From Gayadomonas joobiniege G7 (lineage in GTDB: Bacteria > Pseudomonadota > Gammaproteobacteria > Enterobacterales > Alteromonadaceae): a stretch of DNA of 64,000 nt. This document shows, piece after piece, positions 1-64,000 of this stretch. The notes under the pieces are model-generated. The model made no database searches, was not told the origin of the DNA, and saw only the letters and a list, made by a program, of their open reading frames with translations. The position numbers and the translations under genes are program-made. Where the stretch lies: positions 248,001 through 312,000 of the forward strand of contig NZ_AMRX01000008.1 in assembly GCF_000300815.1 (NCBI RefSeq), given 5' to 3'. Every line of letters starts with the position of its first letter. Position 1 is the first letter of the stretch.

Positions 1-719
1 GAAAACAGCTAGCCATTGAAAATGACTTGCTTCCTTGTGTTGCAGGACAATCGATGCTGACGACCTTTGATTTGCCTGTCGTTTCTCATGTCACCGAAGC
101 AACCCGTTACAACCCATTTGTCGCGCTCGTGCTAAAGCTTGATTATGAACTCATTATACAGACTTGTGCCGAGCTTGAACTCGATAAACCTGCGCGTGAT
201 ATGAAATACAAGGCCATATCTATTCATGATATTGATGCAGGGCTTTGCAATGCGGTGATGCGTCTGCTTGATTTAGAAAAAGAGCCTATCTACCTTGAGA
301 GCTTAGCGCCGTTAATCAAAAAAGAAATCATCACCCGTTTGTTGCTCGGGCCGCATGGCGCTCATTTACGCTATTTAGCATCTTCAGGCTCACCAAGTAC
401 GAAAATATTGAATGTGGTGACATGGATGAAGTCGAACTTGGCGAGCGATGTTGACATCAACGCGTTGGCTGAGCGAGCGCATATGAGTGCGTCCTCCTTT
501 AGACAACATTTTAAGTCGCTAACGGGAACAAGTCCGCTTCAATACATCAAAAACCTCCGCTTGCAAGAAGCAAGAGACAAGATGCTGTTGAACGGTTTAG
601 ATGCAAGCCAAGCAAGTGGGTTGGTAGGTTATGAAAGCGCTTCCCAGTTTAGCCGAGAATACAGTCGCTTGTTTGGGTTTCCGCCTCAGAAAGACATTCA
701 GCGTTTGCGTCAAGCTTGA
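1..719 (+). CDS. AraC-family transcriptional regulator (5' end outside window)
   Basis: A DNA-binding transcription factor; its target is unknown. The reading frame is open back to the first bases of the window (codons reading K-Q-L-A-I-E-N-D precede the first possible TTG at 27), so the gene starts upstream and only about 239 codons are visible. The N-terminal part resembles the AraC_N (type I regulator) ligand-sensing domain. The last about 100 residues are a two-helix-turn-helix AraC domain: the first HTH is around INALAERAHMSASSFRQHFK, then the conserved TGTSPLQYIKNLRLQEAR linker and the second HTH ending in a QFSREYSRLFGFPP-type signature. Regulators of this subgroup often sit beside an oxidoreductase, and a flavodoxin-like gene follows 108 bp downstream on the same strand. 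Family call is secure; regulon is inference. Confidence 0.9.
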   Translation, partial: KQLAIENDLLPCVAGQSMLTTFDLPVVSHVTEATRYNPFVALVLKLDYELIIQTCAELELDKPARDMKYKAISIHDIDAGLCNAVMRLLDLEKEPIYLESLAPLIKKEIITRLLLGPHGAHLRYLASSGSPSTKILNVVTWMKSNLASDVDINALAERAHMSASSFRQHFKSLTGTSPLQYIKNLRLQEARDKMLLNGLDASQASGLVGYESASQFSREYSRLFGFPPQKDIQRLRQA

Positions 720-827
720 GTTTAATGAGGTTAGATTTCTTCAGGCTAGAGCCGTTTATCACTGTTTCTATTTTTAAGTGTACGGCGCTGAGTATTGGAA
801 AAATATTAAATAGAAAGGCAGATCAAT

Positions 828-1469
828 ATGTCAAAGTGGATGATTATTCTCGCGATTTTTAGCGTGGTGGCAATCATTGCAGGTTATCACTACTACAGAA
901 CTCAGACTCACTGGGTTGCTTCGGATGATTACAAAAAGCCAAGTGAAAATCAGGCTCAAACCTTAGTAGTCAGCTATTCAAGAACAGGGAATACAGAAGC
1001 GGCAGCAAAAGAAGCGGCGAAGTTTTTTGATGCTGACCTAATCACCATTCAAGCGCCAGCATATATCAATGATTTAAGCGGCTTAAAACAAGCCTCCGAT
1101 GATGCAATGGCAGAGCTTGAAACTACAGACCTTATCCATGAACCGATTGATTTACAGCAATATGATCTGATTATACTTAGCACCCCTACATGGTGGTTTA
1201 GACCTGCCGTACCTATGTGGGCGTTTGTAAATAGTCAGCAGTTTTATGGAAAGAAAGTCTTCTTGATGATGACTGGCAACAGTCGTTACGAACCAGCAAT
1301 GATTGAGAAATTCGCCGATCGTGTTACTGCACAAAATGGCGAGTACCTAGATATGTTGTTTGTGCAACGTGGTCGAATTTTTTGGCAAAAAAGCAAACAG
1401 GAAGTTAATGCAGAAGTGAGTGATGCGTTATCACAGCTTAACCAGAAATGGGAAGATATTTTGAACTGA
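828..1469 (+). CDS. Flavodoxin-like protein with N-terminal membrane anchor
   Basis: Predicted FMN-binding flavodoxin-fold protein of 213 residues. Residues about 4-20 form a hydrophobic segment (IILAIFSVVAIIAGY) that probably anchors the protein or acts as an uncleaved signal. The phosphate-binding loop follows at residues about 49-57 (SYSRTGNTE), the standard flavodoxin S/T-x-T-G-N-T motif. The segment STPTWWFRPAVPMWAFV at about 118-134 matches the second FMN-contacting loop of the flavodoxin/NADPH-quinone-reductase group. The electron-transfer partner is not identified. The start is supported by AGAAAGGCAG just upstream of the ATG. The gene stands between an AraC regulator and a recombinase, so it is probably accessory. 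Confidence 0.8.
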   Translation: MSKWMIILAIFSVVAIIAGYHYYRTQTHWVASDDYKKPSENQAQTLVVSYSRTGNTEAAAKEAAKFFDADLITIQAPAYINDLSGLKQASDDAMAELETTDLIHEPIDLQQYDLIILSTPTWWFRPAVPMWAFVNSQQFYGKKVFLMMTGNSRYEPAMIEKFADRVTAQNGEYLDMLFVQRGRIFWQKSKQEVNAEVSDALSQLNQKWEDILN

Positions 1470-1491
1470 GAGTATTAGGCCACATGAGGTT

Positions 1492-2094
1492 ATGGCGATG
1501 GCACATCAGAATTGCTCGCAAAAAACAGGAGTTAAGAAACCGTTTAGGTTAGAGGAGATCTGGCGAATCAGAACTCGGCTTGAACTCAGTGATAATTTGA
1601 TGGAGTTAGCTCTACTCAACCTCGCAATTGATAGTAAGCTACGTTCAAACGACCTTTTGTCATTAAAGGTGTCGGATGTTTCATCAAATTTTCTGGTTTT
1701 CAATCGTGTCCAGTACGTCCAGAAGAAGACTGGCAATGACGTTCAGTTTGAAATCACTCAGAGAACTCAACAAACCTTGAGTCATTGGATTAAAGATCAA
1801 AACCTCCAACCAACCGACTACTTATACCCGAGCCCCCGAAGATCAAACCAACCCTTAAGTTACTCATACTACAGAAAAATAATTCGGAGTTGGGCTCTTG
1901 CGCTAGGGCATTACCCTGACCTCTATGGCACTCATTCATTACGCCGAACTAAAGCTACATTGATCTATCAGAAGACCAAAAACATTCGAGCAATTCAACT
2001 TTTACTTGGACACACCAAAATCGAAAATACCATCAAGTATTTGGGTGTTGAGTTGGAGGATGCTCTCCGATTATCCGAAGACATTGAGAGTTGA
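1492..2094 (+). CDS. Tyrosine recombinase/phage-type integrase, short form
   Basis: Catalytic-domain tyrosine recombinase of 200 residues. The R-H-x-x-R-H-Y set is visible: the first Arg in KLRSNDLLSLKVSDV (about 52), the His and Arg in THSLRRTKA (about 147-151), the His in LLGHTKIENTIKYLG, and the nucleophilic Tyr in the same stretch (about 183). It lacks the N-terminal SAM-like core-binding domain of typical 300-400 residue phage integrases. Such single-domain recombinases occur as orphan genes in gammaproteobacterial accessory DNA. It ends 24 bp before the target-site duplication of an IS66 element, so the insertion did not interrupt it. Its substrate site is unknown; the catalytic residues suggest it is active. 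Confidence 0.85.
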   Translation: MAMAHQNCSQKTGVKKPFRLEEIWRIRTRLELSDNLMELALLNLAIDSKLRSNDLLSLKVSDVSSNFLVFNRVQYVQKKTGNDVQFEITQRTQQTLSHWIKDQNLQPTDYLYPSPRRSNQPLSYSYYRKIIRSWALALGHYPDLYGTHSLRRTKATLIYQKTKNIRAIQLLLGHTKIENTIKYLGVELEDALRLSEDIES

Positions 2095-2110
2095 TTGATA
2101 AGGTTTAATT

Positions 2111-2118
2111 ATCAAATG
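2111..2118. repeat. Left copy of IS66 8-bp target-site duplication
   Basis: ATCAAATG directly abuts the left inverted repeat of the IS66 element and is repeated exactly at 4474-4481 beyond the right inverted repeat. Removing the element and one copy reconstructs the pre-insertion sequence, a short spacer downstream of the recombinase gene. Confidence 0.95.
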
Positions 2119-2139
2119 GTAAGCTCGGCTAAACCACAC

Positions 2140-3651
2140 CTAGCGTTTGATATTCCAAGGTAGTAAATCATGGATTTGGCAATCCGGTTTGCAGATTTGG
2201 GTTAAACAATCGCTAATATAATCGTAAGGTATTAATCCATTGGCCTTTGCAGTTTCCACTATGCTGTAGAGCATTGCACTGGCGTTAGCCCCTTTAGCTG
2301 TTTGGCTAAAGAGCCAATTTTTGCGACCAACCACAAAGGGCTTTATCGCTCGCTCTGCGCGATTGTTGTCTATGGATAAATGTCCATCATCACGATACTG
2401 AATTAATTTATCCCATTGATTTAAACTGTAGCCAATTGCTTCCCCTAATTTGGATTTTGGTAAGGTATTGAGTAATGACTTTTCCAGCCAGCTTTTATAT
2501 TGCTCAATGAGTGGAGCCGATTCTTTTTGTCTGACTGCCTGTTTTTCTGCCGCTGTTTTATCTTTGATTCTGGTCTCAACCCGATATAGCTTTTGAATAT
2601 GATTGAGCGCCCAGTTCGCTTTTCCCGTTTTACCTTTAGGCTGAGCTTTTTCCGCTTCAATGAACTTACGTCTGGCATGTGCCCAGCAGCCTGCCAGTTT
2701 GGCTTTGGTTTGTTCATAACCTTGATAGCCATCTACTTGCAGGTAGCCAGAGTAGTCCTGTAAAAAATTAACCGGACAACTGCCACTGCGACTGGCTTGA
2801 TATTCATATAGTACGATATTTTTAAATGGGTTATTTTCAACAGGCGTGTCTATGCCTGTGCAATAAAGCCACATGTAGGATTTGATTTTGTCATCACTCA
2901 CTACATTCACAGTGGTTTCATCTGCTTGAATCACGCTTTGTTCCAGTAAGAATTGATGCAATCTGTCATGCAGCGGTTTAAATAAACTGGCACATTTTAT
3001 TATCCAATCAGACATGGTTTGCCGACTGATTTCTATACCATGTTGTTTAAACATGGTTTCTTGCCGGTAAAGTGGCAAGGCATATTGATATTTACTGGTG
3101 ATGATTTGGCTTAATAAACTCGGTGTCGCAATGCCTTTTGAAATTGGACTCGCTGGCATCGGGGCTTGTTTGATTCTGACTTGCGCAGCGTGATTTTCAC
3201 AAGCTCGGCAACTGTATTTTGGCCGAATATGCTCAATGACTTTGATTTGCGCCGGAATAAACTCGAGCTTTTCCGATTTGTCTTCGCCCATTTTATGCAG
3301 CTCGTCACCACAACAGTCACAGCTTTTATTTTCAATGTCGTGAACAATGACTTCACGTGGCAAATCAGCCGGTAACGCAGTACGTTTGGCTTTTTTTCGA
3401 GTATAAGTCACGGTTTGGGGTTCTGATTCAGAAACTGGCGCTAACTCTGCAACCTCTTCAGCTTCGTTAAATAAGTCACCTTGCGCTGGGTGGCCCTCAG
3501 CCGATTGGCCGAATTGCTTTTGTTGAGCCAAACGAAATTGCTCAAGTAAACGTTGGTTTTCTTGAGTGAGTGACACATTTAATTGCTGCGCTTGGTTAAG
3601 TTTATCTTCCAGTTCAGCAATACGCTTTAAGAGTTTTTCTTGCTCATTCAT
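2140..3651 (-). CDS. tnpC: IS66 transposase TnpC
   Basis: The 503-residue DDE transposase of the IS66 element. Order of domains: an N-terminal coiled coil (about 1-50, Leu/Gln rich), a zinc-binding segment with paired cysteines (CDCCGDELH about 109-117, then CRACENH), then the catalytic core. Catalytic acidic residues are in QADETTVNVV (about 242), YLQVDGYQGYEQ (about 307) and NNRAERAIKPFVVGRKNW (about 430). Full length for the family and no frameshift. It is the last of the three genes in transcription order, 76 bp after tnpB. The stop codon lies directly inside the left inverted repeat. Confidence 0.97.
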   Translation of the reverse strand: MNEQEKLLKRIAELEDKLNQAQQLNVSLTQENQRLLEQFRLAQQKQFGQSAEGHPAQGDLFNEAEEVAELAPVSESEPQTVTYTRKKAKRTALPADLPREVIVHDIENKSCDCCGDELHKMGEDKSEKLEFIPAQIKVIEHIRPKYSCRACENHAAQVRIKQAPMPASPISKGIATPSLLSQIITSKYQYALPLYRQETMFKQHGIEISRQTMSDWIIKCASLFKPLHDRLHQFLLEQSVIQADETTVNVVSDDKIKSYMWLYCTGIDTPVENNPFKNIVLYEYQASRSGSCPVNFLQDYSGYLQVDGYQGYEQTKAKLAGCWAHARRKFIEAEKAQPKGKTGKANWALNHIQKLYRVETRIKDKTAAEKQAVRQKESAPLIEQYKSWLEKSLLNTLPKSKLGEAIGYSLNQWDKLIQYRDDGHLSIDNNRAERAIKPFVVGRKNWLFSQTAKGANASAMLYSIVETAKANGLIPYDYISDCLTQICKPDCQIHDLLPWNIKR

Positions 3652-3727
3652 AAAGCTATTTTACCTTGCAACTAGCTGATTATCTGCACATTATTTAGAC
3701 TAAAAGCTGATCAGGTATGATCTAACG

Positions 3728-4078
3728 TTATAAGCTCAAGCTTGATAAAGTCAGCGGTTTATGACCCACAATATCAAAGCCGTCCAGTAGCCAATTGAGT
3801 TGTTGCTGTGACAAAACAAGCTTGTTTTTATGCTCTGCATTCGGCCATTTGAATTTGTCTTTTTCGAGCTTTTTATACCAGAGTGCAAAACCGGTTTTAT
3901 CCCAATACAAGATTTTGAGTTTATCTTTACCTTTATTGCAGAAAATAAACACGGCACCAGACATCACGTTTAAATTCATTTCAGCAACGACGATATTCGC
4001 AAGGCCATTAATGGATTTTCGAAAATCAACGACTGGACGGTGCAGGTAAATAGCACCGGGTTCAACAAACATCTTCAT
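3728..4078 (-). CDS. tnpB: IS66 accessory protein TnpB (Orf2)
   Basis: A 116-residue protein of the IS66 Orf2 family, required with TnpA and TnpC for transposition although its biochemical role is not settled. The family hallmark near the N terminus is present: IYLHRPVVDFRKSINGLANIV, followed by the AVFIFCNKGKDKLKILYWDKTGFALWYKKLE core. It overlaps the end of tnpA by 4 bases (stop/start overlap), implying translational coupling, and precedes tnpC. Confidence 0.96.
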   Translation of the reverse strand: MKMFVEPGAIYLHRPVVDFRKSINGLANIVVAEMNLNVMSGAVFIFCNKGKDKLKILYWDKTGFALWYKKLEKDKFKWPNAEHKNKLVLSQQQLNWLLDGFDIVGHKPLTLSSLSL

Positions 4079-4392
4079 GTGTTAACAGCCTGCATCAACT
4101 GACCGAGCCATTGTGCGTTAATATTTTCAGGCAGGTGCAATTGAGCTTCACCCATGGTTAGAATCAGCATATCTCCGGAAGGTCGCTGAACCTCTGTTGC
4201 CAGCGTGGTGACTTGAACAAAAGCAGATTCATGCTGATGATTTAATAAACCATCCCGCTTAAAATCACTGCGTCTGGCATAAAAGTTTTGAACATTGATC
4301 CGGTGCTGGCGGGCAAATTCAGCAACGGATAAGTCACTGTTTTGTTGTTCCTGAATCAGTTCAAACCATTGTTCACGAGTACGTCGTGGCAT
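4075..4392 (-). CDS. tnpA: IS66 accessory protein TnpA (Orf1)
   Basis: A 105-residue protein at the promoter-proximal end of the IS66 operon. The N-terminal half is a helix-turn-helix (REQWFELIQEQQNSDLSVAEFARQHRI), typical of IS66 Orf1/IS3-OrfA-like DNA-binding proteins. It overlaps tnpB by 4 bases. It starts 60 bp inside the right inverted repeat, which leaves room for the element's own promoter. Confidence 0.93.
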   Translation of the reverse strand: MPRRTREQWFELIQEQQNSDLSVAEFARQHRINVQNFYARRSDFKRDGLLNHQHESAFVQVTTLATEVQRPSGDMLILTMGEAQLHLPENINAQWLGQLMQAVNT

Positions 4393-4473
4393 ATCTAATC
4401 TCCAAAATAAATTGAGTGATTAGATTAGTTGGATTGTAAATTGATTCAAATGTGTGGTTTAACCGACGCTTAC

Positions 4474-4481
4474 ATCAAATG
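4474..4481. repeat. Right copy of IS66 8-bp target-site duplication
   Basis: ATCAAATG abuts the right inverted repeat and is identical to the copy at 2111-2118. The flanking DNA continues into a decayed IS110-like fragment, so the IS66 element landed next to an older mobile-element scar. Confidence 0.95.
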
Positions 4482-4579
4482 GTAGTAAATTGGAGTTTTT
4501 ACTCTAGCACGTTTCTGTCCAAAAATGAGTTAGCTCTACTGTCTGCTTCTCGCTCATTTTCGAAATTGCGCAGCTAGAC

Positions 4580-4740
4580 CTATTGAGTAATAGTACCTAA
4601 TATCTTGTGCGTGCCAGAAGTGATCTTGTCCGGTGATGCTTTGATTTCTTTGGGTAGGACTTTATTGCCATTTTGGTCTAAAATGCAGACATATAAAGAA
4701 CGGGAGTGTAGATCTATTCCACAGTAATAGGGATGGATGT
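4580..4740 (-). pseudogene. IS110-family transposase N-terminal fragment
   Basis: Translating the minus strand from about 4740 gives ...HPYYCGIDLHSRSLYVCIL DQNGNKVLPKEIKAS..., ending at a TAG at 4580-4582. This matches the N terminus of IS110/IS1111 transposases, whose first catalytic Asp lies in the YYCGIDLHSR motif. Only about 50 codons remain, no start codon is in place, and the rest of the about 340-residue protein is missing. It is a relic between the IS66 element and the next gene and is not expected to make a product. Confidence 0.8.
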
Positions 4741-4789
4741 TATTGTAATAATATCAGTGAGTGAGGCATTCTGCTTTCAGGGAAGTTTC

Positions 4790-5302
4790 GTGAAATATTT
4801 AATTTTACTTTTAATATCAATACTATCATTCGCGGCTAAATCAAATCCGGTTGGTGATTGTCAGGGCACACCTAACGAAGCTGTAACAGCGTTACCTTCG
4901 CCTCTAGATAATTGGGGACAAATTGTCTGCACACCTTACGGGCACATCATTTCCAATAAGCGGGGTTATATTTGGTCAAATGTTGGTGCATATAACCCAG
5001 TGATGATTCCATCACAAATGGTTCGCACAAGCCCCAAAAGCATTGGAAATAGTTCATATTTCACATCAATCGAAATGAATTTATTGCAAGACGAAGAAGC
5101 AGCTTCGTCGATTAAATTATTTGAAACCGGGTTTGATAAATCGCCCAATACGCCAAAGGTTTATGCTCTGCGTGTTAAATCTGTATCAGGTAAAGAATTA
5201 AGCTTTAAGTTTTTTGATTTCGGCGATTCTCAATGGGGTATGTGGTGTAATGAATCATGTGATCCCAATTCAAAGTTTATGATTTTGAATATGGCTAAGT
5301 AA
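4790..5302 (+). CDS. Hypothetical exported protein
   Basis: Unrecognised 170-residue protein. The frame is open from ATG 4733, but the GTG at 4790 is preferred: it follows CAGGGAAG and begins a clear signal peptide (VKYLILLLISILSFAAKS). The mature part is about 150 residues with four cysteines (near DCQG, IVCTPY and the C-terminal MWCNESCDPNSK), suggesting disulfides in the periplasm. The region upstream is mobile-element debris and no operon partner is present. No catalytic motif is visible; no function is proposed. Confidence 0.65.
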   Translation: MKYLILLLISILSFAAKSNPVGDCQGTPNEAVTALPSPLDNWGQIVCTPYGHIISNKRGYIWSNVGAYNPVMIPSQMVRTSPKSIGNSSYFTSIEMNLLQDEEAASSIKLFETGFDKSPNTPKVYALRVKSVSGKELSFKFFDFGDSQWGMWCNESCDPNSKFMILNMAK

Positions 5303-5388
5303 AAGCCAAATCGGTTAGCCGAGGGCGAGATTATCTGCAGTTGTATTAGACTACGACAAACAATATGTATTTTTAAAATCCTCCGCAA

Positions 5389-5408
5389 ACTGCACCTCCT
5401 TGTGCAGT
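5389..5408. terminator. Weak hairpin between convergent genes
   Basis: ACTGCAC and GTGCAGT (5389-5395 and 5402-5408) form a 7-bp perfect stem with a 6-base loop between the ends of two convergent genes. No strong T-run follows on either strand, so termination is tentative. Confidence 0.4.
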
Positions 5409-5433
5409 GTTCTTGTAACAGTATTTTTTAATG

Positions 5434-8400
5434 TTAAAAAGTGGCTCGAACACCTAAGCGGTAGATGGTTCCTGTACTCCACTCGCGAATGGTTCTTGAT
5501 TTATTTGCGTCTCCATCCAAGGCATTCCCTTCGCTTTGAAAATTGCTATCCGAAAGGTTGGTGTAATATTGACGATAGGTGCGTTTATTAAGATTGACCG
5601 CATTAAAAGTTAATGTGATCGCGTCGGTTAATTGATAATTAGCCGATAAATCTAATTGACCACCGCCTTCGTTCCAAAGCGCTCCAGATTCAAACGAACG
5701 ACGCGCGAGCGAGTCAGTTCGGTAGTTATATGCTAAGCGTATTAGGTTGCCGTTTCTTTCCCAGAACGTAGACATGTTATATGTGTGCTTTGAAATGTTT
5801 TCCATCGGCATCGCAGCAAACACAGTATTTAAAGCACCCACTTCTTCATCAGTAATAGAGTCTGAATAAGTGTAGTTAATGGCTGTACCTAAGCCTGAGA
5901 ATAATCCAGGTAAAAAGCTAAAGTTTTGGTTATATCCAATTTCTACCCCTTTGTTGGTACCACCTGAACCATTACGGATCGCCGAGATTAAAATGGTATC
6001 ACAGTATTTTGATGCTTCGCTGGTAACAGATTGCCACTGGTGTCTATGGTCCACCAAACAATTTATTCCTTGCGCTTGCGCAGCTTCATATTCCAGGCTT
6101 TCGCCATTCGGCTTTTCTATTAAGATATCCTGAATTGGATCAAGGGTTTGTAGCTCTTCATCTGAGATACCCCGTAAATCCTCCCAATGGCCATTAATAG
6201 AGGCATTTTCTTCAAAGTTGCTCATGTCTTTATAAAAGAGTGCGGCCGACAAGGCACCACCATCACCAAAGTACCATTCATAAGATAGATCATAGTTTAT
6301 TGATTCAAGCGGCTCTAGATATGGGTTGCTTACAGTCCCATTGGAGTTACCGCCACCCCAGACAAATTCGCGCATAGTATAACTGGGTTTTAACGAGTCT
6401 ATTTTGGGTCTGGCCATGGTTTTAGAGGTCGCAAAACGAATAACCATATCGTCATTGAGCTGGTAATTAAGTGTTAAACTCGGCAGGTATAGCTCCGTTG
6501 TATTACGAGCCTTTGACGCAAATTGAGCGGGATCTTCTGGGGTTGAACCATCTACATATCGAGCTCGGCGATCAGGCGTTAGATCATAGTCGGCGTCATA
6601 ACAGCTTTGTCCTGAGATAGGGCCCCAAACACCGTTTGCATCGAATCCACCAGCAGGATTGGCAATTTGATCGCCGTCTGAATTTGTTGTAAATAACTGT
6701 TCATCGGTACACGCTGGCAAGCTGCTATCTTCTGCAATTTTGATCAGCTCTCTATCCATAACTGCGGTATTTTGAAAGTCGACTGAGGAGTATCCCAAAC
6801 TTTCAACTTCAGTTTTAACATAGCGGATACCTAAATTACCGGTTAAATCATCATCCAAAAAGGCAAAGTTAGCTTTTAAATAAGCTGCACTATTTGTTAA
6901 TGAAATGTCTCTGTCATTCGCTAAGTTGGGTATTAGTCGAACGTTTTCACTGTTAGCAAATAATAAATCAAATGCTTTACGTGCATTTATCGTCCACCAG
7001 CCGTCGGTATTTGCAGTGCGTTGGTAGCCAAGCTCTGCTAAAAAATTATCGCCATGTGGTGTTAAGCCATCGGTTACTTGCGAAAGTCTAACGGAGTCGA
7101 TTGCCTGACCTAAAGTTTCTTGCCCATCAGGGTTTGGGATGCCTTCAAACCAGTATTCTTGGTTAAACACAGATTTATCACGGGTTTGATATTTAGCACC
7201 AAACTCTAATTTGGTGATTGGTCCCATAAACACATCATAATCAAAGTCGATATAGAGTGCTTTTTGTTTGTCTCGCATTATGCGGTCGCGTGACACGGCT
7301 TGTTGCAAATGGATGGCATTCAGATCGTCTGGGTTATAGCCAGTGGTGACAACATTATCATCTGGATCTTCACCCGCGGCACCCGTTTGGTTGGGGCCAA
7401 AATCAACAATGCCTTCACCAGTCACAATATAACATTGGCCCGAAGTACAATCGTACCCAGTTGGCTCTATTACATCAGGGTCTACGGCTATTAACAAATC
7501 GTTAGCGACATGGGCGTAATTATTAGAGTTTAAGTAGCTGTAATAGTCATCATCTGCAGTGGTTTTTGAATATCCTAAACGCAGATCCATGCGCAGGGCA
7601 TCGGTAAAATAATGTTTTACGTCTAGGCTAAAAATTCGGTTATCGGTTTCAACGCCAGATTGAAGGCGATCCGTTCGACCTCGAGCCGTTCTATCTAGTT
7701 TTTTTACAAACATTTGCTTGCTGGCATCGTAAACTAACCAAGGATCATCGGGATCTAAAATTTGCTCCATATCTTTATCTAAAAATGCATCGGTTGAGCC
7801 AAGCGATGCGATTGTATTGTCGTCTGTGACTCTATACTGATCAGACATGGTAGCATCTAAACTAATTTCTGTGCTATCGGACAGCGCCCATTGTAAAACT
7901 GAGGTAAAGCCTTTGCGCTCCATCTCATTTTGAAATAATTTAAAGCCGCTTCTAGAGTTAACATAACCCGTGACTGGCCCTGTTAGTTCGCCTGTATTTG
8001 CATCAATGGCGTTATCGGCACTAAAAACATTGAGCCGATCAGTAAAAAACATGTCTTTGCGTTGTGCTTGGGTTTCGGTAAATGCGGTAATGTAGACTCC
8101 CAGACTGTCATTTAAAAACTTGCTGGAAAACGAACCAGACAGTTTATAATCATTCTCTTCGGCAAAATCATCGTATCTAGCTTGGGCCTCCAAAACCCGT
8201 CTGTCCTCTTTTGCATTTAACGGACGAAATGTTTTTAAAACAATGTTTGCGCCTAAGCTGCCTTCATCCTGATCGGCTGCTGCGGTTTTTATCACTTCAA
8301 TAGAGTTTAAAATATCTGACGAAAAGGCACTCAAATCAACTGCTTGGTTTTCGGTACTGCTGGTTAAAATAATTCCATTTAATGAGATGTTATTTAAGTT

Positions 8401-8724
8401 GGGGCCCGCGCCGCGCACAGTTACTGTAGTGCCATCACCTTCGCCGGCACCACCGCCGCGTTGAATAGATACCCCAGTGATCCTTTGCAGTGCTTCACCT
8501 ATGTCTTGGTCGGCTGATTTACCAATATCTTCAGCAAAAATAGAATCACTAATAGAGTCGTTTAAACGTTTATTGCTCAGCGAGCGCGCTAAGCTGCCTT
8601 TAAACCCTTTTACTTCGATAATTTCCACATCTGAATCTTGCTCTGCAGAAATAACATGAGGTGAACTAAATAACGCAGAGGTTATGGCAAGACTAATTGA
8701 GGTTCTACGTGCTATTTTTAACAT
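5434..8724 (-). CDS. TonB-dependent receptor, large carbohydrate-type
   Basis: Outer-membrane TonB-gated importer of 1096 residues. A signal peptide ends near VISA (about 27). It is followed by a TonB-box-like segment (VEIIEVKGFKGSLARSLSNKR) and a plug domain with the pattern SIFAEDIGKSADQDIGEALQRITGVSIQR, characteristic of the large receptor family common in Xanthomonadales, Caulobacterales and Alteromonadales (TIGR01782-like). The C terminus ends in an aromatic residue (GVRATF), as expected for a beta-barrel. It is divergent from the GH42-like lipoprotein at 9095 across a 370-bp gap, so the two probably share a regulated region and substrate. The ligand is inferred to be an algal oligosaccharide, not shown. 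Confidence 0.93.
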   Translation of the reverse strand: MLKIARRTSISLAITSALFSSPHVISAEQDSDVEIIEVKGFKGSLARSLSNKRLNDSISDSIFAEDIGKSADQDIGEALQRITGVSIQRGGGAGEGDGTTVTVRGAGPNLNNISLNGIILTSSTENQAVDLSAFSSDILNSIEVIKTAAADQDEGSLGANIVLKTFRPLNAKEDRRVLEAQARYDDFAEENDYKLSGSFSSKFLNDSLGVYITAFTETQAQRKDMFFTDRLNVFSADNAIDANTGELTGPVTGYVNSRSGFKLFQNEMERKGFTSVLQWALSDSTEISLDATMSDQYRVTDDNTIASLGSTDAFLDKDMEQILDPDDPWLVYDASKQMFVKKLDRTARGRTDRLQSGVETDNRIFSLDVKHYFTDALRMDLRLGYSKTTADDDYYSYLNSNNYAHVANDLLIAVDPDVIEPTGYDCTSGQCYIVTGEGIVDFGPNQTGAAGEDPDDNVVTTGYNPDDLNAIHLQQAVSRDRIMRDKQKALYIDFDYDVFMGPITKLEFGAKYQTRDKSVFNQEYWFEGIPNPDGQETLGQAIDSVRLSQVTDGLTPHGDNFLAELGYQRTANTDGWWTINARKAFDLLFANSENVRLIPNLANDRDISLTNSAAYLKANFAFLDDDLTGNLGIRYVKTEVESLGYSSVDFQNTAVMDRELIKIAEDSSLPACTDEQLFTTNSDGDQIANPAGGFDANGVWGPISGQSCYDADYDLTPDRRARYVDGSTPEDPAQFASKARNTTELYLPSLTLNYQLNDDMVIRFATSKTMARPKIDSLKPSYTMREFVWGGGNSNGTVSNPYLEPLESINYDLSYEWYFGDGGALSAALFYKDMSNFEENASINGHWEDLRGISDEELQTLDPIQDILIEKPNGESLEYEAAQAQGINCLVDHRHQWQSVTSEASKYCDTILISAIRNGSGGTNKGVEIGYNQNFSFLPGLFSGLGTAINYTYSDSITDEEVGALNTVFAAMPMENISKHTYNMSTFWERNGNLIRLAYNYRTDSLARRSFESGALWNEGGGQLDLSANYQLTDAITLTFNAVNLNKRTYRQYYTNLSDSNFQSEGNALDGDANKSRTIREWSTGTIYRLGVRATF

Positions 8725-9094
8725 CCTGATTCCTTATTGTGTGTGATATTACGTCTTTGTGTGAATCACATGTAAAATAGATCCATTATATTTAAATGTA
8801 AAGGGGTTTGTTAATTTAATTTATCGTTTGTTTAATTATTTAATATGTTCTGTGATTATTATGAACGGCAGATGTCGGTTTTATCCCTTAGTGGGTTTGA
8901 TGACTAATTAAGATAAAGGTATAAGACACAGTTTAAGGGAGCAAACAAAGCTGATTTAAGTCAGTGTGGAATAAAAGAAAAGCCAAATGTTAATTTTACT
9001 TTAAATAAATAGTTGTAGTTTTATTTAGAATCAAACATAATATGTTTATAAATGTATTAATTAAAATCAGCCCAGACATATTCGGAGCTTAATC
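8725..9094. other. 370-bp divergent intergenic region, AT-rich
   Basis: Holds the promoters of the receptor (minus) and the GH42-like lipoprotein (plus). It is strongly AT-rich and contains a short symmetric TGTGAATCACA near 8759-8769 close to the receptor start. That spacing does not fit a standard CRP site. A GGAG ribosome-binding site precedes the ATG at 9095. No small gene or RNA was recognised here. Confidence 0.5.
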
Positions 9095-11548
9095 ATGTTA
9101 AATAAAATCACTCAAGTGTTACTTGCCAGTGCCTTGCCGTTTTTTATGCTTGCTTGTAGCGAAAGCACGGCAGACGCCAGCACTGAGGCGGCAAATGTTC
9201 AATCCTCTTCAGCAACACAATCACTGCAGGCATCTGCAAACCCTTTGGTTCAATCTGCACAGCAAAAAATGCAAACGCTAGAACAAAAAATGGCGCAGGC
9301 GCAAGCTAAAGGCATAGATGTTACTCGCGAAAAAACGGTTTTATGGTTTGCGAAAGAGTTTTTAAAATTTGCTGACTGGGATCAGAATAATCAAGCGGCA
9401 GTAGAAAAAGCGTTTTCGTATTACGGCCCATATAAAGACAGATCTAAACAATTAGCTGCTGATTTACCGGATTTTGAGCGTAAAAAAGTAAATGAGATAT
9501 TAGCGGCGGGCATTGCTGAGCTAACTTCAGTATTAAACGGTGAAATCAAGCGTCGCCCAGTTAATAAAGTTGACTGGCAAAATATTGAAGTGGCCGACAA
9601 TATGTTAAAAAGCAATGGTCGTCCTATTTTTTTATATGATTATTTTTCTAAAACAGTCGGCCAGCCACTGACCAATAAAGATATTTATAACGATCACTTG
9701 GGGGCCATTTATCATGGTGGTGAAAACTTATATCCAGTCGATCATGACAGAGCCATTAACTCCTTTTTATTAAAAGAAGACTGGAGCTATGATCAAGCAT
9801 TGTTAAAAGAAGTCACCGAAATTGACAACTCCAATGTTGGTTTTTTAATTTATTGGAATATGGGGATTCCAGAGTGGGTTGAAAAACAAGAGCCAGAAGT
9901 ACGTAAAGGACGCTCGCTGTTTACCGGATACGATATTGATAACCCCTTAGTTCGTAAGCTTTGGGGTAAAATTGCTAAAGATACCGGCGAGCTAACCCGC
10001 GGCAAAAAAGTGACCCAATTGGGTTATATCCTGGCCAACGAACCACATTGGTACTCTGAGTCAGATCACTGGAGTCACAGGTTCCAAGAGATGAATGATA
10101 TTTCATCTTATACATTAGAGAATTTCCGCAGCTGGTTAAAAGAAAAATATCAGGGCAATATCAAAGCGCTGAATCAAAATTGGGGCACAGAATTTAATAC
10201 ATTTTCTGCAGTCGATATCGACATTCCAATTAATAAAAATACGCAAGGAACACCCATTTGGTATGACTGGAACCGCTATCACATGGACAGAAGTATAAAC
10301 TGGTTTACTCACTTGCAAGGTGAATTGAGCAAAGGGAACCCAGACGCAGATACTCATATTAAAATCATGCCAAACATGTTCAGCGAAAATAATCGATCGC
10401 ATGGTATCGACGTAGAAGCCTTAACTGAGCTCACCAGCATGATAGGAAATGATGCAAAAGCAGCCGAAAAGCGCTTTTTGCATCTTAGTAAAGAGCAAGA
10501 GTGGGAAAAGCATTATGCTTATTTATGGGAAGAGCTCAGTGTTTCATACGACTTTATGGAGTCGGTTGCACCGAATAAAATTCATGTAAACTCAGAATCG
10601 CATTTTTTATCGGCGTCTTGGTGGCGTGATCTGGATACTTCAGTTGAGTACGTAGATAACGTTTACTGGTTAGCGACTTTACAAGGTATGGATGCAAATA
10701 TGGCTTGGTTTTGGGCGCGCGATCCGGATGGTTCGTTTGAAGATAGATTAGAAGGCGAGCTCAACTTTTTTGATCCTGCGCTGGCGGGGTCGTTTGCAGG
10801 CTCGGTTAACCAGCAGCCACATATTGCCAATGCCTTTACCCAGGTTATGTACGACTTAAACAGCTTTTCAGAAGAAATTATTGAATTGCGTAAACAGCGC
10901 AGGCCTATCCGCATGTTTTACTCTGAAACCTCGGCTATTAATAAAAAATCTCATATGTCGCAGCAATTTAAGCTGTATGAAAAATTATTTTTTGAAGGCT
11001 TCCCGGTCGGTTATGCAACTAAAAATATTATCAACAAACAGGATAATCAGCAGTGGGATTCTATTGTTGTTTATAAAACTGAATTTGTGACCCAAGCCGA
11101 ATTGGCGGCTTTACAAAGTTATTTAGATCAAGGCGGCACTGTGATTGTAGATAGTGCAAAAAGTTTAAGTAAAAACGAATATGGGCAGCCTCACAAGCAG
11201 TCTTTAACCGCAAGCAAGGGTGAGTTGATTCAATTAGATGGCAAGCAGAGCGTCAGCGAGATACGTGATTTGGCACTCGCTAAATCAGCGGCTGGTCTAC
11301 CAGAGGTTCAACTGCTTCAAGACAATGGCACAGAGCATAAAGGCGTTCGTTGGCAAGCGGTTAAGCAGGCCGACGCTAGTTATTTAGTCAGTTTATTAAA
11401 TTTAGGTAAAACGACTGCAAAAATTAGTCTAGGTGTAAAAGATAAAAGCTCTGTCAGTGTTATTGATATGTTTACCCAAAACAGTCAAGCAACTGAGTTT
11501 GAAATACCGTCAAAAGGCGTTATGTTGCTAAAAGTTAGCGCTAAATAA
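9095..11548 (+). CDS. GH42-like (clan GH-A) glycoside hydrolase lipoprotein
   Basis: Probable surface or periplasmic glycosidase of 817 residues. The lipobox MLAC places the lipidated Cys at residue 21, followed by a Ser/Ala/Gln-rich linker. A TIM-barrel region spans about 165-600: LGYILANEPHW (Glu about 316) fits the acid/base strand, and FRSWLKEKYQ.NIKALNQNWGTEF (about 344-367) closely resembles the GH42 signature. HVNSESHF (Glu about 501) is a candidate nucleophile. Residues about 620-700 look like the GH42 trimerisation domain, and the last about 60 form a beta domain. GH42 enzymes are usually beta-galactosidases of about 650-700 residues; the extra N-terminal 150 residues are unusual. 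GH50 agarase is the main alternative. Substrate is inferred from the neighbouring receptors. Confidence 0.72.
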   Translation: MLNKITQVLLASALPFFMLACSESTADASTEAANVQSSSATQSLQASANPLVQSAQQKMQTLEQKMAQAQAKGIDVTREKTVLWFAKEFLKFADWDQNNQAAVEKAFSYYGPYKDRSKQLAADLPDFERKKVNEILAAGIAELTSVLNGEIKRRPVNKVDWQNIEVADNMLKSNGRPIFLYDYFSKTVGQPLTNKDIYNDHLGAIYHGGENLYPVDHDRAINSFLLKEDWSYDQALLKEVTEIDNSNVGFLIYWNMGIPEWVEKQEPEVRKGRSLFTGYDIDNPLVRKLWGKIAKDTGELTRGKKVTQLGYILANEPHWYSESDHWSHRFQEMNDISSYTLENFRSWLKEKYQGNIKALNQNWGTEFNTFSAVDIDIPINKNTQGTPIWYDWNRYHMDRSINWFTHLQGELSKGNPDADTHIKIMPNMFSENNRSHGIDVEALTELTSMIGNDAKAAEKRFLHLSKEQEWEKHYAYLWEELSVSYDFMESVAPNKIHVNSESHFLSASWWRDLDTSVEYVDNVYWLATLQGMDANMAWFWARDPDGSFEDRLEGELNFFDPALAGSFAGSVNQQPHIANAFTQVMYDLNSFSEEIIELRKQRRPIRMFYSETSAINKKSHMSQQFKLYEKLFFEGFPVGYATKNIINKQDNQQWDSIVVYKTEFVTQAELAALQSYLDQGGTVIVDSAKSLSKNEYGQPHKQSLTASKGELIQLDGKQSVSEIRDLALAKSAAGLPEVQLLQDNGTEHKGVRWQAVKQADASYLVSLLNLGKTTAKISLGVKDKSSVSVIDMFTQNSQATEFEIPSKGVMLLKVSAK

Positions 11549-11560
11549 TGCGCTTTATCT

Positions 11561-11595
11561 AGTGCAAGCCGAGTTGATTAGGCGCGGCTTGCACT
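11561..11595. terminator. Bidirectional terminator-like hairpin
   Basis: AGTGCAAGCCG (11561-11571) pairs with CGGCTTGCACT (11585-11595) as an 11-bp perfect stem with a 13-base loop. It lies between the convergent GH42-like and halogenase genes, followed by TGTTT on the plus strand. Confidence 0.7.
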
Positions 11596-11605
11596 TGTTT
11601 ATACG

Positions 11606-13120
11606 TCATTGTTTATTTAATAAAGCCGCTAAATAATCGGCGTGGCTAAGCTTTTCGGCAGCACTTCTGTGCAATGCCTGATACGAATCTTTTAACGCCC
11701 CCTCTATCATATTGGTATTTGAACGCGCGACCAGGGGATCTTGTCCCGTTGGCATTAAGCCCATGCCTGTAAGTACTGCGTACCAAGAGTCGGTTGCAAA
11801 TAAATCATCTGGATTATGCTGTAAGCGGCCATAATTTTTAAATAGTGCTAATTTTTGTTGCAGCGAGTCGGGGATTACGGCATGTTGCCAGCAGCGCCAA
11901 AACTCCGAATCCGTGCGCTCGCTTAAACAGTAGTGGGCTATTATAAAATCCCGAATATTAAGATACTCGCTATCCATGCGCCTGTTATATTCGTTTGTCG
12001 TCGCCTCGGATAGGTTTTTGTCAGGTAAACTTTGCACAAAATTGAGCACAGCTTTCATAATTAAATGAATGCTGGTTGACTCTAGCGGCTCTAAAAAACC
12101 TGAAGAAAGGCCCACACTTAAACAGTTTTTATACCAGATTTTATTGCGTTTTCCGGTTCTAAAACGGACCTGACGTGGCTCAGTTAAGCAGTTTTGTTCG
12201 CCAAGTTGTTCTACTAAGTGATCACTGGCTTGCTCAGGGCTGGTAAAATCCCGGCTAAAAACATAACCGTTACCAGTGCGGCTTTGCAATGGGATCTGCC
12301 AGCACCAACCTGATGGCTGCGCAATGGCTCTAGTATAAGGACGCGGCGCTTGGTGAGCTTTACTCTGTAGTGCGATAGCTGTATCTACCGGCAAATATTC
12401 TTGCCAGTCTTGATAGCCAACCCGTAAGGCTTTATTTATTAACACCGCGGCTTGGCCACTGCAATCAAAATAAAAATCGCCGCTGAGGTTTCCGTGTTGT
12501 TTCAACGTTAAATCTTTTATTGTGCCCGACGGCGACAGATTAACCTGTTCAACCCTATCTGAGATGTGGGTGACCCCTAAATTTAAGCTATAAGACTTTA
12601 AATAATCAGCGACCAAAGCGGCATTAAAATGCAGCGCAAATGCACTGGCGCTTAAATTACTTTTTTCTCCGGGGCGTGGGGCATAAAATCGGTTTTGTTC
12701 GGCTAAATGCACAGCAGGTGAAAAATCGGTAAACTGAAACTGACCTTGCTGAGCGTAATGGTTTAACCAATGTTGATAAAAATCTAGCCCATCTATTTGG
12801 TTGCCAATTTTGCCAAATGGATGCCAATAGTTATGATTATTTTGCCGCCAGTTTTCAAATTTAATGGCGAGTTTAAAAGTTGAATCTGTGTTTTTTATAA
12901 AGTCTTTCAGTGGTATTCGTAAAAACGCAAGCAGATCAACAAAAGAGGGGATAGTGGCTTCGCCAACCCCTATCGTTGGGATATCTGGCGCTTCGATTAA
13001 ACTAATATTAACTTTTAGGTGTTTTAGGCTGTGGGCTAATATGGCTGCGGTCATCCAACCAGCTGTACCACCACCAACAATCACATAATTTTGAATAGGG
13101 TTTATTTTTGGTATTTGCAT
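11606..13120 (-). CDS. Tryptophan-halogenase-family flavoprotein
   Basis: FAD-dependent halogenase-family protein of 504 residues. Visible motifs: the dinucleotide-binding GGGTAGW (about 16-22), the conserved Lys in TFKLAIKFENW (about 83), the family-specific WCWQIP (about 272-277), and GFLEPLESTS (about 341-350), which carries the catalytic-region Glu. In flavin-dependent tryptophan halogenases that Lys and Glu are required for chlorination, so this copy is not obviously degenerate. In marine polysaccharide degraders such genes typically accompany TonB receptors, and their real substrate is unknown. It lies 46 bp downstream of a receptor gene on the same strand, separated by a hairpin. The neighbouring genes do not point to tryptophan or secondary metabolism. 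Confidence 0.9.
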   Translation of the reverse strand: MQIPKINPIQNYVIVGGGTAGWMTAAILAHSLKHLKVNISLIEAPDIPTIGVGEATIPSFVDLLAFLRIPLKDFIKNTDSTFKLAIKFENWRQNNHNYWHPFGKIGNQIDGLDFYQHWLNHYAQQGQFQFTDFSPAVHLAEQNRFYAPRPGEKSNLSASAFALHFNAALVADYLKSYSLNLGVTHISDRVEQVNLSPSGTIKDLTLKQHGNLSGDFYFDCSGQAAVLINKALRVGYQDWQEYLPVDTAIALQSKAHQAPRPYTRAIAQPSGWCWQIPLQSRTGNGYVFSRDFTSPEQASDHLVEQLGEQNCLTEPRQVRFRTGKRNKIWYKNCLSVGLSSGFLEPLESTSIHLIMKAVLNFVQSLPDKNLSEATTNEYNRRMDSEYLNIRDFIIAHYCLSERTDSEFWRCWQHAVIPDSLQQKLALFKNYGRLQHNPDDLFATDSWYAVLTGMGLMPTGQDPLVARSNTNMIEGALKDSYQALHRSAAEKLSHADYLAALLNKQ

Positions 13121-13130
13121 GCAATTAAAA

Positions 13131-13155
13131 TCACCCGACGTAAGGCGTCGGGTGA
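13131..13155 (-). terminator. Terminator or attenuator between receptor and halogenase genes
   Basis: TCACCCGACG (13131-13140) and CGTCGGGTGA (13146-13155) form a 10-bp perfect, GC-rich stem with a 5-base loop. On the minus strand it is followed by TTTTAATT. It lies 11 bases after the receptor stop and just before the halogenase start, so it should reduce read-through between the two. Confidence 0.8.
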
Positions 13156-13166
13156 TGCCTGTTAAA

Positions 13167-15983
13167 TTAGTACTTAATGGTAATACCCGCTTGCAAGCGG
13201 CGACCCGAATAAGATACTAAAGTAACACGTTCGCGAACATCTGCATATTCTAAGATGTTTTCATTGGTCAGATTTATCGCCTCAGCACTCAAGGTGATAT
13301 TTTCATCAATATCGTACGAGGTACTAAAATCTAGCTGACCATATTCATCAACATGGTGTGGTAAGCTTCCCCCATTATTGCCTTGGCGCAGGTTTAAAAA
13401 CTTGTCGCGCCAGTTGTAGGCGATTCTGGCTTGAAAACCATCTTTGTCATAAAACGCAATTAGGTTGTAGGCGTGTTTTGACAAGCCTTCTACGCCTGTG
13501 CCCGGAGAGAGTACATTTTCTTGTTCAAACGCATCAATATTATCGTCTTCACTATCACTATAGGTATAGTTTGCTTGCACACCAAAACCACTCATCCAGC
13601 CCGGCAGGTAATCAAAATAATGTAAACCGGCAATTTCAGCGCCGGTCACAGAGCCGCCATCACGGTTGGTTTTTTCGGTGACTAATTCGTTTAATGGTCC
13701 CCAATCTTCAATGGTTACACCTGTCGGCACTGAGGTAACAGATTGTGAGATAAATGAATCAATTTTTTTGTGGAATAAACCAACACTATAACTATTGCCT
13801 GAGTCATCATAATGTTCTAATGATAGATCAAACTGAGTCGCTTTATATGGCTGTAAATAAGGATTGCCACCAGTTTGTGCAAAATCACCAGCACGTACAT
13901 CAGAGTATGCACGGTCAACACCTATATCTTCAATGGCAGGCCGGGTGATCACTTTGGCCGCGGCACCTTTTAAATAAAATCCGTTTTCAAAATCTAAATT
14001 AACATTCACACTAGGCAACAGCTCGTTATAATCTGTGCCTTCATTTATCGCGAGCGGGTCAGTATATTCAATCGATAATAAAACGCCGTCAGAAGATGTG
14101 CCATTGCTGTAATCTCGCTCAATCGATATGCGTTCTTTACGATAACCAAAAGATTCAGTTTCGGTTGAGACATAGCGTAAACCAAAATTACCCGACCATA
14201 AAAAGTGATCGTATTCACCATCAAAGTTCGCTTGCCCGTATACGGCAAAAGTTTCTTCTGTATTGCGAACAGATTCAGATGGTTTAGGTAGCTCAACCGC
14301 CCAATCAGGTTCCTTGCGGAGATCGCCAATTGCTTCGATATAACCAGGTAAATCTGTGATTAGCACAAAATCTCGCGGAAAGTCACCGGGTTCGTCGGCT
14401 AAAAAGTCCGCGTCGCTATTAATGGCAAAAAAGTCATCTGCTAAATCTAATGAGGTACCACAGATATTTACCTGCTCATCTTCTGGTAAATCTTCGTTAT
14501 AGCAGTTGTACGGGTTATTAAATACTTGTTTGGATTTTTCCCGATCGGTATAGGCAAAACCCATATCGATTGAGCGTAAAAATTCATGTTCTATTTCATA
14601 ACTCGCATCAAATTTAAATTCGATCACTTCATCTTCTAAGTTACGATAGTCAGTATCATTCCAGTGAGCACGGATGGCGGCTGGATCACTGGTATCTACG
14701 GTTGAGTCAATCGTAATAATGTCGCCGCCACGGCTGTCAAACTTGATATAGTCCTGCCCTTCGATCAAACCGAGTTCTTGATTCGGCTGATAACCTGGGT
14801 CACCAGGTTTTACACTCTGGTCAACATCTGGGTTAACAAAATGTGGTACAAACTGATTATTTTGTGGGGTGGCTTCGGCTTTTGAGTAAGCTAAATCGAC
14901 ATTAAATTTCCAATTATCAACATAAAGCTCTGTATTCCAGCCGGCCGCTAAAGTATCTGAAGATTCACCGACCACTTTAAATAAACCATCAATTGGGCTG
15001 GCCGCTTTAGTGGCGGCTAACGCAGTGCCATTTTCTGAAACAATAACATCTTGCCAGCCTGCATATTGCAGTGGAACTTGAATACCATTGCTTAGCGCTT
15101 CGCGGCTAAAGTCGGAATACAGTAGGTCAAACGTATGGGTTAAATCTTCTGTTGGCGCCCATTGTAAGGTGGTATTAAAACTCGTACGTTCTCGTTCTTC
15201 AGTATCCGAGCTGTAATAAGCGCGTCCAGGATACCAAATTTTACCGCTGGTAATGGCGTTTCCGTTGGTATCTGTGATGGGGCCCGGTGCCCACTCGGTA
15301 TTGGCGGCATCAAAAGTTTCCCAAAAGTTACTGCCAGCGCTATCAATGCGGTTAGTCACAGATAAATGTGATAAGCCGACTAAAACACCAAAGGTATTAT
15401 TTAAAAATGTATTGCTGACGATACCGCTGAATTTAGGATCATATTCTTCGGCTAAATCGTTATATCGCACGTGCACTGAACCTGCTGCTTGTAAACCAGG
15501 TGTTCTTAATGGTTTAGCTGTGGTCACGTTAACATAGGCACCTAAACTGCCTTCTGCAATATTGGCACGTGAGGCTTTGATGACATCTGCACCTGAAATT
15601 AACTCAGACGGCAAGACCTGAAAATCAAATTCGCGGCCACGATCTGTGGTTGCTATGGTTCTGTGGTTTATTTTTACCGCATTAAATTTAGGGCCAAAAC
15701 CACGCACAGTGACTTTTGCGCCTTCGCCATTAGTACGCGAAATAGAAACACCAGTAATACGCTGTAATGACTCTGCAACATTCTGGTCGGGGAATTTACC
15801 AATGTCTTCGGCCACTATGCTGTCTTGAATGGAAGGTGCATTTTTTTTAATGTCCATTGACTCGGTTAAACTACTGCGGATCCCGCTCACTTTAATTACT
15901 TCTGGTTCTTTTTCGGCGGCGTGGCTGTTTAATGCTGTTATTACGGCCAGGGTGACCGGTAGGATAGAGTGCTTAAGTTTCAT
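13167..15983 (-). CDS. TonB-dependent receptor, large carbohydrate-type
   Basis: Outer-membrane receptor of 938 residues. The signal peptide ends near SHAA (about 22), then a TonB-box region (PEVIKVSGIRSSLTESMDIKK) and the plug signature DSIVAEDIGKFPDQNVAESLQ...GVSISR, the hallmark of the TIGR01782-like family. Further plug motifs are KVTVRGFGPKFNAVKINHRT and EGSLGAYVNVTTAKPL. The barrel ends in RRLQAGITIKY with a terminal aromatic. It is transcribed toward the halogenase-like gene and away from the IclR regulator at 16218. Import of an oligosaccharide released from algal polysaccharide is the likely role; the ligand cannot be read from sequence. Confidence 0.93.
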   Translation of the reverse strand: MKLKHSILPVTLAVITALNSHAAEKEPEVIKVSGIRSSLTESMDIKKNAPSIQDSIVAEDIGKFPDQNVAESLQRITGVSISRTNGEGAKVTVRGFGPKFNAVKINHRTIATTDRGREFDFQVLPSELISGADVIKASRANIAEGSLGAYVNVTTAKPLRTPGLQAAGSVHVRYNDLAEEYDPKFSGIVSNTFLNNTFGVLVGLSHLSVTNRIDSAGSNFWETFDAANTEWAPGPITDTNGNAITSGKIWYPGRAYYSSDTEERERTSFNTTLQWAPTEDLTHTFDLLYSDFSREALSNGIQVPLQYAGWQDVIVSENGTALAATKAASPIDGLFKVVGESSDTLAAGWNTELYVDNWKFNVDLAYSKAEATPQNNQFVPHFVNPDVDQSVKPGDPGYQPNQELGLIEGQDYIKFDSRGGDIITIDSTVDTSDPAAIRAHWNDTDYRNLEDEVIEFKFDASYEIEHEFLRSIDMGFAYTDREKSKQVFNNPYNCYNEDLPEDEQVNICGTSLDLADDFFAINSDADFLADEPGDFPRDFVLITDLPGYIEAIGDLRKEPDWAVELPKPSESVRNTEETFAVYGQANFDGEYDHFLWSGNFGLRYVSTETESFGYRKERISIERDYSNGTSSDGVLLSIEYTDPLAINEGTDYNELLPSVNVNLDFENGFYLKGAAAKVITRPAIEDIGVDRAYSDVRAGDFAQTGGNPYLQPYKATQFDLSLEHYDDSGNSYSVGLFHKKIDSFISQSVTSVPTGVTIEDWGPLNELVTEKTNRDGGSVTGAEIAGLHYFDYLPGWMSGFGVQANYTYSDSEDDNIDAFEQENVLSPGTGVEGLSKHAYNLIAFYDKDGFQARIAYNWRDKFLNLRQGNNGGSLPHHVDEYGQLDFSTSYDIDENITLSAEAINLTNENILEYADVRERVTLVSYSGRRLQAGITIKY

Positions 15984-16217
15984 TTTTTCTCCATTTTTAT
16001 ATGAACAACTATACTCATATATAAACCTACACCGAATGAAAAATAAAATAAAACACTTTGTTAACTAAAAATAGTAAATACTTGACATTTTTTAACCTTT
16101 TTTGGGAATGGTCAACGAGCCACTAAACTTGGTCTCAAGGCCGTTTGGGTAAATGCAATATTATCTTTGCCATTTGTGTTATATGATCTTGATAAAACAA
16201 ACAATGGGATAAATTAG

Positions 16218-16991
16218 GTGACACAAAAGGCGACCGAAAATAAATATGCAGTTCCCGCATTAGACAAAGGGTTAGATATTTTAGAATATTTAACAACGCA
16301 AGAAATACCTAAATCGCAAACTGAAATTGCACATGGTTTAGGCCGTAAACCCAACGAAATATACCGCGTACTGGTTGGTTTAGAGGCACGAGGATATTTA
16401 ATTCGTGACGAATTGAGTGGCCGTTTTAGCTTAAGTTTAAAATTGTATAACCTATCGCGATCGATCTCGCCAATTGACCGTCTTAGACAAACAGCATTGC
16501 CTCACATGGAAGATCTAGCGGTGCGTATTGGCCAGTCTTGTCATTTAAGTATGTTGTATCAGAGCCAGACTATGGTGATCATTCAAGCCCGTAGTCAGGT
16601 GCCTGTGTCGATAAACATTGCTGAAGGCTCAGTATTTTCAACATTGCAGACCACCTCAGGTCTGGTGTTATTAGCAAATAGCAATGATGAAGTTAGAGAG
16701 ATGATTTTGCAGCGTGAAAAATCATTTCAGCGTCAAAACAAACAAAAAAAACAAGCCCTTTATCAGCAATTAGAAAACATTAGAGCAGACGGTTTTTTGC
16801 TTGCCGACAACCAAACCACTGAAGGCGTTTGTGATTTAGCCGCGCTCATAGGCCAACCGGAAGGTAAGGTGGTGGCGTCACTGGCAGTCTCTAGCTTAAA
16901 AAGCCGTGTTAGCTCCACCTCTCTGCAAGATAAAATGATAAAAGAAGTTAAAAAAACCGCGCAAAAAATTGCTCAGCAACTCGGTTGTTAG
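16218..16991 (+). CDS. IclR-family transcriptional regulator
   Basis: A 257-residue DNA-binding regulator starting with GTG. The N-terminal winged HTH spans about 12-75 (ALDKGLDILEYLTTQEIPKSQTEIAHGLGRKPNEIYRVLVGLEARGYL). The C-terminal IclR effector domain includes the conserved segment QTTSGLVLLAN and a C-terminal GFLLADNQTTEGVCDLAALI region where family members bind small-molecule ligands. It lies between two divergently arranged receptor loci, 199 bp before a receptor-pullulanase pair. An alpha-glucan-derived inducer and control of the downstream operon are plausible but inferred. Confidence 0.92.
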   Translation: MTQKATENKYAVPALDKGLDILEYLTTQEIPKSQTEIAHGLGRKPNEIYRVLVGLEARGYLIRDELSGRFSLSLKLYNLSRSISPIDRLRQTALPHMEDLAVRIGQSCHLSMLYQSQTMVIIQARSQVPVSINIAEGSVFSTLQTTSGLVLLANSNDEVREMILQREKSFQRQNKQKKQALYQQLENIRADGFLLADNQTTEGVCDLAALIGQPEGKVVASLAVSSLKSRVSSTSLQDKMIKEVKKTAQKIAQQLGC

Positions 16992-16995
16992 TTTT

Positions 16996-17011
16996 ATGCA
17001 TACGTATGCAT
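16996..17011. promoter_or_regulatory. Perfect 16-bp palindrome, putative operator 1
   Basis: ATGCATACGTATGCAT is identical to its reverse complement. It starts 5 bases after the IclR-type gene and about 180 bp before the downstream receptor start. A near copy lies 95 bp further on. Paired palindromes ahead of a sugar-uptake operon suggest operator sites; the binding protein is not known. Confidence 0.6.
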
Positions 17012-17090
17012 ATTCAGAAAATCAATTTTAATAGAATTTTAAGTTATTGAATCTTAATAAATTAATTGAAATGTGAAATATATGCATCGG

Positions 17091-17106
17091 ATGAATACGT
17101 ATGCAT
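17091..17106. promoter_or_regulatory. Imperfect palindrome, putative operator 2
   Basis: ATGAATACGTATGCAT differs from the perfect palindrome at 16996 by one base (A for C at the fourth position). It lies 85 bp before the receptor ATG at 17191. The centre-to-centre distance of 95 bp is about nine helical turns, compatible with looping. Confidence 0.55.
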
Positions 17107-17190
17107 AAACATACCCAAATGTGAACTTTATGTTTATTCTCTAAGAACATTAATTTAACAAACGTTATTTATGTTCTATGGGGAGAACTT

Positions 17191-20064
17191 ATGTTCCATG
17201 TTAAACCAAAAGCGCTTACATTAGCTCTAGCCACCGCAGGACTCTGGTCTGGGTCTATTTATGCGCAACAAGCAAATGGTCAAACCGAACAAGACGCTAT
17301 CGCTGAGCAGGACAGTGACATTGAAGTTATTTCAGTGACGGGTTTTAGGCGCAGCTTAATCGACTCGATTAATACTAAACGTTTTTCTGATACGGTATCT
17401 GAACAGTTATCAGCAGATGATTTAGGCGCACTGCCAGACGTTTCTATGGCTGATGCGTTAACCCGTTTGCCGGGTGTGTCTGCGGTTAGAACTGGTGGGC
17501 AAGCGGCCGAGATCAATATTCGAGGTATGTCGGGTGGTTTTGTTTTTTCTACTTTAAATGGGCGTGAACAGGTTTCTACAAAAGGCGAGCGAAGCATAGA
17601 GTACGACCAATACCCATCTGAACTGATTTCGTCCGCTGCCGTGTATAAATCGCCTAAAGTCTCTCATATTGAAGGCGGTGTGGCTGGTACGGTTGAGCTT
17701 AAAACGGCCAGCCCCTTAGCCATTAGTGAAGACTATAAAATAAATTTAAACGCGCGCGGTATGTATAACGATAGGGCTTCGTCAGTTGCCGACGCAAACG
17801 AGTATGGCTATCGTTTAAGTGGCTCATACCAAGCGAAGTTTTTGCAAGATACGTTAGGCGTTGCCGTCGGCTACTCGCGTTTGTATCAGCCCAGTGTCTC
17901 TGAGCAATTTGTTGGTTTGCAATACAATGCAGAAGATACAGATAACCCAGGGTATTATTTTAGCGAAGGCATGGAGCTTCAGCACCGAGGTGGTGAAGAG
18001 ACGCGCGATGGATACATGTTGGTATTAGAGTATCAACCTCATGACGATGTTAAATTAAAATTTGATGGTTTTTGGTCAAAATTTGATACCGAAGCATTTG
18101 CTCGCGGCTACCGTGTAAAATTAGAAGCCAATTCAGCTGCGACCGCAAATTTAACCACAGTGCCATACGGCGACGGTAATTTTTCTTATATTGGCGGTAC
18201 TTTTAATCGCACAACAAATGGCAATACCCGTGTTGAGATAACCAATGACGATAATACCGACTCAGACAAAGTTCGCAGTGTTGGTCTTAACCTTGATTGG
18301 TTGATCACTGATAAATTGTCCGCCAATTTAGATATTTCTAACTCTTATGCGAGCAGCAATTTCCGCAATGGTCTTTTATGGGCGTTAGTGGCCGAAGATG
18401 CAAACGCTGATACACCTGTGTTAGATGGCAATGTTTCGATTAATTATCAGTTAAACGGTTTGAACTTGCCAGATTTAGGTTTTAACCAAGCTGATGAGTT
18501 TATTGATATTGATAAAGTGATGGTGTCTAAATATGGCATTTATCCTTATGTCAATACCGATGAGTTAGATGCGGTACGGTTAGATTTTAAATACTTATTA
18601 GAATCTGACATTTTTTCGTCAATCGAATTTGGTATGCGTCACTCAGATCGTGAATACCGCAATGACAGATCGGTTTATGAATTTGGCGCAGATAACAGCT
18701 TTTCGAGTGCTGAGCCACCACTTAAATTAACCGAAGATATGGTTGAAGTAGTTGATTGGAAAGGTGACTTTGACTATTTTCCAAGTTATTTAGCCATTGA
18801 TATCGATAAAGCGCTGAATGCTTGGTTCCCTGACGGTGTGCCTCAGCCACAGCAAACGTGGGGCTCAGGTGCGCCAGGTGTTGTCAATCCATTAGAAGGT
18901 TCAAATAAAGAAACCGCTTGGTCGGTTTTGCAAAGCGGCACTGTGTTTGAAACCGTTTCGGCCGGTTATTTAATGGCCAATATCGACACTTATTTAATGG
19001 ATATTCCAGTGACGGGTAACCTGGGTGTGCGTGTAGTTAAAAGCAAACAAAGTGCAACCACATTAGAAGATGTTGGTGGCGATCCTTTATTGGGTGCGCA
19101 AAATATTAAAGACCAAGCGGGTTACATCAATGAAAATTATGCGCCCGGTATCAAAGGCATAGAATATACAGATTACCTGCCCCAGCTTAACTTAAACTTT
19201 CAGTTAACAGATCAAGACCAAGTTCGTTTTGCGGTTGCTGATGTAATGTCACGTCCACCGATTCATAGGTTATCTTCTAACACCAGTTATACCATAGGTG
19301 ACGATGGTTTGATTTCGGCCACCAGTACCAATAGCCCAGATTTAAAACCTTTTTATGCAACCCAGTATGACTTGTCATACGAGCGCTATTTTAACGAAAC
19401 AGATGGCGCTTTAGTGGTGGCTTTATTTATGAAGGATATTGATTCAACGGGTATCACCACAATCACCATCCCTGAATATGACTTTGCTGGCAATGGCTTT
19501 AATGTGCCTGAGTATGTAGAAAACGACGATGGTGTCCGTTTTGCCACGCGCAACGGTGATTATAGCGTTGCCTTTAATGATCAAAATGGCGGGTATGTGC
19601 GTGGTTTAGAGTTTGCGTATACCCAGGTCTTTTCTATGTTGCCGCAGCCGTTTGATGGTTTAGGTTTAAGTTTTAGTTACTCGTATACCGAAAGTGAAAT
19701 AGAAAAAGACGTTTCTTTGGGCTCAGAGACCATCAATATTCCATTGGAAGGTTTATCAAAAAATGTCAGTACCACCACTTTATTTTACGAATACCAAGGA
19801 TTTGATACACGTTTAAGTGTTCGTTCGCGAGACAAGTTTGTATCAGATCAAGTGGCGGTAGAAGCCCAAACCGTATTTTTTGATGGCGAAACCGTGGTTG
19901 ACTATCAAGCCTCTTACAAATTTGACGAACAGTTGTCGGTGTTGTTTCAGGCCAACAACCTGACCGATGCACCTACGCGCAGTTACTTTGGCATAGAAGA
20001 AAAAACAGGCACGCTGCAATATTTTGGCCGCCAGTTTTATCTTGGTGTGAACTATTCAATGTAA
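17191..20064 (+). CDS. TonB-dependent receptor, probable alpha-glucan/maltodextrin type
   Basis: Outer-membrane receptor of 957 residues. The signal peptide ends at YAQQ (about 26), followed by the TonB-box region EVISVTGFRRSLIDSINTKR. The plug carries LGALPDVSMADALTRLPGVSAVR and INIRGMSGGFVFSTLNGRE. The barrel ends in QFYLGVNYSM. It lies 33 bp upstream of a lipoprotein pullulanase, so the pair is probably one operon. In proteobacteria this arrangement matches alpha-glucan capture, with surface cleavage and TonB-driven uptake. The start follows TGGGGAG, a strong ribosome-binding site. Confidence 0.92.
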   Translation: MFHVKPKALTLALATAGLWSGSIYAQQANGQTEQDAIAEQDSDIEVISVTGFRRSLIDSINTKRFSDTVSEQLSADDLGALPDVSMADALTRLPGVSAVRTGGQAAEINIRGMSGGFVFSTLNGREQVSTKGERSIEYDQYPSELISSAAVYKSPKVSHIEGGVAGTVELKTASPLAISEDYKINLNARGMYNDRASSVADANEYGYRLSGSYQAKFLQDTLGVAVGYSRLYQPSVSEQFVGLQYNAEDTDNPGYYFSEGMELQHRGGEETRDGYMLVLEYQPHDDVKLKFDGFWSKFDTEAFARGYRVKLEANSAATANLTTVPYGDGNFSYIGGTFNRTTNGNTRVEITNDDNTDSDKVRSVGLNLDWLITDKLSANLDISNSYASSNFRNGLLWALVAEDANADTPVLDGNVSINYQLNGLNLPDLGFNQADEFIDIDKVMVSKYGIYPYVNTDELDAVRLDFKYLLESDIFSSIEFGMRHSDREYRNDRSVYEFGADNSFSSAEPPLKLTEDMVEVVDWKGDFDYFPSYLAIDIDKALNAWFPDGVPQPQQTWGSGAPGVVNPLEGSNKETAWSVLQSGTVFETVSAGYLMANIDTYLMDIPVTGNLGVRVVKSKQSATTLEDVGGDPLLGAQNIKDQAGYINENYAPGIKGIEYTDYLPQLNLNFQLTDQDQVRFAVADVMSRPPIHRLSSNTSYTIGDDGLISATSTNSPDLKPFYATQYDLSYERYFNETDGALVVALFMKDIDSTGITTITIPEYDFAGNGFNVPEYVENDDGVRFATRNGDYSVAFNDQNGGYVRGLEFAYTQVFSMLPQPFDGLGLSFSYSYTESEIEKDVSLGSETINIPLEGLSKNVSTTTLFYEYQGFDTRLSVRSRDKFVSDQVAVEAQTVFFDGETVVDYQASYKFDEQLSVLFQANNLTDAPTRSYFGIEEKTGTLQYFGRQFYLGVNYSM

Positions 20065-20097
20065 GCGAAATTGTGACAATTATTCAGGAAAACTATT

Positions 20098-23000
20098 ATG
20101 AAATTTAATCATCCATTTAATTTATTGCCATTGGCGACCCTGATCAGTCTGTCACTGGCCGGTTGTGGTGGCGCAGGTAATGATACTGAAAGTGGCCAAG
20201 TACTGCTGAGCTGCGAAAACCCGCAAGTTCCAAATGCTGCTGGCGATGCTTGTGTGGATCCCGAACCTATTTTTTGTCCAGTGCCTACAGTGCCAGACGA
20301 AAAAAATGAAAGCTGTGTGGCTGGGGTTGATCCAACAGCACCGGATCCGGTTTATTTTCCAAAAGACAATGAAGCTGTGCTCTATTTTAATAAAGCCGAT
20401 GGTGAGTACGAAGGCTATCGTCTACACACTTGGAATAATGATGCATGCGACAGCTATGCGCCAAGCGCAATTGCCGCCTCTTGGGACAATGGTTTAGTTC
20501 ATACAGACGTAGATCCAAATTATGGTGCTTATTGGGTGCTGCAATTAAAAGAAGGTTTCGGCGATTGTGGTAACTTTATTATTCACGTTGGCACCGACGA
20601 TGCAGGCAAAGAAATGGGCGGTTCTGACTTTAAAATGCCGCTAAAACAAGCTGACGACACCTTTGCTAGAATGAACTTTACCTTTAGTAAAGAAGCCTCA
20701 GTGTTTGAATATCCGGTCGTTAGTTTAGGTGAGCGGCCCCTTGCGATTGAAGGTCGCAGTGCTCATATGGTCGATGCGTACACCTTAGTATGGGATACCA
20801 CAGATGTGGACGTTGCCGAGGTGAAATTACATTCGTCAATGGCAGCAGACATTCAAGTAGACGATGATTCAAATGTGTCTGGCGACACTGTCGCTTTTAG
20901 TGCGACCAACTTAACCGCAGAGCAAGCAGATAGATTACCTGCAATTGCAAGTTGGCCTGCATACAGCGCCTCATTAACGGCTGACGAAAGCAAAAAATTA
21001 TTAAAAGCACAATTGGTGGCCGTTGCGTATAACAGTGACGGTAAACCAGTTAAAGCCTCTTATGTGCAAACAGCTAAAGCTTTGGATGCTCTGTATACCA
21101 TGGGTGAACAAGACGCTGACGAAGCTGAACTTGGCGTTATTTATGATAACGGCGCTATTATTAGCTCGGTTTGGGCGCCGACTGCACAAAAGGTACGTTT
21201 AAAAGTTTATGATGCCGATAAAAGCGAAATTGCGACTCATGATATGGATTATGACGAGGCTACGGGTATATGGCGCTATGAAGGTGACTCAGGTTTAGAC
21301 CGCAAATTTTATCAATTTGAGGTGACGGTTTATCACCCAGTGAGCGAACAACTCGAAACCTTATTAACATCAGATCCCTATTCAGTGAGTTTGTCGACCA
21401 ATGGCGAATATTCGCAATTTGTTAATTTAGACGACGCCGATTTAAAACCAGTTGATTGGGATAGCCACAGCATTCCAACGATCACAAACATCGAAGATGC
21501 GGTTTTATTAGAAGGTCACATTAGAGACTTTAGTATTTTAGATACCACAGTCAGTGAGAAAAACAGAGGAAAATACCTAGCTTTTACCGAAACTGACTCA
21601 AATGCAGTACAGTATTTAAAACGCTTGCAAAGTGCCGGTGTCACTCATTTTCATATGTTGCCAGCAAATGACATTGCGACCATTGAAGAAAACCCAAGTG
21701 ACCGTATTGATTTAAACAATACAGTGGCTGAGTTATGTGAAGTTAAATCAGAAAGTAAACTTTGTGGTCAAGGTATAAATGATCAAACTTTGATGCAAGT
21801 GCTTGAAGATATAAAATTTTATGAGTTTATTGATGCGCAAGAGTTGATCACCGAAATCCAAAATTTGGATGGCTTTAACTGGGGTTATGACCCTCATCAT
21901 TTCAACGCGCCAGAAGGTAGTTATGCCAGTGATCCAGATGGTGTTGCGCGGATAAAAGAAATGCGTGAAATGAATAAAGCCTTGCACGAAATGGGCTTAA
22001 GAGTGGTATTAGATGTAGTGTACAACCACACCAGTGCCTCGGGTTTATGGGATAACTCAGTTTTTGACAAAGTTGTTCCGGGTTATTACCACAGACTCAA
22101 TGAAGAAACAGGTGCCGTTTATAATTCAAGCTGCTGTGATAATACGGCTACCGAAAATAAAATGTTTGATAAGTTTATCAAAGACTCTTTGGTGATGTGG
22201 GCTGAGCATTATAAGTTTGACTCATTCCGTTTCGACATTATGGGTCATTTACCGGTTGAAACCATTTTAGAAGCGCGTGACTTAGTGGCCGAAATCGATC
22301 CGGATACCTATTTTTACGGTGAAGGTTGGAACTTTGGTGATGATGTGCGTAACGATCGCTTATTTACCCAAGCCACTCAACCAAACTTGGCCGGCTCAGA
22401 AGTAGGTACTTTTAACGACAGACCGCGAGACCATATCCGCAGCGGTACTTTGTTTAACGAAGATGGCAGCTTAAATTCGCAAGATCAAATCCGATTAGGT
22501 TTAGCGGGCACCATTAGCGACTTTTTATTAAAGAGCTATCAAGGGGGTGTGGCCGAAGGCAGTTCATATGGCAATGCCAGCTACGCAAAAGATCCAGCAG
22601 ACGTCATCAACTATATTTCTAAACATGATAATGAAACTCTTTGGGACCAATTACAGTATGGTTTACCTGCCAGCATGTCGCTGAACGAGCGTGTGCGCGC
22701 TCATAGTCAAGCGGCGGCCATCCCGTTATTGAGTCAAGGTATTCCGTTTTTCCAACTAGGGGTCGATCTGCTTCGTTCTAAATCAATGGACAGAGACAGT
22801 TATAATTCGGGAGACTGGTTTAACCGAATTGACTTATCGGGCCAGACTCATAACTGGAACATAGGTTTACCTGTCGCAGAAAAAAATGAAGAAAAATGGC
22901 CTGAAATTCTCAAACTGTCAGTCGCAGTGGATGCCGCAGGCGTCAATGAGTTGATGCATAGTCAAGCTGTGTTCGAAGAGTTTTTAAGGATCCGTCAGGA

Positions 23001-24414
23001 TAGCCCTTTATTCCGGTTAACCACCGCCAATGACATTATTAACCGAGTTGGTTTTCATAATATTGGTGAGCGGCAGCAACAAGGTGTGATTGTCATGAGT
23101 ATTGACGATGGTTTAGGTCTTGCCGACTTAGATCCTAAGTATGACGCTATTCTTGTTATGATTAATGCCACTGATGAAAGCCAGACTCAAACCGTACCGA
23201 CTGCGGCAGGTTTTGAATTGCATCCAATTTTGCAAAATTCTTATGACCTAGACGTACAAGGTGCCACCTTTGTTGAGGGCGACGCCGAAGGCAGCTTTAC
23301 AGTGCCCCCACTGACCACTGCTGTTTTTGTTAAAAATCAAGCAGATACTCAAGGTGCTGGTTTGTCAGCGGATGCCACTCAAGGTGCGCCTGATGTTGTG
23401 CCTTATGGTGATACCAAGGTGTATTTGCGTGGTGATATGAACGGCTGGAGCACTGAAATGCCATTAAATTACATAGGTGGCGGAAAGTACGAGGTACGAG
23501 CCGAGTTAATGGCGGCAACCACGTATAACTTTAAATTTGGTTCAGATCCTTGGGATGCAATTAATATAGGCACAACCGAAGGGGGCAGTTTAGCACTGAC
23601 CGCAGGTATGACAGAAACCTTAGTGTCTGGTGGCAACCCTGGTAACTTAAGTTTTACCCCAGAGCGTGATGGCACCTTTATCTTTACGTTAGATGCTTCA
23701 AATAAAGACGCACCTTTAGCCACCATTGTTAATGAAGAACCCTTTGTTGGTGTTGACGTTTATTTGCGCGGCGATATGAACAGCTGGAGCACAGATAACC
23801 CTATGGTTTACCAAGGTGGCCGAGTGTACACTGCAAGCATGACTTTAGATGCGGATACTTACAATTTTAAAGTGGCTGATGCCGATTGGGGTGGTCAAGG
23901 AGTCAACTTTGGCGCTGAGTCAGCCGATGAAGCCAGTGTTGAACTGGCTACCGTTGAATACCTAACCGCAGGTAGCCAAGATAATTTATCACTTACACTA
24001 ACCGAAACGACTGAAGTGATCTTTATCTTAGATATGAGCAACCTTGAGCCTAAGCTAAAAGTCTTTAAACAAAACTTTTTTGCAGACACCACTGCCTTGT
24101 TGCGTGGAGAGATGAATGGCTGGGGTGACACAGATGCGCTGTCTTATAATAATGATGGTAGCTACTCGATTGATGTTGAATTAGAAGCACGTAGTTATAG
24201 CTTTAAAGTAGCGGATGCTGACTGGGGTGGCCAAGGGATTAATTTGGGTGCGACTTCAGCCGACGAGGCAAGCTTAACATTAGGCGAGTCTGCACAAATG
24301 TCAGCTGGCAGTCAGGACAATTTCAGCATAGACATACCAGCCGCAGGCATGTATCGCTTTACCGTAACAGGGCCAGATGCAACTCAGCCTAGCCTAACGG
24401 TAACAGCGCTTTAA
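20098..24414 (+). CDS. Pullulanase-type GH13 lipoprotein with three C-terminal beta modules
   Basis: Debranching alpha-glucanase of 1438 residues, outer-membrane lipoprotein by its LAGC lipobox (Cys about 22). Order: short Cys-rich linker; CBM41-like domain (about 95-185); N2-like domain; CBM48 (about 345-420, SSVWAPTAQKVRLKVYD); GH13 catalytic domain with region I DVVYNHT (about 640), region II FRFDIMGH (nucleophile Asp about 712), region III YGEGWNFGD (Glu about 741) and region IV ISKHDNET (Asp about 842). YDPHHFNAPEGSYA is typical of pullulanases. Beyond the usual C-terminal domain are three repeats beginning near residues 1107, 1220 and 1332, each opening with LRG(D/E)MN(G/S)W, resembling SusE/SusF-type starch-binding folds. 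Usual length is about 1000-1100, so the repeats are an addition. Operon with the upstream receptor. Confidence 0.92.
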   Translation: MKFNHPFNLLPLATLISLSLAGCGGAGNDTESGQVLLSCENPQVPNAAGDACVDPEPIFCPVPTVPDEKNESCVAGVDPTAPDPVYFPKDNEAVLYFNKADGEYEGYRLHTWNNDACDSYAPSAIAASWDNGLVHTDVDPNYGAYWVLQLKEGFGDCGNFIIHVGTDDAGKEMGGSDFKMPLKQADDTFARMNFTFSKEASVFEYPVVSLGERPLAIEGRSAHMVDAYTLVWDTTDVDVAEVKLHSSMAADIQVDDDSNVSGDTVAFSATNLTAEQADRLPAIASWPAYSASLTADESKKLLKAQLVAVAYNSDGKPVKASYVQTAKALDALYTMGEQDADEAELGVIYDNGAIISSVWAPTAQKVRLKVYDADKSEIATHDMDYDEATGIWRYEGDSGLDRKFYQFEVTVYHPVSEQLETLLTSDPYSVSLSTNGEYSQFVNLDDADLKPVDWDSHSIPTITNIEDAVLLEGHIRDFSILDTTVSEKNRGKYLAFTETDSNAVQYLKRLQSAGVTHFHMLPANDIATIEENPSDRIDLNNTVAELCEVKSESKLCGQGINDQTLMQVLEDIKFYEFIDAQELITEIQNLDGFNWGYDPHHFNAPEGSYASDPDGVARIKEMREMNKALHEMGLRVVLDVVYNHTSASGLWDNSVFDKVVPGYYHRLNEETGAVYNSSCCDNTATENKMFDKFIKDSLVMWAEHYKFDSFRFDIMGHLPVETILEARDLVAEIDPDTYFYGEGWNFGDDVRNDRLFTQATQPNLAGSEVGTFNDRPRDHIRSGTLFNEDGSLNSQDQIRLGLAGTISDFLLKSYQGGVAEGSSYGNASYAKDPADVINYISKHDNETLWDQLQYGLPASMSLNERVRAHSQAAAIPLLSQGIPFFQLGVDLLRSKSMDRDSYNSGDWFNRIDLSGQTHNWNIGLPVAEKNEEKWPEILKLSVAVDAAGVNELMHSQAVFEEFLRIRQDSPLFRLTTANDIINRVGFHNIGERQQQGVIVMSIDDGLGLADLDPKYDAILVMINATDESQTQTVPTAAGFELHPILQNSYDLDVQGATFVEGDAEGSFTVPPLTTAVFVKNQADTQGAGLSADATQGAPDVVPYGDTKVYLRGDMNGWSTEMPLNYIGGGKYEVRAELMAATTYNFKFGSDPWDAINIGTTEGGSLALTAGMTETLVSGGNPGNLSFTPERDGTFIFTLDASNKDAPLATIVNEEPFVGVDVYLRGDMNSWSTDNPMVYQGGRVYTASMTLDADTYNFKVADADWGGQGVNFGAESADEASVELATVEYLTAGSQDNLSLTLTETTEVIFILDMSNLEPKLKVFKQNFFADTTALLRGEMNGWGDTDALSYNNDGSYSIDVELEARSYSFKVADADWGGQGINLGATSADEASLTLGESAQMSAGSQDNFSIDIPAAGMYRFTVTGPDATQPSLTVTAL

Positions 24415-24439
24415 CTAACTTAGGTTAATTAGACAGATA

Positions 24440-24474
24440 AAAATCCGATGATCACAAGTCATCGGATTTTTTTT
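24440..24474 (+). terminator. Rho-independent terminator after pullulanase
   Basis: AAAATCCGATGA (24440-24451) pairs with TCATCGGATTTT (24459-24470), a 12-bp perfect stem with a 7-base loop and a run of eight T. It ends the receptor-pullulanase operon. Confidence 0.92.
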
Positions 24475-24675
24475 ATTATTAGATGAACGGCAAATGCCAA
24501 AATGAGATGATAACTGTGTTGCTAAATAGAAAACTGGCACAAAGCGATGAGTCAGCTTATTATTGAATTCGGGGGAGGTCTCGAAAGGTACATTAACTAA
24601 ATGGCTGTTACACAGAATCTGTTACAGGCTTCTAACGAGTGTATTGAGATAATACAAATATAAAGGAATTTTAGT

Positions 24676-25695
24676 TTGAGTCCTAGAGATAACAAAATTG
24701 ATGTTTTAAAAGGGATGCTCACCCTCGGCATGGTTTTCGCTCACACGATTCAGTTTCTCGATGGTAGCTACAATCCAATTCTCCAAGCTGTTTCTACCTA
24801 CACTAACCTTGTCTCTTTTTCTGGCTTTTTAGGTTGTTTTGGTTTTGCTTGTTGGATCGCTTACCTATCTAAGCAAAGTATTCCATGGAAAAAGGTTAGC
24901 TCTACTGTTGTAAAATGCTATTTTGCGTTTGTTTTATCTGGTATTGCGTTTCGGTATTTCGTCTCAGGTCAAAGCCTTGACTTAGAGGGGATTATGAAAA
25001 TTGTGGGACTCAGAGATATTCCTGGTTACTCCGAATTTCTTATTGCATTTGCTTTAATTACGGTTGCATCTTGTATTTTTGCGCCTTTGTTAAGGCTTTT
25101 AGTTGCTGACATTAGACGAGTGTGTGTTTTTTCACTTGCAATATTAGTATTTGCACAATTTCTGCCTCAAACATTTATTTATGATCCATGGATAGGGCTT
25201 TTGTTAGGTGGTTCTGAGTTTTCTTACTTTCCCATTGTTTTATACTCACCAATATTTGTAATTGGCGCTTGGATAGCTCATTCCCAACATAAATATAGTA
25301 TCATTTCTTTGTCTGCTGCTATTGTTTTGGTGTTGATATTTAGCATGCTTACATTTGCTGAAATTAGTGTTGATCGATTCCCTCCGGATGCTATTTGGCT
25401 TATTGCTTCTTCCTCATTAGCATATATTTATTTAGGCCTATCCATATTCATCACAGACAAATGCCCTAGGTGGATAAAGCTCTATCTTAATTCAGTTGGG
25501 CAGAATGTGCTTTACTATCTATTATTTTCAAATATCGTATTATTCATATGCTATTACCTTGGTGTGAGAGGTACTTTTACGACTGTTCAGACGTGTGTCG
25601 CTTATTTTTGTCTTATGGGCATAATTTATTTTTCCCAGTGGATTAGCGTCGACTTTTCGAGTGCTAACCGGGCCGTTAAATCGAATTTGAAATAG
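24676..25695 (+). CDS. Acyltransferase-3-like integral membrane protein
   Basis: Polytopic inner-membrane protein of 339 residues with about ten hydrophobic segments. The N terminus (DNKIDVLKGMLTLGMVFAHT) matches the acyltransferase-3/OpgC family opening, where a His in the first membrane helix (here His22) is part of the active site. Members O-acylate glucans, lipopolysaccharide or antibiotics. The start is TTG at 24676, preceded by AAAGGA. It stands alone after the pullulanase terminator, and its codon and base use look somewhat different from the polysaccharide genes. The acceptor is unknown. Confidence 0.65.
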   Translation: MSPRDNKIDVLKGMLTLGMVFAHTIQFLDGSYNPILQAVSTYTNLVSFSGFLGCFGFACWIAYLSKQSIPWKKVSSTVVKCYFAFVLSGIAFRYFVSGQSLDLEGIMKIVGLRDIPGYSEFLIAFALITVASCIFAPLLRLLVADIRRVCVFSLAILVFAQFLPQTFIYDPWIGLLLGGSEFSYFPIVLYSPIFVIGAWIAHSQHKYSIISLSAAIVLVLIFSMLTFAEISVDRFPPDAIWLIASSSLAYIYLGLSIFITDKCPRWIKLYLNSVGQNVLYYLLFSNIVLFICYYLGVRGTFTTVQTCVAYFCLMGIIYFSQWISVDFSSANRAVKSNLK

Positions 25696-25917
25696 CCTCA
25701 TCGACTTATTATGTATCTGTAGTTGCTATAGAATGAATGCGTATTAAAAATTCACCATTGGTGATGGCTATGAGGCTGCTAGAATCAGTGAGTGAACAAC
25801 TTATGCAAGTTTATTTGTCCAAGAAGTTTTGTTTTATTAAACAAATATGACAGAAGGTTTACTTTTAAGATAGGAATAAGTATCATTCGCACATTCTCCC
25901 ATCAATACGAGCTTGTT

Positions 25918-26730
25918 ATGAAATCATTCAAATTAATCCCCTCTGCATTATTTTTATCGCTGACGTTAAGCTCAGTTTTATTCAGTCAAACTGCGTTAGC
26001 GAATGGTGCGATTGGCGATCATGTTAATCACATGCAGGATCATTTAAAAGAATATACAGAAGAAGTGCATTGGTTAGTTAAAAACTTTAATTCTGTTGTT
26101 GATAAATACGAGCAGGGTGGTAAAAAAGCGACCGATTCTGATCAACTAATCGAGTTTTGGGAAGAAGTTGATTTTCATTCTGCCATTGAAACTCAGTATG
26201 TGCCTATTTATGCCAGTATTTGGCAAGGTATTTACGGCGTAAAACAAAATATAGATAAAGGTGCCTCGATTGATATTGTTCGTCGTGAGCAGGACAAGCT
26301 CAATCAAGCCTTGTGGCAGGCATTAGGAGCGGTTAAACTTGCAGCCCAGTATCAGCAGCGCGGTTTAATTAAAAACATTCAAACCACAGAGGTTGAACCA
26401 ACAACAGCGCCAGAAGTGATAGAAGACATTCAAACTCGTCTAGATCGTGTGGTTGCTAAATACGCAGAGCAGTTAACCGAAGTTGCCGTCACTTTAGTTC
26501 ATGACACTTATTTGCAACGTTTTGAGGGCATCGAAGGTGCTTTAATTGAGCAAGACGCCAACTTAGTGGAAGATCTTGAAAAAGATTTTAACGTGACTTT
26601 ACCACAAGCGCTGCAAGGTAAACAAAGTGTCGACCAGGTACGCCAGGTTGTTGCCTCTATGAAACAAAAGTTAAACCGCGCCAAAAAATTGCTGGCCGAT
26701 GCAGAGGCTAGCAGAAAATCCGTTTTTTAA
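25918..26730 (+). CDS. Unknown exported helical protein preceding iron ABC transporter
   Basis: Unrecognised 270-residue protein. The frame is open from 25792, but ATG 25918 begins a good signal peptide (MKSFKLIPSALFLSLTLSSVLFSQTALA), so the longer start is unlikely. The mature protein is almost entirely predicted helix, rich in Glu, Gln and Lys, with His residues in the first half (HVNHMQDHLKEYTEEVHW, EVDFHSAIETQY) that could bind metal. The C terminus has coiled-coil character. It ends 9 bp before an Fbp-type iron-binding protein and is probably co-transcribed with it. A periplasmic metal-handling role is suggested by position and by the His/Glu clusters, but is not demonstrated. Confidence 0.7.
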   Translation: MKSFKLIPSALFLSLTLSSVLFSQTALANGAIGDHVNHMQDHLKEYTEEVHWLVKNFNSVVDKYEQGGKKATDSDQLIEFWEEVDFHSAIETQYVPIYASIWQGIYGVKQNIDKGASIDIVRREQDKLNQALWQALGAVKLAAQYQQRGLIKNIQTTEVEPTTAPEVIEDIQTRLDRVVAKYAEQLTEVAVTLVHDTYLQRFEGIEGALIEQDANLVEDLEKDFNVTLPQALQGKQSVDQVRQVVASMKQKLNRAKKLLADAEASRKSVF

Positions 26731-26739
26731 GGACTTTTT

Positions 26740-27777
26740 ATGCATCGCAGAAGGTTTATCCAAGGGTTAACGGCTGCTGGCGTAGTCGCTAGCCTTCCGG
26801 GTTCGTTTAGTGCCGCGTATGCGGCGGTTTCAACGGCCATTTCAGTAGAATCTTTGCCAAAATTAAAAGGCGATTTAACCTTATATTTGGGGCGTGGTGA
26901 AGGGGGCTTGTACGAAAACGTACTTGAGGCAATTAAACAGCGCAACCCTCAACTTAATTTAAAAATTCGCCGCGGCGCCACCGCTGCGCTAGCCAATATG
27001 CTGATTGCAGAAGCAAAAGCAGGCGTTAAACGGGCTGACTTATTTTGGGCGGTAGATACCGGATCTGTAGGCATGATCACAGATGCAGGCCTAGCTAAAG
27101 CATTGCCCGCCGACTTGTCAAAACAACTTAAACCGGGTTTTCAATATCCGGGTTGGTCACCTGTCACTGGACGTATCAGAACACTTCCTTATAACCCGAA
27201 TCGAGTCAGTTTAAATGAGATCCCAGATGATGTTATGGCACTGGCCGATAGCAAATTGCAAATAGGCTGGGCACCTGCTTACGCGTCATTTCAGTCGTTT
27301 GTCACCGCGATGCGCATCTTAGAAGGTGAAAAAGCCACGGCCGACTGGTTAAAAGGGGTAAGTCGTCACGCAAAATCTTATGCTGGCGAATTAGGGGTGG
27401 TAATGGGCGTTGAGCGTGGCGAAGTAGATTTAGGGTTTGCTAATCATTATTACACGCTGAGACTAAAAGCGGGTAAACCAGATGCTAACCTAGATTTGGC
27501 ATTTACTAAAAACGATGCCGGGTGTTTAGTCAATTGCAGTGGTATAGTTGCTCTAACGGAAGGTGACCTAGCCAGCAACTTTATTCGCTATTTATTAACT
27601 GAGCAAGTTCAGTCTTATTTGTCGAGTGAAGCTTACGAAATTCCGCTCGTTAACGGGGTTGCTCCGCCGGCTGGATTGGTCCCATTAGCCAGTATCTCAC
27701 CCCCACAAATGGATCTGCGCAAGTTAGCAGATTTTCGGCCAACCCTTAACCTGATGAGAAAAGTTGGCGTACTGTGA
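26740..27777 (+). CDS. fbpA: Iron(III) ABC transporter substrate-binding protein, FbpA-like
   Basis: Periplasmic ferric-iron-binding protein of 345 residues. The N terminus HRRRFIQGLTAAG followed by a hydrophobic stretch to AAYA looks like a twin-arginine signal, unusual for FbpA proteins, which are generally Sec-exported. The core shows LTLYLGRGEGGLYENVLEAI (FbpA VYSGR-like opening) and the adjacent tyrosines in ANHYYTLRLK (about 231-234), the Tyr pair that ligates Fe3+ in this family. Its stop overlaps the permease start (GTGA), so expression is coupled. Operon: unknown exported protein, fbpA, fbpB, fbpC. Confidence 0.9.
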   Translation: MHRRRFIQGLTAAGVVASLPGSFSAAYAAVSTAISVESLPKLKGDLTLYLGRGEGGLYENVLEAIKQRNPQLNLKIRRGATAALANMLIAEAKAGVKRADLFWAVDTGSVGMITDAGLAKALPADLSKQLKPGFQYPGWSPVTGRIRTLPYNPNRVSLNEIPDDVMALADSKLQIGWAPAYASFQSFVTAMRILEGEKATADWLKGVSRHAKSYAGELGVVMGVERGEVDLGFANHYYTLRLKAGKPDANLDLAFTKNDAGCLVNCSGIVALTEGDLASNFIRYLLTEQVQSYLSSEAYEIPLVNGVAPPAGLVPLASISPPQMDLRKLADFRPTLNLMRKVGVL

Positions 27778-29294
27778 CAAATCTGCCTAAATCTTACCCG
27801 CTGGCATTGCTCATTGCGCTGCTGGCGCTGTTACCTGTGGTGGTGCTTTTTCAACTTGCGTCAGACAGCGCCGACTTTTTTGATTCACGCAACTTAACCG
27901 TATTAGGCAACACCCTAGCCCTGATGGGGTTAACCGTTTTAGGTTCAGTGTTAATCGGTGTGCCACTTGCATTTTTTACTGCGTATGTAAAGTTACCACT
28001 GCAGCGGTTGTGGTTGATTTTATTTGCATCCCCGCTCGCGCTGCCCAGTTATGTGGGGGCTTTTACTTTATATTTTTCATTTGGCCGGGGCGGTGAAATA
28101 GAAAACCTGCTAGGCTTTAGCCCACCGCCAGTCAGTGGTTTATGGGGCACGGCTTTGGTCATGTCTTTGTATACTTATCCATTTGTCATGATGACAACCC
28201 GAGCAGCGTTGCTCAGTCAGGATGCAAGTCTTATTAATGCCGCGCGAACATTGGGTTTATCTTTAACGCAAAGTATTTGGCGTATTGTCCTGCCAAGACT
28301 TTTTAATAGTGTGGCGGCTGGCGCTTTGCTGGCTGCGCTGTATGCCTTGTCAGATTTTGGCACACCCGCTATTTTGGGGTTAGATACTTTCACACGGGTA
28401 ATTTTTGTTGAATATAACGCCTTTGGACTCAGTCAGGCAGCTATGCTTTCTTTACAGCTTATGCTCGTTGTTGTACTGGTTTTATATTTAGAGTCTCAAG
28501 TTAAAGCGACCAGAGAAAGGCCTGGTAAACACCTTAATTTTTGGCCGGCGCACTGGCAATCTGCCTTAATGGTACTCGCCGGGCTGATACCTTTTGTGAT
28601 TTCTGTGGTATTGCCATTAGTCATATTTATGATTTGGCTGTTACGAGAGGGCAGTAGTGGGTTTGAGTGGTCGTTTGCGTGGAATTCTGCATACGCTTCT
28701 TTTATTGCGGCATTGGTGGCTATTGTTGCAGCTATGCCAGTGGCTTATGCGGCAATTGCCGGTAAAGCTGGGCGGTTGATGGAAAGGGTAACCTATTTTG
28801 GTTTTGGTGTGCCTGGCATAGTTATGGGCACAGCTTTGGTGTATTTAGGTTTACAGTTGCCTTTTTTATATCAAACACTGACATTGCTTGTGATTGCTTA
28901 TGTCCTTCGGTTTTTGCCGTTAGCAGTGGGTAGTATCCGAACCACCACAGAAAACCTTGATGCCAGTTTAGTTAAAGCTGCCCGTGTATTGGGGGCGTCC
29001 CCGCGTGAAGCATTTATGAGAGTCACTTTGCCGTTAACCCTAAGGGGAATGATAGCGGGCGCGGCATTGGTTTTTTTAGAAGCCATGCGGGAGTTGCCAG
29101 CGACTTTGATGTTAGGTCCAACAGGGTTTGAAACTTTAGCTACTTATTTGTGGCGGGTTTACGAAGCGGGTTATTTTGGACGCGCAGCACTACCTGGTTT
29201 GATGTTGGTTTTAATTTCGGGTTTAGGCCTTATATTAATGCTTAGCGGCGAGCGACGTGCCGAATTTTCCGTAACAGAGGACAACAAGCAATAA
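27774..29294 (+). CDS. fbpB: Iron(III) ABC transporter permease, FbpB-like
   Basis: Inner-membrane permease of 506 residues with about twelve membrane segments in two duplicated halves. Each half carries an EAA-type cytoplasmic loop that contacts the ATPase: NAARTLGLSLTQSIWRIVLPRL (about 155-176) and KAARVLGASPREAFMRVTLPL (about 401-421). The two-half fused architecture is typical of FbpB. It starts with GTG overlapping the fbpA stop, and its stop overlaps the fbpC start (TAATG), so all three are translationally coupled. Confidence 0.93.
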   Translation: MTNLPKSYPLALLIALLALLPVVVLFQLASDSADFFDSRNLTVLGNTLALMGLTVLGSVLIGVPLAFFTAYVKLPLQRLWLILFASPLALPSYVGAFTLYFSFGRGGEIENLLGFSPPPVSGLWGTALVMSLYTYPFVMMTTRAALLSQDASLINAARTLGLSLTQSIWRIVLPRLFNSVAAGALLAALYALSDFGTPAILGLDTFTRVIFVEYNAFGLSQAAMLSLQLMLVVVLVLYLESQVKATRERPGKHLNFWPAHWQSALMVLAGLIPFVISVVLPLVIFMIWLLREGSSGFEWSFAWNSAYASFIAALVAIVAAMPVAYAAIAGKAGRLMERVTYFGFGVPGIVMGTALVYLGLQLPFLYQTLTLLVIAYVLRFLPLAVGSIRTTTENLDASLVKAARVLGASPREAFMRVTLPLTLRGMIAGAALVFLEAMRELPATLMLGPTGFETLATYLWRVYEAGYFGRAALPGLMLVLISGLGLILMLSGERRAEFSVTEDNKQ

Positions 29295-30298
29295 TGCTAA
29301 AAGTAACAAATTTAACCGTTAGCTATGGGCAAACAAAAGTTGTTGATCGATTAAATTTAGCGCTCGATGATGACGAAATTCTAATGCTTGTTGGCCCAAC
29401 AGGGTGCGGAAAAACAACCATTTTACAAGCGTTGGCGGGTTTGATCCCCATTTCTGACGGCGAAATCAGTTTACCGGGATGGACAGCAACCGCGAAAAAA
29501 ACGGTTGCGCCGGAAAAACGTAATGTGGGCATGGTGTTTCAAGACTTTGCGCTGTTTCCACATTTGACCGTACAGGAAAACGTTTGTTTTAAACTTAAAG
29601 ATAATAAACTAGCCGACCACTGGATTAACTTATTAGGTTTAGATGCATTTAGAGACGCCAAGCCGGGTCGTTTATCGGGTGGCCAAAAGCAGCGGGTTGC
29701 ACTGGCTCGTACGCTGGCGCACGAACCCTCGTTTGTCCTGTTGGACGAACCGCTGTCTAATTTAGATGCAGCGCTTAAAGACAGTTTGCGCTGGGAAATC
29801 CGACAAGCACTCAAAGAAGCTAAAGTTCCCGCAATTTGGGTGACGCATGATCAAGACGAAGCTTTATCTGTCGGTGACAGAGTCGGCATTTTAAACAAAG
29901 GCCGCCTAGAACAACTGGCCTCACCTGAGATCTGTTTTGACCAACCGGCCAGCCGTTTTGTGGCAAGGTTTTTGGGCGAAGCGTCATTTTTACCAGCCAA
30001 GATTGTGGGAAATTGTGCCCAAACCGAGCTGGGATCTGCCCCCGTGCGTGCGCAAGCCGATTTAGCCCAGTGTGATCTGTTAATTCGTCCCGATGATTTA
30101 TCTTTGCAGGCCGTGAGCTCGGGTGGTAACGGGCAAGTTGATTGGCAGCGCTTTGAAGGTGAATCTCGCTTGTACGCAGTGACACTCGATGGAGGCGTGC
30201 AAGTTAAAGTACGTAGCAGCCACGAAAACTCAATTAAAATAGGTGAGCGAGTGGCGGTTGTTGTGGCTACGACTCACCCACTGGCCGTGTTTGTTTAA
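29294..30298 (+). CDS. fbpC: Iron(III) ABC transporter ATP-binding protein, FbpC-like
   Basis: ATPase subunit of 334 residues. Walker A GPTGCGKTT (about 34-42), Q-loop VFQDFALFPHLT, signature LSGGQKQRVALARTL (about 130), Walker B FVLLDEPLSNLDA (about 152) and switch His in WVTHDQDEAL. A C-terminal TOBE-like regulatory domain follows (about 240-334). Together with the two upstream genes it forms a complete ferric-iron importer. Spermidine/thiamine-type ATPases are the nearest alternatives, but the FbpA partner settles the assignment. Confidence 0.93.
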   Translation: MLKVTNLTVSYGQTKVVDRLNLALDDDEILMLVGPTGCGKTTILQALAGLIPISDGEISLPGWTATAKKTVAPEKRNVGMVFQDFALFPHLTVQENVCFKLKDNKLADHWINLLGLDAFRDAKPGRLSGGQKQRVALARTLAHEPSFVLLDEPLSNLDAALKDSLRWEIRQALKEAKVPAIWVTHDQDEALSVGDRVGILNKGRLEQLASPEICFDQPASRFVARFLGEASFLPAKIVGNCAQTELGSAPVRAQADLAQCDLLIRPDDLSLQAVSSGGNGQVDWQRFEGESRLYAVTLDGGVQVKVRSSHENSIKIGERVAVVVATTHPLAVFV

Positions 30299-30354
30299 AG
30301 GATAAGCTGCCTTCAGGATGGGTGGGCTATTGAGGTGGCACTCTCTTTGCCAAC

Positions 30355-31224
30355 TCAATTAGCCTGTTTATATTTAGCAATAGCGAGTGCACTGGCAATC
30401 AGGGCTGCGCCCACAGCTAAACGAGTTAGTTGTTCGGGTGTGCTATTGTTGGCTTCTCCAAAAATAAAAAGTGATGCAAACATTGCAAGCGGCACAACCG
30501 CATTGTTAAAAGTGGCTAACATGGCGACCGAAGTTTTGGTTGCGCCTTTATTCCAAAAAAAGAAACCTAAACCCGATGCGACAATACCTAAATAAACCAT
30601 AGCTAGCCATTGGTTTAGATTGGCCTCAAGAGGTATTGGCGAACGTTCACTTATTAACAAAGTCGCTATCGATGTCATAATGGCTGCCCCTAAGTATAAA
30701 TAGGCAAATAAGTTAACATCTTTAAGATGAGGGCGGGCAAGCTTCCAATCTCGATACCAAACTTGACCCAATGCAAATGCCAAATTGGCGATTTGCATTA
30801 ATAAAAAGCCGCGCCATAGGTTATCCGCCCCTAAACTTTGTGTTTTGATAACGGCAGCGCCTGCAACTGACAATAATGCAGCTAACAAGGGCCACGCAGA
30901 CCATTGGCGATGTTTAAGGTTATTGATGATCACCACGTAGATGGGCGTCATAATGCTAAACAGCGCAACCAAGTGTGACGGGATATAGTTAAATGCACTT
31001 AGGTAGCAGGTATACATTAGGCCAAACTGCACTGCACCTAATATGATTAATTGTACTTTTTCTAAAGCGCTGGTCGGCGCAAATTTTTGCCAAGGTAAAA
31101 ACACTAAAAAGGCTAACCACAAACGCGTATCAGCCACTTGCAAAAGGTCTAAGCCTTTTAAAGTGCTGCCGATGATGCCAAAAGAAAAGGCCCAAATTAT
31201 TGTAGTTAGCGCTAAATATTGCAT
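30355..31224 (-). CDS. EamA/DMT-family membrane transporter
   Basis: Inner-membrane protein of 289 residues with about ten helices in two EamA repeats; the second begins near NLFAYLYLGAAIMTSIATLL. The motif AMVYLGIVASGLGFFFWNKGATKTSVAMLATFNNAVVPLAM in the second repeat is typical of RhaT/EamA metabolite exporters. It starts 4 bases after the stop of a TonB-dependent receptor on the same strand, so the two are co-transcribed. The pairing suggests import through the receptor and inner-membrane passage through this protein for the same small molecule. Substrate unknown. Confidence 0.88.
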   Translation of the reverse strand: MQYLALTTIIWAFSFGIIGSTLKGLDLLQVADTRLWLAFLVFLPWQKFAPTSALEKVQLIILGAVQFGLMYTCYLSAFNYIPSHLVALFSIMTPIYVVIINNLKHRQWSAWPLLAALLSVAGAAVIKTQSLGADNLWRGFLLMQIANLAFALGQVWYRDWKLARPHLKDVNLFAYLYLGAAIMTSIATLLISERSPIPLEANLNQWLAMVYLGIVASGLGFFFWNKGATKTSVAMLATFNNAVVPLAMFASLFIFGEANNSTPEQLTRLAVGAALIASALAIAKYKQAN

Positions 31225-31228
31225 TTTG

Positions 31229-33082
31229 TTACCACTGATACGTCAAACTGGCAGTATATTGTTCTCCACGGCCTGGTGTGCCTGGAACTTCCTGGAAGGC
31301 TTCGTCCCAAATATTGTCACCAGCTAACGTAAAGTATAAACCGCTGACTTGTGCAACATGGTAGTTGATACTGACATGGGTAAAAAATGCTGTGTCAGGA
31401 CCACTGCGGAGAGCATTTTCAGTTTGTTGGCGCCACTCGTTGTCTAATTTTACTTCAACTTGTTCGATTGGTTGCCAAATCACACCCAGTGTAACCCGAT
31501 GATCTGGGTAGTTGAGTGCATAAAAGCTTGCGTCAATCTCTTCGCTGCCATAGTCTTCGGATTTGTGCAGATAGGTATAACTGGCAATGATATCGGCATG
31601 TTCAAAGCGCTTTTGTGCCAGTAGTTCGAGGCCTGAAGTATCAATATCTACTGGGTTTGCAAACCGCGCTGAGGTAGATTCAAAATTAAAGGTCCAATCC
31701 GTTAAATTATCGTCTTTACGAAAAAAAACGGCACTGTTTAACAACCAGTTTAAGCTTTCTAACGTGAAACCGAGTTCAATATTTTGGCTGCTTTCACGAC
31801 CCAGTTCGTAGTTACTTCGAAACAAACCACCTGTGTCGCTTCCGCCAATGGCTGTATACCCGGCTACTTGGCTGGCTTCAGCATAGGATAAATACCAAGT
31901 ATGTGCTGTGCCATCACGATTCTGGGTGCGCCACTGTACGTCGCCAAGGATTGAGAATTCAGATGCGTCTCTGTTGGTATCGTTAAAGGCTGCGCCTAAT
32001 CTGACTTTAACTTGTTCTAACTGAGCTAACTGAATTTTATATTCAGGTAAAACGCTGAGTTTTAAATAATTGCGCGAGGTAAAGTTATTCTCCAATGAAG
32101 TTGACTCAATGCTGTCAGCGATAATTTGACCGGCATAATTAATCGCAACCTGCGAATCAATAGAATGGTGACCAGATACTGCAATCGAGGTGACTTGGGT
32201 TTCGTGGAATGATTCAAATACAGCTGGGTTTTCGCGCGAAAAAACATAATGATCTTTATGTTTACGATAATAGGCAGAGATCTCAAAATGGCTATCGTCT
32301 GTATAAGTTTGCTGGTGGTTCAGCATCAGCAGATGCGTTTTTAGATCTTCAGTCTCATTTACATTAAAAGGGGTGTACATGTTCGGCCAGCCAAAAAACT
32401 TTTCTTGCACACCAACAAAGAGGTCGGTTTGACTGTTTTGACCTAATAACTGAACTCGACCCGCTGCTCTTTTAAAATCGTGATCGCCAAATTCGATTGA
32501 GCCATCGCTTTGCGAATGGGATACTTCGCCCTGCAAACCCATTTGCCAGTCATTGTCGTTTTTCAACTCAAATAAGGTGCCAGCTTGTACGCTTTGCAAA
32601 TTAAACCCATTGTTACCTGCACCTAACGACAATTGGCCGCCGTCTCTTATTTTAGTCCAACCAAAAGCGACTGTACCCACTGAACTGTTAACGCCAAACA
32701 AGGCATTGTCTGCGCCAGTGAATATCTGTGCAGAGGTTAACATGCTAGGTGCAATGGGTAGCTCAGAGACATAATGTCCGGTTTGAGGATCTAATAAAGT
32801 TGCACTACCCACACTAAAACCGGTATTTTCAAAAATACCACCGCGTATGGTGACATCTGCTTGCGCTTCTGCCATGTTTCTTGACTGAAGGTCAACTCTA
32901 GGATCATATTCTAAGTTAGATACGGGGGCATCAAAGGTTCCTACAGGGGTTTGGTTGGCGGTCGCTGATGCTTCTACTGTGATACTTTCAATTTTTTTGT
33001 CACTGGTGGTTGCGGCTGCTAAATAAAAACTCGGTATCATATAACCAAGCGCAGGCAAAATAAAAGGCAAAGCTCTTGTCAT
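31229..33082 (-). CDS. TonB-dependent receptor, small (cofactor/siderophore-size)
   Basis: Outer-membrane receptor of 617 residues, much shorter than the three carbohydrate-type receptors here and in the size range of vitamin or siderophore receptors such as BtuB. A signal peptide covers about 1-23, followed by a TonB-box-like KIESITVEA segment and a short plug containing AQADVTIRGGIFENTGFSVG. The barrel ends in EQYTASLTYQW with the required terminal aromatic. It heads a two-gene unit with the EamA permease. The ligand is not evident. Confidence 0.88.
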   Translation of the reverse strand: MTRALPFILPALGYMIPSFYLAAATTSDKKIESITVEASATANQTPVGTFDAPVSNLEYDPRVDLQSRNMAEAQADVTIRGGIFENTGFSVGSATLLDPQTGHYVSELPIAPSMLTSAQIFTGADNALFGVNSSVGTVAFGWTKIRDGGQLSLGAGNNGFNLQSVQAGTLFELKNDNDWQMGLQGEVSHSQSDGSIEFGDHDFKRAAGRVQLLGQNSQTDLFVGVQEKFFGWPNMYTPFNVNETEDLKTHLLMLNHQQTYTDDSHFEISAYYRKHKDHYVFSRENPAVFESFHETQVTSIAVSGHHSIDSQVAINYAGQIIADSIESTSLENNFTSRNYLKLSVLPEYKIQLAQLEQVKVRLGAAFNDTNRDASEFSILGDVQWRTQNRDGTAHTWYLSYAEASQVAGYTAIGGSDTGGLFRSNYELGRESSQNIELGFTLESLNWLLNSAVFFRKDDNLTDWTFNFESTSARFANPVDIDTSGLELLAQKRFEHADIIASYTYLHKSEDYGSEEIDASFYALNYPDHRVTLGVIWQPIEQVEVKLDNEWRQQTENALRSGPDTAFFTHVSINYHVAQVSGLYFTLAGDNIWDEAFQEVPGTPGRGEQYTASLTYQW

Positions 33083-33162
33083 TCTAATATTCTCTTTTAC
33101 GTGATTTATCTGTAAAGTGACCTAATTTTGCGCGCTATTGTATCTTAAATCGAAAAAATTGC

Positions 33163-33645
33163 ATGACTAATAAAATACAAACCCTCTATTTTGCAGGTGG
33201 CTGCTTATGGGGGGTACAAGAATTTATGAAACACTTGCCAGGTGTGATTAGTACCGAAGCTGGTCGAGCGAATGGCAAAACGAACACCACTAAAGGGCCT
33301 TACGATGGTTATGCCGAATGTGTAAAAGTGACTTTTACAACAGAGCAAGTGTCGCTTTATCAGCTGCTTAGTTATTTTTTTGAAATTATCGATCCTTACA
33401 GTTTAAACCAGCAAGGTGAAGATATTGGGCCTAAGTACCGCACGGGTATCTACAGCCAAGATCCAGATCATTTGGCGATAGCTAGAGATTTTATTAATGT
33501 GCAAAAAGATGCTCCGCGCATTAAGGTCGAGGTTATGCCGCTGAAAAATTATGTTAAAAGTGATGATGAACATCAGGACAGGCTGACTCGTTTTCCAAAC
33601 GACTATTGCCACATTCCGCAAGCCTTGTTGAACAAATTCAAATAA
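33163..33645 (+). CDS. msrA: Peptide methionine-S-sulfoxide reductase MsrA
   Basis: Repairs oxidised methionine (S epimer) using thioredoxin. The active-site motif is GCLWG (catalytic Cys about 14) in place of the common GCFWG. Downstream conserved segments include GPYDGYAECVKVTF, FFEIIDPYSLNQQGEDIGPKYRTGIY and EHQDRLTRFPNDYCHIP, all typical of MsrA. At 160 residues it is the short cytoplasmic form without MsrB fusion. Divergent from the small receptor with an 80-bp shared promoter gap. Confidence 0.95.
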   Translation: MTNKIQTLYFAGGCLWGVQEFMKHLPGVISTEAGRANGKTNTTKGPYDGYAECVKVTFTTEQVSLYQLLSYFFEIIDPYSLNQQGEDIGPKYRTGIYSQDPDHLAIARDFINVQKDAPRIKVEVMPLKNYVKSDDEHQDRLTRFPNDYCHIPQALLNKFK

Positions 33646-33730
33646 CCCTGTTTGGCCATAAAAACTGTTTGCTAAAGCGATTAAACAGGCGTATACAGCA
33701 TTTTTAATTCACCGATTTTGGAATACTTCT

Positions 33731-35035
33731 GTGGACTTGGTTTGGGTTGTACTTCTTATTGGGTTTAGCGCAGTTTTTGCACTTTGTGAAATATCATTAG
33801 CGGCAGCTCGCAAAGTTAAATTACAGTCTTTAGTTGAGTTAGGCGATCTTAGAGCGGTTAAGGTTTTAAACTTGCAAGCCAGCGCTCATCAGTTTTTTGC
33901 AGCAGTTCAGGTGGTATTAAATGCCCTCGCCATTGTTGCAGGTATGGTCGGGGAGTCTGCTTTTACGCCTTATATTTTTCAGTTTTTGAGTTGGATCATA
34001 ACTGGTATATCGCATGATATACAGGAATATACTGTGTTGCTTGCTCAAATAGCCTCAGTGTGTTCTTTTTTATTAATTACTGGGCTATTTGTATTGTTTG
34101 CTGACCTTTTGCCTAAGCGTATTGCTATGGTGATCCCTGAGACTGTCGCGATACGTTTTATTCATATCATGCTAGCCAGTGTGTGGCTGTTTAAACCTGT
34201 GATCTGGTTTTTTAATTTATCAGCAGACTTAATCATTAAGCTTTTTCATCTGCCAACGCAGAGAGACGAACAAGTGACAAGAAATGATGTTGCTGCGGTC
34301 ATAGAACAAAGTGCCGAGCAGGGGGAGTTATGTCAGCAGGAACAACATTTAATTGGAAATATTTTAGATTTAAACCAGACCTGTATCACTCAAGTGATGC
34401 ATAACAGAGACACTTTAATATGCTTAAATTCACAACAAACCCAAGCTGATCAAACTGAACTTATCCAAAATAGTCAGGCTAGCCTATTTTTATTAGATGA
34501 CGGTTCGTTAGACAAGGTCACCGCGTACGTTGAAACCAAACAACTGTTAGATAATTTGCTCGCAGGGCGTCCACTGTTAGATCAAAGTTCAGCACCTTTC
34601 AAATCACCCCTTGTTTTGTTAGAGACAATGACGGTCGCGGATGCGTTTACCATGCTTAAAACTAAAAATGTTCAATGTGCATTGGTTATCAACGAGTTTT
34701 CCACTGTGCTGGGCATGGTTACTTTGGAGCAAATTTTAAATTTGATTGCATTAAAAGATAGCCAGGGTATTGAGCAAATGTTTGCCCAAAAGGATGTGTA
34801 TCATTGGTTTGTCCAAGGAGATATGGCGTTAAAAGATTTTCAGCAAACTGTTATTAAATACGAGTTTGAGTCGGTTGAAGCCATTGAAACCCTCGCAGGG
34901 TTTGTGATCCACCATTTTAAACACTTTCCTCATCGGGGGGACACACTTGAAATAGAGGGTTTTAAGTTTGTCGTCCGTTCAGTAGAAGGTTTTTCAATCA
35001 AAGAAATAGAAGTGATAGGTAAAAGCGAGCGATGA
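33731..35035 (+). CDS. CorB/HlyC-like membrane protein (DUF21-CBS-CorC_HlyC)
   Basis: Integral membrane protein of 434 residues, GTG start. An N-terminal DUF21 domain with about four membrane segments (1-175) begins LVWVVLLIGFSAVFALCEISLAAARKVKL, matching the family's conserved small-residue/Glu motif. A pair of CBS-like domains follows (about 205-335), then a C-terminal CorC_HlyC domain (about 345-430) with DTLEIEGFKFVV and EIEVIGK. Family members are linked to Mg2+/Co2+ efflux or membrane stability; the old hemolysin label is unsupported. It appears monocistronic. Confidence 0.9.
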   Translation: MDLVWVVLLIGFSAVFALCEISLAAARKVKLQSLVELGDLRAVKVLNLQASAHQFFAAVQVVLNALAIVAGMVGESAFTPYIFQFLSWIITGISHDIQEYTVLLAQIASVCSFLLITGLFVLFADLLPKRIAMVIPETVAIRFIHIMLASVWLFKPVIWFFNLSADLIIKLFHLPTQRDEQVTRNDVAAVIEQSAEQGELCQQEQHLIGNILDLNQTCITQVMHNRDTLICLNSQQTQADQTELIQNSQASLFLLDDGSLDKVTAYVETKQLLDNLLAGRPLLDQSSAPFKSPLVLLETMTVADAFTMLKTKNVQCALVINEFSTVLGMVTLEQILNLIALKDSQGIEQMFAQKDVYHWFVQGDMALKDFQQTVIKYEFESVEAIETLAGFVIHHFKHFPHRGDTLEIEGFKFVVRSVEGFSIKEIEVIGKSER

Positions 35036-35200
35036 ATGAAGATTAATTTAAATCAATGTAACGGTTTGGCGAAACCAGATTTTAAAAAACTAAATACGGT
35101 GGGTCACTCGCCCGTTCGTTAAAAAATTTTATGCGGATACGATAATTGAACCTGTTTATATATTAGAGCAATTTTTAATAATTTTTACAGGGACCTGGAT

Positions 35201-37261
35201 ATGATAAAGCTGTATGTAGTGATCGCCTTTTCGTTTTTTTTAACCGCGTTTAAGCCCGTGTTGGCGGCGATAAAGATCACTGACGCAAAACGGCAATTGA
35301 TTGAAGTGAATTTGCCTACCACAATACCAAACCAAGAGGGTATGGTGTTGAGTCAGGAGATTGATTTACCTGACTTCAAACAGGGCGTCTATTACCGCCC
35401 TTTTACTCGAGAGGGGCGCGGTTTTATCGCTAGAGGCAACCGAGTCGAAGCAGTGGCGTTTAATAACATCCGTGAGCTAGTTAATTACCAACCGTCGCAG
35501 ACCCGAGACGCTCATATTAATGTGCAGCAAGGCCAATTCATGTTGCTGGAGTTGCTTGATGGGCGTTATTTGGCGGTGTTACCTATGACCTCGGATAAGG
35601 TGTATGGTCAGTTTTTTATTGAACAGAATAAGGTGATAATTAAAACCGGTAACTTCGGCAGCCAAGCCGTGTCAGGTAAGATTCCGTTACTCATTTGGGC
35701 GTATGGTGATTCTCCATATGCGGCGACTGAGGCTGTTTGGCAACAAGTTTTTGCGTCTGGATATGTGGCTGCTGAACCACGAGAATTTAAAAACTACCCG
35801 CAAGAGCCCTATGGTTATTTAGGTTGGTGTTCATGGGAGCATTATAAAACGAAAATTTCGCAAACCGTGATAACCGATGCATTTAAAACGTTAGAAAAAA
35901 GTGATGCACCTTTTCGCTGGGTGATGGTGGATGACGGATATTTAGACCAAAAACGTGGCCAGTTATTAAGTTTTGGGGTTGATAAAAAGAAATTTCCAAA
36001 CGGTTGGCAACCTATAATGGATTTAAAAAAATCCGAAACCATAAAGTGGGTGGGTATTTGGCGTAATTTTGGCGGTTATATGAATGGGGTTTCACCAGAG
36101 CACACAATGCAGGACTTAAAACCCTATTTAACTCCAGTTAAACGAGCAAACACTGTATTACCAGATGGTACCGCAGAAGGGGCAAAAGCCTTTTACGATA
36201 AAATGATCGCGGATACCAAAAACAATGGTTTTGATTTTATAAAAGTTGATTTTCACACTCATACGTTTGACTTATATAAAGGCTCGTTAGATCCAGTGGG
36301 TGCTATGCGGCAAAATAATGAAGCACTTGAAAATGCAACACATAAAATGAATGTACCGTTATTAAACTGTATTGCTCAACCGAATATCAATTCTTTGCAA
36401 ACCAAATATAGCGCGTTAACCCGCTCTAGCCCGGATTATAATCAAAAAGATAAAAACAAAAATAAATCAAATACCTATCAAAGTTTTGCCAACCATTTGT
36501 GGATGAATCAAACGGTTTGGGGGGATTTAGATATGTTTCATACTCATGACAAAAGGGATGTTCAGCCAATGGCGATTGCACGTGCGATTTCAGGTGGGCC
36601 AGTTTATATCTCCGATGAGCCATCAAAAGTTAAATCTGATGTGCTGATTCCATTTGCTTATGAAGACGGTAAGTTATTAAGAACCTCAGCGCCTGCAACC
36701 TTATTACCAGAAAGCTTTTTTATTCATCCATTCCGTGACGATAATGTGTTTAGGGTGATAGCGCCTATGAATAATAACGTTGCTGCGATAGCGTTATTTA
36801 ACTTTGCCGAAAGCGGGAAAACCTTATCGAGCCAATTTAGTGCTAAAGATTACCCGTATGCAGGTGAATTATTAAAACCTAATAATGGACCTTGGTCACT
36901 GCCTGATGAGGGCTTATTAGTGTATGACCCACAATCAAAATCAGTTTCTGGGTTAGCTTCAGTTCATAGCACTCAGATTGATAATTTTAGCGCTAAGTTG
37001 TTTTTCCTTTATCCTAAAAACAAAGGTTGGGCGGTCATTGGCCGTAGTGATAAATATTTGCCTGGCGCAGCCGTCTCGATAAACGAGATAACACAAAAGA
37101 GAATCACTTTTTATTTAGAAGAGTCGGGTCCTTTATTAGTTTGGAGCGAGTCTGGAACGCCAATCATGAACGACGCTAAATTTACCTCCCTAGGTGGTGG
37201 TTTATATCAGGCAGAACTGGATATTCGACCTGGTCGTCAATTATTGACGATCACAAGATAA
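35201..37261 (+). CDS. GH36/raffinose-synthase-type alpha-galactosidase, exported
   Basis: Predicted alpha-galactosidase of 686 residues. The signal peptide is MIKLYVVIAFSFFLTAFKPVLAA. The TIM barrel begins near YGYLGWCSWEHYK (about 205), with FRWVMVDDGYLDQ and then FDFIKVDFHTH (about 343-353), whose Asp corresponds to the GH-D clan nucleophile (KxD motif). The Sip1/raffinose synthase-like arrangement is also seen in the N-terminal beta domain and in WGDLDMFHTHD. It is followed by a hexokinase and a sugar porter, so release, import and phosphorylation of a hexose are plausible as a set. Galactose specificity is by family only. Confidence 0.85.
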   Translation: MIKLYVVIAFSFFLTAFKPVLAAIKITDAKRQLIEVNLPTTIPNQEGMVLSQEIDLPDFKQGVYYRPFTREGRGFIARGNRVEAVAFNNIRELVNYQPSQTRDAHINVQQGQFMLLELLDGRYLAVLPMTSDKVYGQFFIEQNKVIIKTGNFGSQAVSGKIPLLIWAYGDSPYAATEAVWQQVFASGYVAAEPREFKNYPQEPYGYLGWCSWEHYKTKISQTVITDAFKTLEKSDAPFRWVMVDDGYLDQKRGQLLSFGVDKKKFPNGWQPIMDLKKSETIKWVGIWRNFGGYMNGVSPEHTMQDLKPYLTPVKRANTVLPDGTAEGAKAFYDKMIADTKNNGFDFIKVDFHTHTFDLYKGSLDPVGAMRQNNEALENATHKMNVPLLNCIAQPNINSLQTKYSALTRSSPDYNQKDKNKNKSNTYQSFANHLWMNQTVWGDLDMFHTHDKRDVQPMAIARAISGGPVYISDEPSKVKSDVLIPFAYEDGKLLRTSAPATLLPESFFIHPFRDDNVFRVIAPMNNNVAAIALFNFAESGKTLSSQFSAKDYPYAGELLKPNNGPWSLPDEGLLVYDPQSKSVSGLASVHSTQIDNFSAKLFFLYPKNKGWAVIGRSDKYLPGAAVSINEITQKRITFYLEESGPLLVWSESGTPIMNDAKFTSLGGGLYQAELDIRPGRQLLTITR

Positions 37262-37290
37262 GGTTTTTATCAAATACTCACTGTAATCTT

Positions 37291-37325
37291 TTTTAAAATA
37301 CGCTTATATTGAGCGTATTTTAAAA
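37291..37325. terminator. 14-bp inverted repeat after alpha-galactosidase gene
   Basis: TTTTAAAATACGCT (37291-37304) and AGCGTATTTTAAAA (37312-37325) form a perfect 14-bp stem with a 7-base loop, A/T-rich at both ends. It can act as a terminator in either direction and follows the alpha-galactosidase stop by 30 bp. Confidence 0.75.
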
Positions 37326-37330
37326 CCTGT

Positions 37331-37368
37331 AAAAGCGCACTTAGATTTGGTTTAAGTTCGCTTTTTTT
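37331..37368 (+). terminator. Second terminator hairpin ahead of hexokinase gene
   Basis: AAAAGCG-C-ACTTA pairs with TAAGT-T-CGCTTTT around a 9-base loop, one mismatch in the stem, followed by a T-run to 37368. It is the second of two hairpins in tandem and ends 14 bp before the hexokinase start, so that gene needs its own promoter within or upstream of the hairpins, or read-through. Confidence 0.7.
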
Positions 37369-37382
37369 CATAGAGTTAGCTT

Positions 37383-38624
37383 ATGGCTTTGCCAGTGACT
37401 TCAACCGCTGAAAAATTTACCCTGTCTAATAGTCAACTGCATAGGCTGGCTGATGACTTTCATCAACAAATTGAAGCGGGGATGGCCAACCAAGCCAGCC
37501 AATTGAAGTGTTTACCCACTCATATAAGTATTGATCCGAGTAGAGGCTATTATGGAAATGCAATGGTACTCGATCTTGGCGGTTCTAATTTACGTGCTGC
37601 CAATGTCAAACTTAATGGTTTAGGGTTGGCGATTGAAAAGGACGTTAACGTTAAAATGCCGTGGCAGCGTGGCGTAGCGTTTTGCAAACAAAATTTGTTA
37701 CAAATTCAAGCGGAAGCTTTGGCTCAAGTTAGTCAGAGATCTTTGCCGGTCGGTTATTGTTTTTCCTTTCCAGCACAGAGCATCGAGCGAGGTGATGCGG
37801 TACTAGTAGAGTGGACCAAAGGTATTCATGTCCCTGACATGCAAGGTGAAGCTGTAGGTCAAACATTAACAGAGTTCTTTGCCAAAAAGTATGGTCGCCG
37901 TTTGTTAGATGTTGCCGTTATCAACGACACTGTGGCTAGCTTATTAGCCGGTTTAATTGACCAAAAACCGGATGCATACTTTGGTCTAATTGTTGGAACT
38001 GGTTGTAATCTTGCCGGTTTGTACCCTGCTTATTTATTTAGCCAATTTCCGCGACAAAAGAAGAATCTCAACTATCTAGCTGTCAATTTAGAATCTGGCA
38101 ATTTTATTCCAGTTGGGTTAAATGAGTTTGATCGCCAGCTAGATTTAAGCTCTGAAAATACAGGCTTGCAACGATTTGAGAAAGCCACTTCGGGTTTATA
38201 TTTAGGCCGTTTATACAAATTAGCCTTGCCCAATACTTCTTTTGATCCCTCTTTAGGCGCTTTTGCACTTAATCAATTAATCGACAGTGAAAACGTCAGC
38301 AATGACGAAATTTCAGTGGCGGTGAGCATTATGCTGCGCTCTGCACATCTTGTTGCCGGCCAACTGTTAGGCCTTGCTTTGCATTATTCAGCCAGGGTCG
38401 AGTCATATGTGTCTCGTATTAAAGTTGTTTGTGAAGGCAGCTTATTTAACTCCAAAAGTGACCGCTTAGGTCCTTACCGACAATTGGTTTTAAATAAGTT
38501 AAATCAGCTGTTAAAAGAGCGGCAGTTATCTTCGCTGGAGATAGAGCTTTGTCATATACCACAAGCTAATTATATGGGTGCTGCAGTCGCGGCTATCGCG
38601 AACCAGTCAGCCTTAGCCCAGTAA
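37383..38624 (+). CDS. Hexokinase of the eukaryotic type
   Basis: ATP-dependent hexose kinase of 413 residues, a member of the eukaryotic hexokinase family (Hexokinase_1/_2), unlike the bacterial ROK or Glk glucokinases. Visible motifs: phosphate-1 loop LDLGGSNLRA (about 63-72), sugar-binding CFSFPAQS (about 126-133) and WTKG (about 144), catalytic Asp in VINDTVASL (about 182), phosphate-2 GLIVGTGCNLAG (about 201-212), NLESGNF replacing NMEWGAF (about 235) and EKATSGLYLGRL (about 266). The adenosine-region CEGSLF is near 360. Length fits a single-domain about 50-kDa enzyme. Neighbours are an alpha-galactosidase and a sugar porter. Rare in bacteria, hence of interest. Confidence 0.92.
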   Translation: MALPVTSTAEKFTLSNSQLHRLADDFHQQIEAGMANQASQLKCLPTHISIDPSRGYYGNAMVLDLGGSNLRAANVKLNGLGLAIEKDVNVKMPWQRGVAFCKQNLLQIQAEALAQVSQRSLPVGYCFSFPAQSIERGDAVLVEWTKGIHVPDMQGEAVGQTLTEFFAKKYGRRLLDVAVINDTVASLLAGLIDQKPDAYFGLIVGTGCNLAGLYPAYLFSQFPRQKKNLNYLAVNLESGNFIPVGLNEFDRQLDLSSENTGLQRFEKATSGLYLGRLYKLALPNTSFDPSLGAFALNQLIDSENVSNDEISVAVSIMLRSAHLVAGQLLGLALHYSARVESYVSRIKVVCEGSLFNSKSDRLGPYRQLVLNKLNQLLKERQLSSLEIELCHIPQANYMGAAVAAIANQSALAQ

Positions 38625-38809
38625 TATGATTCTGATTAAGGTTAAATTATTAATGGTGTTAACTAGAGTAAACTTTTAAATTAGATTGGATTATTGTCAA
38701 CAATATAATGTATAATTAAAATGTTTTTATTGTTAAATCTGTACTTTTAATTAACAATGTTCTTTTTAAGAATAAAAATTATCTTAGACTAACAAGAGAT
38801 CCAATTATC

Positions 38810-40381
38810 ATGCAGCAAGCTAACCGAAATGCGTTATGTTACGCTTTTATCGTCGCAATAGGCGGTTTTATTTTTGGCCTGGATATTATGTTAATATCCG
38901 GTACTTTCCAATACACTACGCTGGAATTTGGTTTAAGCGCCATCGAAAAAGGCAATATTGCTGCCGCACCTAATTATGGTGCTTTAGTTGCTTTGCTGGT
39001 CGCAGGTTATTTCTGTGAACGCTTAGGGCGTAAAAAAACGCTCATGATCATAGCGGCACTTTATATTATCTCGGCTGTTGGGTCAGCGTTTGCACCCAGT
39101 TATTTAACTTTATTTTTAGCTCGTTTAATTGGCGGGTTAGCGTTTACCTCGCTTAGTTTGGCATCTATGTATATTGGCGAAATTGCACCGCCCCAGATGC
39201 GAGGTAAATTGGTTGGTTTAAACCAATTTAATATCGTTATCGGTATTTTAACGGCCACTATTTTAAATTATTTATTAGTCGAATGGGTGAGCGACGGTGG
39301 TGTTGCTTGGGCTAGTGCAATAGGCTTAACAGAAGGAAACGTTTGGCGTTGGATGTTAGGGTTAGAAATTATCCCAGCCGTTATTTGGTTTTTGCTGTTA
39401 CTTAAAATACCAGAGAGTCCACGTTGGTTGATGCTTAATCACAGAGAACATGAAGTACATGCAGTGTTAGAAAAGATCTTGCCGCCAGAACAAGTTAAAG
39501 GGCAATATCAGCAAATTAAAGAAAACTTAAAAACCACCGACCATGCATTATCTTATTCAGAGCAAATTAAAATATTGTTTGGTAAAAAAATGCGTTTGGC
39601 TTTAGCTATCGGCATGTTTATGGCTGCTGTTCAGGCGCTTTCTGGTATGAATGCAATTTTGTCCTTTATGCCGATGATCTTTCAACAAGTGGGCGGTGGC
39701 CAATCGTCTTTTGAACAGTCTATTTGGGTGAGTTTAATTGGTACTTTTTTCACCTTCTTAGCGCTTATTCTAATCGATAGACTGGGACGACGAAAAATCT
39801 TATTAGGTGGATTAACTGTATGTGCAGCGGCGCTCGCAACTGTCACTTACGGGTTTTACGATGCGACTTATGTGATAAGTGCTGAATCCGCCGCGCAGTT
39901 TGCTAGCCAAGTAGACAATGTAAATTTAACCAGTTTGGTCGGCACTGTATATCAAACAGACATTGCGTTTAAAAACGCTGTGGTTGGGGCCATTGGTCAA
40001 GATGCTTTTGTTGCTATCGAATCTGATCTTTTAGTGGCTGCGACACAAATTCAGGGGATGTTGGTTCTTGCAGGTATCATCACCTTTGTGTGTTCGTATA
40101 ATTTTTCACTTGGGCCAATTTTATGGATTTTGTTTTCTGAAATTTTTCCAACCAAAGTACGTGCTATTGCGATTACCTCGAGCGCCCTTATCGCAACCAT
40201 CTTTGGCGGTATATTAGTCCCGACATTATTCCCTTGGCAGCTTGAAAACTTTGGGGCGGCTTATACCTTTTTAGCGTATGCAGGCTTTTGTATTCTTGGT
40301 TTTATCGTAATGGCAAAAATAATGCCTGAAACTAAAGGTAAAACTATTGAAGAAATTGAAAGTATGATGGGGCATAAGTAA
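38810..40381 (+). CDS. MFS sugar porter
   Basis: Inner-membrane sugar transporter of 523 residues with twelve predicted helices. Sugar-porter signatures: GFIFGLDIMLISGT in helix 1, ERLGRKKTLM between helices 2 and 3, PESPRWLM after helix 6, DRLGRRKILL between helices 8 and 9, and PETKGKTIEEIE at the C terminus. A long insertion around residues 345-410 (ESAAQFASQVDN...) between helices 9 and 10 is larger than in XylE/GalP-like proteins. Likely proton/hexose symport, supplying the adjacent hexokinase. Confidence 0.92.
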   Translation: MQQANRNALCYAFIVAIGGFIFGLDIMLISGTFQYTTLEFGLSAIEKGNIAAAPNYGALVALLVAGYFCERLGRKKTLMIIAALYIISAVGSAFAPSYLTLFLARLIGGLAFTSLSLASMYIGEIAPPQMRGKLVGLNQFNIVIGILTATILNYLLVEWVSDGGVAWASAIGLTEGNVWRWMLGLEIIPAVIWFLLLLKIPESPRWLMLNHREHEVHAVLEKILPPEQVKGQYQQIKENLKTTDHALSYSEQIKILFGKKMRLALAIGMFMAAVQALSGMNAILSFMPMIFQQVGGGQSSFEQSIWVSLIGTFFTFLALILIDRLGRRKILLGGLTVCAAALATVTYGFYDATYVISAESAAQFASQVDNVNLTSLVGTVYQTDIAFKNAVVGAIGQDAFVAIESDLLVAATQIQGMLVLAGIITFVCSYNFSLGPILWILFSEIFPTKVRAIAITSSALIATIFGGILVPTLFPWQLENFGAAYTFLAYAGFCILGFIVMAKIMPETKGKTIEEIESMMGHK

Positions 40382-40408
40382 TAAAATAAAGTTTAATTTT
40401 CTTGACTA

Positions 40409-40450
40409 GCCTTCACTGACTGCTATCTTAAAATAGCAAAAAGTGAGGCT
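40409..40450 (+). promoter_or_regulatory. Hairpin overlapping ribosome-binding site of GGDEF gene
   Basis: AGCCTTCACT (40409-40418) can pair with AGTGAGGCT (40442-40450) with one bulge, enclosing an inner stem TGCTAT/ATAGCA. The right arm contains the GTGAGG that is the likely ribosome-binding site for the ATG at 40455. It may lower translation, or may simply be the terminator of the MFS gene. Confidence 0.4.
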
Positions 40451-40454
40451 TTCA

Positions 40455-41423
40455 ATGAAAAAAGCACAAATTCCCCAAAATGAATTAAAGCGGCTAGAAG
40501 CCTTGCGGGCCCTAAAAATTTTAGATACCGCGAAAGAAGAAAGATTTGATCGCATTACTCGGTTGGCGTCTCGTATTTTTCAGGTACCAGTTGCGATCGT
40601 TTCTTTAGTTGATGAAAACCGAGTCTGGTGCAAATCGACACATGGCCTCTCGTTAAATGAAGTGCCTAGAGATATGTCGTTTTGCGGCCATGCCATCAAC
40701 TACAATAATTTTTTTATAGTGCATGATACCCATCTTGATGATAGATTCCATGACCACCCGTTTGTAATAAATCCACCCAATATTCGTTTTTATGCAGCCA
40801 GCCCTATTACAGTCAATTTTGATTTACGCTTGGGCACACTCTGTTTATTAGACTACAAACCACGCGTTTTTAATGACGAAGAAAAAATTATCTTACAAGA
40901 TTTAACGCGTTTAGCTGAAAATGAAATTAGTGCATTACAGCACTCAACGTTATATGAACTTACTCAGATCTCCGACCGTCGAGGTTTTAATTTATTGGCG
41001 CCGTATGCGCTATCATGGTGTAAGCGCGAAGCATTACCGGCCTGTATAGTGGTGTTTGACTTAGACAATTTTAAATCAATCAATGATACTTTTGGGCATT
41101 TAGAAGGAGATAAAGCGCTTATCGTATTTTCGAGCATTTTACGCCGTGTATTGAGAAATTCGGATGTTTTTGCGCGCATAGGCGGGGATGAGTTTGTTGC
41201 CATATTGACTGATACCCAATGCATTGACGTACAACTTGTAATGACAAGATTACGTGCGCATATTATAGAATTTAATCAGCGGAATCCAAACAACTATCAG
41301 CTTAGTTTTAGTTATGGATGCCACGACCTGACAGCCGAGCAAACAATTAATTTATCTGACAGTTTAGCTGCAGCAGATCGCCAAATGTATAAAAATAAAG
41401 CCGCCAAAAAGCGGCTTTATTAA
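40455..41423 (+). CDS. GAF-GGDEF diguanylate cyclase
   Basis: Cyclic-di-GMP synthase of 322 residues. ATG 40455 is chosen over GTG 40443 because GTGAGG serves as its ribosome-binding site. A GAF domain spans about 20-160 (ITRLASRIFQVPVAIVSLVDENRVWCKSTHGL, MSFCGHAI) and is cytoplasmic with no membrane segment. The GGDEF domain spans about 165-320 with the intact active-site motif ARIGGDEFVAI near 238 and substrate motif FDLDNFKSINDTFGH. The usual inhibitory-site RxxD is not evident. The signal sensed by GAF is unknown. Confidence 0.92.
   Translation: MKKAQIPQNELKRLEALRALKILDTAKEERFDRITRLASRIFQVPVAIVSLVDENRVWCKSTHGLSLNEVPRDMSFCGHAINYNNFFIVHDTHLDDRFHDHPFVINPPNIRFYAASPITVNFDLRLGTLCLLDYKPRVFNDEEKIILQDLTRLAENEISALQHSTLYELTQISDRRGFNLLAPYALSWCKREALPACIVVFDLDNFKSINDTFGHLEGDKALIVFSSILRRVLRNSDVFARIGGDEFVAILTDTQCIDVQLVMTRLRAHIIEFNQRNPNNYQLSFSYGCHDLTAEQTINLSDSLAAADRQMYKNKAAKKRLY
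41394..41421 (+). terminator. Terminator overlapping the end of the GGDEF gene
   Basis: AATAAAGCCGC (41394-41404) pairs with GCGGCTTTATT (41411-41421) as a perfect 11-bp stem with a 6-base loop. The right arm runs into the stop codon. A T-rich tail follows on each strand, so it may serve both this gene and the convergent phosphoesterase gene. Confidence 0.8.
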
Positions 41424-41447
41424 TTTATTGATCACTTATCAAAAGAA

Positions 41448-43448
41448 TTATTTTTGGATAAATGCTAATTCAGCATCTTGTTTTAAAACCGCCCACCAGC
41501 GGTTTCCAAATTGTTGATCATAACCCACTAAAGCCTGATCCGCACAGGCCGAATCTCGGCTCGGTTCATTTTCAATAAAGTCTGAGTTCCAACTTGCGTT
41601 TAAGATACAAGCTTCTTCTGCAAGCGCTGCCCAGCCGTTGTCCGTTTTTATAGCAAGCTGCACATCTGCTGCATTGATGTTTTCGGGCAGAGTGATTTCA
41701 ACTGCGTACGGGTCTGCTGGCGCATTGCGAATGTCCCATTCTTGCGTTGCATAAGCTGGCAGGATGACTGCCGATTTGGCACCGCCGTCAGTTTGTGAAC
41801 CTGCTAATCCAGTTGATGTTGTAATGTCTTTTTCAACACCATAATCATCTTGGTAAATACCAGTCTGGTTTTGGAGCCCACTAATTATAAGAATATCACT
41901 GACTGTTTGCTCACTCGCGGGCAACCAACTGAGTGTGACATGTTCTTTTAAATCCATAGTGGTTTCAGGAAAGATCATTTCATCGGCATCATAGTCTGGG
42001 ATCACTCGATTTGGACCATTTAAATTAGGTGTCCAATTTTCGTGATACTGAAAGAGCCATTGATACGCTAACCGAACCAAGTCATTCATGGTCTCAGCGC
42101 GCGTAAAACCTGGGGTATAACTCATATCTCTGGTTCGTGAGTCGGTTCGGTTAAAAGTATTGTTAAAACCGCCAGCTAAACGTGCAAAAGTCCCATCGGT
42201 AGCATAACATTCGTTCGTCACGTATTCAGGTTGCAAAACCATAACTGGGCGAGTGTCGGGTAAAATAGAGTTAGCATAAAAAACAGATTCGCAGCGATTC
42301 GTACTGCGAGAAAATTTATCTAGCAGTTTCCAATCTGCATCAAAAGACTCACTGGCATCATTCGAGTGTGCATTATGATTTGCAAAATAAGATACATAAT
42401 CCACACGTGTTCCGTTAAAAGTCAATATTGATGAGTTCACATCATACCCAGGATCTGAACTTTGATCTGTTTGGTTTTTTTGCGACACAATCATTTGCAC
42501 CAAATCACGTTCACCGTATCTGAATTCGTAACCTTTATAGGAGGCATTACCCGCCATAATTTGAGTATAAACATCCATTCGGTAATTGCCGCCGCTTGGG
42601 GTTGCAGATGAAGGGTAGGTGGTTAGCGCAGTTTTGGCACTAATCAGTGATCTTTGATATTGGTGTTCATGCCCTTGCACATAAATAACATCATGATCGG
42701 CGAATAATTCACGGATTTTAGGCTGTACAGAATACACCCAATCATCCCCTTTGGTGCCATCAACAATTTGCTCTCGTGTTTGGCCGTATTTTGCGCCGAT
42801 TAAACCATCATGGCTCGCCACTACAATATGATCGACCTGGTCTGCTTTATCTTCAATGGTGGTTTTAATCCATTCAAAAGCGATTGGCAAGTTATAATAT
42901 GCAAGTCCAATAACCAAAACATTTTCACGGATCACATAATAGTTAACCCATTCGTAACCAGGCATGTGCACGGCATCCTCTGGGATGAAGTGTTTCATGT
43001 GATTGATCCAGTTGACAGTATATGCATAACTCGTTTCATGGTTACCCATAACAGGTAAAAACTCAATGCCTTGATCAGCATATTGTTCAGCGACCGAGCG
43101 CCATTCGTTAAATTCAATTTCCGAACCGCCATCGGTTAAATCGCCCAACGCAATAACCATATCCACGTCCATAGCGCTTTGCTGTTTTAACAGCTCTGAC
43201 ATAGGGTGCATCGCCACGTGGGCTTGACCTTGAGCATCTGATCCGCCTTGCGTATCAGGTAGTAGACCAATTTTAAACTCAGCAGATTTCGGGTGCTCAG
43301 GCATCGTATCTGGCACCTCTGTTCCTGTACCCGTGTCCGTCTCTGTCTCTTCTGTGTTTGTTTCATCGTTGGAGTTCAAGTCGATTGAACAGGCTGTGGT
43401 TAGCATTAAACTTGCCGCCAGCAAGAGCGAATTTTTAATATCAGTCAT
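41448..43448 (-). CDS. Calcineurin-like metallophosphoesterase lipoprotein
   Basis: Envelope phosphoesterase of 666 residues. The lipobox TTAC gives a lipidated Cys near 20, then a Thr/Glu/Asp-rich linker (about 25-50). Metal-ligand motifs of the metallophosphatase fold are complete: LPDTQG (about 63), GDLTDGG (about 102), GNHE (about 135), VASHDG (about 214) and GHEHQYQ (about 258). The C-terminal about 300 residues are not recognised. Its substrate may be a phosphodiester or nucleotide; nothing in the sequence decides. It is divergent from the DUF1080 gene across a 198-bp gap. Confidence 0.85.
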   Translation of the reverse strand: MTDIKNSLLLAASLMLTTACSIDLNSNDETNTEETETDTGTGTEVPDTMPEHPKSAEFKIGLLPDTQGGSDAQGQAHVAMHPMSELLKQQSAMDVDMVIALGDLTDGGSEIEFNEWRSVAEQYADQGIEFLPVMGNHETSYAYTVNWINHMKHFIPEDAVHMPGYEWVNYYVIRENVLVIGLAYYNLPIAFEWIKTTIEDKADQVDHIVVASHDGLIGAKYGQTREQIVDGTKGDDWVYSVQPKIRELFADHDVIYVQGHEHQYQRSLISAKTALTTYPSSATPSGGNYRMDVYTQIMAGNASYKGYEFRYGERDLVQMIVSQKNQTDQSSDPGYDVNSSILTFNGTRVDYVSYFANHNAHSNDASESFDADWKLLDKFSRSTNRCESVFYANSILPDTRPVMVLQPEYVTNECYATDGTFARLAGGFNNTFNRTDSRTRDMSYTPGFTRAETMNDLVRLAYQWLFQYHENWTPNLNGPNRVIPDYDADEMIFPETTMDLKEHVTLSWLPASEQTVSDILIISGLQNQTGIYQDDYGVEKDITTSTGLAGSQTDGGAKSAVILPAYATQEWDIRNAPADPYAVEITLPENINAADVQLAIKTDNGWAALAEEACILNASWNSDFIENEPSRDSACADQALVGYDQQFGNRWWAVLKQDAELAFIQK

Positions 43449-43576
43449 ATCTCTTCCTTAGTTATTGTATTTTTAGATCGCTTATTGTGACTTGTACCCC
43501 TTGACCAAAATCCCACCAATAAGCGCTGATAATTTAAACGTTAAAATGTTTCGTTCTTGGGTCGATTAGATGACGT

Positions 43577-43633
43577 TTCAAATTTGAAGTATTGTGATTA
43601 GTTAAATGTTTAGTTAAGATTGAGTTAACTAAT
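43577..43633. promoter_or_regulatory. Palindromic sites upstream of the DUF1080-led cluster
   Basis: TTCAAATTTGAA (43577-43588) is a perfect 12-bp palindrome. Close by, ATTAGTTAA (43597-43605) and TTAACTAAT (43625-43633) form a 9-bp inverted repeat with a 19-bp spacer, just ahead of the ATG at 43647. They are candidate regulator sites for the cluster, possibly for its own AraC-type protein. A/T-rich composition makes chance occurrence possible. Confidence 0.4.
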
Positions 43634-43646
43634 TTATTGAGGATCA

Positions 43647-44342
43647 ATGATGCAACTTTCAAAGTTAATAACCGGGGCGGGGCTCAGCTTGTTTTTAAGC
43701 TTTACTGCCGCAGCGGAAACCCTATCGGATAGTCTAGATAATTGGAAAAATGTTTATCCTTATGGAGAAGTTAAAAAATCCGGTGAAAGCCTTGCGCTGA
43801 TCTCTACAGGCAACTGGTTTTTATTAAGCAAAGCTCGCTATAGCGACTTTATCCTTGAAGCAGACGTGAAAATGCCAGCGGTAGACAAAGAGTATTCTAA
43901 CAGTGGTATTATTTTTCGAGCCCAAGTTGGTACGAAAAAAGATGGTACTCAGTATGCTTATGGATACCAAGCCGAAGTTGACCCAAGCGATCGCAAATGG
44001 AGTGGCGGTCTGTACGAGCAGGGAACCGCTCGACAGTGGTTATTTCCGCAACATAAAACACGCTCTAAACCGGGTGAAAAATTTAAGAAGAACTTGTCAC
44101 CTGAATGGACAGATAAAAAAGCCAACGCTTATAAACACACCCAATGGAATCACTACAAAATTAAAGCCCAAGGTGAGCATATTCAAATTTGGGTAAACGA
44201 TGTGTTAACCGTTGACGTAATTGATAGCAATCTAAGCGAGGGTCATGTTGGTATTCAGCATCATGGCAGCGCCAAATTTAAAAATCATGGTGATAGAACT
44301 AATACAGTATTGTTTAAAAATATTCAAATTACTCCACTTTAA
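43647..44342 (+). CDS. DUF1080 (3-keto-disaccharide hydrolase family) exported protein
   Basis: Periplasmic protein of 231 residues with signal peptide ending near TAAA (about 23). The mature part is one LamG-like beta-sandwich of the DUF1080/PF06439 family: SKARYSDFILEADVKMP, NSGIIFRAQ, YGYQAEVDP, and the closing WNHYKIKAQGEHIQIWVNDV, EGHVGIQHHG and VLFKNIQITPL. This family is now associated with hydrolysis of 3-keto sugars and glycosides in Bacteroidetes and related bacteria. It heads a same-strand cluster with c-type cytochromes, 10 bp before the next gene, consistent with a 3-keto-glycoside route. Enzymatic activity here is inferred. Confidence 0.85.
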   Translation: MMQLSKLITGAGLSLFLSFTAAAETLSDSLDNWKNVYPYGEVKKSGESLALISTGNWFLLSKARYSDFILEADVKMPAVDKEYSNSGIIFRAQVGTKKDGTQYAYGYQAEVDPSDRKWSGGLYEQGTARQWLFPQHKTRSKPGEKFKKNLSPEWTDKKANAYKHTQWNHYKIKAQGEHIQIWVNDVLTVDVIDSNLSEGHVGIQHHGSAKFKNHGDRTNTVLFKNIQITPL

Positions 44343-44352
44343 GTTGAAGACT

Positions 44353-46794
44353 ATGACAAAAGATTTCAGTCGAGCTATTTTTACTGGCTATTTGTTAGTA
44401 CAAATGGCCACCTTTTCTCAATCGGCATTTTCGCAAATTGCGCAAGTAACTGATCTTAAAGATAATGAAAACTCGCAGCCAGAAGTCCGAAAAATGAAAG
44501 GCGATCGCGACGGTCATGTGATGCAGGACGTGATCCCAAAAAATGAGATCCCACCTGCCCCTATTTTATCAGTCGAAGCGTCATTAAAAGCTATGCAGGT
44601 AGCGGATGGTTTTGTGGTTGAGCCTGTGGTTTCTGAGCCTAATGTTTTTAACCCAGTTGCAATGGCATTTGATGGCAATGGTCGTATCTGGGTGGCAGAA
44701 ATGACGCGTTACATGCCCAATATCTATGGAGATGGCGAAAACGTGCCCGAAGGCAACATTGTGATGTTGGAAGATCAAAATAATGATGGCAAGGTGGACA
44801 AACGTACTGTGCTTATCTCTGATGCGATATTGCCAAGGACCATAAGTTTAGTTAAAGGTGGCATATTGTACGCTGACCATACGCAACTATTTTTTGCCCG
44901 AATTGAGCAAAAAAAAGGTGAGGTCATTATGGTGAAGCGAGATGTGGTTGACCCAGAATATGCTCTAGGTGGCAGTCTTGAGCATAAACCTAATACCATG
45001 TTGTACAACTTAGACAATTGGTACTACAACGCAAAAAGCTATAAAAAATATCAGGTATTGCCGCTCGCCGCTGAGCTACCCAATGGTGCGACAGAAATTT
45101 ATCGTAATGATTTATGGAAAATGGTTAAAGCCGATACGGATTATCGTGGTCAGTGGGGCGTAACCCATGACGACTTTGGGCGTTTATATCATAATGGTAA
45201 TAGCTCACCGATTCAGGGGGAATATCTGCTTCCTGGCACATTACGACAAAATCCTGGTTTTTGGCCAAAAAACCAAGCTGATCGCATAGGTCCTGCTAAC
45301 ATTTATCCTGCTCGTATGAACCCAGGTGTTAACCGAGGTTATTTAGACGGATTTTTAATAGAAGAGGGCGAAAACAGAGGTAAACTTAAAGGCTTTACTG
45401 CGGCCAGTGGTAGCTTGATTTACCGTGGTGATAATTACCCCACGCGTTTTTACGGTATGGGCTTAACACCAGGGCCAGCTGCTAATTTAATTTCAGCTCG
45501 TTATGTTTCACAAGGTCACGGTAAGATGCAGGGGGAGTTGATTTACCCAGGACACGAATGGTTAGCTTCAACCGATGAGCGGTTTCGTCCAGTCAACATG
45601 TATACAGCACCGGACGGCACTATCTACTTTTTAGACATGTATCATGGCATTTTGCAGCACAAAGAGTTTTTAACGACTTATTTGAGTGAGCAAATTAAAG
45701 CGCGTGAATTAGATAAAAATAACAATACAATGGGCCGAATTTATCGAGTTCGTTGGGCTGACAAGCCACGTGGTGAACAACCTAAGATGATTGGCAAAAA
45801 CGCTCGCGAGTTAGTGCCTTATTTAAGCCATGCAAATGGTTGGTGGCGTGATACAGCGCGACGTTTAATTATTCAAAGTCAGCCAGATAAGTCTATTGTA
45901 ACACCGATCAAAGCAGCGCTAAATAATGCAATAAAAAGCGATAATTTTCCTGTCGCAGCCAATTTATTATGGACGCTACATGCATTAAATGGTTTAGATT
46001 TAAATACGTTAAAAACTGCACTGACGGATTCAAACCTGCAAATTGCAGCCACTGCGGTTGCAGTTTCAGATGCTATCCCTGAATCGGAGCAAAATCAGCT
46101 TATTGTTTTGCTTAAAAATTTAATTTCAAAAGATTATGACTTGGCATTACAAGCCGCCGCAGTTTCCGCGCGCTTAAAGGTTGCAAATGCGATTGAGTTA
46201 AACTTAGCTGTGCTTGAGCAGTATTTAGATGAACCTTTAGTTCGCGAAGTGGTTGTTAGTGGGTTAGGCACCCGTAGCAAGGCCTTTATCGAAAAATTGG
46301 GCCAGCACCCTGATGCTAAGCTTATGTATATGTTGAACAATTTAGGTAAAAAACCAGCTGATCGTACTAACAGAGCCCAGTTAAGCTCGCTCGGACAAAC
46401 GTTATATGATGAAGGTAAAACCTTATATTCAGGATCGGCAGCTTGTTTTGGTTGTCACGGTGCAGACGGCAGTGGTATTGATGGTTTAGGGCCTACTTTT
46501 TGGCAAAGCGAGTGGGTGATTGACGATAAACAAAAGCTAGCAAAAGTGCTATTACATGGGTTATCTGGCCCTATCTGGGTTAAAAAATCTCGCTGGGAAA
46601 CCTCAGCTGTGATGCCTGGGCTAGCGGCCAGAACCGATATCAGCGATAGAGACTTAGCGGCAATTGCGACTTATATCCGAAACGCTTGGGGTAATACAGC
46701 CGACACCGGTAGCCATGTTGAACCTGAGTTAATAAAAGAAGTACGTAACGCAACCAAAAACCGACAGCAACCCTATAAGCAGGAAGATTTTTAA
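44353..46794 (+). CDS. PVC-type haem-binding CxxCH dehydrogenase-like protein
   Basis: Exported protein of 813 residues from ATG 44353; the frame is open from 44245, but the later start gives a signal peptide ending near SAFS (about 29). Residues about 80-460 form a beta-propeller resembling the PVC membrane-bound dehydrogenase domain (VADGFVVEPVVSEPNVFNPVAMAFD, GRIWVAEMTRYMP). A helical HEAT-like region follows (about 470-670). A C-terminal cytochrome c domain has the haem motif CFGCH (about 695), with an MPG sixth-ligand candidate near 753. This architecture is characteristic of Planctomycetes and Verrucomicrobia and uncommon in Gammaproteobacteria. It likely oxidises a sugar-derived substrate in the periplasm. 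Confidence 0.85.
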   Translation: MTKDFSRAIFTGYLLVQMATFSQSAFSQIAQVTDLKDNENSQPEVRKMKGDRDGHVMQDVIPKNEIPPAPILSVEASLKAMQVADGFVVEPVVSEPNVFNPVAMAFDGNGRIWVAEMTRYMPNIYGDGENVPEGNIVMLEDQNNDGKVDKRTVLISDAILPRTISLVKGGILYADHTQLFFARIEQKKGEVIMVKRDVVDPEYALGGSLEHKPNTMLYNLDNWYYNAKSYKKYQVLPLAAELPNGATEIYRNDLWKMVKADTDYRGQWGVTHDDFGRLYHNGNSSPIQGEYLLPGTLRQNPGFWPKNQADRIGPANIYPARMNPGVNRGYLDGFLIEEGENRGKLKGFTAASGSLIYRGDNYPTRFYGMGLTPGPAANLISARYVSQGHGKMQGELIYPGHEWLASTDERFRPVNMYTAPDGTIYFLDMYHGILQHKEFLTTYLSEQIKARELDKNNNTMGRIYRVRWADKPRGEQPKMIGKNARELVPYLSHANGWWRDTARRLIIQSQPDKSIVTPIKAALNNAIKSDNFPVAANLLWTLHALNGLDLNTLKTALTDSNLQIAATAVAVSDAIPESEQNQLIVLLKNLISKDYDLALQAAAVSARLKVANAIELNLAVLEQYLDEPLVREVVVSGLGTRSKAFIEKLGQHPDAKLMYMLNNLGKKPADRTNRAQLSSLGQTLYDEGKTLYSGSAACFGCHGADGSGIDGLGPTFWQSEWVIDDKQKLAKVLLHGLSGPIWVKKSRWETSAVMPGLAARTDISDRDLAAIATYIRNAWGNTADTGSHVEPELIKEVRNATKNRQQPYKQEDF

Positions 46795-46806
46795 ATCAAC
46801 TGATTG

Positions 46807-48159
46807 ATGGAATTCTTCAGTGATAGTGCGACGCTCATACGGTTTTTAATCATGCCGGTTATATCATCACAGATAATTATTTCTGTGATGATATATTTTG
46901 TTTTAGTGCGCCGGCAAATCAGCCGAGAGTATGCTTATTACCTACTTTTTTTAGCTTGCCTAGCCTATTTTTTGTTTGGCCGTTCACTACAGCATTTTTC
47001 AGCGCCTGAGGTATCCGTTTGGCTACTGTATAGCAGAGTGTTTTTATTGTTTTCGCTTGGTATGCCAGCGCTAATAATTGGTGCTAGTTTGCAAGTTGGG
47101 TTAAAACGATCTGCTTATCTAATGTACCTGCCTTGGTTAATCGGAAGCTTGTTTGGGGTCTGTTATGTCTATTTTATGGGGGTCTTTCAAGGTGTTTTTG
47201 AACCTTTTCTGCTGACGGCTCAGATACCCTTAAAAGCGCATCAGCAGTATGCCCACCTAGCGCAGATTTGGGCTGGTTTTAGCTTGTTATTATTGCCTTG
47301 TGTACTGCTAATAATAAAAGCTCAGTATCATCAGATGCAACTTAATCTAAACCCATTTTTAATGGGGGCTTTAAGTTTTGCGCTGTTATTTTTTTTGGGA
47401 AGTTCAGGTTATATTGAGTACTGGTTTTATTATACGGGCTCCGTAATCTGTGCGCTATGTTGGGCTTACGCGGTCTTTCAAAATATACGCAATATTAAAG
47501 GTAAAGCTGCTCTGCTAAAAGACGAGCTTTTGTTTCAAATTAAATCAAGCCGAGCTGAAAAAAGTGAAGAAATTAGTGATCTACTTGGGCGACTCGAAAA
47601 AACATCCGAAGGCGACTTAGAGCTATATAAAATTCGAGTACGTGATATTTTAAATAGACTAACGGACTCAAGCATTGAAGCCGGCGGTGATTCGAGCAGT
47701 TTAATATTGCGCCATCAGGTTAAAAACCAGGCCATTGATAGTAGCCAAAATATGGCCGAGTTATCTCGTTTAGTTGCGGAAGAAGCAGCCGAATACTCAG
47801 ACTTGTTGGCTCAAAGTGCTGACTTACGCATTAAAAAACAGGTTGATGCGGCGAAAACTTATTTGTTCAAAGAGGCGCATAATACAATCGACTTTGACGA
47901 GCTCGCAAACCATATTGGCATAAGTAAAGGGCATCTGATGCGGGTATTTAAATCTCACATGGGAGTCACCCTAAATCAATATCTTGCGCAAATTCGCATT
48001 GAAAAAGCAAAAGTTTTTTTAAAAACTCATTCAGTAACAGACACAGCGATCGCCGTTGGTTTTAACAATTCTAATTATTTTTCTACTGTTTTCAAAAAAC
48101 AAGTTGGTTGTACACCAGGCCAGTTTAAAATAAAAATAACCTCTAACACTATGAATTAA
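46807..48159 (+). CDS. Membrane-bound AraC-family regulator
   Basis: Regulator of 450 residues; ATG 46807 (or TTG 46804) lies 12 bp after the upstream stop. The N-terminal half has seven predicted membrane segments (about 12-235), then a charged coiled-coil linker (about 240-340). The C-terminal AraC DNA-binding domain spans about 350-445 (DFDELANHIGISKGHLMRVFKSHMGVTLNQYLAQIRIEKAK then VGFNNSNYFSTVFKKQVGCTPGQFK). The 7TM-AraC layout suggests sensing at the membrane with direct DNA control. Its place inside the PVC-type redox cluster makes it the likely local regulator. Confidence 0.9.
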   Translation: MEFFSDSATLIRFLIMPVISSQIIISVMIYFVLVRRQISREYAYYLLFLACLAYFLFGRSLQHFSAPEVSVWLLYSRVFLLFSLGMPALIIGASLQVGLKRSAYLMYLPWLIGSLFGVCYVYFMGVFQGVFEPFLLTAQIPLKAHQQYAHLAQIWAGFSLLLLPCVLLIIKAQYHQMQLNLNPFLMGALSFALLFFLGSSGYIEYWFYYTGSVICALCWAYAVFQNIRNIKGKAALLKDELLFQIKSSRAEKSEEISDLLGRLEKTSEGDLELYKIRVRDILNRLTDSSIEAGGDSSSLILRHQVKNQAIDSSQNMAELSRLVAEEAAEYSDLLAQSADLRIKKQVDAAKTYLFKEAHNTIDFDELANHIGISKGHLMRVFKSHMGVTLNQYLAQIRIEKAKVFLKTHSVTDTAIAVGFNNSNYFSTVFKKQVGCTPGQFKIKITSNTMN

Positions 48160-48274
48160 ATGATATTAGTGTTTGTGTTGTTAATTTGTAGTCAATCTGT
48201 TGATATTTTAGAGGTCACTTTTCCCTCAATAATTTAGTGTGTTGGTTAACCTATTAAAAAGTTACGGCACACAA

Positions 48275-49291
48275 ATGAGTCATAAGATTTTTAAATATAT
48301 TTTATTTTCACTTTGTTTAAGTTCAGCGGTGAGTGCTCATGACGAGATTTTTCATCACCTAACACAAAGCGATCACTGGCCTAAGCTGGCTGATGGCCGG
48401 AGTATAATCGGTAACTCACATGGAGGCATTGATGTCGCTAATAATGGACATGTTTTTGTTAGTGTGATTGGTCCTAATGGTGGCATTCAAGTTTACAATG
48501 AAAAGGGGGAATATCTAAAAAATGTGCCAAATGCACCAAAAGATATTCATGGTTTTGTGATCCAAGCGGATGCTAGCGGTGAGGAGTTCATCTATGGGGC
48601 TGAAATGTCGGGGCATCAGATTTTTAAAATGCGATTGTCCGGTGAACGGGTATTGAATATTGACGCATTAGCACAAATTCCAAAAAAATATCACAAACCT
48701 CAGCAAGTCAATAAAAAAGGTTGGACACCACCTCCGTTGCGGTTAACAGCCACAGCGGTTAATCAACATGGTGAGCTTTATGTTGTTGATGGGTATGGGC
48801 TTGATTATATTCATAGATTTTCGGCAGATGGCCGCTATTTGAGTACGTTTGCTGGCAAAGATGCGCCGTGGAACTTTAACAACTGCCATAAAATTTATAT
48901 TGATCCCAGATACCAGCCAAACCGAATTTTGTGCGCTGACCGAGCCAACCATAGACTGGTTCATTTAACTATGGACGGGCAACTGATAGGTAATTACGCC
49001 ACTCATTTACGCCGACCTAGCGCGATAGATTTTTATCAGGATTATGCCGCCGTCGCCGAAATATCTGGCCGAGTCACTCTATTAGATAAAAAAGGCCAAG
49101 TCATACAATATCTAGGGACAAATGATAACCGCGGTGAGACAGATAAAAATAAAACGCCACCAGAAAAATGGCGCCAAGGGGTTTTTACCTCACCGCACGG
49201 TATTAGCTTTGACCAACAAGGCAACCTATACATTTCTGAATATAACAAATGGGGTCGCATTTTACGTTTTGACCTTAAGTTAGCGGAGTGA
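48275..49291 (+). CDS. NHL-repeat six-bladed beta-propeller, exported
   Basis: Periplasmic protein of 338 residues. The frame opens at GTG 48239, but ATG 48275 gives a proper signal peptide (MSHKIFKYILFSLCLSSAVSA). NHL-like blades are visible as repeated units such as NSHGGIDVANNGHVFVSV, LTATAVNQHGELYVVDGYGLDYIHRFSADGRYL, RILCADRANHRLVHLTMDGQLI and SPHGISFDQQGNLYISEYNKWGRILRF. Similar proteins include peptidyl-hydroxyglycine lyases and many binding propellers; no catalytic His/metal set is clear. It ends 3 bp before the next gene, so the two are coupled. Confidence 0.82.
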   Translation: MSHKIFKYILFSLCLSSAVSAHDEIFHHLTQSDHWPKLADGRSIIGNSHGGIDVANNGHVFVSVIGPNGGIQVYNEKGEYLKNVPNAPKDIHGFVIQADASGEEFIYGAEMSGHQIFKMRLSGERVLNIDALAQIPKKYHKPQQVNKKGWTPPPLRLTATAVNQHGELYVVDGYGLDYIHRFSADGRYLSTFAGKDAPWNFNNCHKIYIDPRYQPNRILCADRANHRLVHLTMDGQLIGNYATHLRRPSAIDFYQDYAAVAEISGRVTLLDKKGQVIQYLGTNDNRGETDKNKTPPEKWRQGVFTSPHGISFDQQGNLYISEYNKWGRILRFDLKLAE

Positions 49292-49294
49292 TAA

Positions 49295-52200
49295 ATGGGT
49301 TGGGTAAAGTTAATTTGTTTATGTAGTTTAATTAGCCAGCTAATGTTAGGTTGCAAGGCTGAACCAGAAGCAGGCACGGAAGCTAAAATTAGCTTTAATA
49401 AGGATATTAGGCCTATTTTAACCGAGCACTGTACAGGCTGTCATGGCGGCGTGAGCAAACAAGCCGGTGTGTCATTTGTATATCAAAAAGAAGCTTTTGG
49501 CCGCGGTCACTCAGGACGTCTAACGATAAAACCCGGCGACCCAGATGGATCTGAGCTGATAGCTCGATTAGAAACTTCGGATAAACGCTTACGCATGCCG
49601 TACAATGCGCCACCTTTGTCGCCAGAAAAAATACAAAAGCTCAGGCGATGGATCAAACAAGGTGCTAAGTGGGAAAAACACTGGGCGTTTAAAAAACCAG
49701 TTAAAAGATCACCGCCAGCCGAATCAACTGATAGTGAAAATCCAATCGATCAATTTATTCAGCGTTCATTACGATCGCAAAACCTACAAATGAATGTAAG
49801 GGCAGATAAATACCGTCAGCTGCGTCGGTTAAGCCTAGATCTGATTGGCTTACCGCCAACTTTATCAGAAATCGAAGAATTTATCGCTGATCAATCAGAT
49901 ACAGCTTATGAAACGCAAGTTGACCGCTTGTTAGCATCGCCGCATTTTGGTGAGCGTTGGGCCGCTATGTGGCTCGATTTGGCCAGATATGCTGATAGCC
50001 AAGGTTATACTAGAGATGAATATAGGGCCAGTTGGCCATACCGTGATTGGGTGATCAAAGCTTTTAATAAAAACCTGCCCTACGATCAATTTGTGACTAA
50101 ACAATTGGCAGGCGATTTATTACCAAATAACAAACTACCCGATTTAATTGCCACTGGCTTTCACCGGCAAACCCCAGTCAATAGTGAAGGGGGGACAGAT
50201 GATGAAGAGTTTAGGCTAGTAGCAGTGATGGACAGAGTCGCAACCACTTGGCAAGCGATTAATGGTTTAACAATGGAGTGTGTGCAGTGCCATTCACATC
50301 CTTATGATCCGATTGAGCATCAAGAATATTATCAGTCGTTGGCCTTTTTTAATACTCAAAGAGATGCCGACAGACGTCACGATGGTCCGCATTTGTTAAT
50401 AGCCGATGATAAAGAAAAACAATCCAAGGTTTTTGATTGGCAAATGCGTTTGAATGAATTGGAAAACTTGGCATTGACACAAACTCACCAATTGAATCAA
50501 TCCGTGAAGGATTGGACAAAGTTGCCAATTGTTCGTGTGCTGAGTGATGATAAAACCGCTTTACAAGATGAAATATCGGTTTTAAAAAAACGTATTCAGC
50601 GATTAGATGCAGATAGTCAAAAATATGCTTTACGCTTTGCTAAGCGCAGTTTAGAACAACGCCAAGCACGTTTAGCTCAATTATCCGATTCAAATTATCG
50701 GCCGCAACCACTAACGGTTAAAAACGGCGAACTCAATCACAAAGCCCCTTTCAGCGCTAAAACTCGGCTAGTTATGACAACTCATCCGGTAGAGCATCGG
50801 CAAGCCTTAGCAGCTATTAAATTTTCAGTATTGCCACTAAATGAGCAGAAAGCACGGCATACACCCGAATTTGCTGTTTCGCTTGATCATATAGATATTT
50901 ATAAACGAACAAAAAACGGTCAAAGTGACAAATTAGCGATTAAAGATTTTTTAAGTTTGCAAAGCGAATCAATTGCCGATCAACTCACTCGTCTTGCTGA
51001 TGGTAAAAATAGGGGTGCGGCAAACGGCTTGTACAGTCATCGCTTGTTCTCACCACTTGAAACTATTGCTGTTTTTGAAAAAAAATTAAACCTTGAAGTC
51101 GGTGATGCAATTGAGGTTGTGATTAAACAATATCAGTATCGTAACTTAAACGAAGGCATGCCGTCTGAATTACATAGGTTTAAAATTTCGGCCAGCCAAG
51201 ACGAAAGTCTAATTGAGTATGCTGTTAGTCAGGCACGCCAACAACTGATTGCGCAATATAAGCAGGTGAATGAACAGCTAAAACCTATTAAAGGCACTAA
51301 GTTGCCGATCATGCAAGAGCAGGATAAGTTTAATCAGCGTGGTACCGCTTTGTTCTCACGGGGTAATTTTTTAGCCAAACAAGGCCCTTTGTTAACACCA
51401 GAGACGCCAGCTATTTTCCCTCCGATGGTGGAGCAAAAAAAGCTTGATCGCCTGGCATTAGCCAATTGGTTTTTTGATAAAGATCAGCCGTTAACTGCCC
51501 GTGTTGCAGTCAATCACTTTTGGCAACAGTTGTTTGGTCAAGGGTTGGTCAGAACCGTAGGCGATTTTGGTAGCTCGGGTGAGCCGCCCAGTCACCCTGA
51601 ATTGTTAGATTATTTAGCGCTCACTTTTCAAAATAACTTTGAATGGAATATTAAAAAACTGATTAAACTCATGGTAATGAGTGACACCTATCGGCGATCA
51701 TCCAATGTCACAAATATAGAGCAAGACCGGCAGAACCTTTGGTTATCTAGAGCCAACAAACGTCGTTTAAGCGCCGAAATGATTCGTGACCAGGCACTTG
51801 TCACCAGTGGACTTTTTAACGCTGAAATGTTTGGCAAACCTGTGATGCCACCGCAACCCAGTGGCATCTGGGGTCGCAAGGGGCGTGTGATTAAAGACTG
51901 GCAAACTGCAAATGACGCAAATCGATATCGACGTGCAATTTATACCTTTATTAAACGCGCTTATATCTACCCTAGCTTTTTAACCTTTGATATGGAAACA
52001 AGAGAAATCAGCCATGGTAAACGCATTGCAACTAATACGCCTTTGCAAGCGCTGGTGACATTAAACGATCCCGTTTTTGTCGAAGCGGCAAATGCGCTTG
52101 GTGTTTTGATTCAAAAAGATTATTTAACCGATAAAAATATACAACGAGCTTTACGTAGAGGTTTTTTAAAAGTGACTTCGCGTCCGCCAACTGAGAATGA

Positions 52201-52321
52201 AATTAGCGAAATAAAAAACACCTGGATGGCACTTTTAACCGCTACTGACGACCAGCAGACGTTAGCCTTTAGCCAGATAGGGGCGCTTTTACTCAACTTG
52301 GATGCCGCGTTAACAAGGTAA
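49295..52321 (+). CDS. PSCyt1-DUF1549-DUF1553 (PSD1) cytochrome lipoprotein
   Basis: Lipoprotein of 1008 residues (lipobox LMLGC, Cys about 20). N-terminal planctomycete cytochrome domain PSCyt1: NKDIRPILTEHCTGCHGG, haem motif CTGCH about 46-50. DUF1549 follows (about 150-360; LRRLSLDLIGLPPTLSEIEEF, HFGERWAAMWLDLARYADSQG) and carries a second haem motif CVQCH (about 328) in the family-typical HSHPYDPIEHQEYY context. After a coiled-coil and beta insertion, DUF1553/PSD1 (about 710-1000) contains RLALANWFF, VNHFWQQLFGQGLVRTVGDFG and ATNTPLQALVTLNDPVFVEAA. Such proteins pair with DUF1501 partners, as here. Electron transfer is inferred from two c-haem sites; the substrate is unknown. Confidence 0.93.
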   Translation: MGWVKLICLCSLISQLMLGCKAEPEAGTEAKISFNKDIRPILTEHCTGCHGGVSKQAGVSFVYQKEAFGRGHSGRLTIKPGDPDGSELIARLETSDKRLRMPYNAPPLSPEKIQKLRRWIKQGAKWEKHWAFKKPVKRSPPAESTDSENPIDQFIQRSLRSQNLQMNVRADKYRQLRRLSLDLIGLPPTLSEIEEFIADQSDTAYETQVDRLLASPHFGERWAAMWLDLARYADSQGYTRDEYRASWPYRDWVIKAFNKNLPYDQFVTKQLAGDLLPNNKLPDLIATGFHRQTPVNSEGGTDDEEFRLVAVMDRVATTWQAINGLTMECVQCHSHPYDPIEHQEYYQSLAFFNTQRDADRRHDGPHLLIADDKEKQSKVFDWQMRLNELENLALTQTHQLNQSVKDWTKLPIVRVLSDDKTALQDEISVLKKRIQRLDADSQKYALRFAKRSLEQRQARLAQLSDSNYRPQPLTVKNGELNHKAPFSAKTRLVMTTHPVEHRQALAAIKFSVLPLNEQKARHTPEFAVSLDHIDIYKRTKNGQSDKLAIKDFLSLQSESIADQLTRLADGKNRGAANGLYSHRLFSPLETIAVFEKKLNLEVGDAIEVVIKQYQYRNLNEGMPSELHRFKISASQDESLIEYAVSQARQQLIAQYKQVNEQLKPIKGTKLPIMQEQDKFNQRGTALFSRGNFLAKQGPLLTPETPAIFPPMVEQKKLDRLALANWFFDKDQPLTARVAVNHFWQQLFGQGLVRTVGDFGSSGEPPSHPELLDYLALTFQNNFEWNIKKLIKLMVMSDTYRRSSNVTNIEQDRQNLWLSRANKRRLSAEMIRDQALVTSGLFNAEMFGKPVMPPQPSGIWGRKGRVIKDWQTANDANRYRRAIYTFIKRAYIYPSFLTFDMETREISHGKRIATNTPLQALVTLNDPVFVEAANALGVLIQKDYLTDKNIQRALRRGFLKVTSRPPTENEISEIKNTWMALLTATDDQQTLAFSQIGALLLNLDAALTR

Positions 52322-52325
52322 ACTT

Positions 52326-53804
52326 ATGCAGAAATTTTTATATCAGCAATTGCAGCAGCAAACGCGACGCGAGTTTTTAGCGGGGAGTGGCCGGCTGTTA
52401 AGCAGTGCGTTTTTGGCCACCACCTTGCCCAACCTAACGTTTGCGAGCGAGAGCCAATTAGATTTTAGTCGACCTATAAGTCAGCCACTAGCACCGTTGC
52501 CGCCTCAATATCCAAGCAAAGTTAAACGGGTTATTTATATGCATATGGCGGGGGCACCTAGCCAACTCGAACTTTTTGATTATAAACCCGAGCTTGCCAA
52601 ATACGACGGCAAACTCTGCCCGGATGAATTTTTGGCGGGCAAGCGCTTTGCTTTTATTTCAGGGCGTCCGAGTTTATTGGGTCCAAAAGCACGATTTTCT
52701 CAACATGGTCAGAGCGGTGCTTGGATTTCTGATCATTTACCTCAGCTACAAAAACATGCAGATGATTTGTGTTTTATTAAATCTATGCATACAGATCAGT
52801 TTAATCATGCGCCGGCACAACTTTTGGTCCATACCGGTCATGCTTTGTCGGGACATCCATCCATTGGCGCTTGGACGACCTATGGTTTAGGCAGTATGAA
52901 TCAAAATTTGCCTGGCTATATGGTACTTGTGTCTGGTGGACGCGATCCAGATGGTGGCAAACAACTTTGGGGATCTGGGTTTTTGCCAAGTGCCTATCAA
53001 GGGGTACGCTGTCGTTCGCAGGGTGATCCCATTTTGTATTTAAGTAATCCTGATCAAGTTTCTAGGTCATTGCGGCGAGTTTTATTAGATGGTTTAAAAA
53101 ACTTAAATCAACAAAACTATCAAAGTGAAGGCGACCCTGAAACGCTCACGCGGGTCGCACAATACGAGATGGCGTATCGAATGCAGTTAGAAGCTTCCGA
53201 TGCGTTTTCAATTGAACAAGAATCAGCCCAAACTTTAACTGCGTATGGCGCGACGCCCGGCCAAGGCAGTTTTGCAAATAATTGTTTATTGGCTCGTCGT
53301 TTAGCAGAGCGGGATGTGCGTTTTATTCAATTATTTGATTATGGTTGGGACTCTCATGGCAGTAACAAAAGTGAAGCATTAGATGCCGGATTTATCGATA
53401 AATGTCGGCAAATAGACCAGCCGGTTGCCGCTTTATTAACAGATTTAAAAAACAGAGGTTTGTTAGAAGATACTCTAGTTATATGGGGCGGCGAATTTGG
53501 GCGTACACCTATGCAGGAAAATCGTGGTGGTGTTGATAATGCATTCGCTGGCCGCGACCATCACCCCAATGCATATACTATGTGGATGGCTGGGGCAGGG
53601 GTCAAGGCTGGATATAGCCATGGGCAAACCGATGATATGGGCTATGAGATCGTTAAAGATCCCGTAAGTATCCATGATTTTCACGCCACCTTGTTGTATT
53701 TATTAGGCTTTAATCATCATGATTTAAATTATCGGTTTCAAGGATTAAACCAAAAGCTCACTGGCGTTAAAGAAGCTCATATTATTGCTGAGTTACTCGC
53801 ATAA
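52326..53804 (+). CDS. DUF1501 (sulfatase-fold) Tat-exported protein
   Basis: Periplasmic protein of 492 residues. The N terminus QQTRREFLAGSGRLLSSAFLATTLP is a twin-arginine signal. The DUF1501 core belongs to the alkaline-phosphatase/sulfatase superfamily: KRVIYMHMAGAPSQLELFDYKPEL, IKSMHTDQFNHAPAQLLVHTG, LFDYGWDSHG, LVIWGGEFGRTP, GRDHHPNAYTMWMAGAGVKAG. The Asp/His residues of these motifs can bind metal, but the family has no established reaction. DUF1501 proteins almost always neighbour PSCyt1/DUF1549/DUF1553 proteins, as here with 4 bp between the genes. Confidence 0.93.
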   Translation: MQKFLYQQLQQQTRREFLAGSGRLLSSAFLATTLPNLTFASESQLDFSRPISQPLAPLPPQYPSKVKRVIYMHMAGAPSQLELFDYKPELAKYDGKLCPDEFLAGKRFAFISGRPSLLGPKARFSQHGQSGAWISDHLPQLQKHADDLCFIKSMHTDQFNHAPAQLLVHTGHALSGHPSIGAWTTYGLGSMNQNLPGYMVLVSGGRDPDGGKQLWGSGFLPSAYQGVRCRSQGDPILYLSNPDQVSRSLRRVLLDGLKNLNQQNYQSEGDPETLTRVAQYEMAYRMQLEASDAFSIEQESAQTLTAYGATPGQGSFANNCLLARRLAERDVRFIQLFDYGWDSHGSNKSEALDAGFIDKCRQIDQPVAALLTDLKNRGLLEDTLVIWGGEFGRTPMQENRGGVDNAFAGRDHHPNAYTMWMAGAGVKAGYSHGQTDDMGYEIVKDPVSIHDFHATLLYLLGFNHHDLNYRFQGLNQKLTGVKEAHIIAELLA

Positions 53805-53815
53805 AAGGCCTATTT

Positions 53816-54733
53816 ATGACTGCAAAAAGTTATTTTGTATCTGTATTTATAGTCACTTTATTTTTGCTTGGGCTGATCCTGAGCCAGCAGCCTGCGTGGT
53901 TACAATGGAGTAAAGAAACCTTGTTTGGATTTCCTAAATTACAAGCGCAGCAAGATTCTTTTTATCAACAAAGAGTAGATCCTATTTTTGCGCGTTATTG
54001 CACCGAGTGTCATCAAAAAGACAAAGTTAAAGGCCAGCTTAGGTTGGATAGTTACCGGCAAACTCTGTTTGGTGGGCGCAGTGGTGAACTGTTATCCACA
54101 AATGGTCGAATGAGTGTTTTATTGGAACGCATGCAATTACCAGCGGATCATCGTTTAGCTATGCCACCCTATGGACGAAAACGCCATACCGAAGCAGAGT
54201 TAGAAATTATTAAACTTTGGCTCGCAAAGGGTGCGTCTGGACAATTAACTGAAGCTGACTTTCCAGAGGCGCCCAAGGCAAAGCGGTATATAGATTTTGA
54301 ACCTTATCAACCAGAGCAAGTGGCGGCTTTACGGTCAAATCATGCAGCTGAGGTGGCACAACTGCAAGTTAAGTATCCGTTTAATGTTCAATATGTCGCA
54401 AGAACCTCTCACTATCTTGAGATCATTCATTTAAGCTCGGCGCCGGTCGCTGATTCTCTATTTTTGCAGCTAGGGCCGGTGGCAAATATTGTGCAAAAAC
54501 TTAATTTGCGCAATGCAGCTGTCAGTGACCAAGCCGTTATTTCTTGGCTGCAAATGCCGTCGCTGACATACATTAATATCGCTGCGACGCAACTAAGCGC
54601 AGAGGCCGTAACTAAGCTGCTTAGCTTAGGTAACTTAAAGCAGCTAGTGATCAATAAAAGCCTGTTAGTACACATACCCATAAAAAAATTTGAACAAGCA
54701 GGCATTCAAGTACGCGGTATCGAGGGCGGGTGA
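53816..54733 (+). CDS. Membrane-anchored c-type cytochrome with LRR-like tail
   Basis: Protein of 305 residues with an N-terminal membrane segment (SVFIVTLFLLGLILS) and periplasmic remainder. The haem motif CTECH (about 62-66) sits in a planctomycete-cytochrome-like context: RVDPIFARYCTECHQKDKVKGQLRLDSY. The C-terminal about 100 residues look like degenerate leucine-rich repeats (VQKLNLRNAAVSDQAVISWLQMPSLTYINIAATQLSAEAV). It probably relays electrons from the soluble cytochrome proteins to the b561 protein, whose gene overlaps its stop (TGATG). Confidence 0.82.
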   Translation: MTAKSYFVSVFIVTLFLLGLILSQQPAWLQWSKETLFGFPKLQAQQDSFYQQRVDPIFARYCTECHQKDKVKGQLRLDSYRQTLFGGRSGELLSTNGRMSVLLERMQLPADHRLAMPPYGRKRHTEAELEIIKLWLAKGASGQLTEADFPEAPKAKRYIDFEPYQPEQVAALRSNHAAEVAQLQVKYPFNVQYVARTSHYLEIIHLSSAPVADSLFLQLGPVANIVQKLNLRNAAVSDQAVISWLQMPSLTYINIAATQLSAEAVTKLLSLGNLKQLVINKSLLVHIPIKKFEQAGIQVRGIEGG

Positions 54734-55383
54734 TGACTGATAAAAAAGTTTGGGATTTAGGGGTACGTATTTTTCACTGGTTATTAGTCCTAGGCATGAT
54801 AGCAGCCTGGTTCACCATTGAATATCGTTTTATGCAGGCGCATGCCATTGTCGGATATGGAATTAGTATGTTATTGATTTATAGACTCGTTTGGGGCTTT
54901 TTAGGTTCGACGACGGCGCGTTTTAGCTATTTTATATGTTCACCGATAGCGGCTTTTTGTTACTTAAAAGCTTCGTTACAGCAAAAAGCAAGATCTTATA
55001 CAGGCCACAATCCGGCTGGCAGTTGGATGGTGTTGTTTATGTTGCTGATTTTGTTTTTGCAAGTGCTCAGTGGTTTTTTTGCAAACAATGATTTAGGTTT
55101 TAGTGGGCCTTTTGCTGACTGGGTTAATAAAACACAATCGGACCAACTCACTCAATGGCATGGATTAAATTTTTATCTTATTTTAGCCGCGATTTGGTTG
55201 CACTTAGTAGCGGTATTCTTTTATCAGATAGTAAAAAAAGAGCCGCTTATTCAAGCCATGATTGGTGGGCGAAAACCTAGTAAGTATATTGGTGATGACC
55301 AATATTTAAAGTTTGTTTCTAACCGAGTGGCTGTTTTAGTTTGGTTATTTTCGTTAGCCGTGATTTTATTGGTCGTTTTATAA
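54733..55383 (+). CDS. Cytochrome b561-family membrane protein
   Basis: Inner-membrane di-haem b protein of 216 residues with four main membrane segments. Haem-ligand His candidates are in VRIFHWLLVLG (about 14), MQAHAIVGYG (about 38) and QWHGLNFYLILAAIWLHLVAV (about 141 and 155), the pattern of the bacterial b561/hydrogenase-b group. It overlaps the upstream cytochrome gene and is the last gene of the cluster. It is the natural point for electrons to pass between periplasmic c-haems and the quinone pool. Confidence 0.9.
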   Translation: MTDKKVWDLGVRIFHWLLVLGMIAAWFTIEYRFMQAHAIVGYGISMLLIYRLVWGFLGSTTARFSYFICSPIAAFCYLKASLQQKARSYTGHNPAGSWMVLFMLLILFLQVLSGFFANNDLGFSGPFADWVNKTQSDQLTQWHGLNFYLILAAIWLHLVAVFFYQIVKKEPLIQAMIGGRKPSKYIGDDQYLKFVSNRVAVLVWLFSLAVILLVVL

Positions 55384-55386
55384 CAG

Positions 55387-55415
55387 GCACTCACTCCCAG
55401 TAAAGGAGTGAGTGC
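55387..55415. terminator. Bidirectional terminator between convergent genes
   Basis: GCACTCACTCC (55387-55397) pairs with GGAGTGAGTGC (55405-55415), an 11-bp perfect GC-rich stem with a 7-base loop between the cytochrome b561 and GH86 stops. Confidence 0.75.
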
Positions 55416-55421
55416 AAAAGA

Positions 55422-57839
55422 TTAATTAAGTGTATATTGAATCTTTTTACTGCTAGTGACCACTTGCAGCGCCATACTACTGACATAACCGCCGTTGTCA
55501 GCAAACTCAATCTGAACATTATTATCGCTTTGCAGTGCTGAGTAAGGCACAGGGATCTCTATCACACCAAAAAAGTTTTCGCGGCCAGTTTTTGATTTCC
55601 CTTGTTTTTGATCATAACCTCTAAAATCACTGGGTACGGTTAGCGTGACACCATTAATTGTTACTTTTGGTGTTAAGGATTTACCATGATCGCGCCCTAA
55701 ACCCATTCTTAGCACAGCATATCCTTGACTGCCAACATTCACATCATCGATGTTAAAACTCATTGGACTATAGGCTTGTATTGCCTGTAAGTACTCACTA
55801 GCATAATATTTAATTGTACTCGCTGATTCTTTTTGATTGATATCACTGCTATAAGTGAGTTTGATAATTTGAGTGGCTTCGGCAGGTAAAACCCAATTAT
55901 CAGGCAACTCAGTCATATTAGTGATTTGATAATCAACTGTATTTTGCTCACTATAACCAAGCGTTTTGATTTCAACCGAACTTAATGAATTATTATCAAC
56001 GCCTAAAGTATTCAACTGGATTGCTCTATCATCAAACTCTAAGCTGGTTAACACCACATAAGCCGTTTTACCATCAATAAATACTTGGCTTTGAATATCT
56101 AAGTCTGTGCTTGTGCTAACGGCGCGTTTACCAGCTACCTCTTTCCATAGTTTGTAAAAATAAATATGATCAGAATAAACCCAGTCTGTATTATTGCTGC
56201 CATCACGCTCAAACTGTTGGATCATCAAACGGCTCGAATAGGCGATGCTGGTATCATCATCTTTTATTCGACGACCCCATTCTGCTTTCACAGGAATAAA
56301 AGGGATCACTTTAGCTATCGTATCGGGACGCTCTAAAAACTGAGTATTCATGCTGGTAATTGAGCGTACCTTTTCGGCATCCCTTTGCGGGCTCCAATCT
56401 TGGTTAACCATGATATGAGTCGATGAGCCCACTTCGGAAATTACAATTGGTTTAATTTCCCCAAGTTTTATTTGGCTATATTGCTCTAACATATCTAAAG
56501 TGGCTTCTAAATTACTGCCACGGCGATAACGCTCTGAGTTTTTAAACTCAGGAAAATCGTACAAATGGATTGAATAAAAATCCATGTATTCGCCGGATGT
56601 ATCAATAAACAATTTGTCTCTGTCATGCCAGCGCTGAAAGTTGTTTTTATCAAAATCTGGAAAAGCTATCGTATAACCTCCCACTAAAATATCATGGTTG
56701 TCACTAATTTTAGCTATCTCTTTGGCCACAGTATTATGAAACTCAAAGACTTTTAGCGGCTCCACATAATTTGTTTCACCTTCTCTGTCTGTACTTAAAT
56801 CGTATAAAGGTTCGTTCATCACTTCAAAGTATTTAGGTTTAGGGGGCCCAGCATCTTCTGATGATTGACGGTAAAAGTTTTGCAAATATCGAGCAAAATA
56901 TTCTCCGGTGGCAGTTCCTAATGGTTCATTAGCAGTATCTGTCTGTGAAAATGACCATTTTGGCTCAGCTAATTTTGCCACTGGCGTGATCTCTGTGCCT
57001 TCTGGCCAATAAGGGTGCTGTTGGCCACCAACTATCATTCCGGCCATGCGATCTTCAAGTTGACGGCCATTTTTAAATTTAGCTTGCTGGCTGTTGTCGT
57101 ATGTCCAGTTAGAATCGCCCGCGCGGCTTATTAGACTGGCAGGGTCAACATAACCGGGTCGGCTATCATCTTGGCGAACATTGCGTAAATTCCAGCCCAA
57201 GCTACCAGTTTCACGTCCAAAATAAACGTTATGGCCTTCAATAAAATCAAACACTAAGTCATCACCTAATGCATTGGCAGCATTGTTACTATGGCTATCG
57301 TTTTGTCCCCAGTCATTTTCGACGTTGCTTGAATGTATTGTGATGTATTTTTCGCGCTCAAAACTATCAATGCCATTTATGCTGTGCAAGGTATCTAAAT
57401 GCACATTGACCTGGGTGCCATTAAACGTAGGGGCCGCTAAGGTGGTGATAATAAAGTCTGCTTGTTTATCGCCAATGAATAAAGTGGCGGTATGGGAACT
57501 AGCGTGCTCAGATTTGCTTTTAGCTCTGACAGATATGCTATCGCCCAGCTTTATAGTGCCGCTTTGATTAGTAAAAGCTGAGCCATTAACAGAGTATTCT
57601 CCATCCGTTATTTTTATTGCGGTCGGCGCATTAATACCTGCTACTTTAAAGGGTTTGCTTGTTACCCAAGTATCTAAAGCAATGCCTGTTATTGCGTCAA
57701 GGGTAAAGCGGTCAGGGCTGGTATCGATAACGGCAGTTGGTTCTTTAGTTTCTGTCGAACCGCCACCACCACAGGCCGTTAAAAAAAGGCTTACACAAAT
57801 CGCTAAACTTAGTTTATTGCTCACAAAGGCTTTATTCAT
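55422..57839 (-). CDS. GH86-type beta-agarase/beta-porphyranase lipoprotein
   Basis: Predicted surface endo-hydrolase of agar or porphyran, 805 residues. The lipobox LTAC (Cys about 23) is followed by Gly and linker residues, then an N-terminal beta domain (about 40-135). The TIM barrel runs about 140-550: FEREKYITIHSS and FDFIEGHNVYFGRETG are recognised GH86 features, FEVMNEP holds the acid/base Glu (about 343), and IVISEVGSS the nucleophile Glu (about 469). Two C-terminal beta-sandwich regions follow, as in GH86 structures. Agarase versus porphyranase cannot be decided by eye. It is convergent with the PVC-type redox cluster, which may process its products. Confidence 0.82.
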   Translation of the reverse strand: MNKAFVSNKLSLAICVSLFLTACGGGGSTETKEPTAVIDTSPDRFTLDAITGIALDTWVTSKPFKVAGINAPTAIKITDGEYSVNGSAFTNQSGTIKLGDSISVRAKSKSEHASSHTATLFIGDKQADFIITTLAAPTFNGTQVNVHLDTLHSINGIDSFEREKYITIHSSNVENDWGQNDSHSNNAANALGDDLVFDFIEGHNVYFGRETGSLGWNLRNVRQDDSRPGYVDPASLISRAGDSNWTYDNSQQAKFKNGRQLEDRMAGMIVGGQQHPYWPEGTEITPVAKLAEPKWSFSQTDTANEPLGTATGEYFARYLQNFYRQSSEDAGPPKPKYFEVMNEPLYDLSTDREGETNYVEPLKVFEFHNTVAKEIAKISDNHDILVGGYTIAFPDFDKNNFQRWHDRDKLFIDTSGEYMDFYSIHLYDFPEFKNSERYRRGSNLEATLDMLEQYSQIKLGEIKPIVISEVGSSTHIMVNQDWSPQRDAEKVRSITSMNTQFLERPDTIAKVIPFIPVKAEWGRRIKDDDTSIAYSSRLMIQQFERDGSNNTDWVYSDHIYFYKLWKEVAGKRAVSTSTDLDIQSQVFIDGKTAYVVLTSLEFDDRAIQLNTLGVDNNSLSSVEIKTLGYSEQNTVDYQITNMTELPDNWVLPAEATQIIKLTYSSDINQKESASTIKYYASEYLQAIQAYSPMSFNIDDVNVGSQGYAVLRMGLGRDHGKSLTPKVTINGVTLTVPSDFRGYDQKQGKSKTGRENFFGVIEIPVPYSALQSDNNVQIEFADNGGYVSSMALQVVTSSKKIQYTLN

Positions 57840-58030
57840 TTATCTATTTCTCACTACAGTAAGTTGAAATCATGTGCAGTTTATCATTAAATATTGATAA
57901 TTGTTAACAGTTAATTGATTTTATGTGCCGTCTGTTAAGCTTTATGGTGTTTGTCGAGTGAGTGTGCTTGTTTTAACTTTTTAACAAAATTGGTTTAAAA
58001 TTAGATTTTAACAAGGGTAAAGGCTAGGGA

Positions 58031-59794
58031 ATGAAATACATAATAGCGCTGATCATCAGCATAAGTTTTGCGCTCAACGCAACTGAAAAGGCCACTGAAT
58101 TGGCGCAAAAAGCAAGCGCCGGAGATAGTGAAGCGCAATATCAATTAGCCGTTCTATATCAAAAAGGGGATACGGTTGAGCAAGACGAGGTTAAAGCCTT
58201 TAACTGGTTTCAACAAGCTGCCCATTTAGGCCATAGCGATGCGCAAAATAGTTTAGCCATTGCTTATTTAGAGGGGCAGGGTGTTGAACAAAATAAAGCC
58301 TTGGCGGTTAAATGGTATAAACAAGCAGCGGAGCAGGGCAATCGTAACGCCCAATATAACTTGGCTTGGTGTTATGAAAAGGGCGAAGGGGCTGAGAAAA
58401 ATCTATCACAAGCATTTTTTTGGTACCAACAAGCTGCAGAGCAAGGCGACTTAGATGCACAGAGTGTTGTTGCTTGGATGTATGCAACGGCTCAAGGCAC
58501 CAAGTTGAATTACGAACAGGCCTATCAATGGTATTTAAAAGCTGCAACACAAGGCCACGCGGGTGCGCAAAATAGTTTAGGTTCATTATATGAAAATGGC
58601 CAAGGTGTTGAGGCAGATCCGACTAAAGCATATTCATGGTATTTAAAAGCGGCAGAGCAGGGTTCAGCTTATGCTCAATATAATTTGGCATCTCTATACG
58701 AAGATGGTTTAGGGGTAGAAGCTGATCCTCAGCAAGCATTTATTTGGTATAAAATGGCCGCTGAGCAAGGGGATGCTGATGCCCAAAATATGGTGGGTGT
58801 TTTTTATAATACAGGAACGGGTGTTGAAAAAGACCCAGAGGCAGGGTTTCACTGGTATAAAAAAGCCGCCGAGCAAGGTTTAATGATTGCTGAATACAAC
58901 TTAGCCTGGATGTATGAAAATGGCGTAGGGGTTGAACAATCGGCCGCAGAAGCGATGGTTTGGTATCAAAAGGCGGCATTGCAAGGCTATGCGGCGGCTC
59001 AATATCAGTTAGGTTATATTTATGCCAACGGTGAATTAACAGAGCAAGATTATGCGGCAGCAGTGCACTGGTATCAAAAAGCGTCAGAGCTAGGCTACCC
59101 AGATGCACAGAATAATTTAGGTAACTTATACGAAAAAGGTAAAGGGGTAGCGCAAAATTATAAAAAGGCGGCTTTTTGGTATTTAAAATCTGCTGAGCAG
59201 GGCAATGTTTATGCGCAATATAATCTAGCGTTGGCTTATGAAGACGGCCGCGGGGTCGAGCAAAATTATCAGCAAGCGGCCATATGGTATCGTAAAGCGG
59301 CTGAGGCTGGCGATTCAGATGCACAAAATGCACTAGGGAATTTATATGATACCGGCCAAGGTGTCAGCAAAAATTCGCAAACGGCTGTAAAATGGTATCG
59401 CTTATCAGCCCAACAAGGTAATTATATTGGCCAATACAATTTAGCTTGGATGTACGACCATGGCGTTGGCGTAGCCAAAGATAAAGCGGCTGCGGTTATT
59501 TGGTATCGTAAATCTGCTGAGCAAGGTTATGCTAGTGCACAAAATAACCTAGCGGTGTGTTACGACAGTGGAGAAGGTGTTCGTGAAGATGATAAACAAG
59601 CTTTTTATTGGTTTAAAAAAGCCGCTGAAAATGGAGATCCAACCGGTCAATCCAATTTGGCCATTTTTTATTCGGATGGCGTAGGCGTACAGAAAAATAA
59701 AATTAAAGCTAAATACTGGGCAGGCATTAGTTGTGAAAATGGGAATAAAGGCGCTTGCGAGTTAGCACAGTCGTTAGCTGGTAGCGGTTATTAA
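58031..59794 (+). CDS. Sel1-repeat (TPR-like) exported protein
   Basis: Protein of 587 residues with a signal peptide (MKYIIALIISISFALNA), then about fifteen consecutive 36-residue Sel1 repeats from about 25 to the end. The unit reads A(A/E)xG(D/N)xxAQxxL(A/G)xxYexGxGVeqdxxxAxxWYxKA. Sel1 solenoids bind partner proteins and usually have no enzymatic activity. The DNA repeats strongly, so copy number may vary between strains. The final repeat diverges (KYWAGISCENGNKGACELAQ) with two Cys, a typical capping form. No partner is evident; it may be monocistronic. Confidence 0.93.
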   Translation: MKYIIALIISISFALNATEKATELAQKASAGDSEAQYQLAVLYQKGDTVEQDEVKAFNWFQQAAHLGHSDAQNSLAIAYLEGQGVEQNKALAVKWYKQAAEQGNRNAQYNLAWCYEKGEGAEKNLSQAFFWYQQAAEQGDLDAQSVVAWMYATAQGTKLNYEQAYQWYLKAATQGHAGAQNSLGSLYENGQGVEADPTKAYSWYLKAAEQGSAYAQYNLASLYEDGLGVEADPQQAFIWYKMAAEQGDADAQNMVGVFYNTGTGVEKDPEAGFHWYKKAAEQGLMIAEYNLAWMYENGVGVEQSAAEAMVWYQKAALQGYAAAQYQLGYIYANGELTEQDYAAAVHWYQKASELGYPDAQNNLGNLYEKGKGVAQNYKKAAFWYLKSAEQGNVYAQYNLALAYEDGRGVEQNYQQAAIWYRKAAEAGDSDAQNALGNLYDTGQGVSKNSQTAVKWYRLSAQQGNYIGQYNLAWMYDHGVGVAKDKAAAVIWYRKSAEQGYASAQNNLAVCYDSGEGVREDDKQAFYWFKKAAENGDPTGQSNLAIFYSDGVGVQKNKIKAKYWAGISCENGNKGACELAQSLAGSGY

Positions 59795-59822
59795 TGGTAG
59801 CAGTGCGGAAACGCTAAAAAAG

Positions 59823-59849
59823 AGTTATCCACAGAAACAGTGGATAACT
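59823..59849. repeat. Perfect hairpin containing a DnaA box
   Basis: AGTTATCCAC (59823-59832) and GTGGATAACT (59840-59849) are a perfect 10-bp inverted repeat around a 7-base loop. TTATCCACA at 59825-59833 matches the consensus DnaA box, and the other arm is a partial inverted box. It lies 29 bp after the Sel1 gene without a T-run, so it is not a standard terminator. Confidence 0.6.
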
Positions 59850-59939
59850 ATGTGAGCAGGTTGCGAATAAAGCGCTTTTTTATTTTTACTATTGTATTTA
59901 ATTTGGTATATTTGTATATAAAAATAAATTAGGATCTTT

Positions 59940-60944
59940 ATGAGCACAGTTAAGCTTCCAAAAATCATTTTTGGCACCAGTAGCCTAGGTAACCTGTTTG
60001 TTGAACTGGATAAACAAACTAAAACTCAGCTCGTTGACGCGGCCATTCAAAATAGTCCAGATACGGTTATTTTTGATAGCGCTGGAAAATACGGTGCAGG
60101 GCTTGCGTTAGAGTCCATCTCGACTGCTTTATCAGAGCTAAACATAGCACCAGAGGCGGTTAAAATTAGTAATAAGTTAGGTTGGAAAAGGGCACCGTTA
60201 AAAACAGCCGAGCCAACCTTTGAGCCGGGCGCATGGGTTAATATCAAACATGATGCGGTGCAAGATATTTCTTATCAAGGTATTTTAGACTGTTACCATG
60301 AAGGCAATCAATTGTTGTCACCGTATCAGGCTAAAATTGTTTCTGTTCATGATCCAGATGAATATTTGGCTGCGGCGACCGATCAAGCCGATTTAGATCA
60401 GCGTAAAGCAGATATTTTAGAGGCTTACCGGGCTTTGCAAGCTTTACGTGATTGCGGCGAAGTTGAATCTGTAGGCGTGGGGGCTAAAGATGTTTCTGTT
60501 ATCGACTTTATTAGCGATCACGTTCGGCTGGATTGGGCGATGTTTGCTTGTTCGTTGACGCCTTTTACTCATAAAAAATCGACTTTAGATCTCATCAAAA
60601 AGTTACATCAGCAAGGTGTTAAAATTATTAACTCGGCTGTTTTTAACTCAGGGTTTTTATTAGGGAGTGATAATCTGGATTATAAAAAAGTGTCCAGAGA
60701 AACCCACCCCGAAGCATTTGCTTGGCGTGATAAGTTCCATCAACTTTGTGATAAGTACCAGATAACGGGTGCACAAGCTTGTGTGCAATTTTCATTTTTA
60801 TTTGACGGCGTTGAATCGATTGCGCTGAGCTCAAGCTCGCCTAAGCGCGTTAAGTCTAACATAAGTTTGAGCGAAGCAGACGTGCCTAAAGCCTTTTGGC
60901 AAGATATGTATCATCAGGGTTTGATTAAAATAAAAATTACCTAA
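59940..60944 (+). CDS. Aldo/keto reductase, D-threo-aldose 1-dehydrogenase-like
   Basis: NAD(P)-dependent sugar oxidoreductase of 334 residues. AKR motifs: IIFGTSSLGNLF (about 9-20), the catalytic Asp and Tyr in FDSAGKYGAG (about 43-50), Lys in ISNKLGWKR (about 83), and His in VSVHDPDEYL (about 137). The length and the GYxD-like DCYHEG/ILDCY region fit the L-fucose/L-galactose (D-threo-aldose) 1-dehydrogenase subgroup. That would suit oxidation of L-galactose from porphyran or agar, given the GH86 gene nearby. Substrate is inferred. No ribosome-binding site stronger than AGGATC is seen. Confidence 0.85.
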   Translation: MSTVKLPKIIFGTSSLGNLFVELDKQTKTQLVDAAIQNSPDTVIFDSAGKYGAGLALESISTALSELNIAPEAVKISNKLGWKRAPLKTAEPTFEPGAWVNIKHDAVQDISYQGILDCYHEGNQLLSPYQAKIVSVHDPDEYLAAATDQADLDQRKADILEAYRALQALRDCGEVESVGVGAKDVSVIDFISDHVRLDWAMFACSLTPFTHKKSTLDLIKKLHQQGVKIINSAVFNSGFLLGSDNLDYKKVSRETHPEAFAWRDKFHQLCDKYQITGAQACVQFSFLFDGVESIALSSSSPKRVKSNISLSEADVPKAFWQDMYHQGLIKIKIT

Positions 60945-61779
60945 AAGTACATCAGGCCACCTTACAAGAGCGATTATTGCACTTAAATGACAAGGTGGCC
61001 GCTTTTAATCTTCTTTAAACAAGCACAGTATGCCACCTTTTCCATATATCGGTTAGCATTTAGCTAGTACAGTTAGCCACCTTGGGATGCTTTTTATTTT
61101 AGTGCTGCCGTGAATTTGTTTAAAGGTGGCCATTTGTACTTTTTATATTGGCTGGCAAAACGCTGGCTGAGGCTTTATTATGCGCTAAAGGTGGCTATTT
61201 GTACTTCGAATGGGCATTATGTTAGGCCTATTTGGGTCGCTGCACCGCTAATTCGAAAAAAGGTGGCTAACTGTACGTATTTATTGATTGCATGTGTTTT
61301 TTCGGTGTTGCACTTTATAGTAAGGTGGCTAACTGTACGGCTCTAACTTTGAATGAACGATTAAAAAACCTTGAGTTGAGCAGGGAAAATAGTCATTTTA
61401 ATAGAAGGTGGCCAGATGTACTTATAAAATCAGACTAGCCGATTAAAGAATTAAAGCAGGTAAATATCACAAGGTGGCTATATGTACTTTAATAAAAATA
61501 CAATAGAAAGGAAAGGTGGCTAATTGTACGGGCTAGATCTGAAAAAATTGACCTACGGTGGCTAAAAGTACGATCAAAAAATTAGCTAAAGCGAGCAAAG
61601 GCGGCTGATTGTACGACTTGGTAGCCAAGGTGGCGATTTGTACTTAGTGTTTTTCGGAGCTCATTTAAGATACTTGATTAACTGAACTTGTTGGCTGGTT
61701 GCATAAACGTAAAAGTGGCCTAATGTACTGAGTACAATAAGCCACTTTTACGCAATGTTTGTGCATCACCAACGTATTG
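60945..61779. repeat. Intergenic array of sixteen 17-bp AAGGTGGC-N5-GTAC repeats
   Basis: This 835-bp stretch holds no credible gene. It contains sixteen copies of AAGGTGGCNNNNNGTAC, most often AAGGTGGCTANNTGTAC. Plus-strand copies start at 60992 (degenerate), 61123, 61188, 61260, 61322, 61405, 61471, 61513, 61555, 61598, 61627 and 61712. Minus-strand copies start at 60947, 61023 (degenerate), 61067 and 61732. Spacers differ in sequence, so this is neither a simple tandem repeat nor a CRISPR array. The layout looks like a multi-site binding array for one protein. No transposase, initiator or partition gene is adjacent. Confidence 0.9.
61708..61752. repeat. Long inverted pair closing the repeat array
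   Basis: The last two array units face each other. Outer arms CGTAAAAGTGGC (61708-61719) and GCCACTTTTACG (61741-61752) are perfect; inner parts meet as TGTAC-TGA-GTACA. Overall it is an arm of 21 bp with two mismatches and a 3-base loop, 27 bp from the end of the convergently read cyclase gene. It may double as that gene's terminator. Confidence 0.8.
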
Positions 61780-62916
61780 TTAGCAAGCTAGTTCTAATTC
61801 TGAGCTTTGTAATTGAGCAATGGATTTTTTCATCCATTCGCTGTTTATATGGTTAGCTTCAAAACCAGAGCCTAGGTTATTCAACAAAGTGATGCATAAC
61901 CGGCCTCCTAGATGCTCTTTAAATTCATTTAAGGCTTGTTCAACATCTAACTGCTGCAATGCGCTATGATTTAAAGTAAACCCTAAAGTTGTTAACAAGG
62001 TAATAATTTTATTGGCATCCGCTTGTGTTAAATGACCCGCATAAACCGAATATAAACTGTCAATAGCAATACCAATGGCAACGGCTTCGCCGTGCCTGAG
62101 TTCGTTATTAGAAAGCTCTTCTAGCTTGTGAGCAGACCAATGACCAAAATCTAACGGCCGAGCCGAGCCGAACTCAAAAGGGTCGCCATTGGTTGCAATA
62201 TGATCAAGATGCCATTTTGCCCCTTTAATGATCATATTTTTCATCGCAGCGGTCTCAAATTGAGCTAGTTCAAAACGGTCAGCATAAAGCTGGTTGAAAA
62301 ACTCTTTATCTTTGATTAAGGCAACTTTAATGGCTTCAGCAATGCCGCAGCGTTTGTCTCGCACTTGCAAACTATTTAATAGCGTAAAATCATTAATCAC
62401 CGCAAAGGGTGGTACAAAAGTGCCTAAATAATTTTTGCGTTTATTAAAATTAATTGCGTTTTTAACGCCGACCCCAGCATCGTTTTGTCCTAACACTGTT
62501 GATGGTAAACGAATAAGGCGAATACCTCTGTGTGCTGTTGCTGCAGCATAACCAACAGCATCTACTACAGCGCCGCCACCAACAACAATGATATAAGAAT
62601 GACGGTCAATTTTATAATCTGCCACGGCTTGATAAATGTCTTCAAGCCATTGGGTATGGTTTTTACAGTCTTCACCACCAGGAATAATCAAAGTATCACT
62701 TAGCTTTAACTCGGCGGCGGCTAGATAATCAGCGACTTTTTGTGATAACTCGGGATGACAAGCGGCTACCTCGCTGTCGAGACATAATAAAAACTCGGGA
62801 CGATCACTCAGATTATCAATTAGCTTTATTAACGATTGATTATTCGAAGAAAAGGTATCTTCAGTAAAGATCACTGGATACTGATAGCTAACTGTAAAGC
62901 TCTGATTGATTTGCAT
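61780..62916 (-). CDS. Sugar-phosphate cyclase family protein (EboD/3-dehydroquinate-synthase-like)
   Basis: NAD- and metal-dependent cyclase of 378 residues. It shows the DHQS-fold motifs PGGEDCKN (about 79), IIVVGGGAVVDAVGYAAATAHRGIRLIRLPST (about 109-140), the Lys in GVKNAINF (about 151), and the metal-binding Glu/His set in CGIAEAIKVALI (about 194), LDFGHWSAHKLE and LRHGEAVAIGI (about 272). The RPLDFGHW sequence, in place of the NFGHTFGHAIE of true AroB, suggests the EboD or 2-epi-5-epi-valiolone-synthase side of the superfamily, so a cyclitol product is more likely than shikimate. It is divergent from a Gfo/Idh/MocA oxidoreductase, a frequent cyclitol partner. Confidence 0.8.
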   Translation of the reverse strand: MQINQSFTVSYQYPVIFTEDTFSSNNQSLIKLIDNLSDRPEFLLCLDSEVAACHPELSQKVADYLAAAELKLSDTLIIPGGEDCKNHTQWLEDIYQAVADYKIDRHSYIIVVGGGAVVDAVGYAAATAHRGIRLIRLPSTVLGQNDAGVGVKNAINFNKRKNYLGTFVPPFAVINDFTLLNSLQVRDKRCGIAEAIKVALIKDKEFFNQLYADRFELAQFETAAMKNMIIKGAKWHLDHIATNGDPFEFGSARPLDFGHWSAHKLEELSNNELRHGEAVAIGIAIDSLYSVYAGHLTQADANKIITLLTTLGFTLNHSALQQLDVEQALNEFKEHLGGRLCITLLNNLGSGFEANHINSEWMKKSIAQLQSSELELAC

Positions 62917-63187
62917 AGAGCCCCCTTAAAAACTCAATAAATTCAGTAAACGCATATTTAAAACTAAATTAAAAAAAATAGCAAAAGGGCAAATAATAAA
63001 ATTTAACCATTTTTGTACGAAATTTAATAAGTTTATATGTAAACGTATTGATTTTCTTTTAAAATTATTTTTAATTTCCAAACGCGAAATTTTTTTTAAA
63101 TCGGTTTTTGGTGAAAGTATTTGGGTTGAGTTGTTATTAATGTTATAAAATACCACCCAAACAGTTAACATATGATAAAGGGACCTC
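62917..63187. other. 271-bp divergent promoter region, very AT-rich
   Basis: Separates the cyclase gene from the Gfo/Idh/MocA gene and should hold both promoters. It is rich in A and T tracts, with TATGTAAACGTATTG near 63034-63048 as a possible operator-like site. An ORF on the minus strand here is low-complexity and overlaps the oxidoreductase start, so it is not annotated. No RNA gene was recognised. Confidence 0.5.
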
Positions 63188-64000
63188 ATGCAAACCATTA
63201 AGCTAGGGGTGATTGGTTTAGGCAATATTGCCCGCCAGCACATCCAAAATATTCTCAGCGGTGCGGTTAAAAACTGCCATTTAGTGGCGGTTTGTTCACG
63301 TTCTGTGAATTCATCCGAGTATCCGGATGTTGAACACTTTAATGATTATAAACAAATGATTGATTCGGGGTTAATCGACAGTGTGTTGATTGCAAGCCCT
63401 ACTTTTGCTCATTTTGAAATGGCCCAATATGCCTTAAATAAACAAATGCACCTGATGTTAGAAAAACCGATTGGTTTATCTTCTTATGAAGGTGAGCTGC
63501 TATTAAAGTTGAAGACTGACAATGTTCAATTTGCGCTAATGCTTAACCAACGAACCGATCCGGTTTATCAAAAGATGCACCAGCTTGTTCAGTCAAACCA
63601 GTTTGGTGCAATTACCCGTACTCACTGGACAATGACGAACTGGTTTAGACCGGATATTTATTTTCAAACCAGTGACTGGCGCGCAACTTGGAAAGGCGAA
63701 GGTGGCGGTTTGTTGGTTAACCAATGCATCCATAATCTAGATATTTTTCAGTGGATATGTGGTGTGCCGAACAGCATTATCGCACAGTGTGGATTTGGCA
63801 AATATCACAACATTGAGGTAGAGGATGAAGCGACTGCTTTTTTTAATTATGAAAATGGTGCCACCGGTGTCTTTGTTGGATCAACTGGTGAAGCGCCCGG
63901 TGTTAATCGGTTTGACATCATCTGTGAAAAAGGCAGCTTGCACTTCGACTCCGGACAATTAACCATTGTTGAAAACGATCAAACAACGGCTGAATTCTGT
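63188..64000 (+). CDS. Gfo/Idh/MocA-family oxidoreductase (3' end outside window)
   Basis: NAD(P)-dependent sugar or cyclitol dehydrogenase; the first 271 codons are visible and no stop is reached. It starts at ATG 63188 after AAAGGGA. The Rossmann motif is LGVIGLGNIARQH (about 6-18), the family motif EKPIG (about 94-98) supplies the catalytic Lys, and the C-terminal domain has GGGLLVNQCIHNLDIFQWI (about 176-194) with the catalytic-region His. Full length in the family is about 330-390, so 60-120 residues are missing. Being divergent from a sugar-phosphate cyclase, an inositol-like or keto-sugar substrate is plausible. Confidence 0.92.
   Translation, partial: MQTIKLGVIGLGNIARQHIQNILSGAVKNCHLVAVCSRSVNSSEYPDVEHFNDYKQMIDSGLIDSVLIASPTFAHFEMAQYALNKQMHLMLEKPIGLSSYEGELLLKLKTDNVQFALMLNQRTDPVYQKMHQLVQSNQFGAITRTHWTMTNWFRPDIYFQTSDWRATWKGEGGGLLVNQCIHNLDIFQWICGVPNSIIAQCGFGKYHNIEVEDEATAFFNYENGATGVFVGSTGEAPGVNRFDIICEKGSLHFDSGQLTIVENDQTTAEFC

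What the first reader, a model, noticed from the sequence alone, without database searches (positions are those of the whole stretch)
60947..61748. Sixteen-copy array of a 17-bp motif in a gene-free 0.8-kb region
AAGGTGGC-N5-GTAC occurs 16 times (12 plus, 4 minus). The two outer blocks are conserved, the middle five bases are variable (often TANNT) and the spacers are unrelated. I found no copy elsewhere in the window by eye. It is not CRISPR (variable spacers of 12-68 bp, non-identical repeats), not a simple tandem repeat, and has no adjacent transposase, Rep, ParB or integrase. The form resembles iterons, a centromere/partition site, or the multi-site ends of IS21/Tn7-type transposons, but 16 copies is more than such ends carry. 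A cis-acting nucleoprotein site for an unlinked protein, or a recurrent landing zone for small elements, would be new.
Basis: partly seen in the sequence, partly recalled or inferred. Interest (0 to 1): 0.78.

Follow-up and report, generated by a model that had tools for sequence, protein, structure and literature searches.

The report
Distant second array of replication-initiator sites
A gene-free stretch on a large second chromosome-like DNA molecule of a marine bacterium carries 16 copies of what is very probably the docking site for that molecule's own replication-starter protein, far from where copying starts, perhaps to soak up or tether that protein and so limit how often the molecule is copied.

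Summary
The array is real: 16 sites, 12 plus and 4 minus, at 60947-61748. It is best read as a cluster of replication iterons far from its origin.

In the whole assembly (3.91 Mb, 8 contigs) the motif forms one other dense cluster, 168 kb away on the same contig (C1, 769,523 bp), between parA and a Rep_3-type initiator gene.

A matrix built only from that origin cluster finds 15 sites in the window array and at most 4 per 900 bp elsewhere on C1. Relatives of this Rep (Catenovulum, one Pseudoalteromonas plasmid) have origin arrays of the same two-block form, with letters that differ between Rep lineages. Catenovulum maritimum also has two distal arrays, of 19 and 25 sites, carrying its own origin's letters and not ours. 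The complete C. adriaticum plasmid has none.

Most likely function (inferred, not shown): a datA/incA-like site that titrates or handcuffs Rep. The nearest known case is V. [quoted passage not shown] Dense distal arrays with more sites than the origin, at unrelated positions in two species, look like a new variant of that kind.

The parts
60947..61748 (.). distal iteron array, 16 sites of AAGGTGGC-N5-GTAC
60947..60963 (-). iteron 1, exact
60992..61008 (+). iteron 2, 2 mismatches, GTAC block lost
61023..61039 (-). iteron 3, 1 mismatch
61067..61083 (-). iteron 4, exact
61123..61139 (+). iteron 5, exact
61188..61204 (+). iteron 6, exact
61260..61276 (+). iteron 7, exact
61322..61338 (+). iteron 8, exact
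61405..61421 (+). iteron 9, exact
61471..61487 (+). iteron 10, exact
61513..61529 (+). iteron 11, exact
61555..61571 (+). iteron 12, 1 mismatch
61598..61614 (+). iteron 13, 1 mismatch
61627..61643 (+). iteron 14, exact
61712..61728 (+). iteron 15, 1 mismatch
61732..61748 (-). iteron 16, 1 mismatch, inverted to iteron 15 with 3 bp between
61700..61765 (.). hairpin made of iterons 15 and 16 and their flanks (-29.4 kcal/mol as RNA, z -6.5); perhaps also a terminator for the two convergent genes (inference)
59940..60944 (+). flanking gene, aldo/keto reductase family (PF00248), ends 2 bp before the array
61780..62916 (-). flanking convergent gene, 3-dehydroquinate-synthase-like (PF01761/PF24621); called eboD-like from its neighbours in a relative (gene name recalled)
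23254..23270 (-). isolated exact copy inside ORF 20098-24414
23813..23829 (+). isolated exact copy inside ORF 20098-24414 (repeated protein domain)
44398..44414 (-). isolated exact copy inside ORF 44245-46794
44855..44871 (+). isolated exact copy inside ORF 44245-46794
49600..49616 (-). isolated exact copy inside ORF 49295-52321

Best explanation
The array is a distal cluster of iterons: binding sites for the Rep_3-family (RepE/pi-like) initiator of the replicon on which it lies, a chromid or megaplasmid of at least 770 kb in a Catenovulum species. Each 17-bp site has two blocks, AAGGTGGC and GTAC, about one helical turn apart, as expected for an initiator with two winged-helix domains. Proposed action: Rep bound to these near-consensus sites is withheld from the origin, and Rep-Rep bridges may pair the array with the origin (handcuffing). 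When the fork passes the array, 168 kb from the origin, the number of competing sites doubles and early re-initiation is suppressed, as proposed for datA in E. coli and for the external RctB sites in V. cholerae. Shown: the motif is the same as that of the rep-linked cluster, it is concentrated in that cluster and this one, and both change together in a second species. Inferred: binding by Rep, inhibition, handcuffing and timing.
For: (1) The only other dense cluster in the assembly, C1:140784-141254, lies between parA and a gene with a Rep3_C winged-helix domain, E 1e-8. All 7 aligned Reps, this one included, hit Rep3_C. An AlphaFold model of the C. maritimum relative (mean pLDDT 71, pTM 0.34) has RepE, pi and other Rep-DNA structures, mostly RepE, as its 46 PDB matches at E up to 0.001 (1.6e-6 to 6.1e-4; TM by target 0.44-0.57). 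(2) A matrix from the 12 origin sites finds all 16 window sites at score 9 or more and 15 at 14 or more. (3) The regions upstream of all 8 Reps examined hold sites of the same two-block form; the closest Rep pairs (78% and 89% identity) share letters, the others differ. (4) C. maritimum has distal arrays of 19 and 25 sites with its own origin's letters: the G000 matrix finds 0, 0 and 0 sites in its origin and two distal arrays, while the C. maritimum origin matrix finds 22, 19 and 25 there and 0 and 0 in the two G000 arrays. (5) Distal sites average 0.44 mismatches to consensus, origin sites 1.46, while distal spacers show no similarity. (6) The distal array lacks the origin's block of sites 21-23 bp apart and its GATC density, 2.2 against 8.1 per kb. 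(7) Precedent: external RctB sites of V. cholerae bind RctB and lower ori2-plasmid copy number, and a cloned fragment showed no origin activity (PMC3937223, passages).
Against: No binding or replication data. The complete 672-kb relative pCadTS8_1 has 25-28 iterons at its origin and no distal array beyond three weak hits at 231.6 kb. Pattern searches of three draft relatives, G001, G003 and G006, showed only origin clusters, though the G001 pattern found only 3 sites even at its origin. So a distal array is not needed by this family. The consensus in point (5) is that of the distal sites themselves, so 0.44 against 1.46 leans that way. C1 is not shown to be a closed circle, so 168 kb is the distance along the contig only.
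Confidence: 0.68

Rival explanations
1. Relic: the array was once part of the origin's accessory iterons, or was copied from it, and was carried away by a rearrangement. It still binds Rep but has no selected role.
For: Upstream of the phased block the G000 origin has 2 sites, where G006 and both G003 origins have 8. The array adjoins an eboD-like gene whose usual neighbours lie 1.4-6.5 kb past rep in G000, so a rearrangement between the two places is conceivable.
Against: Spacers have lost all similarity while the sites stay near consensus. C. maritimum has two distal arrays at other positions. The ebo argument is weak: C. maritimum also has the eboD-like gene (C37) apart from eboB (C7), and G000 has a second eboB-like copy.
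Confidence: 0.15
2. Second, dormant or backup origin left from fusion of two related plasmids.
For: Iterons are an origin hallmark, and 16 is enough for one.
Against: No rep beside it, no phased block and no GATC-rich AT core as in the rep-linked cluster, and one match for this Rep in the assembly. GC skew does not change sign at the array. Two origins with the same iterons would be expected to be incompatible (recalled).
Confidence: 0.05
3. Centromere-like site (parS) bound by ParB.
For: The origin cluster borders parA; arrays of repeats serve as centromeres in some plasmids (recalled).
Against: In P. rubra pMBL6842 the sites are at rep (56.1-57.0 kb, plus one weak hit at 51.6 kb), with none near the ParA gene at 66.1-67.3 kb. 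G003 holds two Reps, each with its own array letters.
Confidence: 0.06
4. Transcriptional control or termination element for the two flanking genes.
For: The last two sites form a strong hairpin between convergent genes.
Against: Both genes end, rather than begin, at the array. The hairpin uses 2 of 16 sites. The same motif forms the origin cluster.
Confidence: 0.04

Closest known systems
External RctB sites of Vibrio cholerae chromosome II (PMC3937223, PMC6090056; passages seen)
   Same: Binding sites of a plasmid-type chromid's own initiator, on the same replicon but away from the origin; reported to titrate the initiator and inhibit initiation
   Different: [quoted passage not shown] Here 16 sites are packed into 0.8 kb at 168 kb, the initiator is a Rep_3/RepE-type protein, and the sites outnumber the 12-13 of the origin
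P1 incA and F incC iteron clusters (recalled)
   Same: Extra iterons outside the minimal origin that lower copy number by titration and handcuffing
   Different: Those lie beside the origin and rep; here the cluster is 168 kb away
E. coli datA (as described in PMC3937223, passages seen)
   Same: A compact initiator-binding locus away from the origin, duplicated during elongation
   Different: datA binds DnaA and promotes ATP hydrolysis; Rep_3 initiators are not known to work that way (recalled)
V. cholerae crtS (PMC6090056, PMC11711613; passages seen)
   Same: A distant initiator-binding locus that ties initiation to fork passage
   Different: crtS is one site on the other chromosome and activates; this array is on the same replicon

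Membership tests
Iterons of a Rep_3 (RepE/pi-type) replicon | Repeated sites of one consensus beside a Rep_3-family initiator gene of the same replicon | tested here: met
   Origin cluster beside rep; Rep3_C E 1e-8
Iterons of a Rep_3 (RepE/pi-type) replicon | The site sequence follows the cognate initiator across relatives | tested here: met
   for 8 origins for Rep identities; for distal arrays in two species
Iterons of a Rep_3 (RepE/pi-type) replicon | The initiator binds the sites | not testable with these tools
   Fold match of a relative to iteron-bound RepE and pi is indirect
Active iteron origin at the window array | Phased iterons, AT-rich GATC core, linked rep | tested here: not met
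Distal initiator-titration locus (datA / external RctB sites) | Initiator sites on the same replicon, away from the origin | tested here: met
   By sequence identity of the sites only
Distal initiator-titration locus (datA / external RctB sites) | Extra copies lower, and deletion raises, initiation or copy number | not testable with these tools
   No experiment
parS / centromere array | Site travels with parAB | tested here: not met
   P. rubra pMBL6842: sites at rep, none near the ParA gene; one plasmid only
CRISPR or tandem repeat | Near-identical repeats, regular spacers or one tandem unit | tested here: not met
   spacers 3-68 bp
IS21/Tn7-type transposon ends | Site clusters at both ends of an element with transposase genes | tested here: inconclusive
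   The only other dense cluster is the one beside rep; transposase genes between the clusters were not searched for

The most novel reading that the evidence does not exclude
Dense distal iteron arrays are a recurrent, dedicated class of timing element on Catenovulum chromids. They arise independently at different distances from the origin (about 19 and 250 kb in C. maritimum, 168 kb here), where fork passage suddenly raises the number of high-affinity initiator sites and so sets when the chromid may fire again. In the window's species the chromid also appears, from GC skew, to replicate in one direction, so the array is met once per round.
Probability: 0.35. Interest if true: 0.78.

Novelty: new variant of a known kind. 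Interest (0 to 1): 0.62.

Why it matters
How plasmid-derived second chromosomes restrict themselves to one firing per cell cycle is worked out in detail for few systems, Vibrio chromosome II above all (PMC6090056, PMC13342612, passages). Here the parts are compact and countable: one Rep, an origin with 12-13 sites, and a separate 16-site block that can be deleted, moved or copied. Natural variants with no distal array (C. adriaticum) and with two (C. maritimum) make the titration-and-timing idea directly testable.

Tried and rejected
Simple repeat, CRISPR, IS/MITE: Tandem Repeats Finder gives nothing on the array, and blastn finds no similar DNA in the plasmid or phage collections. A structured RNA: five Rfam matches at E up to 1, all far below gathering scores and all over the hairpin. 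Defence system: no PADLOC hit for the two flanking genes. Promoter-like sites in 60500-62000 are no more than in shuffles, 4 against 3.4.

Uniform scatter of the motif: rejected, with 17 exact copies, all on C1. In 59 other genomes the exact motif occurs at most 3 times each.

A 165-kb inversion that would rejoin the eboD-like and eboC-like genes and bring the array back beside rep was considered. It is kept only as an idea, because the second eboB-like copy and the split in C. maritimum weaken it.

A conserved array beside eboD in relatives was looked for. G003 and G006 each have one match about 13 bp past the eboD stop, but the pattern searches show no cluster there in G001, G003, G004, G006 or G007; G002 and G005, which lack this Rep, were only read by eye over 1.1 kb. 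Helical phasing of the 12 plus-strand distal sites (vector strength 0.65 at 10.5 bp, p 0.004; the origin block p 0.065) is noted but not relied on.

The Ter-family search of whole genomes missed G000's own copy, which hmmscan finds, so its negatives are not relied on. My first reading of L098 took its downstream side for the upstream one, and translated its rep on the wrong strand; corrected.

Full report
What is there. Searches show 16 sites of AAGGTGGC-N5-GTAC at 60947-61748, 12 plus and 4 minus: ten exact, five with one mismatch, one with two. They fill the gap between the 3' ends of an aldo/keto-reductase gene (ends 60944) and a convergent 3-dehydroquinate-synthase-like gene (ends 61780). 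Spacers run from 3 to 68 bp and show no similarity beyond shuffles; there is no tandem unit. Position 13 is T in 15 of 16. The last two sites are inverted, 3 bp apart, and with their flanks form a strong hairpin.

Where else it occurs. The window is C1:248001-312000 of a 3,910,429-bp assembly in 8 contigs. The exact motif occurs 17 times, all on C1: 10 in the window array, 2 at C1:141102-141211, and 5 isolated. At up to one mismatch there are 40 matches, against 5 for the reversed pattern, and two dense clusters: the window array and C1:140784-141254. In the 59 other genomes searched, the exact motif occurs at most three times each. A matrix from the 12 sites of the second cluster alone finds 16 sites in the window array at score 9 or more, and two groups of 4 at C1:271 and 292 kb. 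At score 14 or more it finds 15; 200 column-permuted matrices never gave more than 2 hits in 900 bp.

What the second cluster is. It lies between a ParA gene, with a ParB-like gene behind it, and a 497-aa ORF that has the Rep3_C winged-helix domain of Rep_3 initiators. ARAGORN finds no tRNA on C1, scanned in pieces. The tRNA family search lists 57 hits in the assembly (150 of 295 candidates scored), one on C1, the weakest of the list. I read C1 as a chromid or megaplasmid; its ends do not overlap, so closure is not shown.

The initiator family. The Rep has matches in 6 of 60 genomes including its own, all in this genus; two of the 8 genus members, G002 and G005, lack it. Among 394 genomes drawn from the order only its own matched at E 1e-10. 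In the plasmid collection two records match, C. adriaticum (45.8%) and Pseudoalteromonas rubra (30.7%); with a more distant Rep as query a partial Hydrogenimonas match is added. All 7 aligned Reps hit Rep3_C. By sequence no PDB chain matches well (best E 0.67). The AlphaFold model of the C. maritimum relative is modest (mean pLDDT 71, pTM 0.34), but its 46 PDB matches at E up to 0.001 are all plasmid Rep proteins, mostly RepE, with pi and another iteron-bound Rep; TM-scores by target length are 0.44-0.57. An initiator with two winged helices explains a two-block site with a free middle (inference).

Origins of the relatives. The regions upstream of the eight Reps examined (G000, G001, G003 twice, G004, G006, pCadTS8_1, pMBL6842) each hold 10-27 sites of the same form at a lenient score cut-off (sequences). 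The closest Rep pairs, pCadTS8_1 with G001 (78%) and G006 with G003-C11 (89%), share letters; other lineages, at 27-50% identity, differ. In most origins a block of about six sites about 21-22 bp apart lies next to a GATC-rich AT stretch, with irregular sites around it; I take the block for the working origin (inference). In G000 it is C1:140944-141053 with spacings 21, 23, 21, 22, 22. The window array resembles the irregular kind: spacings 20-85, GATC 2.2 per kb against 8.1 at the origin.

Distal arrays in a second species. C. maritimum Q1 has two further clusters: 19 sites at C29:19757-21216, about 17 kb past rep, and 25 sites at C1:390410-392032. The latter is about 250 kb from the left edge of the origin on the same scaffold, which also carries a ParA-family gene there. 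The first 150 bases of C29 are found in C1 at 140769, just before an assembly gap, so the two very probably belong together; if C29 fills the gap the distance grows by up to 43 kb. Most of these sites sit in 52-53-bp tandem units, 87-89% alike. Each distal array carries the letters of its own origin and not those of the other species. This is the strongest evidence that distal arrays belong to the initiator system. Their neighbours are not those of the window array. The complete C. adriaticum plasmid has 25-28 iterons at the origin and elsewhere only a group of three weak hits. Pattern searches of G001, G003 and G006 show only origin clusters; these are drafts, the patterns miss degenerate sites, and the G001 pattern found only 3 sites at its own origin. 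So distal arrays were found in 2 of 7 Rep-bearing genomes or plasmid records.

Not a centromere. In P. rubra pMBL6842 the sites are at rep, with one weak hit at 51.6 kb and none near the ParA gene about 10 kb away.

Mechanism (inferred). Sixteen near-consensus sites away from the origin should compete for Rep and could be bridged to the origin by Rep-Rep contacts. Of the 77 10-kb bins of C1, 69 have positive GC skew, 7 negative and 1 zero, with the 141 kb left of the origin also positive on the whole, so the replicon looks unidirectional and the fork would meet the array 168 kb after the start. By contrast pCadTS8_1 changes sign at its origin and again at about 360 kb, and C. maritimum C1 changes sign at its origin. 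Most Pseudoalteromonas chromids are described as unidirectional, with tus, parAB and repA near ori2 (PMC8496264 and PMC7858055, passages). C1 has the same grouping: a Ter/Tus-family gene (PF05472, E 2.5e-13) behind parB.

Comparison with known systems. The nearest is V. [quoted passage not shown] PMC6090056, passages). Here the sites are compact, outnumber those of the origin, and serve a different initiator family. The listings of searches in the held open-licence library showed no title on distal iteron arrays in Catenovulum; most subscription journals are not in that library.

An extra pattern. The five isolated exact copies lie at window 23254-49616, 11 to 38 kb before the array, all in coding frames. 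With a matrix from both arrays, 8 of 14 isolated hits on C1 at score 14 or more fall in C1:271254-297616, and the four that score above 20 are all there; the reversed matrix gives 5 hits on C1, none there. Four of the eight sit in one gene with repeated domains, so part may be coincidence. The rest recalls the spread RctB sites and deserves ChIP-seq.

Noticed in passing
window 23254-49616: All five isolated exact copies of the iteron in the assembly lie in this 26-kb stretch, inside three reading frames, 11-38 kb before the array.
   Followed up: partly
C1 of the window's genome, whole contig (L057-L092 and window): GC skew is positive in 69 of 77 10-kb bins, on both sides of the rep origin, suggesting a one-way replicated chromid of at least 770 kb; the related pCadTS8_1 looks two-way.
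   Followed up: partly
L031 4605-5498: Ter/Tus-family gene (PF05472) directly behind parB; such genes also lie next to rep in G006:C35 and on P. rubra pMBL6842.
   Followed up: partly
L031 7743-7756 (C1:140742): Ter-like sequence GATGGTTGTAAGTA (E. coli Ter core recalled) at the left edge of the origin array; the 11-mer inside it occurs once on C1.
   Followed up: partly
L031 11166-14895; window 61780-62916; C1:682445-683320: ebo-type genes (names recalled): eboC/A/B/E-like genes just after rep, eboD-like alone beside the array, and a second eboB-like copy (81%) at 682 kb; in C. adriaticum they form one cluster on the 3.2-Mb contig.
   Followed up: partly
window 59823-59849: Perfect 10-bp stem with a 7-base loop whose arms are DnaA-box-like (TTATCCAC...GTGGATAA; box recalled), between the sel1-repeat-like gene and the aldo/keto-reductase gene.
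   Followed up: no
C1:169066-169164: Lone tRNA-family hit on C1 (45.5 bits, 99 nt) that ARAGORN does not call.
   Followed up: no
L183 10902-12032; L185 5180-5879: The C. maritimum distal arrays are mostly 53- and 52-bp tandem units (87-89% alike) with one iteron each, so they seem to have grown by tandem duplication.
   Followed up: yes
L098, L099 (C. agarivorans YM01): Two related Reps in one genome, each with its own iteron letters, as expected for compatible replicons.
   Followed up: partly
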